NCBI GenBank assembly: GCA_013298995.1
Contig: JAAFJW010000011.1
Location: 1-39,505 of the forward strand
Length of the DNA: 39,505 nucleotides
Direction: 5' to 3'
Source of the DNA: Sphingobacteriales bacterium
GTDB taxonomy: Bacteria; Bacteroidota; Bacteroidia; Sphingobacteriales; Sphingobacteriaceae
In this document: piece by piece, positions 1-39,505 of the stretch
Numbering within the stretch: position 1 is the first letter of the stretch
Layout: every line of letters begins with the position of its first letter
Made by a program: the position numbers and the translations under genes
Notes under the pieces: generated by a model
Databases searched by the model: none
The model's input: the letters and a program-made list of their open reading frames with translations, nothing else
Told to the model about the DNA's origin: nothing

Positions 1-495
1 CTATGTTTATTATATTTTTATCCATAAAAAAAAGCACTGTATAACGAAAAAAAACTTCGCCATAAAATGGGTGTATTTTTTCAAATATAATTCAAAAAAA
101 TATAAGTGGCGTTTTTTTGGTTAATGATTATGTGTAAAGTTTGATAAAGTTGTTGATGTATAGTTGATAATTTTATTTTTAAATTGAGTTGGGTTAATTT
201 TAAATAAATCAGTTTTAAGTTGAAACCATTTTTAAACAGCTTGAAAAGGAGTTTTTACATTAAATTCTTTTCTTAACAATCCTTGGTATTTTACACTGGT
301 TGTAATTTGCTGCCTCATATAAAAATGTATTCAAAAAAAAACAACTTAGCCAGCGCATTGTTATAATATTGTAATAATTTAAAAAATATGATTTTTTAAA
401 ACATATTTAAAAACAAAATATTACTATTGTTGTAAATATTGCAAGCAAAGCAATAAATAAATGTAAAAATAAAAACTAACTAATCCAAAAATCCT
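1..495. other. AT-rich non-coding stretch
   Basis: There is no convincing reading frame on either strand. The sequence is very AT-rich with many A and T runs. I looked for a Bacteroidota promoter (TTTG, about 19 nt, TAnnTTTG) on the plus strand ahead of the gene at 496 and found no match to both boxes. It presumably holds the promoter of that gene, but I cannot place it. Confidence 0.5.
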
Positions 496-942
496 ATGTT
501 TAGTAAATTGTATCAAATTGTAAAATCAAACTCATTAACCCTTATTACCGAAAACAATATAGTGCCACTAAAATTTAAAGATGCAGCTATAAACGAAGCA
601 TCGGGCACCATAGTAGATGTACTAAAATCGCAGATGGAAAACGGTAAATTTAAAGATGTGCTTAGGTTTTTTCAAACCTCGGGTATTGATAATAATGCCT
701 TAATTAACATTGGTATAAATAAATACGCCAATAGGTTAAACAGGTATTATAATATTAATATTGATGCCGCAAAAGAAATTTCTGTAGCTTTAATACCGCC
801 AACAATGAAACAATTTGTTGCCTCAACCGAAACATCCGAAACTAGGGAATCGGCTATATTTTCGGCACTAAATTGGTTAAGTGGCAATACCATTAATTTC
901 GAAAAAATGCTATCTCGAATGAATACTTTACATATAGCGTAA
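496..942 (+). CDS. DUF937/YidB-like protein of unknown function
   Basis: This 148-residue protein has no signal peptide or membrane segment. Its pattern recalls the DUF937 (YidB-like) proteins common in Bacteroidota: a start of the form MFxxLxxIVK, a conserved AINEASGTIVDVLKSQ helix around residues 31-46, a GKFKDVLRFF helix at about 50-59, and a late IPPTMKQF segment near residues 100-107. The glycine-rich C-terminus usual in that family is missing; it ends instead in an ALNWLSGNTINFEKMLSRM helix. It stands alone, with a terminator 19 bp after the stop and no operon partner. No function is known for the family, so none is proposed. The family assignment is from remembered sequence pattern only and could be wrong. 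Confidence 0.55.
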   Translation: MFSKLYQIVKSNSLTLITENNIVPLKFKDAAINEASGTIVDVLKSQMENGKFKDVLRFFQTSGIDNNALINIGINKYANRLNRYYNINIDAAKEISVALIPPTMKQFVASTETSETRESAIFSALNWLSGNTINFEKMLSRMNTLHIA

Positions 943-960
943 AAAATATCATTTTAAAAT

Positions 961-995
961 GAGGGCAATTTTGTATAATTATTGCCCTTTTTTTA
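961..995 (+). terminator. Rho-independent terminator after the DUF937-like gene
   Basis: An 8-bp perfect stem, AGGGCAAT (962-969) with ATTGCCCT (981-988), closes an 11-nt loop and is followed by a run of seven T. It lies 19 bp past the stop codon at 942 and points along the plus strand. Confidence 0.8.
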
Positions 996-1223
996 TAACC
1001 TCCTATTTTTAAGATGGCAATCGATGCCAATAACCATGCACAATTTTATTTATTATGGCTGTGGCACACCATGCTTACCCTAGCCAATGTGTAGGCAAAA
1101 CAGCAATTATACCCTTAGGTGGCATTGCCAGCTACTAATGCAAAATGGCTAAAATTACCCCTCAAAACATCCCACCAAAACCACTATCTAATTTCACAAA
1201 TATTTACCTTATTTTTGAAACCA

Positions 1224-1637
1224 ATGAAAATACAAATTATAAATGGCCCCAACCTAAACTTATTAGGCAAGCGTGAACCTGGTATTTATGGTAGCGAAGG
1301 CTTCGAAACTTTTTTTGAGGCACTAAAAAACAAATATGCTACCATCCAATTGCATTATTTTCAAAGCAATGTAGAGGGCGAAATTATAAACAAGCTACAC
1401 GAAGTGGGTTTTAGTTTTGATGGTGTGGTAATAAATGCGGGTGCTTATACGCATACATCTATTGCCATTGCTGATGCCATTGCAGCTATCAAAACCCCTG
1501 TTATCGAGGTGCATATATCAAACGTATATGCCCGCGAAGATTATAGGCACCATAGCATGATGGCCAAAAACTGTAAAGGTATTATTACTGGCTTTGGCTT
1601 GCAAAGTTACGAGTTGGGTGTGATGAGTTTTTTGTAG
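1224..1637 (+). CDS. aroQ: 3-dehydroquinate dehydratase, type II
   Basis: The enzyme removes water from 3-dehydroquinate to give 3-dehydroshikimate, the third step of the shikimate pathway, in the cytoplasm as a dodecamer. The start at 1224 gives 137 residues beginning MKIQIINGPNLNLLG, the usual family N-terminus; the frame is open further upstream to 1119, but those 35 residues match nothing and would exceed the family length of about 140-150. Catalytic features are visible: the flexible lid with Arg17 and Tyr22 (KREPGIYGS), Asn71 in INAGAYTHTS, and His97 in EVHISN. No other shikimate genes are nearby. It converges on the glycosyltransferase gene with 49 bp between the stops. Confidence 0.95.
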   Translation: MKIQIINGPNLNLLGKREPGIYGSEGFETFFEALKNKYATIQLHYFQSNVEGEIINKLHEVGFSFDGVVINAGAYTHTSIAIADAIAAIKTPVIEVHISNVYAREDYRHHSMMAKNCKGIITGFGLQSYELGVMSFL

Positions 1638-1686
1638 AGCTAGGCGATAAATAAAAACTGTGCATCTGTGGCAAACAACACAAACC

Positions 1687-2715
1687 CTACCTCCAAATAG
1701 CGCTAAACCGTTTTTTGCCTAGTATAAAATAATCCCATACCACACTCCCGGCATAGCGGCCAACGGTATTGGGCTGGCTTATTACATGGCTGTTGTATTT
1801 TACTTGACCTTTAAATAAGGCTTTAATAACATGGCGATGGGCTTTACTTATGGCAAAAGCGTTTTTAATTTTGCCTTCGAAAATAAATTTAATAAGGGCT
1901 ATAAAATCCAAAAAGAAACGTATAAAAATTAAGATATTGGCTTGGGTGGGTGGGAGATTTTTTTTGATTAAAAACAAGTTGTTTCTAAAATTCAAATAAG
2001 TTTTAAACGGGCTTTCCATACTTAAAGTACCACCGCCCACGTGGTAAACAGTGGCTTGGCCACAATACATTACACGGTAGCCAAGGTTTTTGGCCCGCCA
2101 ACATAAGTCAATTTCTTCGATATGGGCAAAAAAAGCCTCGTCCAAGCCGTTTAATATTTTCCATACAGGTGCTTTTATAAATAAGGCACAACCAGCTGCC
2201 CAAAAAATATCCATATCGCTATCGTACTGTCCTTTATCTTCTTCAACCGCATCAAAAATACGGCCACGGCAAAATGGGTAAGCAAGGCTATCAATAAAAC
2301 AGCCCGCTGCACCAGCATACTCAAAATGGCTTTTGCGGTAGTAGGCTTTTATTTTGGGCTGCGCAATGGCAATGCTTGCATCGCTTTCCATTAAACGAAT
2401 AAGTGGCGAAATCCAATCGGGTGTAACCTCCACATCGGAGTTTAGCAATATAAAATAATCGGCCTGTACTTGGCGCAATACCTTGTTATAGCCTTCGGCA
2501 AAGCCATAATTTTTTTCGTTTTTAATCACTTTTACCGCTGGAAAATGCTCGGATAAAAAATCAACCGAGCCGTCGGTGGAATCGTTATCACCTACAATAA
2601 TTTCTAAATTGGGATAATTGCTATTAAAAACCGATGGTAAAAATTGTTGCAAATGCGCTTTACCATTCCAGTTTAAAATTACAATAGCAACGCTTGGGTA
2701 ATTTATCAACACCAT
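1687..2715 (-). CDS. Family 2 glycosyltransferase
   Basis: This 342-residue enzyme has a GT-A fold of the GT2 family, similar to rhamnosyl or N-acetylglucosaminyl transferases used for cell-surface polysaccharides. The N-terminus VAIVILNWNGKAHL and the following GDNDSTDGS form the nucleotide-sugar site; LLNSDVEV near residues 91-98 supplies the DXD-like metal motif; HIEEIDLCWRAKNLGY at about 198-213 is the conserved acidic block (ED/E-D) of this subgroup. A basic, amphipathic C-terminal part (about 235-300) may sit on the membrane. The sugar and acceptor cannot be told from sequence. It stands alone, divergent from the WbqC-like gene, which is also of a family often found in surface-polysaccharide loci. 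Confidence 0.85.
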   Translation of the reverse strand: MVLINYPSVAIVILNWNGKAHLQQFLPSVFNSNYPNLEIIVGDNDSTDGSVDFLSEHFPAVKVIKNEKNYGFAEGYNKVLRQVQADYFILLNSDVEVTPDWISPLIRLMESDASIAIAQPKIKAYYRKSHFEYAGAAGCFIDSLAYPFCRGRIFDAVEEDKGQYDSDMDIFWAAGCALFIKAPVWKILNGLDEAFFAHIEEIDLCWRAKNLGYRVMYCGQATVYHVGGGTLSMESPFKTYLNFRNNLFLIKKNLPPTQANILIFIRFFLDFIALIKFIFEGKIKNAFAISKAHRHVIKALFKGQVKYNSHVISQPNTVGRYAGSVVWDYFILGKKRFSAIWR

Positions 2716-2734
2716 TATTTATTTGCTTAAAAGC

Positions 2735-2766
2735 CAAAATTATAATAAAATTAGGATATATATTTG
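2735..2766. promoter_or_regulatory. Candidate divergent promoter -7 boxes
   Basis: The 89-bp gap between the two divergent genes carries a TAnnTTTG box on each strand: TATATTTG on plus at 2759-2766, 38 bp before the WbqC-like start, and TAATTTTG on minus (2735-2742), 19 bp before the glycosyltransferase start. Neither has a TTTG box 19 nt upstream, so they match only half of the Bacteroidota consensus; chance matches are possible in such AT-rich DNA. Confidence 0.35.
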
Positions 2767-2804
2767 TGCTGTAACTGTATTAAAAAAAAATTAACCCTAG
2801 GCCA

Positions 2805-3410
2805 ATGCCCAAAGCTATTTTCCCTTTATTTTATTTGCCCAATTTATACTACTTTAAGCAACTATTGGCCTACAAGCACCAGCCAGTATTAATTGAAAAA
2901 CAAGAACATTTCCCTAAGCAAACGTATAGAAACCGGGCCGAAATTTACAGCCCCAACGGAAAACTTAACCTTTCGGTACCCATTACCCGTGGCAACGGAA
3001 ACCATACGTTTTACAAAGATATTGCTATATGTAACGATACCAATTGGCAGCATATACACTGGAAAACCATCGAATCATGCTACCGAAACTCGGCTTACTT
3101 TGAGTTTTATGAGGATGATTTTGCCCCATTTTACCAGAAAAAGTACCGTTTTTTGTTCGATTATAATTTAGATTTATTTAACCTCACACTTAAAAACTTA
3201 AAACTAAATGTAGCCCTTTCGTTTATCGATGAATTTTATACCCAGCATCCCCTACCCGATTTTAGAAACGCCATTAATACCAAAAACCTACAAAACTATA
3301 GTGCAAAACCGTACTTTCAGGTTTTTGAGGATAGAGAAGGCTTTAAAGGAAATTTAAGTATTATTGATTTATTGTTTAACCAAGGCCCACAATCACTAAG
3401 TTTTTTATAG
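2805..3410 (+). CDS. WbqC-like family protein
   Basis: At 201 residues, this matches the length and layout of WbqC-like proteins: an N-terminal FPLFYLPNLYYFKQLL segment (residues 6-21), then a TYRNRAEIYSPNGKLNLSVPI block (about 40-60) and a central DTNWQHIHWKTIESCYRNSAYF motif (about 78-99), all hallmarks of the family. WbqC relatives occur in O-antigen and surface-glycan loci, but the reaction is not established. It is soluble, with no signal peptide. The corA gene follows after one base pair, so the two are almost certainly co-transcribed and perhaps translationally coupled, although no functional link with magnesium transport is evident. Confidence 0.85.
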   Translation: MPKAIFPLFYLPNLYYFKQLLAYKHQPVLIEKQEHFPKQTYRNRAEIYSPNGKLNLSVPITRGNGNHTFYKDIAICNDTNWQHIHWKTIESCYRNSAYFEFYEDDFAPFYQKKYRFLFDYNLDLFNLTLKNLKLNVALSFIDEFYTQHPLPDFRNAINTKNLQNYSAKPYFQVFEDREGFKGNLSIIDLLFNQGPQSLSFL

Positions 3411-3411
3411 C

Positions 3412-4542
3412 ATGCAAGCCCCTAGCGATTACAATTTTAACATTGTGCAAAACAAAAACGAAGATAACCCTGGCGAAACCCCAGGTAGTTTTACTATTGT
3501 TGATAAAAGTTTCCCTAGCAAGCTGTTTGTTTATGCCTACAATAGCACACAACTATTTGAATTGCAAACAGATGATGTGCAACAAGCCTTCGATTTTATG
3601 CGCCAACATCCCACCAAAACCTGCTGGATAGATGTAAAAGGACTGGGCACACAAACGGTGTTAAACACGCTACAAAACCAGCTAAATATTAACGTTTTAA
3701 CCATGGAAGATATAGTTAAAACCTACCAACGACCAAAATTTGAGGAATACGAAAACTATATTTTTGTAACCAGTCGCATGCTGGAACTAGGTAAAAGCCT
3801 CCAACTAAAAAACGAACAACTTTCGTTCCTTTTGTTTGATAATTTAATTATCAGTTTTCAGGAAGATTACGACGATATTTTAGACCCTGTACGCAACCGC
3901 TTACGCAAAAACCTAAATGGCAATATGCGTAACCAAGGCCCATCGTACATGCTGTATGCGCTGATGGATACCGTAATTGACCATTATTTTACCATTATTA
4001 ACCGCCTAGGCGACGAGCTTGAAACCGTTGAAGAACATCTTTACCAAAAAGCCCACAAATTTTTAATGTACCGCATACAAGGCGTAAAAAAATTACTAAT
4101 AAGTATGCGTAGGGCTAGCTGGCCCGAGCGGGATAAACTCAATGATATTTTGCGTAGCCAAAACCCATTAATAAACCCCGAAACCAAAGTTTTTTTTAGA
4201 GATGCTTACGACCACTCTATCCAAATTATTGATTTAATCGAAAGCTATAAAGAAATTTCGACAGGCTTACTTGATCTTTACCTATCAATGATAAGCAATA
4301 AGATGAACGAGATAATGAAATTTTTAACCATTATTTCGGTAATTTTTATGCCACTAACTTTTATTGCAGGTATTTATGGGATGAATTTTGCCAACCAAGA
4401 CCCTAAAACTGGTGCAATTTTACCCCACAATATGCCCGAACTCTATTGGCCAAACGGTTATTTATTTGCTATGGCTTTAATGGTGTTGATTACAGCTTTA
4501 CAAATATGGTATTTTGCAAAAAAAGGCTGGTTTAAAGGCTAG
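3412..4542 (+). CDS. corA: CorA-family magnesium/cobalt transporter
   Basis: CorA forms a homopentameric inner-membrane channel that takes up Mg2+ (and Co2+ or Ni2+) down the membrane potential. This 376-residue copy has the expected long cytoplasmic N-terminal alpha/beta funnel (residues 1 to about 290), two C-terminal membrane helices (about 300-320 and 349-369), and between them the GMN selectivity motif at 323-325 followed by the MPEL loop motif at 341-344. The PERDKL stretch near residue 238 lies in the long stalk helix. The gene begins one base after the WbqC-like stop. There is no Mg2+-sensing leader between them, so regulation would have to lie upstream of 2805. Confidence 0.95.
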   Translation: MQAPSDYNFNIVQNKNEDNPGETPGSFTIVDKSFPSKLFVYAYNSTQLFELQTDDVQQAFDFMRQHPTKTCWIDVKGLGTQTVLNTLQNQLNINVLTMEDIVKTYQRPKFEEYENYIFVTSRMLELGKSLQLKNEQLSFLLFDNLIISFQEDYDDILDPVRNRLRKNLNGNMRNQGPSYMLYALMDTVIDHYFTIINRLGDELETVEEHLYQKAHKFLMYRIQGVKKLLISMRRASWPERDKLNDILRSQNPLINPETKVFFRDAYDHSIQIIDLIESYKEISTGLLDLYLSMISNKMNEIMKFLTIISVIFMPLTFIAGIYGMNFANQDPKTGAILPHNMPELYWPNGYLFAMALMVLITALQIWYFAKKGWFKG

Positions 4543-4646
4543 GAACTTATAACCTGCTTCACATTTTTTTACTTTGCTTGCTATTTTTTTGCTTGTATAA
4601 CTGCACACACAATATTTTTATTTACTTGAATGTATAAAAACCACTT

Positions 4647-5096
4647 ATGATTGATAAACAACTATTGCTTTCGCATTGCCAAGACTTGGTTTTGGCTAAG
4701 GCCGATGATTTAAAACTTGCAATAAAAAACACCCGCGAAGCGGCAAATAACGACACAAAAAGTAGCATGGGCGATAAATACGAAACCAGCCGCGAAATGT
4801 TACAACAAAATATAAACCAACTGGAGCAACAGCTAGCCGAAACTAATTTGATGCTTTTTAGCCTAAGGTCGATAAAAATTAAAGCCCATCCTTTAGGCAT
4901 TGATATGGGCACAGTGGTAAACACAACTTTAGGTATATTTTTTATTGCGGTGAGTATAGGAGCTATAAATTTTGCTACACATAGTGTGGTTATAATTTCG
5001 CAAGTATCGCCCTTAGGCAAATTATTAAAAGGCAAAAACACAGGCGATGATTTTACTTTAAATGGGCAAGTACAAAAGGTATTGGCTATTTATTAA
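4647..5096 (+). CDS. GreA/GreB C-terminal-like protein
   Basis: The 149-residue protein has an N-terminal helical part with coiled-coil character (about residues 40-72, REMLQQNINQLEQQLAET) and a small beta-rich C-terminal part ending SPLGKLLKGKNTGDDFTLNG (about 120-139), which resembles the FKBP-like C-terminal domain of transcript cleavage factors GreA and GreB (SPLGxxLLGKxxGD). The acidic tip that lets Gre factors catalyse RNA cleavage is not evident, so it may bind RNA polymerase without cleavage activity. Such short relatives are common in Bacteroidota and are often misnamed 3-oxoacyl-ACP synthase. It stands alone and converges on the pseudouridine synthase gene with 27 bp between stops, where a weak 5-bp hairpin lies. 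Confidence 0.6.
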   Translation: MIDKQLLLSHCQDLVLAKADDLKLAIKNTREAANNDTKSSMGDKYETSREMLQQNINQLEQQLAETNLMLFSLRSIKIKAHPLGIDMGTVVNTTLGIFFIAVSIGAINFATHSVVIISQVSPLGKLLKGKNTGDDFTLNGQVQKVLAIY

Positions 5097-5123
5097 ACCT
5101 ATAAAATATTGGTTTTTATAAAT

Positions 5124-5843
5124 TTACACATCGTTTTTTTGCAATAGCTTTAGCAGTACGGCAAAATCTTTGGGGTAATCGGCAATAAAAGTTTTGGTTT
5201 CGGTATCCGATATTTTAAAAGTTACTTGGCGTGAGTGCAATGCAAAACGTTTCATAATAGGCTGCTCTTCTTCATGCTTGCTTAAAATATATTTTCGTTT
5301 TATATGCGATAAAAAAACAGGTTTACCACCATACATGGCATCGCCAGCTATAGATGCTTTTTGTGTAGCCAAGTGTATGCGTATTTGGTGCATACGCCCT
5401 GTAACGGGCTGGGCTTCTATTAAAGTATAATGTTTAAAATAAGTAAGCGAATTAAAATGGGTCTCGGCTCGTTTACCGTCCGTTCGGCTAATGGTTACGT
5501 TTCCTTTTCCTACGTTTAGTATAGGTAAATCAACCAATAGCTGGTTAAAAACATGGGTGCCATCTACAATGGCATGGTAAACTTTTTTTACTTCACGGTG
5601 TTCAAATTGCATCGAAACAAAACGGTATGTTTCGGGGTTTTTGGCAATTATCATCGCACCCGAAGTATCTTTATCTAAGCGATGACAAATTTGTGCATCG
5701 GCATGGTACAATTTGGCTAGCCGAAGGATATTCATCTCACCTCCTTCACGCTCATCAAGCGAGCTTATAAAAGGAGGTTTATTAATAACCATTAAATCAT
5801 CGTTTTCAAATAGGATAAGACTTTGTAGTGTAGGATTTTTCAT
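5124..5843 (-). CDS. RluA-family pseudouridine synthase
   Basis: This enzyme converts specific uridines in rRNA or tRNA to pseudouridine. The 239-residue protein carries the RluA signature HRLDKDTSG at 54-62, with Asp57 as the catalytic aspartate, and the later GRMHQIRIHLA motif (about 173-183). There is no N-terminal S4 RNA-binding domain, which places it with the short RluA/TruC/YqcB-type members rather than RluC or RluD. The target cannot be assigned. A TAnnTTTG box (minus strand, 5851-5858) lies only 7 bp before the start codon, so the mRNA could have almost no leader, but no -33 box supports it. Confidence 0.9.
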   Translation of the reverse strand: MKNPTLQSLILFENDDLMVINKPPFISSLDEREGGEMNILRLAKLYHADAQICHRLDKDTSGAMIIAKNPETYRFVSMQFEHREVKKVYHAIVDGTHVFNQLLVDLPILNVGKGNVTISRTDGKRAETHFNSLTYFKHYTLIEAQPVTGRMHQIRIHLATQKASIAGDAMYGGKPVFLSHIKRKYILSKHEEEQPIMKRFALHSRQVTFKISDTETKTFIADYPKDFAVLLKLLQKNDV

Positions 5844-5901
5844 CTACCCGCAAACTTAATCAAAATTTAAAACTATTTTATTGGCTAGAGGCTTTTGGGC
5901 A

Positions 5902-5993
5902 GCGGGCTTCGGGCAACGGGCTTCGGGCAACGGGCTACGAGCACTACATGATAAGATGCTCGAAAGCCCGAAGCCCGTTGCCCGAAAGCCCGC
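5902..5993. repeat. GC-rich palindromic repeat with 14-bp internal period
   Basis: A unit of the form GGGCTTCGGGCAAC is repeated in tandem (two exact units and a degenerate third, about 5904-5942), followed by an inverted copy at 5958-5993. Arms 5902-5928 and 5966-5993 pair over 27 bp with a single bulged A. The block is strikingly GC-rich in an AT-rich genome. It begins 2 bp after the response-regulator stop codon. No T run follows on either strand, so it is not a standard intrinsic terminator; it looks like a dispersed REP-like element that could still stabilise the 3' end of the mRNA. Confidence 0.7.
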
Positions 5994-5995
5994 CG

Positions 5996-6691
5996 CTACT
6001 CCGCTTCGATTTCAAATTTATACCCTACGCCTTTTACGGTGACAACATACGAGTCGCCCAGTTTTTCACGTAGTTTTCTAATATGTACATCGATGGTGCG
6101 GTTGGTTACTACTACACTATCTTCCCAAATATTTTTTAGTATTACCTCGCGGGTATAAACCTTGCCTGGTTTTGAAGCCAATAGATATAATAGTTCGAAT
6201 TCTTTTTTTGCTAATACCACTTTATTGCCTCCTTGGAAAACCAAAAACGCATCTCTATCTATCACCAAATCGCCTATTTCTACTTTGCTATCTAAGGTTT
6301 CTTCGCTTTGTACATTTCGCCTAAGAATGGCATTTATACGGCTTATCAAAGCCCTAGGTTTAATAGGCTTGGCTATATAATCATCGGCACCTACATTAAA
6401 GCCTGCAATTTCCGAGTATTCTTCGCTGCGGGCAGTTAAAAATACCATAAATGTATTTTTAAACTCTGGCATAGCCCGCATCATACGGCAGGCTTCTATA
6501 CCATCCATTTTGGGCATCATAATATCCAAGATGATTAAATCAGGGATAACTTTTTTGGCTTCGGCTACGGCTTGCTGCCCATTAGATGCAGTATATACTT
6601 GATATCCTTCTTTTTTAAGGTTATACTCTATAAGTTCGAGTATATCAGGTTCATCATCAACTATTAAAATTACTGGTTTAGTGGTACTCAT
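5996..6691 (-). CDS. OmpR/PhoB-family DNA-binding response regulator
   Basis: The 231-residue protein has a receiver domain (residues 7-122) with acidic pocket Asp12-Asp13, phosphoacceptor Asp56 (LDIMMP), Thr86 and Lys108, followed by a winged-helix effector domain (about 132-228) with the recognition segment TNRTIDVHIRKLREKLG. It should act as a phosphorylation-controlled transcription factor. No histidine kinase is adjacent on either side, so its partner is elsewhere; the sequence is closest in look to the PhoB-like regulators conserved in Bacteroidota, but the stimulus is not deducible. An array of GTTAA/TTAAC half-sites lies in its upstream gap and could be its own binding region. Confidence 0.93.
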   Translation of the reverse strand: MSTTKPVILIVDDEPDILELIEYNLKKEGYQVYTASNGQQAVAEAKKVIPDLIILDIMMPKMDGIEACRMMRAMPEFKNTFMVFLTARSEEYSEIAGFNVGADDYIAKPIKPRALISRINAILRRNVQSEETLDSKVEIGDLVIDRDAFLVFQGGNKVVLAKKEFELLYLLASKPGKVYTREVILKNIWEDSVVVTNRTIDVHIRKLREKLGDSYVVTVKGVGYKFEIEAE

Positions 6692-6739
6692 AGCTTGTTT
6701 AAGTTTGGTACGAATTTAGTTGCATTTATGCTTGCATTG

Positions 6740-6788
6740 GTTAATATAGTATTAACAAATTGTTAACTAACACATTAATTTAACAATT
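6740..6788. promoter_or_regulatory. Array of four alternating GTTAA/TTAAC half-sites
   Basis: The 138-bp gap upstream of the response regulator holds two perfect palindromes in tandem: GTTAATA-3-TATTAAC (740-746 and 750-756, offset 6000) and AATTGTTAA-13-TTAACAATT (6758-6766 and 6780-6788). Each is built from the same half-site. The position 49-97 bp before the start codon fits an operator region for autoregulation, but the AT content makes some chance symmetry likely. Confidence 0.4.
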
Positions 6789-6829
6789 ACATATTCATAA
6801 CAATATAAAAAAAATATTTTTTGATAATC

Positions 6830-7945
6830 TTACTTTAATTTTTTGTTCAAAAACAAATCTAAGCTGCTCCCTCTTAGGTTTTTGGCTATTATTTTACCTT
6901 CGGGGTTTATAAGTATCGAAAACGGAATAGCAACAACATTATAAGCTAGCGCAACTGGCGATTCGAACCCTTTAAAATCCGATACATGCCCCCATGTAAG
7001 CCCATCATCTTTAATTGCTTTTATCCATTTATCTTTATCATCATCTAATGAAAAACTAAAAACAGTGAAATTTTTAGAACTATATTTTTTAAACGCTTGT
7101 ACTACCAATGGGTTTTCTTGCCGACAAGGGCCACACCACGATGCCCAAAAATCGATAAGTACGTATTTTCCTTTTAAATCAGATAGCTTTAAAGTTTTAC
7201 CTTCGGGGCTTTCGGCTATAATTTCGGGAGCTATTTTGCCTATCGTTATTTTATCAAGGGCTTCCATTTGCGTTATAAAAGCCTCTATTTGCTTGTTTTT
7301 AAACTTACCTTTTAGCCCTTTGGCATAAGCAATAATATTGTTTTCGTAAATGCTGTTTTCATCCAAGCTAAGCAATAAACTGGCAGCATAGTAGGCTGTT
7401 ATCGCTTGGCTATTATGGCTCACAAATTGGCTAAGCTGCTGTAAAAAAGGGCTTATTAATAATTTGGCTTGGCTTTGGTAGGCTTCAATAATGGTTTCTT
7501 TTTGTTCGGGATTACGCTCTAGCAATAAGGAATATTTTTGGCTTAATGCGGCATTTTTAGTTTCAATATCGTTTATTAACTTATTTAAAGCCAAGGTTTC
7601 GGTGGCCTCTTCGCTACCATCAATACTAAAATTAGCCGCTTGTTTTTCATCAATACGCATATTTATTTGGTTGCCATTATTGGCCACCAATAGGTAATTT
7701 TTATTGTTATATCCCACCTGATAAATAGAGGGTTCGGCAGCTATGGCAGCCAGTTTAAAGGTTTTATTTTCGCCCACTATGGCCGAATCTACCACCAGCA
7801 TTTCGCCTGCCTCACTTTGTTTAAATAGGCGTACTATTTGTTTGCCTAGGGTGGCATTTTTAATTTCGCCTTCAATAATAAACTTGGTTTTATCTTTACA
7901 ACTTGCCAATAGTAGCGCAAAAATAATTACAGTAAAATTTTTCAT
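6830..7945 (-). CDS. Thiol-disulfide oxidoreductase lipoprotein, TlpA-like with DUF4369-type N-terminus
   Basis: The protein is probably an envelope-anchored thioredoxin-fold oxidoreductase. Residues 1-16 form a lipoprotein signal (lipobox LASC, Cys16). Residues about 22-110 resemble the DUF4369 beta domain (IIEGEIKNATLGKQIVRL), followed by a helical linker and a C-terminal AhpC/TSA-thioredoxin domain (about 236-371) with the active site WCGPC at 270-274 inside FWASWCGPCRQENP. Total length 371. Relatives act in cytochrome c maturation or in general periplasmic disulfide reduction; the client here is unknown. Its start codon overlaps the gatB stop as ATGA, so it is translationally coupled to gatB despite having an unrelated role. 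Confidence 0.9.
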   Translation of the reverse strand: MKNFTVIIFALLLASCKDKTKFIIEGEIKNATLGKQIVRLFKQSEAGEMLVVDSAIVGENKTFKLAAIAAEPSIYQVGYNNKNYLLVANNGNQINMRIDEKQAANFSIDGSEEATETLALNKLINDIETKNAALSQKYSLLLERNPEQKETIIEAYQSQAKLLISPFLQQLSQFVSHNSQAITAYYAASLLLSLDENSIYENNIIAYAKGLKGKFKNKQIEAFITQMEALDKITIGKIAPEIIAESPEGKTLKLSDLKGKYVLIDFWASWCGPCRQENPLVVQAFKKYSSKNFTVFSFSLDDDKDKWIKAIKDDGLTWGHVSDFKGFESPVALAYNVVAIPFSILINPEGKIIAKNLRGSSLDLFLNKKLK

Positions 7946-9411
7946 TTTAATTTTTCTAATTGTGCAACCAATAACTTATTGGCATTTTTGGGATCAATTT
8001 TACCGCCCGATATTTTCATCAACTCGCCCATAAATAAGCCCAAAACACCTTTTTTACCACTATTATATTCTTTTACCTTATCAGGAAATTTATTTAATGC
8101 GGCCATAATAAACCCATCTATGGTACTGGTATTGGTGTCAATCAAAACGTTTAATTGTTTTAAAATATCATCAAGGTTTTGGGTGGGATGATTTAACAGT
8201 GCTACAAAAACTTTTTCTTTGGCTTGGTTATTATTTAATTGGCCAGCTTCAACTTTGTTAATCAACTGGGCTATTTGCTGTGCCGAAATAGGAAATTTAT
8301 CAAAGCCTATATTTTTTTCGTTTAGGTACGAGCGTATTGTGCCCATTACCCAGTTAGAGGCTGCCTTGTAATTGCTTACCGATGCCGTGATGGCTAAAAA
8401 ATAATCGGCCATATCCTTATCCGAAGTTAATAAAAGCGCATCGTAATGAGGTAAATTAAATTCATTGATAAAACGGTTATACAAAGCTTCGGGTAGGGCG
8501 GGCATATCTTGCCTTATGGCTTCAATAAACTCGTCGGATAGTTGTAAAGGCAGCAAATCGGGCTCAGGAAAGTAGCGGTAATCATTAGCCATTTCTTTAC
8601 TGCGTAGTACAGATGTTATCCCCGTAAGGGCATCAAAATTTAGGGTATTTTGGTCAATATACACTCCCGCTTCGCTCAATTGTATTTGACGGCTAATTTC
8701 GTGTTCTATAGCCCGTTGTACATTTTTTATAGAGTTTAGGTTTTTTACCTCGCAGCGGTTACCCAAGGCGGTATCCCCTTTAAGGCGTATGCTTACATTG
8801 GCATCGCAACGCATGCTGCCTTCTTCCATATTGCCATCGCAAATATTTAGGTAACGCACCAGCTTGCGCAACTCGGCAAGGTAAGCGGCGGCTTCTTCGC
8901 CCGATGCTATCATGGGCTCGGTTACTACCTCAAGCAAGCTTACCCCTGCCCTATTCAAATCTATAAGCGAGTAGTTATCATCTACATCGTGTATGCTTTT
9001 GCCCGCATCTTCCTCTATATGTATGCGGTTTAAAACAATATTTTTTTGCTGGCCATTGGCAAGCCTTATTTTTACAGCTCCACCTTTGCATATAGGCTCA
9101 TTATCTTGCGTAATTTGGTATCCCTTGGGCAAATCGGCGTAGAAGTAATTTTTCCTATCAAAAAAATTGTATTGATTTATTGTAGAACCAATAGCCAACC
9201 CTAATTTAACGGCATATTTTACAATCTCTTGGTTAGCCCTTGGTAGTGCACCTGGCAAACCCAACGAAACTGGGCTAATATTATGGTTGGGCTTGCTGCC
9301 ATACTGTGCGCTATCGTAACAAAATGCTTTTGATTTTGTGGATAACTGCACATGTACTTCGAGCCCTATTACGGCTTCGTATTTATCTATTTGTTGTAAA
9401 CTATCTACCAT
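7942..9411 (-). CDS. gatB: Asp-tRNA(Asn)/Glu-tRNA(Gln) amidotransferase subunit B
   Basis: GatB binds misacylated Glu-tRNA(Gln) or Asp-tRNA(Asn) and activates the acyl group so that ammonia from GatA converts it to the amide. The 489-residue protein starts its catalytic domain with AVIGLEVHVQLSTKSK (residues 14-29) and contains the diagnostic LPGALPRANQEIVKYAVKLG block (about 53-72), the NRAGVSLLEVVTEP motif (about 152-165) and the DYRYFPEPDLLPL motif (about 287-299). The C-terminal helical YqeY-like tRNA-binding domain (about 330-489) is complete. gatA and gatC are not in the window, so the subunits are encoded at separate loci. Confidence 0.97.
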   Translation of the reverse strand: MVDSLQQIDKYEAVIGLEVHVQLSTKSKAFCYDSAQYGSKPNHNISPVSLGLPGALPRANQEIVKYAVKLGLAIGSTINQYNFFDRKNYFYADLPKGYQITQDNEPICKGGAVKIRLANGQQKNIVLNRIHIEEDAGKSIHDVDDNYSLIDLNRAGVSLLEVVTEPMIASGEEAAAYLAELRKLVRYLNICDGNMEEGSMRCDANVSIRLKGDTALGNRCEVKNLNSIKNVQRAIEHEISRQIQLSEAGVYIDQNTLNFDALTGITSVLRSKEMANDYRYFPEPDLLPLQLSDEFIEAIRQDMPALPEALYNRFINEFNLPHYDALLLTSDKDMADYFLAITASVSNYKAASNWVMGTIRSYLNEKNIGFDKFPISAQQIAQLINKVEAGQLNNNQAKEKVFVALLNHPTQNLDDILKQLNVLIDTNTSTIDGFIMAALNKFPDKVKEYNSGKKGVLGLFMGELMKISGGKIDPKNANKLLVAQLEKLK

Positions 9412-10005
9412 TATTTTTTAATGCGGTACAAATTTTAATGGGTAAATATAAATGAATTTTTGATTTTTGATGTAGGATTTATGATTTGGCATAGCATACT
9501 CATTTAGAATTAGGATTTTTGAGGTGTGATTATTGATTTGCCCTAACACCGTATTTGATTAATAACCAAAGTTTCGGAGCTAATAAATATTTTAAATAGG
9601 TTAACTGTTTTTTCATAATCAGCTATTTATAAAACTAATACAATTGCATAAATTTTATAAAAATATTTTGAAAAACCTAGGCTAGCATTTCATAACCAAG
9701 GCTAGCCCCGCCATCCGCTCACCCGCCTGCTGGCCGGCAGGTACGCCCGCAGGCCTTGGGCGCAAGGCCGGTATCCGCTGCTGTCGGGTTTAGGTACGCA
9801 GGGCTGTGCTTTTTAATGCAGGTTTACCTTGCAACGTGTTTGCACTTGTTTATACACCACAAATTCAATACATCCATTACTGCAATTTATGGCTTAATAA
9901 AAAATTAAAACAGAAATTACAACCCAACACTATTTTATACAATAAACTATTTATAAAACAAATACATACATATTTTACCTGTACACTTTTTTGCCTATAA
10001 AAAAA
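9412..10005. other. Non-coding gap between gatB and the efflux operon
   Basis: This stretch of about 600 bp has no credible gene; a 64-codon frame at 9806-10000 lacks any family pattern. It holds low-complexity ATTTTTGATTT-like sequence near 9455-9545, a direct repeat of AGGCTAGC near 9679 and 9701, and the GC-rich hairpin block at about 9709-9812 described separately. The terminator of the efflux operon lies at its right edge. Confidence 0.6.
9726..9769. repeat. Pair of GC-rich hairpins, REP-like
   Basis: Two adjacent palindromes stand out in AT-rich DNA: CCTGCTGGCCGGCAGG at 9726-9741, symmetrical apart from one G-T pair, and GGCCTTG-GGCG-CAAGGCC at 9752-9769, a perfect 7-bp stem. The flanks 9709-9812 are also GC-rich. 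Sequences of the CCTGC...GCAGG kind recur between genes in many Bacteroidota genomes, so this is probably a dispersed repeat, but only one copy is in this window. Confidence 0.55.
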
Positions 10006-10036
10006 TTAGGGATTAAAAGTAACCTTTAATCCCTAA
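9997..10036 (-). terminator. Rho-independent terminator of the RND efflux operon
   Basis: Read on the minus strand, an 11-bp perfect stem (10007-10017 with 10025-10035, core AGGGATTAAA) closes a 7-nt loop and is followed by a run of seven T. It lies 28 bp past the stop codon of the outer-membrane channel gene. Confidence 0.88.
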
Positions 10037-10063
10037 AAATATAAAAGATTTACAAAAAAAGGC

Positions 10064-11500
10064 TTATTGCCATCCTCCGCCCAAGTTTCGGTAAATACCC
10101 ACCGTTGCGTTAAGCAATTGTTTTTGGGTTTCTACCAATTCTAGTTTTGCTTCTAGGGCATCGCGTTGGGTCATTAATACTTCAAAATAATCAACCCTTG
10201 CCGATTTAAACAAATCATTTGATACTTCTATTGATTTTCGTAAGGCATCTACCTGTTGAGATTTTAAATTGTAGCTTTTTTCTAAATTATTAATGTTTGA
10301 AAGCTGGTTAGATACCTCAAAATAAGCGTTTAAAATAACTCGTTGATAGTTGTACATAGCCTGCAGCTGGCGTGAGTTGGCATTATAAAACTCGGCTTTT
10401 ATGGCGTTTCGGTTAATTAGTGGCCCAGCAATATCGCCTGCCAAAGAGTACAATACCGACTCTGGAAATTTAAAAAAATAAGCGGGTTTAAAAGCCTGCA
10501 AACCAATAGCTGCCGATATATTTAGCGATGGATAAAACTCGGCTTTGGCTACTTTTACATCTAGCTTTGATGCTGCCAATTCTAGCTCGGCTTGTTTAAT
10601 ATCGGGCCTGTTGGCCAATAATTGTGCAGGTAGGCCAGCGTTTACTTTGCTAAGTTGCAAGGTTAAAAAATCGGTTTTATCTCGTATAATTTCTTGCGGA
10701 TAACGGCCTAGTAAAAAGTTAATTCTGTTTTCGGTTTCTTTAATATTTTGCTTTATATCAAACTCTCTATTTTGCGATGAGAGTACTTCGGCCTTAAATT
10801 TTTGTACCGCTAATTCTGTAGCTCGGCTAGCTTCTTTCTGTATTTTTACTATTTCTAAGGCATTTTTTTGAATATCGATATTTTGATTTACAACCTGTAA
10901 TTGATAATCTAACGAAAGTAATTCGTAGTAAGAATTGGCTATTTCGGCAATAAGGTTGGTTACTACAAAATTTTTACCTTCAATGGTTGATAAATACCTG
11001 CTAATGGCTGCTTTTTTGGCATTGCGCAATTTTTTCCAAATATCTACTTCCCAATTGGCAAAGGCAGCAATTTTAAAATCGCCCAGTTCTTCGGGTACAA
11101 TATTACCCGGCGTAATTTCGGCCGATGCATCGCCGGCACCTTGGCTGGTATAACGACCTACTTTTTCTACCCCAGCACCTGCGCCCAAACCAATACTTGG
11201 CAATAACCTACCTTTTCGCATGCGAATATCGTTTTTGGCAATTTCTATTTCCTGCAAAGTTATTAGTAACTCTTGGTTATTTTTTAAGGCAGTATCTATT
11301 AAGGCTATCAGGTTGTTATCCTTAAAATAGGTTTTCCATACCATAGGTTTACTACTTGTGGTATCAGTATTATTTGAATATGATTTTGGTATTACCGAGT
11401 TGCTAGCCACTGGTGCAATTGCAGGCAGCTTACAGCCAATTACCGCCAAGCAAATACTTAGCGGCAATAAGAGTTTATATAATTTTAAATTAATTTTCAT
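10064..11500 (-). CDS. RND efflux outer-membrane channel lipoprotein (OprM/NodT family)
   Basis: This TolC-like protein forms the outer-membrane exit duct of the adjacent RND pump. The 478-residue protein begins with a lipoprotein signal (residues 1-23, lipobox AVIGC, Cys23) and contains two outer-membrane efflux protein repeats, about 65-255 and 275-470, each with long coiled-coil helices. The LLANRPDIKQAELELAASKLDVKVAKAEFYPSLNISA block (about 290-327) is the family hallmark. Its first 11 bp overlap the end of the pump gene, which implies translational coupling, and it is the last gene of the operon before the terminator at about 10006-10036. Confidence 0.93.
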   Translation of the reverse strand: MKINLKLYKLLLPLSICLAVIGCKLPAIAPVASNSVIPKSYSNNTDTTSSKPMVWKTYFKDNNLIALIDTALKNNQELLITLQEIEIAKNDIRMRKGRLLPSIGLGAGAGVEKVGRYTSQGAGDASAEITPGNIVPEELGDFKIAAFANWEVDIWKKLRNAKKAAISRYLSTIEGKNFVVTNLIAEIANSYYELLSLDYQLQVVNQNIDIQKNALEIVKIQKEASRATELAVQKFKAEVLSSQNREFDIKQNIKETENRINFLLGRYPQEIIRDKTDFLTLQLSKVNAGLPAQLLANRPDIKQAELELAASKLDVKVAKAEFYPSLNISAAIGLQAFKPAYFFKFPESVLYSLAGDIAGPLINRNAIKAEFYNANSRQLQAMYNYQRVILNAYFEVSNQLSNINNLEKSYNLKSQQVDALRKSIEVSNDLFKSARVDYFEVLMTQRDALEAKLELVETQKQLLNATVGIYRNLGGGWQ

Positions 11501-14500
11501 GAGTAATTTTGTCTGTTAAAGGGTTGTCTTCTTCTTTTTTTATAAACTTAAATTTTTCGGATATCTTACCAAAAATATAGTACAAGCCAGGTATAACCAA
11601 TACGCCACATAAAGTACCTATAAGCATACCGCCAGCTGCTGCGCTGCCAATGGTACGGTTACCAATTTTACCTGGTCCGGTTGCTATTGCCAACGGAATT
11701 AAACCTGCTATAAAGGCAAATGAGGTCATTAAAATAGGTCTAAACCTTACAGTTGCGCCTTCCATTGCGGCTTGTAAAACGCTTGCGCCTTGGCTATGTT
11801 TTTGTACTGCAAACTCTACAATTAATACTGCATTTTTACCCAGTAAGCCAATAAGCATTACAAAAGCCACTTGTGCGTATATATTGTTTTCGAGGCCTAG
11901 TAATTTTAGCAATAAAAATGCGCCAAAAATACCCGCTGGTAATGATAATATAACGGTTAATGGTAAAATGAAACTTTCGTATTGGGCAGCTAAAATTAAA
12001 TACACAAAGCCTAAGCATATCAAAAAAATGTAAATGGCTTCGTTTCCTCTAGCTACTTCATCGGCCGATATACCAGCCCAATCAATACCAAAACCTCGAG
12101 GTAAAGTTTTTTCGGCTACTTCTTTAACTACATCAATAGCGGCACCACTACTGTAACCATTAGCTGCCGAACCGCTTATTTCGGCTGCGTTGTACATATT
12201 ATGGCGTGTAATTTCTGATAAGCCATATACTTTTTCCATTTTCATAAAAGCCGAAAATGGCACCATTTCATCACGGTTATTTTTTACATAAAGCTTTAGT
12301 ATATCTTCTGGCAAAGCCCTATACTCGGGCGATGCTTGTACAATTATTTTATATTGCCTATCGTATTTAATAAAATTGGTTTCGTAATTACTTCCTATTA
12401 AGGTAGATAGCGTGTTCATCGCATTTTCTATCGTTACACCTTTTTGCTGGGCAATATCATTATCAAGCTTTAACATATATTGCGGAAAACTTGCACTGTA
12501 AAAAGTAAATACCGAGGTAAGTTCTGGCCGTTTACTTAGCTCTCTTACAAAATCTTTACTTACGGTTTCCATTTTTTTATAATCGCCACTGCCTGCTTTA
12601 TCTAGCAAACGTAACTCAAAGCCGCCAGCAGCGCCATAACCTGGTACTGCTGGGGGTTGAAAAAACTCTATACTTGCCCCAGTAATGTCTTTAGATTTTT
12701 CTTCTAACTCTTTCATTATTTCTATGGCCGAGTGTTTACGGTCTTCCCACGATTTTAAATTTATTAAACAAGTACCTGCATTTGCACCTGTACCTTCGCT
12801 TAAAAGTTCGTATCCTGCCAAAGACGAAACCGATTTTACACCTTCAATATCTTCGGCTAATTTTTGTAAACGTTCGGCTATTTGATTGGTTCGTTCTAAT
12901 GATGAGCCTGGCGGAGTTTGTATAATGGCGTAAAACATACCTTGGTCTTCGTTGGGTATAAAGCCCGATGGTAAACTGTTATTTAAGAAAAATATACCTG
13001 CGCAAAAAACTACTAAAAACCCTAATGTAACGGTTCTACGTGTAATAATAGCGGCTAGTATTTTTTGATAGCGGCCTGTAAGTTTGTTAAAACGGTTATT
13101 AAAACCATCTAAAAATTTATCTAAAATATTTTTCTTTTTAGGTTTACCGTGGTTGTTTTTTAACATAATTGCGCAAAGGGCTGGCGTAAGTGTTAAAGCC
13201 ACAATACCCGATAGTATAATTGCCGTAGCCATGGTTATAGAAAACTGGCGGTAAAAAATACCTACTGGCCCACTCATAAATGCTACTGGTATAAACACCG
13301 CCGCCATTAAAAAGGTAATGGCTATAATGGCTCCACCAATTTCGGTCATGGCTTTTTTGGTTGCCTTACGGGCCGATAAATGTTCGGTTTCCATTTTAGC
13401 ATGTACGGCTTCTATTACCACAATGGCATCATCAACCACTACACCAATGGCTAAAACCAATGCAAATAAGGTAATTAGGTTTATAGTAATGCCAAACATT
13501 TGCATAAAAGCAAAAGTACCAATTAGCGATACGGGTACTGCAATAGCTGGTATTAAAGTAGAGCGCCAATCGCCAAGGAAAAGAAAAACCACCAATCCCA
13601 CCAAAATAAATGCCTCAAAAAGGGTGTGTATTACTTTTTCTATCGATGCATCTAAAAACTTTGAAGCATCGTAACTTATCTCATACTCCATTCCTTTGGG
13701 GAATGAAGTTTTTTTAATTTCTTCTAATTTTGCTTTAACATCTTTAATAACTTGGCTTGCATTACTTCCATACGATTGTTTGATGGTTATAGCTGCCGAA
13801 GACTTTCCGTTTAAGGTTGAATAAATATCGTACATAGAGCTGCCAAACTCTACATTAGCTACATCTTTTAAACGTAAAATCTCGCCATTTTGATTAGCCC
13901 TTACCACAATTTTTTCGTAATCGGCTTTTTTTGTATAACGGCCCGAGTATTTTAGCACATACTCAAAAGCTTGCGAACGTTTGCCCGAACTTTCGCCTGT
14001 TTTACCTGGCGAAGCTTCTAAACTTTGTTCGCTTAAGGCATCCATTATTTCATCGGTAGATATTTTGTAGGCCAACATTCTATCGGGTTTTAACCAAATA
14101 CGCATGGCATACTCTCGGTTACCCAAAATATCGGCAAAGCCCACTCCGTTAACTCGTTTTAAATCAGATAATAAGTTGATGTCGGCATAGTTAAATAAGA
14201 ATTTTTGATCCATTTTAGGGTCGTTGCTATACAAATTAATGTATAACAACATATTTTTTTCTTCACGCGAAATTTTTACCCCTTCGCGTACTACTAATGG
14301 AGGTAGCTTGTTTACCACCGAAGCCACCCTGTTTTGTATATTTACAGCGGCTTGGTTGGGGTCGGTTCCTAAATTAAAAATTACTTGTACCGTTGCCTCA
14401 CCATCGTTACCAGCACTAGAGGTCATGTATTTTATACCAGGGGTACCGTTAATGGCTCTCTCTAAGGGTATAATTACCGATTTTATCATTAACTCGCCAT

Positions 14501-14657
14501 TGGCACCAGGGTATGATGCTGTAATATTTACTTTAGGTGGCGATATAGATGGGAATTGGGTAACAGGCAAACTTGTTACCGCCAAAAAGCCTAAAAAAAC
14601 AATTATTAACGATATAACTATCGATAATACTGGCCGTTGTATAAATTTATTAAACAT
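11490..14657 (-). CDS. RND multidrug efflux pump, HAE1 family (AcrB-like)
   Basis: This inner-membrane proton/drug antiporter works as a trimer. The 1055-residue length and two repeated halves match HAE1 pumps: N-terminal FIQRPVLSIVISLIIVFLG, periplasmic loops with the PGANGELMIKSVIIPLERAINGTPG region, and the second FIPNEDQG motif near 566-573. The proton-relay aspartates of the fourth membrane helix are present as Asp409-Asp410 (GVVVDDAIVVIE), which separates it from a degenerate pump and fits HAE1 rather than heavy-metal (CzcA/CusA) pumps, whose signature differs. It lies between its adaptor (24 bp upstream) and its outer-membrane channel (11-bp overlap), so the operon encodes a complete tripartite pump. 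Substrates cannot be inferred. Confidence 0.95.
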   Translation of the reverse strand: MFNKFIQRPVLSIVISLIIVFLGFLAVTSLPVTQFPSISPPKVNITASYPGANGELMIKSVIIPLERAINGTPGIKYMTSSAGNDGEATVQVIFNLGTDPNQAAVNIQNRVASVVNKLPPLVVREGVKISREEKNMLLYINLYSNDPKMDQKFLFNYADINLLSDLKRVNGVGFADILGNREYAMRIWLKPDRMLAYKISTDEIMDALSEQSLEASPGKTGESSGKRSQAFEYVLKYSGRYTKKADYEKIVVRANQNGEILRLKDVANVEFGSSMYDIYSTLNGKSSAAITIKQSYGSNASQVIKDVKAKLEEIKKTSFPKGMEYEISYDASKFLDASIEKVIHTLFEAFILVGLVVFLFLGDWRSTLIPAIAVPVSLIGTFAFMQMFGITINLITLFALVLAIGVVVDDAIVVIEAVHAKMETEHLSARKATKKAMTEIGGAIIAITFLMAAVFIPVAFMSGPVGIFYRQFSITMATAIILSGIVALTLTPALCAIMLKNNHGKPKKKNILDKFLDGFNNRFNKLTGRYQKILAAIITRRTVTLGFLVVFCAGIFFLNNSLPSGFIPNEDQGMFYAIIQTPPGSSLERTNQIAERLQKLAEDIEGVKSVSSLAGYELLSEGTGANAGTCLINLKSWEDRKHSAIEIMKELEEKSKDITGASIEFFQPPAVPGYGAAGGFELRLLDKAGSGDYKKMETVSKDFVRELSKRPELTSVFTFYSASFPQYMLKLDNDIAQQKGVTIENAMNTLSTLIGSNYETNFIKYDRQYKIIVQASPEYRALPEDILKLYVKNNRDEMVPFSAFMKMEKVYGLSEITRHNMYNAAEISGSAANGYSSGAAIDVVKEVAEKTLPRGFGIDWAGISADEVARGNEAIYIFLICLGFVYLILAAQYESFILPLTVILSLPAGIFGAFLLLKLLGLENNIYAQVAFVMLIGLLGKNAVLIVEFAVQKHSQGASVLQAAMEGATVRFRPILMTSFAFIAGLIPLAIATGPGKIGNRTIGSAAAGGMLIGTLCGVLVIPGLYYIFGKISEKFKFIKKEEDNPLTDKITHEN

Positions 14658-14681
14658 GGTTTTAAATTTTAGGATGTATAA

Positions 14682-15764
14682 TTATTCGGCTTTTAATCTA
14701 AGATTAGAAATTACTTGTTTGGGGTTCAAGTATTCGTATTTTATTTTATCGCCATCTTTGGCTTTTTGTATTCCTTCAAGCACTATTTTATCGTTATGGG
14801 TAATGCCATCTTTAATTACATACAAATCGGGAAGTTCGCCTGTAATGGTAATTTCTTTGGATACTAAGGTGTTACTTTTATCAACCACAAAAACATATTT
14901 TTTGTCTTGTATTTCGTAGGTAGCTTTTTGGGGAATAATTAAGGCATTTTTAACGGGTACCGTCATAAGCACTTTGCCCGTTTCGCCATTTTTTAATAAC
15001 TTATCAGGATTTGGAAAAATAGCCCTAAAAGCAATATTGCCCGTTTCGTTATCAAACTCGCTTTCTATTACTTCTATTTTACCTTTGTACTTTAAAGGTT
15101 GGTTGTTTGCCAAAAGTAAACTTACATGATTATCTCCACGACCTTTAATATTTGTTTGATAATCGATATATTCTGGCTCCGAAACATTAAAATAAGCAAA
15201 CATATTTGTATTGTCAGACAGGCTGGTTAGCAACTCTCCTTCATCAATTAAGCTACCAAGTTTTTTTGGAATTCTATCAATAGTACCTGCAAATGGGGCT
15301 TTAATTTCGGTAAAAGATAAATGTATTTTGGCCAATGCTACTTCGGCTTTTGCTTTATCAAGTTTGGCTTGCGCCATAGCCTGTTCATTTTTTGATACCA
15401 CATTTTTATCGGCCAAAGTTTTGGCATTTAATAATTCTATTTCGGCTGCCTTGGCTTCGGCCTGTGCTTCTAGCAATTCGGCTTCGTAAATTTTAGGCAT
15501 TATCCTAAACAATAATTGCCCTGCTTGTACAAACTGGCCTTCATCAACATAAATATTTTGTAGAAAACCTTTTTCTTGTGCTCTAATCTCTATGTTTCGG
15601 ATAGATTTAATTTGCGAAACATATTGTTTGGTAAACGAAGTATCCATTTTTATGGCACTGGTAACGGTAAATTTACCCGCCTCTTCTTGTTCTTTTTCTT
15701 TAGTGGCACAGCTTGTTAAGCATAATAAGGCAATTAAGCCCGTAAATAAAGTGTCTTTTTTCAT
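14682..15764 (-). CDS. RND efflux periplasmic adaptor lipoprotein (AcrA/MFP family)
   Basis: This membrane fusion protein links the inner-membrane pump to the outer-membrane channel. The 360-residue protein has a lipoprotein signal (lipobox LTSC, Cys19). It then follows the usual order: a lipoyl half (IEIRAQEKGFLQNIYVDEGQFVQAGQLLF, about 60-88), a helical hairpin (about 93-145, rich in Ala, Glu and Lys), the returning lipoyl half (IKAPFAGTIDRIPKKLGSLIDEGELL, about 151-176), a beta-barrel and a membrane-proximal domain. It is the first gene of the pump operon. Upstream lie a 14-bp dyad (15782-15795) that may be an operator and a small secreted protein gene on the same strand. Confidence 0.94.
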   Translation of the reverse strand: MKKDTLFTGLIALLCLTSCATKEKEQEEAGKFTVTSAIKMDTSFTKQYVSQIKSIRNIEIRAQEKGFLQNIYVDEGQFVQAGQLLFRIMPKIYEAELLEAQAEAKAAEIELLNAKTLADKNVVSKNEQAMAQAKLDKAKAEVALAKIHLSFTEIKAPFAGTIDRIPKKLGSLIDEGELLTSLSDNTNMFAYFNVSEPEYIDYQTNIKGRGDNHVSLLLANNQPLKYKGKIEVIESEFDNETGNIAFRAIFPNPDKLLKNGETGKVLMTVPVKNALIIPQKATYEIQDKKYVFVVDKSNTLVSKEITITGELPDLYVIKDGITHNDKIVLEGIQKAKDGDKIKYEYLNPKQVISNLRLKAE

Positions 15765-15781
15765 TGTGTAAATTAAATTTT

Positions 15782-15795
15782 TGCGATTTATCGCA
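15782..15795. promoter_or_regulatory. Perfect dyad TGCGAT-TT-ATCGCA before the adaptor gene
   Basis: A 6-bp perfect inverted repeat with a 2-bp spacer lies 17 bp upstream of the adaptor start codon. The size and position would suit a repressor site or a small hairpin that masks the ribosome-binding region. No regulator gene is adjacent, so the ligand is unknown. Confidence 0.4.
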
Positions 15796-15865
15796 TTTGG
15801 GGGTTAAAAAAATGGCGATTAATATGTTTTAAAAACTACCTCTAAAAAAGGTTAGCAAACACACA

Positions 15866-15907
15866 CTAAGTTTAAATAGCAAAGTGCTCGCTATAAATAA
15901 AACTTAG
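15866..15907. other. Nested stem-loop between the small secreted protein gene and the adaptor gene
   Basis: An outer stem CTAAGTTT/AAACTTAG (15866-15873, 15900-15907) encloses an inner stem ATAGC/GCTAT (15876-15880, 15890-15894). No T run follows on the minus strand, so it does not look like an intrinsic terminator; it could be an mRNA processing or stability element between the two genes. Confidence 0.4.
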
Positions 15908-15930
15908 AGTAAAGCGTTGTATAATAGAAA

Positions 15931-16320
15931 TTAGATTCTAAAAACGCTTATTATAATGTAAATAGAAGTTGAGTTAGCACAAAAAGTAGGTAGCGAGGGT
16001 AAATTATTGTAATAATAATTTAAAATGCAGTATTGATGTTTTTTTGAAAATCCTTTATTTAAGTAAAAATTATTTTCGGAAGAATGTTTGTTTTGATTTC
16101 CGTTTTTAAATTCATCACAGCCAGTTGTTTCCTCCTCTACATCTGTTTCTTCAATGATAACGATAGAATTATCGGTTAAGGGTATTTTTTGTTGTAGCTT
16201 TTGTTGATTGTTTTTAACCAAAACGCAACAGGTACGATTATAATGCGTACTTGCAAAAGTATGGTTTTGCCTGCCAAACAAAAGAAAAAATAAGAATGCT
16301 ATGAATAAAAAACTTTTCAC
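15931..16320 (-). CDS. Small secreted or lipid-free exported protein, unknown function
   Basis: I do not recognise a family with certainty. The 129-residue product starts with a hydrophobic signal-like segment (MKSFLFIAFLFFLLFG, cleavage plausible after FAS at about residues 23-25). It then has a TCCVLVKNNQQKLQQ stretch, an acidic cluster IIEETDVEEETTGCDEF (about 54-70), and a tyrosine- and asparagine-rich tail. Four or five cysteines are present. It lies upstream of the efflux operon on the same strand with a 166-bp gap holding a stem-loop, and downstream of the rplQ terminator. A TAAATTTG box at 16326-16333 (minus strand) is only 5 bp from the start codon. Similar small proteins ahead of efflux genes would suggest an envelope role, but this is conjecture. 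Confidence 0.55.
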   Translation of the reverse strand: MKSFLFIAFLFFLLFGRQNHTFASTHYNRTCCVLVKNNQQKLQQKIPLTDNSIVIIEETDVEEETTGCDEFKNGNQNKHSSENNFYLNKGFSKKHQYCILNYYYNNLPSLPTFCANSTSIYIIISVFRI

Positions 16321-16390
16321 TTGTGCAAATTTAACAAAAAAGCTGGCATTGAAAAAAAATGGTTTCAGTTTAACAATATTTCACATACGC

Positions 16391-16421
16391 ATAAAAAAAG
16401 CCCCAAATTTTTGGGGCTTTT
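16391..16421 (-). terminator. Rho-independent terminator of the ribosomal protein operon
   Basis: The stem AAAAGCCCC/GGGGCTTTT with a short A/T loop (16397-16421) is followed on the minus strand by a run of T. It lies about 25 bp past the rplQ stop codon and ends the long rplC-rplQ transcript. Confidence 0.88.
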
Positions 16422-16443
16422 AAATAATGTATTTATAAAAATA

Positions 16444-17031
16444 TTATGCTTCTTTATCATCCTCAGATGAAGTTTCGCTATTGGTTGGTGCGTCATCGGC
16501 TGGTGTTACTTTGTCAGTATCTAATTCCATTCCTTCAAATTCATCAACAATTACAGGTGCAGGTGTTGTAGCTTCTACAGCTGGGGTTGCTGTTTTGGCG
16601 GCTTTACTTGCGCTACCACTTCCTCTACGGCGTGTAGCTTTTTTCTCAACTTTTACGTCTTTGGTGTAAACATCGTTAAAATCAACTAGTTCGATAATTG
16701 CCATCGAAGCATTATCACCCAAACGGTTACCTAATTTAATAATGCGGGTATAACCTCCAGGGCGAGTGGCAATTTTTTCGGCAACTTCTCTAAACAAAAT
16801 GGTTAATACTTCTTTGTTTTGTAATAATTTAAAAACCGTACGACGCGAATGCGTAGTATCGTTTTTAGATTTAGTTAAAATAGGCTCGGCGTAAGTGCGT
16901 AACGCTTTTGCTTTTGCTACCGTGGTGGTAATGCGCTTGTGTAAAATAAGCGACGATGCCATGTTAGCAAGCATAGCTTTACGGTGGCTATCGGTACGTC
17001 CTAAATGGTTAATTTTTTTTCCGTGTCTCAT
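16444..17031 (-). CDS. rplQ: 50S ribosomal protein L17 (bL17)
   Basis: L17 binds 23S rRNA near the polypeptide exit region. The conserved core (residues 1 to about 117) begins [24 protein letters not shown], the universal signature, and contains [22 protein letters not shown]. The protein is 195 residues long because of a low-complexity tail (about 125-195) rich in Ala, Thr, Pro and acidic residues, ending [10 protein letters not shown]. Bacterial L17 is typically near 120-130 residues; tails like this are common in Bacteroidota. It is the last gene of the operon, just downstream of rpoA. Confidence 0.97.
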
Positions 17032-17135
17032 TGTTTTGTTGTTTCCGCATACCGTCGATTCTAAGCTATTAAAGCAAATCGGGAATTATGCGAGATGTAT
17101 AATTATTTTGTTATTGCGCTTAAAATAGCAAAAAC

Positions 17136-18128
17136 CTACTCTTCGTCTAACTTAAATTTAGAAAGGTTCATACCAAAAGATAATCCTTTGGATTTAACCA
17201 ATTCTTGAATTTCGGTTAATGATTTTTTTCCAAAGTTTCTAAATTTAAGCATATCAGCCACATCATACGATACAAGCTCGGCTAGCGAACGTATATCGGC
17301 TGCTTTTAAGCAATTTAAAGCCCTCACCGAAAGGTCTAAATCTACCAATTCCATTTTCAAAATTTTACGCATATGTAAAACCTCTTCATCTACTTCTTTG
17401 GTTTCTTCTTTTGCCTGCGATTCTAACACTAGGTTTTCGTCCGAAAACAACATAAAATGTTGAATCAATATTTTGGCTGCCTCTTTTAAAGCCTCCTCTG
17501 GATGTATAGAACCATCGGTGGTAATATCTAAAATAAGTTTTTCGTAATCGGTTTTTTGCTCTACCCTAAAATTCTCAATCGTATATTTTACGTTTTTGAT
17601 GGGGGTGTAAATAGAATCAATTGCGATAACGCCAAGCATGGCATCCGCATTTTTATTCTCTTCGGCAGCTACATAACCTCTTCCTTTGTTTATCGTAAGT
17701 TCTAACTCCAACGTAACCGATTCGGCCATGTTGCATATTATTAAATCGGGATTTAAAACTTCAAAATTATTTGAAAAGTTAGTGATATCACCCGCCTTAA
17801 ATGTTTCTTGGCCAGTAATAATTACAAAAATTTTCTCGTTATCGCCCGAATCGCCTGTTTTTTTGAAACGTACCTGTTTCAAATTTAATATAATATCTAC
17901 AACATCTTCGGCCACACCTTTTATGGTTGAAAATTCGTGAGAAACATCCGAGAAACGTACTGAGGTAATTGCGTAACCTTCTAATGATGATAATAGAATT
18001 CTGCGTAAAGAGTTTCCTATTGTTACACCGAAACCTGGTTCCAAGGGACGAAATTCAAACGTACCATCGAAATCATTTGATTTCTGCATAATCACTTTAT
18101 CGGGTTTCTGAAATGCTAAAATTGCCAT
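17136..18128 (-). CDS. rpoA: DNA-directed RNA polymerase subunit alpha
   Basis: Alpha dimerises to nucleate RNA polymerase assembly and its C-terminal domain contacts upstream DNA and activators. The 330-residue protein has the N-terminal assembly domain (about 1-232, with [36 protein letters not shown]) and the C-terminal domain (about 258-320, [22 protein letters not shown]). The DNA-contacting loop [11 protein letters not shown] is present. The linker (about 235-257) is acidic. It sits between rpsD and rplQ as in most bacteria. Confidence 0.98.
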
Positions 18129-18208
18129 TTATTTGCCTTTTATTTATCGTTATTCTGTAATTAAAAAATTGATTATCAAACCAATGATAACCAACACTAA
18201 CCATTTTT

Positions 18209-18817
18209 TTATTTAGAGTATAGCTCTACAATTAAATTTTCTTTAATATTTTCGGGGATGCTTTCGCGATCGGGATACTGCAAAAATTTACCTGTTAAAG
18301 ATTTCCCATCCCACTCTAGCCAGTTATATTTGTTAAGCATACGGCCAGCAACCGAGTGTGTAATGGCTTCAACTGATTTTGATTTTTCGCGTACTGCAAC
18401 TATATCACCTACTTTTAATGTATATGAAGGTATGTTTACCACTTCTCCGTTTACTGTAATGTGCCTGTGCGATACCAATTGGCGGGCACCCGAACGTGTA
18501 GGGGCAATGCCAAAACGAAATACTGCGTTATCTAACCTAGCCTCAAGCAATTGTAACAAATTAGTACCTGTAATACCTTCGCGAGCCGATGCTTTTTTAA
18601 ACAAGTTAGAAAACTGTTTTTCTAATACACCGTAAGTATATTTTACTTTTTGTTTTTCCATCAGCTGAACTGAATATTCAGACTGTTTTCCTCTTTTACG
18701 AGACTGGCCATGCTGGCCTGGAGGATAGTTTTTTCTGTCTAATGCCTTATCAGGACCAAAAATTGGTTCTCTGAATTTACGGGCAATTTTTGATTTTGGA
18801 CCTGTATATCTTGCCAT
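18209..18817 (-). CDS. rpsD: 30S ribosomal protein S4 (uS4)
   Basis: S4 is a primary 16S rRNA binder that nucleates assembly of the 30S body and helps shape the mRNA entry and decoding accuracy site. The 202-residue protein begins [21 protein letters not shown]. The N-terminal zinc cysteines found in some bacteria are absent (no cysteine at all in the first 60 residues), so it is the zinc-free form. The S4 RNA-binding domain is [34 protein letters not shown] (about 90-123). In E. coli S4 represses its operon; I see no recognised S4 binding structure here. Confidence 0.98.
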
Positions 18818-18883
18818 TTTGTGTGTATTTAAAGTATCAATCGGCCTTATGCCAAATGAATCTTAGCTTTAAAAAATTATTAA

Positions 18884-19273
18884 TTAAACTCTTCTTTTCT
18901 TAGGTGGGCGACAGCCATTGTGAGGTAATGGCGTAATATCGCGTATGCTTGTAACTTCCAAGCCCGAATTTTGCAAGGTACGAATTGCCGACTCGCGACC
19001 CGAACCTGGCCCTTTTACAAATACTTCTACTTTACGTAAACCCAAATCATGTGCTACTTTTCCGCAATCAATTGCGGCTTGCGAAGCTGCATAAGGTGTA
19101 TTTTTTTTAGACCCTTTGAAACCTTGTTTACCTGCCGACGACCATGATATCGTTTGGCCTTGGTTATTGGTAAGTGTAATAATGATATTGTTAAAAGAAG
19201 CATTAATATGTGCTTGCCCTACGGGTTCAATTATTACAACTCGCTTCTTAGTAACTTTTTTAGTTTTTGCCAT
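18884..19273 (-). CDS. rpsK: 30S ribosomal protein S11 (uS11)
   Basis: S11 lies on the 30S platform next to the mRNA exit and the E site. The 129-residue protein has a basic N-terminus [13 protein letters not shown], the core [21 protein letters not shown] (about 18-38), and the conserved C-terminal [18 protein letters not shown]. The NG step in PHNG is the site converted to isoaspartate in E. coli S11. It lies 14 bp downstream of rpsM and 66 bp upstream of rpsD. Confidence 0.98.
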
Positions 19274-19287
19274 CTTAAAATCAGTAA

Positions 19288-19665
19288 TTATTTAGTAGCT
19301 TTTTTCTTATTAGCAACTGTTTTTCTCTTTCCTTTACGTGTACGTGAGTTATTTTTGGTTCTTTGACCACGCAAAGGAAGTCCTTTTCGGTGACGTAAAC
19401 CACGGTAACATCCTATATCCATTAAACGTTTAATGTTTAATTGAACTTCGGAACGTAACTGTCCTTCTACTTTTATAGAATCGTTAATAATGTTACGAAT
19501 TGAGGTTAACTCATCATCCGTCCATTCCTGAACTTTTTTATCTACACTTATAGCTGCTTGCCCTAAAATAGATTTTGCAGTATTTCGGCCTATACCGAAT
19601 ATATAAGTTAGGCCAATTTCGCCTCTTTTGTTTTTTGGTAAATCAATACCTGCTATCCTTGCCAT
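19288..19665 (-). CDS. rpsM: 30S ribosomal protein S13 (uS13)
   Basis: S13 sits in the 30S head, contacts the P-site tRNA through its tail and forms intersubunit bridges with L5 and 23S rRNA. The 125-residue protein has the helix-two-turn-helix core beginning [26 protein letters not shown], the [28 protein letters not shown] block (about 87-114), and a lysine- and arginine-rich tail to residue 125. It follows rpmJ directly. Confidence 0.98.
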
Positions 19666-19695
19666 TTAGTATTTATTGATATTTCTAATTTGCGG

Positions 19696-19812
19696 TTATC
19701 CTTGACGTTGTTTGAATTTTGGATTTTTTTTGTTAATAACATAAAGTTTACCCTTTCTGCGGATAATCTTACAATCAACGCTACGCTTTTTGATGGATGA
19801 TCTAACTTTCAT
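19696..19812 (-). CDS. rpmJ: 50S ribosomal protein L36 (bL36), zinc-free type
   Basis: This 38-residue protein reads [20 protein letters not shown], then ends PKFKQRQG, the L36 pattern. L36 lies near the base of the 50S stalk and stabilises late 23S rRNA folds. Standard L36 has three Cys and a His binding zinc; here only Cys14 remains, so it is the C-minus form that does not need zinc. The start codon is 1 bp from the infA stop, and rpsM follows after 30 bp. Confidence 0.95.
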
Positions 19813-19813
19813 T

Positions 19814-20032
19814 TTATTTGTATCTATAAGTTATTCTGCCTTTTGATAAATCATAGGGCGACATTTCTAGTTTAACACGATCGCCAGGTAAAATTTTGAT
19901 GTAATGCATCCTCATCTTACCTGAAATGTGGGCTATAATTTCGTGTCCATTCTCCAATTCAACACGAAACATTGCATTGGACAATGCTTCTTTAATGATG
20001 CCGTCTTGTTCTATTGAAGACTGTTTAGCCAT
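19814..20032 (-). CDS. infA: Translation initiation factor IF-1
   Basis: IF-1 binds the A site of the 30S subunit and supports IF-2 and IF-3 during initiation. The 72-residue protein is a single OB-fold: [20 protein letters not shown], then [20 protein letters not shown] (about 22-41), and [21 protein letters not shown] (about 47-67). It is the usual length. A 60-bp gap separates it from map and holds a TAATTTTG box (20073-20080, minus strand) without a clear -33 partner, so an internal promoter here is possible but weakly supported. Confidence 0.97.
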
Positions 20033-20092
20033 ATTTTTTCTATTCTCTAATTTATTCGCTTTAAGCGGGATGCAAAATTAATAAAAATATAT

Positions 20093-20881
20093 TTAAGATT
20101 TTTTTTTATTTAAAACTTCTTCTATATAATCAAAACTACTTAAAACATCTGCTTTTCCTTTTCTAATGGCTACCGTATGCTCAAAATGTGCTGATGGTGT
20201 TTTATCACGGGTTGATACCGTCCATCCATCATCCCAAAACTTAACGGCTGCTTTGCCTAAATTAATCATAGGCTCAATAGCCAGTACCATTCCCTCTTCA
20301 AGTTTAATCCCACTCCCCCTTTTTCCATAATTTGGAACTTCGGGTTTTTCGTGTACTTTGGTGCCTACACCATGGCCTACTAATTCTCGTACAACTCCAA
20401 AACCTGCTTGTTCGGCATAGTTTTGAACCGCAAAACCTATATCACCTATTCTGTTTCCTACTACTGCTTTCTCTATTGCTAGCGTTAAGCAATGCTTGGT
20501 TACATTTAATAACCTTTGTGTTTCTGGTTGTATTTCTCCAATGGCATACGTGTATGCCGAATCCGAAAAATATCCCTTAAATATTACTCCACAATCAATG
20601 GATACAATATCACCATCTTTTAATTGGTACGATGATGGGAAACCATGTACCACTTGATCGTTTAATGAGACACATAAAGTCCAAGGGAAACCGTTAAAAT
20701 TTAAGAACGATGGTACGCCACCATTATCTCTTATATATTCTTTTGCTACCTTATCTAAGGCTTGGGTTGTTACGCCTACATCAACAAGTTTGGCAATTTC
20801 GCCGTGTGTTTTAGCTAGTATGTTACAACTTTGTCTTATTAGTTCAATCTCTTCGTCGGTTTTAAAAATAAACTTCGACAT
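20093..20881 (-). CDS. map: Methionine aminopeptidase, type I
   Basis: The enzyme removes the initiator methionine from new proteins when the second residue is small. The 262-residue protein shows the full set of metal ligands of the pita-bread fold: Asp96, Asp107, His170, Glu203 and Glu234, in the contexts VSIDCGV, FSDSAY, VGHGVGTKVHEKP, AIEPMI and FEHTVAI. It has no N-terminal extension, hence type Ia. It lies 8 bp after secY and before infA. adk, which sits between secY and map in Firmicutes, is absent. Confidence 0.97.
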   Translation of the reverse strand: MSKFIFKTDEEIELIRQSCNILAKTHGEIAKLVDVGVTTQALDKVAKEYIRDNGGVPSFLNFNGFPWTLCVSLNDQVVHGFPSSYQLKDGDIVSIDCGVIFKGYFSDSAYTYAIGEIQPETQRLLNVTKHCLTLAIEKAVVGNRIGDIGFAVQNYAEQAGFGVVRELVGHGVGTKVHEKPEVPNYGKRGSGIKLEEGMVLAIEPMINLGKAAVKFWDDGWTVSTRDKTPSAHFEHTVAIRKGKADVLSSFDYIEEVLNKKKS

Positions 20882-20889
20882 GCTTTATG

Positions 20890-22221
20890 CTAAATAGCGT
20901 TTCCAGATGATACTGTATTTACTGGATTACGCCCTTTAATTCGTCCTGTTTTCATTAAGCCATCATAATGGCGCATTAATAAGTGGCTTTCTACTTGCTG
21001 TAAGGTATCTAAAACTACCGCTACTAAAATAAGTAATGATGTACCTCCAAAGAAATGCGCAAACTGGCTGTTTATACCTAATATGATAGCTATTGAAGGT
21101 AATATTGCGATTACCGCTAATGCTATTGCGCCAGGGAATGTAATGTGCGAAATAATGGCATCAATATAATCGGCTGTGGTTTTACCTGGTTTTACGCCTG
21201 GTACAAAGCCTCCATTTTTTTTCATATCATCGGCCATTTGGTTAGGGTTAATGGTAATTGCGGTATAAAAAAACGTAAACAATATAATCAATATCGCAAA
21301 AGTTAGGTTATAGGCAATAGATGTATAATCACTAAACGATGCTAATAATGGTGATTGTGCACCTGGAAAAAACTGTCCGATGGTTGAAGGGATAAACATT
21401 ATGGCTTGTGCAAATATAATAGGCATTACACCTGCGGCATTTAATTTAAGTGGAATATATTGGCGCACACCACCGTATTGTTTACTACCTACAATTTTTT
21501 TGGCATATTGTACAGGTACTTTTCGAGTTCCTTGGATGATAAGTACTGTAAACATTACAACGGCAAACAAAGCTACAATCTCAATAATAAAAGCAATTAA
21601 ACCGCCTTGTCCCGATTGGCGACTGATTAACTCTGAAAACAAACCTGATGGTAATTGTGCAATAATACCCGTCATAATAATTAGGGATATACCGTTACCA
21701 ATACCTTTATCGGTAATTTTTTCGCCCATCCACATTACAAACATTGTACCTGCTGTTAATACAAATACGCAAGATATGGTAAACCAAGGCTCGGATATTA
21801 AACGAGCATCAGGTGTTACCTGAGATTTAACATAGCCTACTGCCTGCATTGCTGTAATGGCTATGGTAAGGTAACGTGTAATTTGATTTATTTTTTTACG
21901 CCCACTTTCACCTTCTTTTTGCATTTTTTGGAAATAAGGCACCGCTATACCTAATAGTTGCACCACAATTGATGCCGAAATATAAGGCATTACACCTAAT
22001 GCAAAAATAGAAGCCCTAGAGAATGAGCCACCAGCAAACATGTTAAGCAAGCCCAATAAACCTTCTTTTGTTTGGGTGTTTAGCGAGCTAGGATTTACCC
22101 CTGGCAACACAATAAACGAACCTATCCTATAAACCAAAAGAATTAAGAGTGTATATAAAATACGCACTCTTAACTCATCAATTTTCCAAATATTTGCTAA
22201 TGTTGAAAATAATTTCTTCAT
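20890..22221 (-). CDS. secY: Preprotein translocase subunit SecY
   Basis: SecY is the channel of the Sec translocon in the inner membrane. The 443-residue protein has about ten membrane helices, the plug region near GLLNMFAGGSFSRASIFALGVMPYISASI (about 55-83), the cytoplasmic loop QYAKKIVGSKQYGGVRQYIPLKLNAAGVMPIIFA (about 237-270) that contacts SecA and the ribosome, and the C-terminal helix region MRHYDGLMKTGRIKGR. It lies 4 bp after rplO, so expression is tied to ribosomal proteins. secE and secG are not in the window. Confidence 0.98.
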   Translation of the reverse strand: MKKLFSTLANIWKIDELRVRILYTLLILLVYRIGSFIVLPGVNPSSLNTQTKEGLLGLLNMFAGGSFSRASIFALGVMPYISASIVVQLLGIAVPYFQKMQKEGESGRKKINQITRYLTIAITAMQAVGYVKSQVTPDARLISEPWFTISCVFVLTAGTMFVMWMGEKITDKGIGNGISLIIMTGIIAQLPSGLFSELISRQSGQGGLIAFIIEIVALFAVVMFTVLIIQGTRKVPVQYAKKIVGSKQYGGVRQYIPLKLNAAGVMPIIFAQAIMFIPSTIGQFFPGAQSPLLASFSDYTSIAYNLTFAILIILFTFFYTAITINPNQMADDMKKNGGFVPGVKPGKTTADYIDAIISHITFPGAIALAVIAILPSIAIILGINSQFAHFFGGTSLLILVAVVLDTLQQVESHLLMRHYDGLMKTGRIKGRNPVNTVSSGNAI

Positions 22222-22225
22222 TTTA

Positions 22226-22672
22226 TTAAAGTTTAACTACCGAACCACCAATGCTTTCGATTGCTTTTTGTGCTGTGGCGGTAAAAGCATGCGCTTTAAT
22301 CTCTAATTTAGTTGTGATTTCGCCACGACCTAGTATTTTAACCAAATCGTTTTTAGATACCAATCCATGATTTATCATAAAATCAAAATCAATTGATACT
22401 AAACTAAAACGCTCGGCTAGGCCTTGTATCACATCTAGGTTTACGCCTACATAAGCTACCCTATTGGGATTTTTAAAGCCTACTTTAGGCACACGGCGTT
22501 GTAAAGGCATTTGCCCGCCTTCGAAACCTACTTTAGATTTATATCCTGACCGAGAACCAGCACCTTTATGGCCACGTGTAGATGTGCCACCACGACCCGA
22601 ACCTGTACCACGACCTATTCTCTTTCTATTTTTTGTTGAACCTTCTGCAGGTTGTAAATTACTTAAATTCAT
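22226..22672 (-). CDS. rplO: 50S ribosomal protein L15 (uL15)
   Basis: L15 is a late-assembling protein that reaches deep into the 50S body. The 148-residue protein begins [20 protein letters not shown] and continues with the glycine- and arginine-rich extended arm up to about residue 60, then [15 protein letters not shown] (about 54-68), and a globular C-terminal part ending [10 protein letters not shown]. It lies between rpmD and secY. Confidence 0.98.
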
Positions 22673-22677
22673 GGTGT

Positions 22678-22857
22678 TTAAACTTTTTCGATTGCAACCA
22701 AATGATTTACTTTTTTAACCATCCCGATGATAGACGGGGTAGCTTCAACCTCTACACTTTGGTTCATTTTAGTTAAACCTAAAGCTTGGATGGTTCTTTT
22801 TTGACGTTCACTTCTATCAATGACGCTTTTTATCTGTGTGATTTTTATTGTAGCCAT
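22678..22857 (-). CDS. rpmD: 50S ribosomal protein L30 (uL30)
   Basis: This 59-residue protein begins [20 protein letters not shown], followed by [20 protein letters not shown] and a tail [17 protein letters not shown]. That is the short bacterial L30 ferredoxin-like fold, with the RTIQALGL helix diagnostic. Its start is 5 bp after the rpsE stop codon and its stop is 5 bp before the rplO start codon, which fits the conserved rpsE-rpmD-rplO order. Confidence 0.96.
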
Positions 22858-22862
22858 TATCG

Positions 22863-23381
22863 TTATCCGTTAAATACTTTATCTAATTTCACACCTCTTT
22901 GCTGGGCAACTGTGTAGGCATCTCGTAGTTGAGATAATGCCGATACTGTAGCTTTTACCACGTTGTGTGGGTTTGATGAGCCTTTTGATTTTGCCAATAC
23001 ATTGTGTACCCCAGCCGATTCTAACACGGCCCTCATTGCACCACCAGCTATTACACCAGTACCATTTGCAGCTGGCTTGATAAAAATAAAGCCACCCGAA
23101 AATTTCCCAATTTGTTCGTGAGGAATTGTACCATTGATGATAGGCACTTTTACCAAATTCTTTTTAGCATCATCAATACCTTTAGCAATTGCTTCGGTAA
23201 CTTCTTTTGCTTTACCCAAACCGTAACCTACTACACCGTTTTCATCGCCTACCACTACGATAGCCGAGAAGCTAAATGTACGGCCACCTTTGGTTACTTT
23301 GGCCACACGTTGAATGCTTACCAAACGGTCTTTTAATTCGATTTCGTTGGTTTTAACTCTTTTTATATTTATAGTTGACAT
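22863..23381 (-). CDS. rpsE: 30S ribosomal protein S5 (uS5)
   Basis: S5 lies on the solvent side of the 30S near the mRNA entry channel and affects decoding accuracy and helicase activity. The 172-residue protein has an N-terminal double-stranded RNA-binding-like domain (about 16-80, [32 protein letters not shown]) and a C-terminal domain with [45 protein letters not shown] (about 95-139). The loop VTKGGR corresponds to the region where spectinomycin resistance changes occur in other bacteria. Confidence 0.98.
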
Positions 23382-23390
23382 TTTGCTTTA

Positions 23391-23747
23391 TTAAAATATT
23401 AAACCACCTTCACGGGCACCTTCGGCCAATGATTTGATACGACCATGATATAAGTAGCCGTTTCTGTCAAACACAACTTGTGTGATTCCGGCTGCAATAG
23501 CTTTTTCGGCAACTTTTTTTCCAACTTCTTTTGATTGTTCAACTTTATTGCCTTTGGCCGTAAAGTCTTTTTCTTCCGAAGATGCTGCCACTAGTGTAGT
23601 GCCTGCATTATCATCAATTATTTGCGCATATATACCTTTATTGCTTCTAAAAACAGATAAACGTGGGCGCTCTGGAGAACCAGAAATTCTTTTTCTTATT
23701 CCTTTTTTTATTCTATCTCTGCGAGATAATTTAATTCTTCCTGCCAT
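23391..23747 (-). CDS. rplR: 50S ribosomal protein L18 (uL18)
   Basis: L18 binds 5S rRNA and, with L5, brings it into the central protuberance. The 118-residue protein begins [20 protein letters not shown] and includes the core [20 protein letters not shown] (about 28-47) and the closing [27 protein letters not shown]. Length is standard. It starts 6 bp after the rplF stop codon. Confidence 0.98.
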
Positions 23748-23753
23748 GTCTAA

Positions 23754-24311
23754 TTATTTTTTAGATGCTGATTTACCTGCTTTTCTTCTCAATTGCTCGC
23801 CTACAAATTTGATACCTTTACCTTTATAAGGCTCTGGTGTACGTAACGAACGAATTTTGGCTGCTACCTGCCCTAGTAATTGTTTATCAATTGATTCCAA
23901 TATAATAGTGGGATTTTTACCTTTCTCGGCAGTTGTAGTAACCTTAATTTCTTCGGGTAAGGCAAAAATAATGTGGTGCGAGTAACCTAATACCAAATCT
24001 AGGGTATTTCCTTGGTTTGAAGCTCTGTAACCTACACCTACTAATTCTTGTTCTAATTTATACCCATCGGTTACACCCACAACCATATTGTTAATTAACG
24101 AACGGTATAAACCGTGTAATGCTTTATGGCGTTTTTGGTCGGATGGGCGTGTAACTAATAAGTTGCCCTCTTCTTGGCTAACTTTAATTTCACTATCAAC
24201 GTTTTGTTGTAATTGACCTTTGGGGCCTTTTACCGTAACTAAGTTATCACTTGATACGTTTATGGTTACACCTGCTGGTATAACTATTGGGGCTTTTCCT
24301 ATTCTTGACAT
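23754..24311 (-). CDS. rplF: 50S ribosomal protein L6 (uL6), with a rare strong Shine-Dalgarno
   Basis: L6 sits near the base of the stalk and the sarcin-ricin loop and takes part in factor binding. The 185-residue protein begins MSRIGKAPIVIPAGVTINVS and contains two repeated alpha/beta domains, with SLRTPEPYKGKGIKFVGEQLRRKAGKSA at the C-terminus (about 156-183). An AAGGAGG sequence (minus strand, 24320-24326) lies in the 18-bp gap after rpsH, 8 nt before the ATG. Such a canonical ribosome-binding site is unusual next to the other genes in this window, most of which have none. Confidence 0.98.
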   Translation of the reverse strand: MSRIGKAPIVIPAGVTINVSSDNLVTVKGPKGQLQQNVDSEIKVSQEEGNLLVTRPSDQKRHKALHGLYRSLINNMVVGVTDGYKLEQELVGVGYRASNQGNTLDLVLGYSHHIIFALPEEIKVTTTAEKGKNPTIILESIDKQLLGQVAAKIRSLRTPEPYKGKGIKFVGEQLRRKAGKSASKK

Positions 24312-24329
24312 CTCTTGCTCCTCCTTATT

Positions 24330-24728
24330 TTAGTAAACGTAACATAAAACTTCGCCACCTATGTTTAGGTTTTTAGCTTCCTTATCGGTCATTACACCTT
24401 TAGAAGTTGAAAGTATTGCAATACCCAAACCATTTAATACACGAGGCATGGTTTCTACGCCTGCGTATTTACGTAAACCTGGTTTACTTGCCCTAGCTAT
24501 TGATTTTATAGCCGATATTTTAGTAATTGGGTTATACTTTAAAGCCACTTTAATAGTGCCTTGCACATCTTTATCCTCAAATTTATAATTTGTGATATAA
24601 CCTTTATCAAAAAGAACTTTTGTAATTTCTTTTTTAAGGTTAGATGCAGGAATTTCAACAACCCTATGGTTGGCCTTTATGGCATTCCTTACTCTTGTCA
24701 GATAATCTGCAATTGGATCTGTGTACAT
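24330..24728 (-). CDS. rpsH: 30S ribosomal protein S8 (uS8)
   Basis: S8 binds helix 21 of 16S rRNA and is essential for assembly of the central domain. The 132-residue protein begins MYTDPIADYLTRVRNAIKANHRVVEIPAS and ends with GLGIAILSTSKGVMTDKEAKNLNIGGEVLCYVY (about 100-132), the conserved RNA-binding half. In E. coli S8 represses the spc operon by binding near rplE; no such site is obvious to me here. Confidence 0.98.
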   Translation of the reverse strand: MYTDPIADYLTRVRNAIKANHRVVEIPASNLKKEITKVLFDKGYITNYKFEDKDVQGTIKVALKYNPITKISAIKSIARASKPGLRKYAGVETMPRVLNGLGIAILSTSKGVMTDKEAKNLNIGGEVLCYVY

Positions 24729-24782
24729 TATTGTTTTTTTATTAAATTATTTTTAACCGCAAGCCTGTATATGTGGTTAATA

Positions 24783-25052
24783 TTACCAACTTGCTTTTTT
24801 AATTCCTGGAATTTTTCCAGCCAAAGCCATTTCGCGGAATGTTACCCTTGATATACCAAACTGGCGCATGTAGCCACGTGGGCGACCAGTAAGTTTACAC
24901 CTGTTATGTAAACGTACAGGTGATGCGTTTTTAGGCAACTTATCTAAACCTTCAAAATCTCCTTTTGCTTTTAAATCTGCTCTTTTAGCTGCATATTTTG
25001 CAACTAATTTACTGCGTTTTACTTCGCGAGCTTTTACACCTTCTTTAGCCAT
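24783..25052 (-). CDS. rpsN: 30S ribosomal protein S14 (uS14), long zinc-free form
   Basis: S14 is in the 30S head and contacts S3 and S10. At 89 residues this is the long C-minus type: [20 protein letters not shown] at the start and [42 protein letters not shown] at the end (about 48-89), with only one Cys rather than the CXXC-CXXC of the zinc form. It overlaps the rplE coding region by 8 bp, which implies coupled translation. Confidence 0.98.
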
Positions 25053-25614
25053 TGTTAACTATGTTATGATTTTTAAATGGTAAACCAAATTGCTTTAATA
25101 ATTCTAGGGCTTCTACATCTGTTTGCGCACTAGTTACAAACGTGATATCCATACCTTGAATTTTGGTAATTTTATCAATATTTATCTCGGGGAAAATAAT
25201 TTGCTCGGTTACACCTAAAGTGTAATTTCCTCGCCCATCAAATCCCTTATCATTAATCCCTTTAAAGTCACGGATACGAGGCAAGGCAACAGCAACCAAT
25301 CTATCTAAAAATTCGTACATCTGGTTATCACGCAAAGTTACACGTACACCTACTGGCATACCTTTACGCAACTTAAAGTTGGATATATCTTTTTTAGATT
25401 TTGCCGATACCGCTTGTTGGCCAGCAATGGTAGTTAAATCAGCTATTGCAGCTTCTACTATTTTTTTATCGGTTACACCTGAACCTACACCTTGGTTGAG
25501 GGCAATTTTTTGTAACTTGGGAACTTGCATTACGCTTTTATATTGGAACTTATCCTTTAAAGCGGCTACAATTTCTTCTTTGTACTGTTTTTTTAATCGT
25601 GGTATGTAAGTCAT
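25045..25614 (-). CDS. rplE: 50S ribosomal protein L5 (uL5)
   Basis: L5 binds 5S rRNA in the central protuberance and touches the P-site tRNA and S13. The 189-residue protein has the opening [23 protein letters not shown], the [14 protein letters not shown] motif (about 31-44), and [28 protein letters not shown] (about 118-145). The stop of rplX and the start of rplE share one base (TAATG), and a GGGGAGGAAAT stretch in the end of rplX may serve as its ribosome-binding site. Confidence 0.98.
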
Positions 25615-25955
25615 TATTTAATTTCCTCCCCCGTAATTTTAGCCATTCGAACAGATTTACCTGCTGCGTTTTTTATTTTACCCACACGTGTAGGTTTTCC
25701 CGATTTAGGGTCAATCAACATTAAGTTAGAAACATGCAATGCAGCTTCTTTTTTGATTATTCCGCCGTTGGGATTAGCTGCATTAGGTTTTGTATGTTTT
25801 GATACCATATTTACACCTTCAACAACTGCTCTGTTATCTTTTAAAATAACTTGCGAAATTTTACCTTGCTGGCCCTTTGAATCGCCTGCTATTACTTTTA
25901 CTAAATCGCCTTTACGGATTTTTAGCTTAAGTTGTGTTGTTTTTTTCTTTTCCAT
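25614..25955 (-). CDS. rplX: 50S ribosomal protein L24 (uL24)
   Basis: L24 is an assembly initiator on 23S rRNA domain I and ends near the exit tunnel. The 113-residue protein carries the KOW motif as [26 protein letters not shown] (about 12-37) and the [14 protein letters not shown] segment (about 47-60). A GGAGGT sequence (minus strand, 25964-25969) inside the last codons of rplN lies 8 nt before its ATG. Confidence 0.98.
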
Positions 25956-25956
25956 T

Positions 25957-26325
25957 TTACAATACCTCCGGTGCTAATGATACAATTTTCATAAATTGTT
26001 TTTCACGCAATTCTCTAGCAACTGGTCCAAAAATACGCGTTCCACGGGGTTCGTCTTGGTTGTTTAATAACACGGCTGCGTTATCATCAAAACGAATGTA
26101 TGAACCGTCTTTTCTTCTAATTTCTTTTTTGGTTCTTACAACTACTGCTTTTGAAATTGAACCTTTTTTTATATTACCAGAAGGAATAGCACTTTTAACA
26201 GTTACTACAACTTTATCTCCGATAGAGGCGTACCTTTTACCAGTACCACCCAATACCCTTATTACTAAAACTTCTTTAGCTCCTGAGTTATCGGCAACAT
26301 TTAATCTCGATTCCTGTTGTACCAT
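25957..26325 (-). CDS. rplN: 50S ribosomal protein L14 (uL14)
   Basis: L14 forms bridges to 16S rRNA helix 14 and is the docking site of the silencing factor RsfS. The 122-residue protein is full length: [20 protein letters not shown] at the start, [22 protein letters not shown] (about 26-47) and [29 protein letters not shown] (about 64-92). Its ATG shares a base with the rpsQ stop (TAATG). Confidence 0.98.
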
Positions 26326-26579
26326 TATTTAGCCCTTTCTAAAATTTCTACTAATCTCCAATTTTTGTTTTTACTTAATGGGCGAGTTTCCATAATCATT
26401 ACGGTATCACCTATACCACAATCGTTTTTCTCGTCGTGAGCCATAAACTTGGTAGTTGTTTTCACAAACTTACCGTAAATTGGGTGTTTCACTTTACGTT
26501 CTACGGCAACAACAATAGATTTTTCCATCTTGTTGCTTACCACTAAACCGCTTCTTGTTTTTCTTAATTTTCTTTCCAT
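26325..26579 (-). CDS. rpsQ: 30S ribosomal protein S17 (uS17)
   Basis: S17 is an early-binding OB-fold protein at the junction of 16S helices 7 and 11. The 84-residue protein begins [40 protein letters not shown] and contains the conserved [28 protein letters not shown] (about 49-76). It lies 18 bp after rpmC and overlaps rplN by one base. Confidence 0.98.
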
Positions 26580-26597
26580 TTTTCTACTCTAAAAAAA

Positions 26598-26813
26598 TTA
26601 TGCGTTATTTTCAGAAGCTAACGCAGCGTTGTTACGCTTAGTTAGTTCTGTGTTTAAACGAGCTACATCTTTTCTAGATTTGTAGATTCTTGATGGATTT
26701 TCGATAGCCGAAACTGCGTGGGCAAATTTTACTTTGCTTATGCTGGTTTTTTCTTCCTTAATCCTGGCTACGATTTCTTCGTTAGACAGCTCTTTTATAT
26801 CTGAATACTTCAT
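26598..26813 (-). CDS. rpmC: 50S ribosomal protein L29 (uL29)
   Basis: L29 is a two-helix protein at the polypeptide exit site and helps position trigger factor and SRP. The 71-residue protein begins MKYSDIKELSNEEIVARIKE and includes KFAHAVSAIENPSRIYKSRKDVARLNTEL (about 29-57), the family signature (ENPxxIrxxRkdiAR). Length is slightly above the usual 60-70. The 44-bp gap to rplP is larger than most gaps in this operon. Confidence 0.96.
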   Translation of the reverse strand: MKYSDIKELSNEEIVARIKEEKTSISKVKFAHAVSAIENPSRIYKSRKDVARLNTELTKRNNAALASENNA

Positions 26814-26857
26814 TATCTTATAATTTTAATTGGTTGGGTTGTTACCTAACTAATTGT

Positions 26858-27280
26858 TTATGCTTCTACATAATCTCTGCGTACCACAAATTTTGTTTGT
26901 ACGGGTAATTTTTGAGCTGCCAAACGCATTGCTTCTTTTGCTATTTCGAATGGTACACCTTCGGCTTCGAAAAGGATACGGCCTGGGCGTACTACGGCTA
27001 CCCAATATTCGGGGGCACCTTTACCTTTACCCATACGTACTTCGGCTGGCTTTTTGGTTACAGGTTTATCAGGAAAAATCCTAATCCAAACCTGGCCTTC
27101 ACGTTTCATAAAACGAGTTACTGCAATACGGGCTGCTTCTATTTGGCGGCTGGTAATCCAGCTTTCTTCTAATGATTTTATTCCGAATGATCCGAAAGAA
27201 AGCTCGGCACCACGAGAGGCTAAGCCTTTCATTCTACCCTTTTGCATTTTTCTGAACTTCGTTCTTTTTGGCTGTAACAT
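26858..27280 (-). CDS. rplP: 50S ribosomal protein L16 (uL16)
   Basis: L16 positions A-site and P-site tRNA at the peptidyl transferase centre. The 140-residue protein begins [20 protein letters not shown]. The conserved [23 protein letters not shown] stretch (about 82-104) includes the arginine that is hydroxylated by YcfD in E. coli, in the context VVRPG. Length and order (rpsC-rplP-rpmC) are standard. Confidence 0.98.
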
Positions 27281-27317
27281 GATTATAATCGTTAATCGTT
27301 ATCCGATATTGTATAAA

Positions 27318-28154
27318 TTATCTTTTTCCTTTTGCGGCACCAGCACCGCCACGGTTGTTGCCATTAGCACCACCGCGATTGTTATTTCCTGGTTTTCTAT
27401 CGTTTCCTCCACGCTCGGTACCGGGTTTTCTATCACCACGTTCGCGTGGTGCAAAATTACCTGGTGCGCCACCTGCTGGCTTATCGCCTTTACCTGTATT
27501 GGCTCCTATATTTGGTGATAAATCTCTTTTACCATATACTTCGCCTTTACAAATCCATACTTTAATACCTATTTTACCATAAGTAGTTAAAGCCTCGCCT
27601 AGGGCGTAATCGATATCGGCTCTTAGTGTATGTAATGGCGTTCTGCCATCTTTATATTGCTCGCTACGGGCCATTTCGGCACCACCTAAACGACCTGAAC
27701 ACATAATTTTTATCCCTTCGGCTCCCATACGCATGGTTGATGCGATTGAAGTTTTCATTGCTCTACGGAACGATATACGGGCTTCTAATTGTTTTGCAAC
27801 ACCATCGGCTACTAATTGTGCATCTAGTTCGGGACGTTTAATTTCAAATATATTTATTTGAACATCCTTTTTGGTTAGCTTTTTTAGTTCTTCTTTGATT
27901 TTATCAACCTCCATACCACCTTTACCTATTACAATACCCGGGCGGGCAGTGTGTACAGTTACAGTGATGCGTTTTAATGTACGTTCGATAACTACTTTTG
28001 AAACGCCACCTTTGGCTATACGGGCCGAAAGGTATTTACGGATTTTTTCGTCCTCTACTAACTTATCAGCGTATTTGTTACCACCATACCAGTTAGAGTC
28101 CCATCCTCTGATGATACCTAACCTGTTTCCTATTGGATTAGCTTTTTGTCCCAT
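27318..28154 (-). CDS. rpsC: 30S ribosomal protein S3 (uS3) with long Gly/Arg/Asn tail
   Basis: S3 lines the mRNA entry channel with S4 and S5. The core is complete: [20 protein letters not shown] at the start, a KH domain with the GKGG loop at 77-80, and the C-terminal domain with [23 protein letters not shown] (about 144-166). The protein is 278 residues instead of about 210-235 because residues 215-278 form a low-complexity tail of Gly, Arg, Asn, Pro and Ala with [14 protein letters not shown]-like repeats, which looks like an RGG-type RNA-binding or disordered segment. S3 tails are common in Bacteroidota, although the length here is at the high end. Confidence 0.97.
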
Positions 28155-28159
28155 TTTGC

Positions 28160-28522
28160 TTAATTAGTTTGAGGTTCTACGTTTTTACTATCCACAATTA
28201 AGGTTACGTGATTAGAACGCTTGCGTATTCTGTATCCACGGCCTTGTGGTGCTGGTCTTAATCTTTTTAACTGGCGACCACCATCAACCATTATTGTTTT
28301 TACAAACAATATAGCATCTTCGGTACGTTGTCCCTCGTTTTTAGCTTCCCAGTTTTTAATGGCCGAAAGTAATAGTTTTTCGACCCTTATGGCAGCTTCT
28401 TTATTGGTATATTTTAGTATGTAAAGTGCCTTTTCTACACGTTGACCTCTTATCAAATCAACAACTAGTCTCATTTTACGAGGCGATGTAGGACAATTAT
28501 TTAATTTTGCTATTGCTTCCAT
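28160..28522 (-). CDS. rplV: 50S ribosomal protein L22 (uL22)
   Basis: L22 lines the exit tunnel with a long beta-hairpin, near the macrolide site and the constriction with L4. The 120-residue protein has [34 protein letters not shown] (about 9-42) and the hairpin region [32 protein letters not shown] (about 79-110). It lies 6 bp after rpsS and 5 bp before rpsC. Confidence 0.98.
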
Positions 28523-28528
28523 TGCTTA

Positions 28529-28795
28529 TTATCTTTTCTTTTCAGCGTGACCTCTAAATGTTCTTGTTGGTGCAAATTCTCCTAATTTGTGACCTACCAT
28601 GTTTTCGGTAACATATACAGGTATAAACTTATTACCGTTATGTACTGCAAAAGTATGTCCTACAAAATCTGGAGAAATCATTGATCTGCGAGACCAAGTT
28701 TTAATCACTGTTTTTTTTCCGGCATCATTCATTGTAGAAACTTTTTTCTCTACGTTATGATCTATATACGGGCCTTTTTTTATCGAACGAGCCAT
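28529..28795 (-). CDS. rpsS: 30S ribosomal protein S19 (uS19)
   Basis: S19 forms a complex with S13 in the 30S head. The 88-residue protein begins [20 protein letters not shown] and holds [51 protein letters not shown] (about 34-84), the conserved core. Its ATG shares a base with the rplB stop (TAATG). Confidence 0.98.
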
Positions 28796-29619
28796 TATTT
28801 CTTCCTTCTTTCTATGATGAAACGATTTGAGTATTTTTTCTTATCACGGGTTTTATAACCTTTAGATAGTAAACCTTTTCTTGAGCGTGGATGCCCACCT
28901 GATGAACGGCCCTCGCCACCACCCATTGGGTGATCTACGGGGTTCATGGCTACACCTCTTACTCTAGGGCGGCGACCTAGCCAACGTTTTCTACCCGCTT
29001 TACCTAGTACTTCGTTTGAATGGTCAGCGTTTGATACCGAACCAATGGTTGCGGTACAGGTTACCAATATCATACGTGTTTCGCTTGATGGCATTTTAAC
29101 GGTAGCATACCTGCCATCGCGGGCTGCTAGTTGTGCATAAGTACCTGCACTGCGGGCAATTTGTGCGCCACGGCCTGGGTTAATTTCTATGTTGTGTATA
29201 ATAGAACCCAAAGGTATTTTAGCCAATGTCATTGTATTGCCAATTTCGGGAGTTGCGGTATCGCCAGATATTAATTTGGCACCTACTTGCAATCCTTGCG
29301 GAGCAATAATGTAGCGTTTTTCGCCGTCGGCGTAATGTAACAATGCAATACGAGCGGTACGGTTCGGGTCGTACTCGATGGTTGCAACTGTTGCGGGGAT
29401 ATCTTTTTTATCGCGTTTAAAATCTATCAATCGGTACAATTTCTTGTGCCCCCCACCTAGATAACGCATCGTCATTTTACCAGTATTGTTACGACCACCA
29501 GAGCGCTTGGTTTTTACGATAAGCGATTTTTCGGGAGTAGAAGTGGTGATTTCGTTGAAATCGGCGCCTACTCTAAAACGGGTGCCCGGTGTTACCGGTT
29601 TAAATTTTCTTAAGCCCAT
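28795..29619 (-). CDS. rplB: 50S ribosomal protein L2 (uL2)
   Basis: L2 is a primary 23S rRNA binder needed for subunit joining and peptidyl transfer. The 274-residue protein is full length, with [26 protein letters not shown] (about 42-67), and near its end [21 protein letters not shown], in which His230 corresponds to the conserved histidine (His229 in E. coli) reported to matter for activity. It lies between rplW and rpsS. Confidence 0.98.
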
Positions 29620-29626
29620 AGTTTAA

Positions 29627-29917
29627 TTAAATATTGCTGTAAAAGTCAATAATTTCTCCTTGTTTTAAGGTTATTACTGCTTTTTTGTGTTTAGCAGCTC
29701 TTCCCTGTGATTGGCCAGCTTTGGTTGAACGGGTTTTGGTTTTGCCCATTACTACCATTGTATTTACCGACGCTATGTTTACACCGTACATGGCTTCGAT
29801 TGCAGTTTTAATTTGCAATTTATTAGCCCTTGGATCGCATTTGAATGTGTAACGGTTTAGTTTTTCTGTAAGCAAATTTGCTTTTTCTGATAAAACTGGT
29901 TTTCTTAAAATATCCAT
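29627..29917 (-). CDS. rplW: 50S ribosomal protein L23 (uL23)
   Basis: L23 sits at the tunnel exit and is the main docking point for trigger factor and SRP. The 96-residue protein begins MDILRKPVLSEKANLLTEKLNRYTFKCDPRANKLQIKTAIEAMYGV, the conserved N-terminal half, followed by VNTMVVMGKTKTRSTKAGQSQGRAAKHKKAVITLKQGEII (about 52-91). It is the standard length and begins one base after the rplD stop. Confidence 0.97.
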   Translation of the reverse strand: MDILRKPVLSEKANLLTEKLNRYTFKCDPRANKLQIKTAIEAMYGVNIASVNTMVVMGKTKTRSTKAGQSQGRAAKHKKAVITLKQGEIIDFYSNI

Positions 29918-29918
29918 A

Positions 29919-30548
29919 TTACTCGGCTACTGCCGCCTCCAATGTTTTAACCGAACTGGTTGTGAATACTAGCTTAGTTGCATTTAATACATCGTAAGTA
30001 GTAATTTGATCGGGAGTGATTACTTTGGTTTTTTGTACGTTACGACCAGATAAGTAAACATTTTTGTTTCCTACTGGTACAACAATTAAGGTTTTTTGAT
30101 TGGTAAATTCTAAAGCCGAAATCAAGTTTATAAAGCTTTTTGTTTTTACGGTATCAAAACTAAAATCTTCTAGTACTACCACGTTACTGTCTTGTGCTTT
30201 GTAGGCTAAGGCCGAGTTGCGGGCTAGTGATTTTAATTTTTTGTTTAACTTAAACGTATAATTACGGGGTTGTGGACCAAATATACGACCACCACCATTA
30301 AATAATGGGGATTTTATACTACCTGCCCTTGCACCACCTGTACCTTTTTGTTTGTATAATTTGCGGGTTGAACCAGCTATTTCGTTACGTTGTTTTGATT
30401 TGTGCGTACCTTGACGTTGGTTGGCCAAATACAATTTAACATCTAAATAAATTGCGTGGTCGTTAGGTTTTATACCAAAAATATCCTCAGCCAGTTGCAC
30501 CTTGGCACCTGTTTCTTTTCCTGAGATGTTTAATACTTTAACTTCCAT
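29919..30548 (-). CDS. rplD: 50S ribosomal protein L4 (uL4)
   Basis: L4 lines the tunnel opposite L22 and, in E. coli, also represses the S10 operon. The 209-residue protein has the extended tunnel loop at about 45-100, including [33 protein letters not shown]; the KGTGGARAG tip is the region where macrolide resistance changes map. The globular part follows. It begins one base after the rplC stop codon. Whether it regulates this operon cannot be seen directly, but see the rplC leader. Confidence 0.97.
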
Positions 30549-30549
30549 C

Positions 30550-31167
30550 TTATTTTTCGATTAATACGTAAGAACCTTTTGCACCTGGTATAGAACCGCT
30601 TACAACAACTAAATTTTGTTCGGCAAAAACCTTTACTACTTGTAAGTTTTGAACTTTAATTCGTGAACCACCTGTACGGCCAGCCATTCTCATTCCTTTA
30701 AATACTCTTGAAGGATAAGATGATGCACCTAATGAACCTGGTGCTCGCAAGCGATTATGCTGTCCGTGAGTTTGCATACCTACACCAGCAAAGCCGTGGC
30801 GTTTTACAACACCTTGAAAGCCTTTACCTTTAGAAGTACCCACTACATCTACAAAATCTCCTTCTTCGAAAAGGTTTGCGTCAACTACTTGGCCTAACGA
30901 TTTGGCTTCGGCGAAGTATTTAAACTCGACCAATTTACGTTTAGGTGTAGTGTTTGCTTTCGCAAAATGACCTTTTAAAGAAGATGTGGTGTTTTTTTCT
31001 TTTTTCTCGTCGAATGCCAATTGAACAGAATCGTAGCCGTCTGTTGCAATCGTTTTTACCTGTGTTACTACACATGGTCCAGCTTCGATAACAGTACAAG
31101 GTATATTTTTACCGTCTGCGTCGAAAATGCTGGTCATTCCTACTTTTTTTCCAATTATTCCTGACAT
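30550..31167 (-). CDS. rplC: 50S ribosomal protein L3 (uL3)
   Basis: L3 is one of two assembly initiators of the 50S subunit and extends a loop towards the peptidyl transferase centre. The start at 31167 gives 205 residues beginning [19 protein letters not shown], the usual N-terminus; the frame is open to a TTG at 31215, but those 16 residues match nothing and lie in the mRNA leader. The central loop [25 protein letters not shown] (about 135-160) is present. It is the first gene of the operon; rpsJ, which usually precedes it, is not here. Confidence 0.97.
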
Positions 31168-31240
31168 TTTTCTTTCTTTTATTAACACCCATCGAAGCAG
31201 TAGGGCTTCGCTCAAGGTGGATATATCCTCTAAAAGAGGG
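31168..31240 (-). promoter_or_regulatory. Structured 5' leader of the rplC operon
   Basis: The predicted transcript start near 31239 leaves a leader of roughly 70 nt. On the minus strand it can form CCTCT-TTT-AGAGG (31228-31240) and CGAAGC-CCTACT-GCTTCG (31194-31211). A leader with paired elements suits feedback control by a ribosomal protein, but I do not recognise a known L4-type leader and the stems are short. Confidence 0.4.
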
Positions 31241-31244
31241 ACGG

Positions 31245-31275
31245 CAAAGATAGAAAATGCTTCTTAATAATCAAA
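31245..31275 (-). promoter_or_regulatory. Bacteroidota-type promoter of the rplC operon
   Basis: On the minus strand a TTTG box (31272-31275), a 19-nt spacer and TATCTTTG (31245-31252) match the phylum consensus TTTG-N19-TAnnTTTG. Transcription should start near 31239. The tRNA-Ser gene in this window has the same boxes with the same spacing, which supports both. Confidence 0.82.
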
Positions 31276-31288
31276 CAGTTATTAAGAA
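31261..31288. promoter_or_regulatory. 10-bp perfect dyad centred on the -33 box
   Basis: TTCTTAATAA (31261-31270) and TTATTAAGAA (31279-31288) form a perfect inverted repeat around an 8-bp centre that contains the TTTG box. Its symmetry and exact position make an operator plausible. Confidence 0.55.
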
Positions 31289-31474
31289 ATTTTTTAATGT
31301 TTTTTTTCTGCGTTTAAAATTGTTTTTATTTTAAGAACTTTACATGTATATACAGCTTATAATTAACACTTTATGGTTTAGCTGTTTTTTATTGATTTTT
31401 GTGTTTAAAAAATTTGATGTTTACTATATTGATGCTAAGGCTATTGTTTTTTATTGCGTTAGGGATAGAAACGG

Positions 31475-31530
31475 TTAGCCTTTTTTTATTTACCTACCCG
31501 AAAAAGGGGTAGGTAAATAAAAAAAGCTAA
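31475..31530. repeat. Long palindrome with terminator-reversed polarity
   Basis: Arms 31475-31499 and 31507-31530 pair over 24 bp with one bulged C, around a 7-nt loop. The inner 8 bp are ACCTACCC/GGGTAGGT; the outer part is T-rich on the 5' side and A-rich on the 3' side on both strands. An intrinsic terminator needs the opposite order (A-rich before, T-rich after), so this is not one in either direction. It may be a small mobile palindrome or part of an RNA of unknown role. No gene flanks it closely. Confidence 0.65.
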
Positions 31531-31647
31531 GAGTGGATAGCCCGCCCGAACGCCCAAAATGTATGAATGGTACGTTTGTTTTAAACACAATTCGTGTGTA
31601 TGTTTGGTAAAATTTATACTCTTTGTTTTTAGAAGTAAATTAAAATT

Positions 31648-31843
31648 ATGACTAGCTTTCCATTAGGCCGTACACCATTTAAAGGCCAAGCAACCGACCA
31701 CAGAGTTTACTATCAAAACCTTACGTGGCTGCAAAGGGTAAAGGTGGCTAATTATTTAACTAGTGTTGCTTTTAGTTACCCCGAAAATGCGCCCCAATTT
31801 AGATAAAACAAAGTTTTTGGCTAGAGGACGAGATTGGTTATGA
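31648..31843 (+). pseudogene. Frameshifted small protein of unknown function
   Basis: The frame begins MTSFPLGRTPFKGQATDHRV and runs through YYQNLTWLQRVKVANYLTSVAFSYPENAP to a stop at 31804-31806; the expected continuation LDKTKFLARGRDWL is found one base out of frame at 31799-31843. With the shift repaired it would be about 65 residues. The pattern (YYxxLTxxxRxxxAxYLxSVAxxxPxxxPxxDKTxFxAR) reminds me of small Bacteroidota proteins encoded next to nucleotidyltransferase-like genes, and a remnant of the latter follows. Family memory only; no search was possible. Confidence 0.45.
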
Positions 31844-31958
31844 GCAATATTTTTTTGAAAATGATGGGCTGTACATAAAGGTATTTTACCTAAACCACCT
31901 TTTAGAAGCTAAAACAATGGCTGCAAGGCCGAAGGATTTAGAGGATATTAAAAATTAA
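31803..31958 (+). pseudogene. C-terminal remnant, nucleotidyltransferase-like
   Basis: An open stretch of about 51 codons without a start codon ends in YIKVFYLNHLLEAKTMAARP followed by KDLEDIKN and a stop. The K-x-x-A-x-RPKDLxDI ending is typical of DUF6036/AbiEii-like nucleotidyltransferases. The N-terminal two thirds, with the expected GSxxxD nucleotidyl site, are missing, so a deletion must have removed them. It overlaps the frameshifted small gene. Confidence 0.45.
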
Positions 31959-32003
31959 AAACGGTTATAAATTTTTATTTACCAGTATTTTAAACCTACT
32001 TTT

Positions 32004-33329
32004 TTGATAAAAAGCGTATTTAAAAAGCAGCATTATGGTGTAGTGGGAACACTATTGGTTTCGGCTTTGGGGTATATTTTATTGTTTTATGGCATAGCAT
32101 CGAGGCAAAATATAAAAGGTTTATTGCTGCTATTTTTGTTTCTTTTTGCTGGCTATTTTTATATTTTAAAATACTTAAAGTGTAATGGAGGTGCAAAAAA
32201 CAGCTTTTTATTTTACAGTACCCTGGCTTTTAGATTATTGCCCTTATGTAGCTTACCGCTTTTGAGCGATGATTTTTACCGTTTTATATGGGATGGGCAA
32301 TTGCTACAAAATGGTATCAATCCTTTTACTTATACCCCGCAACAAATAGTTAATGGGCATGGCGAATGGGTGGCTCCGCTCCTATTTGAGAAATTAAATT
32401 CGCCTTATTATTATTCGGTTTACCCACCAATTAACCAGTTTATTTTTTGGCTATCGGCTTTAGCCGCAAAAAATAATTTGCTTTTATCGGTAATTATCTT
32501 GCGGGTGTGTTTAATCGCTTTTGATATTGGCAATATTATTATCATCAAAAAATTACTATTTATTAAAAATTTGAAACCTGAGCTTGTTTTTATCTATGCC
32601 TTAAATCCTTTGGTGATTATTGAATTTGCTGGTAACCTGCATTTTGAAGTTGCGATGTTGTTTTTTACGCTTTTGGCTATATATATGTTATGTAAACAAA
32701 GGTATAGCTGGTCGGCGGTATCGCTTGGTTTGGCGGTATGCACAAAATTGCTTCCCTTGGTTTTTATCCCGTTGATGGCTAAAGAAATAGGTTGGTTAAA
32801 GACCATAAAATATGGCTTTATAGTGCTGTTAACTACGCTATTGCTATTTTCTCCTTTTATACACAATGTACAATTATGGCGTAATTTTTTTAGTAGCCTA
32901 AAATTATATTATGGCACATTTGAGTTTAATGGCAGTTTTTACCAACTATTTAAGTATTTAGGATGGGCTTATTGGGGTTACAATCCGATAGCTTATACCA
33001 GCAAAATTTTGCTTTTTTTAACTTGTATCGGCTTTGTGCTTGCTTATATAAAATCTAAAAATATTTTTGAGGGCTTATTTTTCTTGCTCTTTGTATATGC
33101 TATTTTTGCTGCAATTGTACACCCATGGTACATTTTACCTTTGGTAGCTTTTACGCCGTTTATAGGCTGGCGGTTCGGACTAATATGGAGTGCATTAATT
33201 GGGCTAAGTTATTATACTTACAGCGAGATGCCTTACCACGAAAGTATGTTGCTATTAAGTATTGAGTATGTTTTGCTGTTTGCCTATATGTGTTATGAAG
33301 TAATAAGCATCAAGACTGTCTCGTCCTGA
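32004..33329 (+). CDS. GT-C type membrane glycosyltransferase (mannosyltransferase-like), C-terminus replaced by IS end
   Basis: This 441-residue integral membrane protein has about ten hydrophobic helices. The first periplasmic loop carries SDDFYRFIWDGQLLQNGINPF (88-108), the acidic pair of GT-C enzymes that use polyprenyl-phosphate sugars, as in GT87 and related mannosyltransferases; HPWY near residue 374 is also typical of the group. Donor and acceptor are unknown. The start is TTG at 32004; a stop at 31968 rules out a much longer N-terminus. The last codons and the stop (33318-33329) lie inside the terminal sequence of the IS3 element beginning at 33317, so the native C-terminus has been cut off, probably by a few residues to a few dozen. 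The gene may still be functional. Confidence 0.8.
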   Translation: MIKSVFKKQHYGVVGTLLVSALGYILLFYGIASRQNIKGLLLLFLFLFAGYFYILKYLKCNGGAKNSFLFYSTLAFRLLPLCSLPLLSDDFYRFIWDGQLLQNGINPFTYTPQQIVNGHGEWVAPLLFEKLNSPYYYSVYPPINQFIFWLSALAAKNNLLLSVIILRVCLIAFDIGNIIIIKKLLFIKNLKPELVFIYALNPLVIIEFAGNLHFEVAMLFFTLLAIYMLCKQRYSWSAVSLGLAVCTKLLPLVFIPLMAKEIGWLKTIKYGFIVLLTTLLLFSPFIHNVQLWRNFFSSLKLYYGTFEFNGSFYQLFKYLGWAYWGYNPIAYTSKILLFLTCIGFVLAYIKSKNIFEGLFFLLFVYAIFAAIVHPWYILPLVAFTPFIGWRFGLIWSALIGLSYYTYSEMPYHESMLLLSIEYVLLFAYMCYEVISIKTVSS

Positions 33330-33335
33330 AATAGG

Positions 33336-33355
33336 TTTACACAAAAAAGTGTAAA
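33336..33355 (+). promoter_or_regulatory. Hairpin just before the orfA start codon in the IS3 element
   Basis: TTTACAC-AAAAAA-GTGTAAA forms a perfect 7-bp stem and ends 2 nt before the orfA ATG. The same hairpin is in copy B (38077-38096). In many insertion sequences such a structure blocks translation from transcripts that enter from outside; that role here is inferred. Confidence 0.55.
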
Positions 33356-33357
33356 AA

Positions 33358-33696
33358 ATGGACAAAAAAGAAATTAGTACGGGATTAAAAGAGGCTATTA
33401 TAGCCGAGTATTTATTAGAAAAGAGCAGCTATCGAGCCTTAGGAGAGAAACACGGAATTGATTTTAGAGTCATACATTCGTGGGTTGTAAAATTTACAGG
33501 CAAGCCCGAAAAGCGTATGAAAACCAAGCCCAAAGAAATAGATTTATCCTTAGTTGAAATGCCCACGGAGTTAAGCCAACTACGAGAAGAATTACGCAAA
33601 GAAAAGTTACGTACAGAATTGCTAAATGCAATGATAGATATAGCGGAGAAAGATTTAAAAATCAGTATCCGAAAAAAGTCTAGCACCAAGCGGTAG
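33358..33696 (+). CDS. IS3-family transposase OrfA, copy A
   Basis: The 112-residue protein binds the element's ends and is normally fused to OrfB by ribosomal frameshifting. Residues about 8-50 form a helix-turn-helix (LKEAIIAEYLLEKSSYRALGEKHGIDFRVIHSWVVKF), and residues about 68-100 a leucine-zipper-like coiled coil (TELSQLREELRKEKLRTELLNAMIDIAEKDL). The slippery heptamer AAAAAAG (33672-33678) precedes the stop. It is intact, but its partner OrfB is not, so the element cannot move on its own. It differs from copy B at about 14 of 112 residues. Confidence 0.92.
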   Translation: MDKKEISTGLKEAIIAEYLLEKSSYRALGEKHGIDFRVIHSWVVKFTGKPEKRMKTKPKEIDLSLVEMPTELSQLREELRKEKLRTELLNAMIDIAEKDLKISIRKKSSTKR

Positions 33697-34258
33697 AGCA
33701 AAGGAATCCACGTTGTATAAACGACCTTTGTTTACTTCTTGGTTGCACAAGGCAAGGATATTATCAAGGCATAAAATACACCCAACAAAAAACGTATGAG
33801 GCGGAATAATTATAGCCGAGGTACTCAAGTACCGTGTATTACAAAAGCATTTAGGAGCAAGGAAGCTATTAGGTGAGATGAGGGTTTTTCTACAAAACCA
33901 TGGGTTTCAAACAGGGCGAGATGCTTTCTTTGCGCTGCTATCAGACCGAGGTCTTTTGGTGGTAAAACGCAAGCGAAAGGGCTGTATTACCACCTTTTCA
34001 AGGCATCGGTACAAAAAGTACCCAAACCTTATCAAAACGTTTGTGCCATTTGCGGCAAACCAGCTGTGGGTAAGCGATATAACCTACATATATGTTGGCT
34101 CAGGCTTTGCGTATTTGAGTTTAATTACAGATGCTTATAGCCATAAAATAGTGGGTTTTTGCCTGTATGCAAGCCTTGAAGCCGCAGGGCCATTAAAAGC
34201 ATTAAAAATGGCTTTAACAAGTGCCGAAGATGTAAGTAAATTGATACACCATAGCGAT
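33678..34258 (+). pseudogene. IS3-family transposase OrfB, copy A, broken
   Basis: In the frame reached by -1 slippage at AAAAAAG the second codon is TAG (33681-33683), where copy B has TGG. A one-base deletion near 33805 (GCGGAATAAT against GCGGAAATAAT in copy B) shifts the frame again. After it the reading continues through LWVSDITYIYVGSGFAYLSL, with the first DDE aspartate, up to LIHHSD with the second; the conserved RGxQY and the catalytic glutamate are deleted. Three separate lesions mean it is dead. Confidence 0.9.
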
Positions 34259-34280
34259 TTTATTAATAGTATTCTTTTTT

Positions 34281-34862
34281 TTACCCCAAAATCACTATTG
34301 CCAAGCTACGTGGTCCATGTGCACCCAATACCAGCGATTGCTCTATATCGGCAGTTTTGGATGGCCCAGCTATAAAAGTACCAAAGGCGTAATTTGCGGT
34401 GCCAATTTTATCGTAGGCTTGGTGCATATTTTGTAAAATATCGGTTTTGTTTATCAACAGCATTAAATGCTGGCAAATAAATGGCGATACCCGCTTGCCT
34501 AGCAATTCTTCGGTTACCCATATTGCACTGTTTTCGGCTACGCCAAAGTGTGCTTTAAAAACGCCTAGCTCTACATCCTCTAAGGTATGTGCATCTAAAT
34601 CGGCAAAATCGGTTTCGGCAACATCGCTAAGTTCGGCCATGGGCGATATTATCCTGCCCACAGAAAAATTACTGTGTATTAATTGTTTAACTTCGGAAAT
34701 CCCGCCAAGGAAATGTACTGTACTGCCTATACCTTTGGCTGTTGCTACAAATAAATCTAAATTATTGGAGCCTTGGGGCGAGAATGGCTCAAAAACTGGC
34801 ATGGGTAAAATAGCGGGTTGGTTGGCCAATACGGCGGCTAATATTTGTGCTCTACTGCTCAT
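34281..34862 (-). CDS. lutC: LUD-domain L-lactate utilisation protein LutC
   Basis: LutC is the third subunit of the LutABC complex that oxidises L-lactate to pyruvate in the cytoplasm. The start at 34862 gives 193 residues beginning MSSRAQILAAVLANQPAILP; the frame extends to 34913, but that part lies inside lutB. The LUD fold is visible in LDLFVATAKGIGSTVHFL, VGVAENSAIWVTE-like sequence in the middle, and the C-terminal VLGAHGPRSLAIVIL. Its first 11 bp overlap the end of lutB. The stop lies 22 bp from the broken end of IS3 copy A, so the gene is intact but has lost any native downstream context. Confidence 0.9.
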   Translation of the reverse strand: MSSRAQILAAVLANQPAILPMPVFEPFSPQGSNNLDLFVATAKGIGSTVHFLGGISEVKQLIHSNFSVGRIISPMAELSDVAETDFADLDAHTLEDVELGVFKAHFGVAENSAIWVTEELLGKRVSPFICQHLMLLINKTDILQNMHQAYDKIGTANYAFGTFIAGPSKTADIEQSLVLGAHGPRSLAIVILG

Positions 34863-36237
34863 TATTGTTTCTGTTTTTTTGGTACCATTCGCCAAACGAT
34901 GCTGTGGGTACATCGGGCATATCGCGTTGTTTGTACCAAGGGTTAAATTTATTGTTTACTGTAAATGGGGCGTATTTTAAAACTATCCTACCCATTTTAC
35001 CCGCTGCGTGATACGCAAAAGGCGACGAAAGGGTAAAGGCCATCATTTTCATACTTAATGCTTTGGCTTTGGGTGCGTAGCCGTTTTGTACAATTACTTG
35101 TCGCCATTTATACAATTGCTGGTGAATATCTATTTTAACGGGGCATACATTGGTGCAACTGCCACACAGGGTGGATGCAAAAGGCAAGTCGGCGTATTTT
35201 TCCATATCCAAATTTGGGGCTAAAATTGCCCCAATTGGCCCAGTAATGGCGTAATGGTAACTGTGGCCACCACTACGGCGATAAACTGGACAGGTATTCA
35301 TGCAAGCACCACAGCGGATACATTTTAGCGAGTTTCTAAAATCCGCCCGACCCAATTGTTTTGTTCGTCCGTTATCCACCAATATAATGTGCATTTCTTG
35401 GTTTTCTCTGGGCTTTTTAAAATGGCTTGAGTAGGTGGTAATAGGTTGTCCAGTTGCGCTTCGGGCTAGCAGGCGTAAAAAAACGCCTAAATCTTTACGT
35501 TCGGGGATAATTTTTTCGATACCCATACAGGCTATGTGTACATCGGCAAGGTGTGCGCCCATATCGGCATTGCCCTCGTTGGTACAAACCACAAATTCGC
35601 CAGTTTCGGCTACGGCAAAATTTATCCCGGTAACGGTAGCCTTGCGAGATAAAAACGTTTCACGCAGGTGGTGCCTGGCTGCTTCGGTTAATAATTGTGG
35701 GTCGCTATTGCCTTGGGGTGTGCCCAAATGTTTGTGAAAAAGCTCGCCAATTTCTTCTTTCTTTTTATGTATGCAGGGCAGCACAATGTGGCTTGGTGGT
35801 TCTTCGGCCAGTTGTACAATGCGTTCGCCCAAGTCCGAGTCTATTACATCAACGCCGTTATCGGCCAAAAAATCGTTTAAATGGCATTCTTCGGTAAGCA
35901 TCGATTTGCTTTTAACCAGCTTGTTTATTTCTTTGCTACGCAAAATATTTAACACAATTTGGTTATGCTCGGCAGCGTTGGCAGCCCAGTGTACGGTAAT
36001 GCCGTTGGCAATGGCGTTTGCCTCAAACTGTAACAAATAAGGATTTAGGTTTGATAAAACGTGGTCTTTAATGTTGGATGCGGCATCACGCAACAGTTCC
36101 CAATCGGGTACTTGCCAAGCAATTTTATCTCGTTTCTCACGTATCCACCACAGGGTATCGTCATGCCAACCTACACGTTTTTCGTCTATGTTAAAATCAT
36201 CGGCAAGTGTAGCGTGGTCTTTTGGTGTTTGTATCAT
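34852..36237 (-). CDS. lutB: Iron-sulfur L-lactate utilisation protein LutB
   Basis: LutB has a LUD domain (about 50-295, with ADVHIACMGIEKIIPE) and a ferredoxin-like region with the cluster motifs C306-X2-C309-X2-C312-X3-CP (317) and C358-X2-C361-X3-CP (366). It passes electrons between the lactate-oxidising site and the acceptor. The 461-residue length is usual. The start directly follows the lutA stop with no gap, and the end overlaps lutC, so the three are tightly coupled. No lactate permease or LutR-type regulator is next to them. Confidence 0.96.
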   Translation of the reverse strand: MIQTPKDHATLADDFNIDEKRVGWHDDTLWWIREKRDKIAWQVPDWELLRDAASNIKDHVLSNLNPYLLQFEANAIANGITVHWAANAAEHNQIVLNILRSKEINKLVKSKSMLTEECHLNDFLADNGVDVIDSDLGERIVQLAEEPPSHIVLPCIHKKKEEIGELFHKHLGTPQGNSDPQLLTEAARHHLRETFLSRKATVTGINFAVAETGEFVVCTNEGNADMGAHLADVHIACMGIEKIIPERKDLGVFLRLLARSATGQPITTYSSHFKKPRENQEMHIILVDNGRTKQLGRADFRNSLKCIRCGACMNTCPVYRRSGGHSYHYAITGPIGAILAPNLDMEKYADLPFASTLCGSCTNVCPVKIDIHQQLYKWRQVIVQNGYAPKAKALSMKMMAFTLSSPFAYHAAGKMGRIVLKYAPFTVNNKFNPWYKQRDMPDVPTASFGEWYQKNRNNNEQ

Positions 36238-36969
36238 TTAGCTTGCGTTTAAAATTTCGGCAATGTGTATTACTTTGGTTTTACTGTTTTTTCTTTTTAG
36301 GATGCCTTCGAGGTGCATTAGGCATGATAAATCAACACCTGTAATGTATTCGGCACCATTATTTTCGTGGTCGGCAACACGGTCTTTACCCATTTTGGCC
36401 GATACAGCCTCCTCGGCAACGCAAAACGTACCGCCAAAACCGCAACATTCGTCTTTGCGTTTTAGGTTAATCATTTCTAAGTTTTGCACCATGTTTAATA
36501 ATCTTTGCGGTTTAGAGTAGGGGGCGGCTACCAATTCGCTCATTTGTGCTAAATGTAAACCTCGCTGCCCGTGGCAACTTTGGTGTAAACCTACTTTGTA
36601 CGGAAAATTTGCGCTAAGCGTGGTAACTTTTAACACATCGGTTAAAAATTCGGTAAGTTCGTAAATTTTGTTGCTTATGTTTTTGTCATCTTCGTGATTT
36701 GAAGTGTGAATATGCTCTTTTATGTGCAATACGCAACTGCCCGATGGGGCAACTATGTAATCGAACTGTTTAAAATTTTGAACAAATAGCTTGTTGCAAC
36801 CTGCGGTAAGGTGCTCGAAACCAGAGTTTGCCATTGGCTGGCCACAGCAGGTTTGGTTGGGTGGGTAGCTTACATCAAGCCCCATTTTTTCTAATAATTG
36901 TAAGGTTGCGATGGCGGCGTTTGGGTAAAACTGATCTACATAGCAAGGAATAAATAAGCCTACTTTCAT
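36238..36969 (-). CDS. lutA: Cysteine-rich-domain L-lactate utilisation protein LutA
   Basis: LutA carries two CCG domains that bind iron-sulfur clusters in the LutABC lactate oxidase. The start at 36969 gives 243 residues beginning MKVGLFIPCYVDQFYP, the usual family N-terminus; an ATG at 36981 adds four residues and is equally possible, while the frame open to 37041 adds an unmatched extension. Domain motifs are visible: NQTCCGQPMANSGF (about 34-47), LHQSCHGQRGLHLA (about 127-140) and KDECCGFGGTFCV (about 168-180). It is the first gene of the operon. I see no full-consensus promoter upstream; TATCTTTC (37007-37014, minus) is one base off the -7 box. Confidence 0.93.
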   Translation of the reverse strand: MKVGLFIPCYVDQFYPNAAIATLQLLEKMGLDVSYPPNQTCCGQPMANSGFEHLTAGCNKLFVQNFKQFDYIVAPSGSCVLHIKEHIHTSNHEDDKNISNKIYELTEFLTDVLKVTTLSANFPYKVGLHQSCHGQRGLHLAQMSELVAAPYSKPQRLLNMVQNLEMINLKRKDECCGFGGTFCVAEEAVSAKMGKDRVADHENNGAEYITGVDLSCLMHLEGILKRKNSKTKVIHIAEILNAS

Positions 36970-37218
36970 TTTTATATTCATCAATATTTTTGGTGTGCCT
37001 AAATTAGAAAGATAATTGTAAACCCGATGCGGTATAATCATGTTTTATTAAAATTAGCGCAATGTTTAAAAATAGTTTAAACGTAGTAGCAAAAACAGCG
37101 TTTGCTGATAATAGTTTTAGATTAAGCGGTCTTTTAAAATAAAATTTATTTTAACCTATTGAATATTAAATTTTTAACCCATGTATATAAAATTAATGTT
37201 AAAAGATGTATTAATTTA

Positions 37219-37249
37219 TTTGTCAAAATCAATCGCTTTTGTACTTTTG
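37219..37249 (+). promoter_or_regulatory. Bacteroidota-type promoter of tRNA-Ser
   Basis: TTTG (37219-37222), 19 nt, then TACTTTTG (37242-37249) match the phylum promoter consensus. The -7 box ends 4 nt before the mature tRNA 5' end, so transcription should begin at or within a few nucleotides of it. Confidence 0.8.
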
Positions 37250-37253
37250 CGGC

Positions 37254-37340
37254 GGAGAGTTGGCAGAGCGGTCGATTGCGGCAGTCTTGAAAACTGTTGA
37301 CTTGTAACAGGGTCCTGGGGTTCGAATCCCTAACTCTCCG
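37254..37340 (+). tRNA. tRNA-Ser (anticodon UGA)
   Basis: The 87-nt gene folds into a full cloverleaf: acceptor GGAGAGT (37254-37260) pairs with ACTCTCC (37333-37339), discriminator G340 follows, anticodon stem GCAGT/ACTGT with loop CTTGAAA (anticodon TGA at 37288-37290), T arm TGGGG-TTCGAAT-CCCTA, and a long variable arm as expected for serine. It reads UCA and, by wobble, probably other UCN codons. CCA is not encoded; the next bases are CAC. It is divergent from lutA and has its own promoter and terminator, so it is a single-gene unit. Confidence 0.97.
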
Positions 37341-37357
37341 CACATAAATTAAATGGT

Positions 37358-37394
37358 AAAAACGCCTTAATCACAAAAATTAAGGCGTTTTTTT
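37358..37394 (+). terminator. Rho-independent terminator of tRNA-Ser
   Basis: A 14-bp stem (37358-37371 with 37379-37392, core ACGCCTTAAT/ATTAAGGCGT) with a 7-nt loop ends in a run of seven T. It lies 18 nt after the tRNA 3' end. Confidence 0.92.
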
Positions 37395-37561
37395 GTGCCC
37401 TATTTTGCGATTTCAATGTGCAAAATACTAAAAAACGTTGTAGTTTCTTTATCTATAAAAGATATGTTTAACCCGAATTAGATTATTAAACTTTAAACTA
37501 ATTTACTGTTAATCAATTATTTGTTATTAATTTAAGATAGTTTTTTGTATTAAAAAAAACT

Positions 37562-37618
37562 ATGAATTGCCCAAAATGTGAAAGTTCCGAATACAATAGA
37601 GATGGAGTACCTCGGCTA
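37562..37618 (+). pseudogene. N-terminal scrap of another transposase (zinc-ribbon type)
   Basis: ATG at 37562 opens a frame reading MNCPKCESSEYNRDG before running into IS3 copy B and a stop. MNCPKC-x8-G is the usual N-terminal zinc ribbon of IS1- or IS1595-type transposases. About 14 codons survive. A 10-bp hairpin (37537-37546 with 37554-37563) overlaps its start codon. It shows that a second insertion sequence was present and was cut at the junction with IS3 copy B (about 37605). Confidence 0.6.
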
Positions 37619-37755
37619 TAATTATTTCCGCCTCATACGTTTTTTGTTGGGTGTATTTTATGCCTTGATAATATCCTTGCCTTGTGAAACCAAGAAGTAA
37701 ACAAAGGTCGTTTATACAACGTGGATTCCTTTGCCCTACTGCTTGGTGCCAGACT
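37605..37755 (-). pseudogene. IS3-family transposase OrfB, copy B, N-terminal fragment
   Basis: After -1 slippage at AAAAAAG (37754-37760) the frame reads through VWHQAVGQRNPRCINDLCLL and LGFTRQGYYQGIKYTQQKTY to AEIIIAEVL, a typical OrfB N-terminus (LxGxxRQxYY). It then hits the junction with the zinc-ribbon remnant. The whole DDE catalytic domain is missing. Confidence 0.85.
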
Positions 37756-38074
37756 TTTTTCGGATACTGATTTTTAAATCTTTCTCCGTTATATCTATCA
37801 TTGCATTTAGCAATTCTGTACGCAGCTTTTCTTTGCGTAATTCTTCTCGTAGTTGGCTTAACTCCGTGGGCATTTCAACTACTGGAAAATCTATTTCTTT
37901 GGGCTTGGTTTTCATACGCTTTTCGGGCTTGCCTTGAAAATTTACAACCCACGAATGTATCGTTCTAAAATCAATTCCGTGTTTCTCTGCTAAGGCTCGG
38001 TAGCTGCTCTTTTCTAATAAATACTCGGCTATGATGGCCTCTTTTTTCTCTAAGCTAATTTCTAATTTGTCCAT
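37736..38074 (-). CDS. IS3-family transposase OrfA, copy B
   Basis: This 112-residue OrfA has the same helix-turn-helix (about 8-50) and coiled coil (about 68-100) as copy A. Differences cluster in residues 4-10 and 38-47 and at 63-65, about 14 of 112 in all, so the two copies are separate isoforms rather than a recent duplication. It is intact but has no functional OrfB. The stem-loop TTTACAC/GTGTAAA lies just before its ATG, as in copy A. Confidence 0.92.
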   Translation of the reverse strand: MDKLEISLEKKEAIIAEYLLEKSSYRALAEKHGIDFRTIHSWVVNFQGKPEKRMKTKPKEIDFPVVEMPTELSQLREELRKEKLRTELLNAMIDITEKDLKISIRKKSGTKQ

Positions 38075-38141
38075 TTTTTACACTTTTTTGTGTAAACCTA
38101 TTTCAGGACGAGACAATGGATTTGAATTTTGTAATCATTGC

Positions 38142-39227
38142 CTATTTTTCTTCTAAAATTTTCAATAACTGCTCATTTAAATACAATTTTTCCTTTCCAA
38201 CTTTTATCGATTTTAAAAAGCCGTGTTCTTCTAATGCCTGTAAATAGTTACCAACTGTTTTCGGATTACCGATATTCTCGTCAATTAAATGTTGGCGTTT
38301 TGTGTAAGGCAAACGAAACAGAATTTCAACCAAATCTTTTGAATAAATTTTGGGCAATTTTGCTTTTATTTCGTCTGCGGTTTTTGCCATTGTAGTTGTA
38401 ATTTTATTCAAACGCTCCAAGCCTTTGTTTGAGGTTTCTTCAATCATATCCAACATATACAAAATGTAATTTTCCCAATCGTTGCTTTCGGTTACACCTC
38501 TCAAACTTTTGTAATAATCGGCTTTGTGTTTGATTATGTATTCACTTAAATAAATTGCGGGTGTATCCAATAACCCCGAAATTTTTAGATACAATAACAA
38601 TAAAATTCTTCCTGTTCTACCATTACCATCTGCAAAAGGGTGAATTGCTTCAAACTGATAGTGCAATAACGCCATTTTTATCAATGGGTCAATGCTTTCA
38701 TCTTCGTTAATAAACTTTTCCAAGTTTGCCAACTTCTCACGAATTATTGACTCTCCGCTTGGTGGTGTATAAATTACTTCGCCTTTTGTGTTGCTTAATG
38801 TTGTTCCAGGTGTAACCCGAATAGAAGCCGTATTTTGTTTGATACATTGAACAATGCTAATGCAAAGATTGGTTGTAATAAATGGTTTTTTCTTTAACTG
38901 CTCCAAACCCAACCAAAGAGCCTCTTTGTAACTTAACACTTCTTTGGTAGCTGAATTTTCCACCTTTCTGTCGGCTACCAAAGATTTATAAAGTTCATCA
39001 TTTGTTGTGATTATGTTTTCAACCTCCGAACTTGCTTTTGCTTCCTGTAAATAAATCGTGTCCAAAAATAAAGTTGGATTTGGTAAGTTGAGTAAAGTTC
39101 CGTTCAGTTGAGCCAGTGCTCTACCTGCCGAAATTGTTTTACGAAGTATTTCTTTCGTTTCAATATCTGCCTTTGGCGGTAGCAAAGGCAGGTCGTTATA
39201 TGGTATTTCCTTATTGAATTTGCTCAT
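38142..39227 (-). CDS. Fic-family protein, class II (N-terminal inhibitory helix)
   Basis: Fic enzymes transfer AMP (or related groups) from nucleotides to hydroxyl side chains of target proteins. The start is ATG at 39227 (361 residues); a TTG at 39236 adds three. In the numbering from 39227 the active-site motif HPFADGNGRTGR spans 196-207, complete with the catalytic His196 and the Asp/Asn/Arg residues. The inhibitory motif (S/T)xxxE(G/N) is present upstream as SSEVEN at about 66-71, which marks a class II, self-inhibited Fic. A winged-helix-like C-terminal domain (about 295-361, LPYTKRQHLIDENIGNPKTVGNYLQALEEHGFLKSI) looks like a DNA-binding module. No antitoxin gene is adjacent. Repeated dyads upstream suggest autoregulation. 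Confidence 0.93.
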   Translation of the reverse strand: MSKFNKEIPYNDLPLLPPKADIETKEILRKTISAGRALAQLNGTLLNLPNPTLFLDTIYLQEAKASSEVENIITTNDELYKSLVADRKVENSATKEVLSYKEALWLGLEQLKKKPFITTNLCISIVQCIKQNTASIRVTPGTTLSNTKGEVIYTPPSGESIIREKLANLEKFINEDESIDPLIKMALLHYQFEAIHPFADGNGRTGRILLLLYLKISGLLDTPAIYLSEYIIKHKADYYKSLRGVTESNDWENYILYMLDMIEETSNKGLERLNKITTTMAKTADEIKAKLPKIYSKDLVEILFRLPYTKRQHLIDENIGNPKTVGNYLQALEEHGFLKSIKVGKEKLYLNEQLLKILEEK

Positions 39228-39240
39228 TTTGTTCAAGTGT

Positions 39241-39326
39241 AAATTTTACTCTCGTTTTTAACACAAGGGTAAAAATATTAAAATTTTACTCTCGTTCAAA
39301 ACATAAGAGTAAGTTTTGCCCTCGTT
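39241..39326. promoter_or_regulatory. Repeated operator-like dyads upstream of fic
   Basis: AAATTTTACTCTCGTT occurs exactly at 39241-39256 and 39281-39296 (40-bp period), with a third copy at 39311-39326 matching 13 of 16. Each of the first two is followed by an inverted partial copy (ACAAGGGTAAAAAT at 39263-39276; ATAAGAGTAAGTTTT at 39303-39317), making two imperfect dyads of about 37 bp. They begin 14 bp upstream of the fic ATG, in the position of a promoter/operator. Confidence 0.6.
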
Positions 39327-39505
39327 TGTTTTGGGTTACTTCCCCGATTTTCTTCTGTTGTCGTCTTTGCTCTTCGAGTTTCCCCCAATAGGGCCGCATT
39401 TTCCCTATAAAAAGTTTTAGAACAACTGCCCTACAAACCTACCTAAATTTTATAAAAGCATTGTTTGTTATTACTTTGCATCGTCTTTAGAACAAAACCG
39501 TTTGC
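39327..39505. other. Window edge, nothing recognised
   Basis: No gene, RNA or repeat is supported in the last 180 bp. The region is less AT-rich than most gaps and may belong to a gene outside the window. Confidence 0.4.

Follow-up and report, generated by a model that had tools for sequence, protein, structure and literature searches.

In the phd-doc type II toxin-antitoxin system, expression of a toxin with the Fic fold is held down via operator sites, and the antitoxin is the DNA-binding partner. The fic gene described here differs from this arrangement in that the toxin and a predicted DNA-binding part lie in one polypeptide. That a winged-helix Fic protein can repress itself is known from CccR of Yersinia pseudotuberculosis, a secreted effector of another Fic subfamily, which according to the available part of its description acts on its own promoter through a C-terminal HTH placed on inverted repeats (PMC9755527). 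The CccR operator consists of two 10-bp inverted repeats separated by 26 bp, whereas our locus has six half-sites with spacers of 3 and 13 bp on a 10-bp grid. CbFic2 of Coxiella burnetii is a class II Fic protein with a DNA-binding C-terminal winged helix and an activity that is changed by DNA. The accessible text on CbFic2 describes assays with random DNA, gives no known operator, and reports that the enzyme acts on host histone H3 (PMC10628234).

SoFic of Shewanella oneidensis and Sofic of E. coli are single-protein anti-phage defence systems with the same domains, and the same catalytic and inhibitory motifs, as the protein studied here. As far as the available text of the E. coli work goes, the E. 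coli protein is a dimer whose C-terminal domain is required for toxicity, and a 47-residue antitoxin, AS1, is encoded downstream of it, whereas the clade of our gene has no conserved downstream gene (PMC12249575). DNA binding by SoFic was stated to be undemonstrated in 2023, in the accessible part of PMC10628234. Among the matches listed in a search of the open-access literature, with preprints outside its scope, no publication on a SoFic operator was found, although one may exist. A self-repressing winged-helix Fic is known, then, but a SoFic operator array is apparently undescribed.

Here we describe such an array in front of a SoFic-family gene in a stretch of 39,505 nucleotides from a Sphingobacteriales bacterium (contig JAAFJW010000011.1; the whole stretch is called the window). 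From comparison of sequences, the array (39236-39322) is very probably the operator of fic, and the encoded protein its own repressor.

Results

The fic gene and its protein

Pfam Fic_N, Fic and SoFic-like_C match the window protein in this order, all above cut-off, and the PADLOC SoFic model matches it at 3.3e-111. The NCBIfam SoFic equivalog model NF046030 covers residues 4-360 (4.2e-127) with 424 bits against a cut-off of 550, and the protein is therefore regarded as a SoFic family member and not called an equivalog. Ahead of the Fic core, at residues 66-71, stands the class II inhibitory motif SSEVEN (pattern (S/T)xxxE(G/N)), and residues 196-207 form the catalytic motif HPFADGNGRTGR (pattern HxFx(D/E)GNGRxxR), in which H196, R204, R207 and most other positions are invariant across 25 aligned rows. 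An anti-phage role of the protein, by AMPylation, is putative. The family is common, with a match (E <= 1e-50) in 100 of 395 sampled genomes of the host's class.

A winged-helix-like C-terminal domain had been proposed in the preliminary description, and it is borne out by the match of Pfam SoFic-like_C (PF21248) to residues 280-354 and by the predicted structure (mean pLDDT 90.3, 25 sequences), with helices at 297-303, 311-316 and 322-334 and wing strands at 339-343 and 346-350. The recognition segment varies between winged-helix classes with different half-sites. The model agrees with Shewanella SoFic 3zcn at a TM-score of 0.95 and 41% identity; identity is 20% to 7xux, which we take to be the CccR structure, and 17% to CbFic2 8cil.

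The ATG at 39227-39225 is most likely the fic start because it is conserved in relatives; an alternative upstream TTG at 39236 falls inside the array.

Table 1. Positions of the features discussed, in window coordinates unless another locus is named; for half-sites the lower coordinate is the plus-strand start.
Feature	Coordinates	Strand	Basis
fic, SoFic family class II adenylyltransferase, 361 aa	38142..39227	-	Pfam, PADLOC, NCBIfam, motifs
C-terminal winged-helix domain, about residues 290-361	38142..38360	-	Pfam and predicted structure
Recognition segment IGNPKTVGNYLQALEEH, residues 319-335 (helix 322-334)	38223..38273	-	model and sequence
Half-site 1, AGGGCAA, distal	39316..39322	-	AGNGYAA match
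Half-site 2, AGAGTAA, inverted partner of site 1, 3-bp spacer	39306..39312	+	AGNGYAA match
Half-site 3, AGAGTAA, inside one exact 16-bp copy	39286..39292	-	AGNGYAA match and exact repeat
Half-site 4, AGGGTAA, inverted partner of site 3, 13-bp spacer	39266..39272	+	AGNGYAA match
Half-site 5, AGAGTAA, inside other exact 16-bp copy	39246..39252	-	AGNGYAA match and exact repeat
Half-site 6, AGTGTAA, inverted partner of site 5, 8 bases from ATG	39236..39242	+	AGNGYAA match
TATTTTTA, candidate -7 box, in spacer of middle dyad, overlaps site 4	39270..39277	-	sequence
TTTTG, candidate -33 box, 19 bp before -7 candidate	39297..39301	-	sequence; weakly conserved
IS3-type first ORF with degenerate continuation	37736-38074	-
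tRNA-Ser gene, adjoins IS pieces	37254-37341
E. coli fic tandem 70-bp units	L210 1367-1995

Six half-sites in front of fic

The preliminary description had reported a 16-bp sequence repeated exactly at a period of 40 bp, and both copies of this repeat (AAATTTTACTCTCGTT) are found, at 39241-39256 and 39281-39296. It had also reported a third, degenerate copy; this copy exists (about 39311-39326), but it is offset by 30 bp from its neighbour and does not continue the 40-bp step. A better unit is the half-site AGNGYAA, of which six in alternating orientation form inverted repeats directly upstream of fic (Table 1). Their start-to-start steps are 10-20-20-20-10 bp, which makes the array symmetric about its centre and places every site on one helix face; of the three dyads, two have a spacer of 3 bp and the middle one a spacer of 13 bp. 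None of 5000 dinucleotide shuffles of 39228-39368 contained six half-sites (maximum 2, mean 0.09), and a 16-bp exact repeat was reached in one of 5000. Since AGNGYAA was chosen after viewing the sequence, the independent evidence is its recurrence in relatives.

The candidate -7 box is kept as agTATTTTTaCCC in the consensus of 28 loci (conserved TATTTTT). It and the candidate -33 box are taken to be of the Bacteroidota type, from the general consensus of such promoters. The call of the -7 box is plausible, and the half-sites would then overlap the fic promoter.

When 38900-39505 was searched as DNA against its own genome, the array was not found a second time. A count of 17-bp dyads there was uninformative, with 40 forward matches, 36 with a mismatch and four exact (two in the array, one on contig C17 and one on contig C211), compared with 6 for the reversed-pattern control.

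Some 46 bp past the array a dispersed repeat begins, which extends as far as the end of the contig (39368-39505) and has 20 further matches in the genome, three of about 130 bp and 17 shorter. One pair of matches flanks a Y1 transposase gene on contig C190, presumably of the RAYT type, and the dispersed repeat may for this reason be REP-like. The closeness of this repeat, and the different neighbourhoods occupied by close relatives of array and gene, would fit an array that is itself a mobile or low-complexity element (REP-like sequence, transposon end, iteron or partition site) standing before fic by chance. We give this explanation almost no weight, since the letters of the array vary by protein class at constant spacing and none of the 139 gene-body controls of the family sample below has an array of at least three sites. 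Moreover, the 20 other matches of the dispersed repeat all start at 39361 or later and exclude the array, and a REP-like or transposon origin is rejected for it.

Directly 3' of fic lie broken insertion-sequence pieces (37550-38074). Three minus-strand genes occupy 34281-37041; the one that was scanned has a Cys-rich CCG domain, and we take them to resemble the lactate-utilisation LutABC operon.

Array and gene form the conserved unit

Fic proteins 80-95% identical to that of the window occur in many Bacteroidota records, next to mostly unrelated genes. The repeats seen in the window recur ahead of orthologous fic genes, where their absence would have refuted the preliminary description: at least three half-sites lie upstream in 41 of 42 non-redundant relatives of the same winged-helix class (class 10). 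L070 is a class-10 gene without an array. For a conservation profile, 28 loci (the window among them), whose proteins are at least 78% identical to the window's, were aligned on the middle dyad. Information content was 0.5-1.6 bit per base inside the array, 0.06-0.21 beyond it and 0.33 in the edge bin, and past the stop codon successive 10-bp bins gave 0.60, 0.24 and then about 0.1 bit (27 loci). Conservation is thus confined to array and gene, which together are the conserved unit.

No companion gene is conserved beside class-10 fic, and in the 27 loci no conserved sequence extends beyond about 20 bp past the stop codon. In a wider neighbourhood survey, for which neighbour ORFs were called mechanically and include some spurious ones, the commonest neighbour family occurred at five loci, all of class 7, and no other at more than three. 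An adjacent conserved type II antitoxin gene was not found in this survey or in the 27 class-10 downstream flanks; a non-conserved one is possible. A restriction-modification operon context is not the rule, the neighbours being mostly unrelated. The absence of a conserved companion gene is consistent with the one-gene switch, without a separate antitoxin, that had been suggested from the window sequence.

Six winged-helix classes have six words and one spacing

The family sample started from 191 loci with a match, of which 178 were full length; these gave 173 distinct proteins, 171 with a usable winged helix. Removal of those above 92% identity left 151 non-redundant proteins, which were grouped by winged-helix identity. 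Six classes of at least 11 members comprise 140 of them, or 139 after one with short upstream DNA was dropped, and for the 11 loci in small classes words were read by eye only.

In a test free of any motif, at least five copies of one 8-mer were present in 91 of 171 upstream regions (53%) versus 34 of 692 control segments (5%), and in 27 of 172 downstream regions. Taken singly, 26/171 upstream and 13/172 downstream regions scored above each of 40 shuffles of the same region, few because A+T-rich words recur by chance. The class of the window protein has the word aAACGAGgGTAAA. The others, with the proportion of loci that have an upstream array of at least three sites, are TCTTTACA in class 5 (15/30), TATGTtCA in class 2 (23/23), TCATGTA in class 6 (11/20), ACATTAAA in class 3 (12/13) and CATGTCGA in class 7 (7/11). 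One universal half-site for the family is ruled out by these six words in six classes. Arrays are present at 113 of the 139 loci, upstream at 99, on both sides at 10 and only downstream at four; by the class matrices, 26 loci have none on either side, several of which show other repeated words by eye that were not counted.

Eight class-7 genes (L013, L014, L015, L017, L018, L113, L114 and L115) have an array shortly past the stop codon, and six of the eight also carry an upstream array with identical word and spacing. L158, a class-3 relative with helix AEKTA in place of AENTA, has by eye the repeated word ACCGTTTA and not ACATTAAA.

The spacing is shared. There are 337 pairs of sites in the same orientation at distances of 14-60 bp; of these, 316 are at 29-31 or 40-42 bp, where 43 would be expected if spacing were uniform, and these distances account for at least 88% of such pairs in every class.

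To a large extent the word can be used to tell the protein class. In a leave-one-out analysis, in which own-class members with more than 70% protein identity to the left-out locus were removed from training, the word assigned the correct class at 102 of 139 loci, whereas 10,000 permutations gave a mean of 29 and at most 49. Correct calls were 42/42 in class 10, 20/30 in class 5, 22/23 in class 2, 12/13 in class 3, 5/20 in class 6, which mixes subwords, and 1/11 in class 7, where nine loci were called class 2, whose word ATGTTCA resembles ATGTCGA, and five had only three training loci. A z above 3 was reached by 97 of 139 own-class scores versus 35 of 695 other-class scores. L123 is a misfit: despite its AKRQ helix it has one class-7 site upstream but four sites resembling class 2, and its downstream words resemble those of classes 5/6; L118 likewise stands outside the pattern.

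Winged-helix and Fic-domain identities are strongly correlated (r = 0.86). A gene is passed on together with the DNA in front of it, and a common phylogeny may account for some of the match between word and helix; discordant cases are few. Shared descent thus explains part of the agreement. That it explains all of it, with the array retained merely by linkage, we consider very improbable: even where the protein shares 78% identity or more with that of the window, flanks beyond the array are unconserved, and the words persist both after removal of training members above 70% identity and in other phyla. The best discordant case points the same way, as L217, with helix SRPTATKY, has the class-5 word (z 6.0), whereas L218, its nearest Fic domain (73% identity), has helix SRQTAARY and by eye a different repeated word.

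Other phyla, paralogues and E. coli

Outside the training set, 29 extra loci were scored: one from E. coli, 19 from plasmids and nine from viral contigs (L211-L219, among 80 viral-contig loci). Thirteen of them have the helix A(K/Q)RQxA (10 from Pseudomonadota and three from viral contigs with host unassigned, several closely related), and all 13 scored highest with the class-7 matrix, that is, with the word ATGTCGA learned in Bacteroidota (z 4.2-6.9 upstream in 12; 2.6 upstream and 3.4 downstream in L212). L213, with helix AKHQ, reached only 1.7 with class 7 and 4.2 with class 5, its best. L211 follows class 10 (z 7.8), L207 and L217 follow class 5 (z 5.2 and 6.0), and L206 has the class-5 word downstream (z 4.9). 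For eleven of the 29, most of which have RQTAA-type helices, every class matrix fits poorly (best z 1.2-3.9), and several of these show a repeated word of their own by eye. On the alphaproteobacterial plasmids L203, L292 and L293 a recombinase gene lies 3' of fic with a 4-bp overlap.

Paralogues within one genome also have different arrays. In the window genome, the window fic has six class-10 sites upstream, and its paralogue on contig 1 (L036) has six class-3 and no class-10 sites within 200 bp, and ten class-3 sites within 300 bp. Among 37 genes in 18 genomes with paralogues, arrays, where present, match the gene's own class; several genes (e.g., L129, L132, L135, L140, L150 and L164) have two sites or fewer of any class.

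The E. coli SoFic gene also has an array of class-7 words. In strain DA33133, whose Fic C-terminus is the same as in the solved E. coli protein 9vjc, 18 class-7 half-sites precede fic in a 629-bp intergenic stretch of 7.4 tandem 70-bp units, with five stray ones in the remainder of the 5-kb locus. A fic match is present in 278 of 5426 E. coli genomes. Among the matches listed (60 of 234 genomes), four carry this region shorter by exactly 140 bp, and one of them, AVS0973 (L301), has 14 sites with the first 200 Fic residues unchanged. The 140-bp difference and the 18 versus 14 sites indicate a change in copy number by two whole 70-bp units.

Alternatively, the array could be read by an unlinked regulator common to the hosts, with the Fic winged helix serving another role, such as positioning the catalytic domain. 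The available text on E. coli SoFic speaks in its favour: there toxicity depends on the C-terminal domain, which touches the catalytic one, and conservation of the C-terminal domain alone therefore does not require DNA binding (PMC12249575). We still find an unlinked regulator improbable, because different Fic winged-helix classes have different words, both in the paralogues of the window genome and in other phyla, because array and fic travel together beside mostly unrelated genes, and because the DNA search of the window genome gave no further array. Because word and winged-helix class agree across most of the family, Fic itself is the probable reader of these sites, an idea already put forward in the preliminary description and supported by this comparison.

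Discussion

Our reading of the array as the fic operator, and of Fic as repressor of its own gene, implies that Fic dimers would dock through their C-terminal winged helices on half-sites along one helix face. With Fic bound, the promoter between sites 3 and 4 would be shielded, and the adenylyltransferase, an enzyme potentially toxic to its own cell, would be made at a low level until infection releases the repression. The word and the first part of the recognition helix would have changed jointly in each lineage, whereas the spacing, being dictated by how the protein assembles, would have been kept. In this scheme we infer that Fic binds, that dimers occupy the sites, where the promoter lies, and that repression occurs and is lifted on infection.

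At the loci with arrays only downstream (four) or on both sides (10) simple promoter repression would not be sufficient. It may be that the array is a store or scaffold for Fic dimers, in which DNA occupancy sets enzyme activity and promoter repression is secondary. Arrays past the stop codon in 14 of 139 loci would fit such a function, as would a site number far above that of a simple operator (the 18 sites before E. coli fic), and DNA binding has been proposed to switch CbFic2 from AMPylation to deAMPylation in the accessible part of PMC10628234. However, CbFic2 belongs to a different Fic subfamily and was assayed with random DNA (PMC10628234), and in the window six sites sit close together over the probable promoter, an arrangement for which repression alone can account. 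We regard the scaffold function as doubtful, though with a real chance of being correct.

A further idea, though an unlikely one, is that the array is itself the antitoxin. SoFic dimers would be held inactive on their own iterated DNA, and breakdown or remodelling of host DNA by a phage would both free and derepress Fic, whose AMPylation would then abort the infection. Iterated half-sites number six here and 14-18 in the two E. coli strains, and arrays lie on both sides of fic in some loci. If true, a DNA sequence would be inhibitor and phage sensor at once in a one-gene defence system.

Returning to the array as operator of its own fic gene, these arrays offer a direct test of the role of the winged helix and of what keeps this family quiet in healthy cells. 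With one word for each of the six helix classes, and a common spacing rule, they hint at a natural recognition code. Such a code predicts the operators of other members of the family: Shewanella SoFic, with helix AKRQTASVYLK, should bind ATGTCGA.
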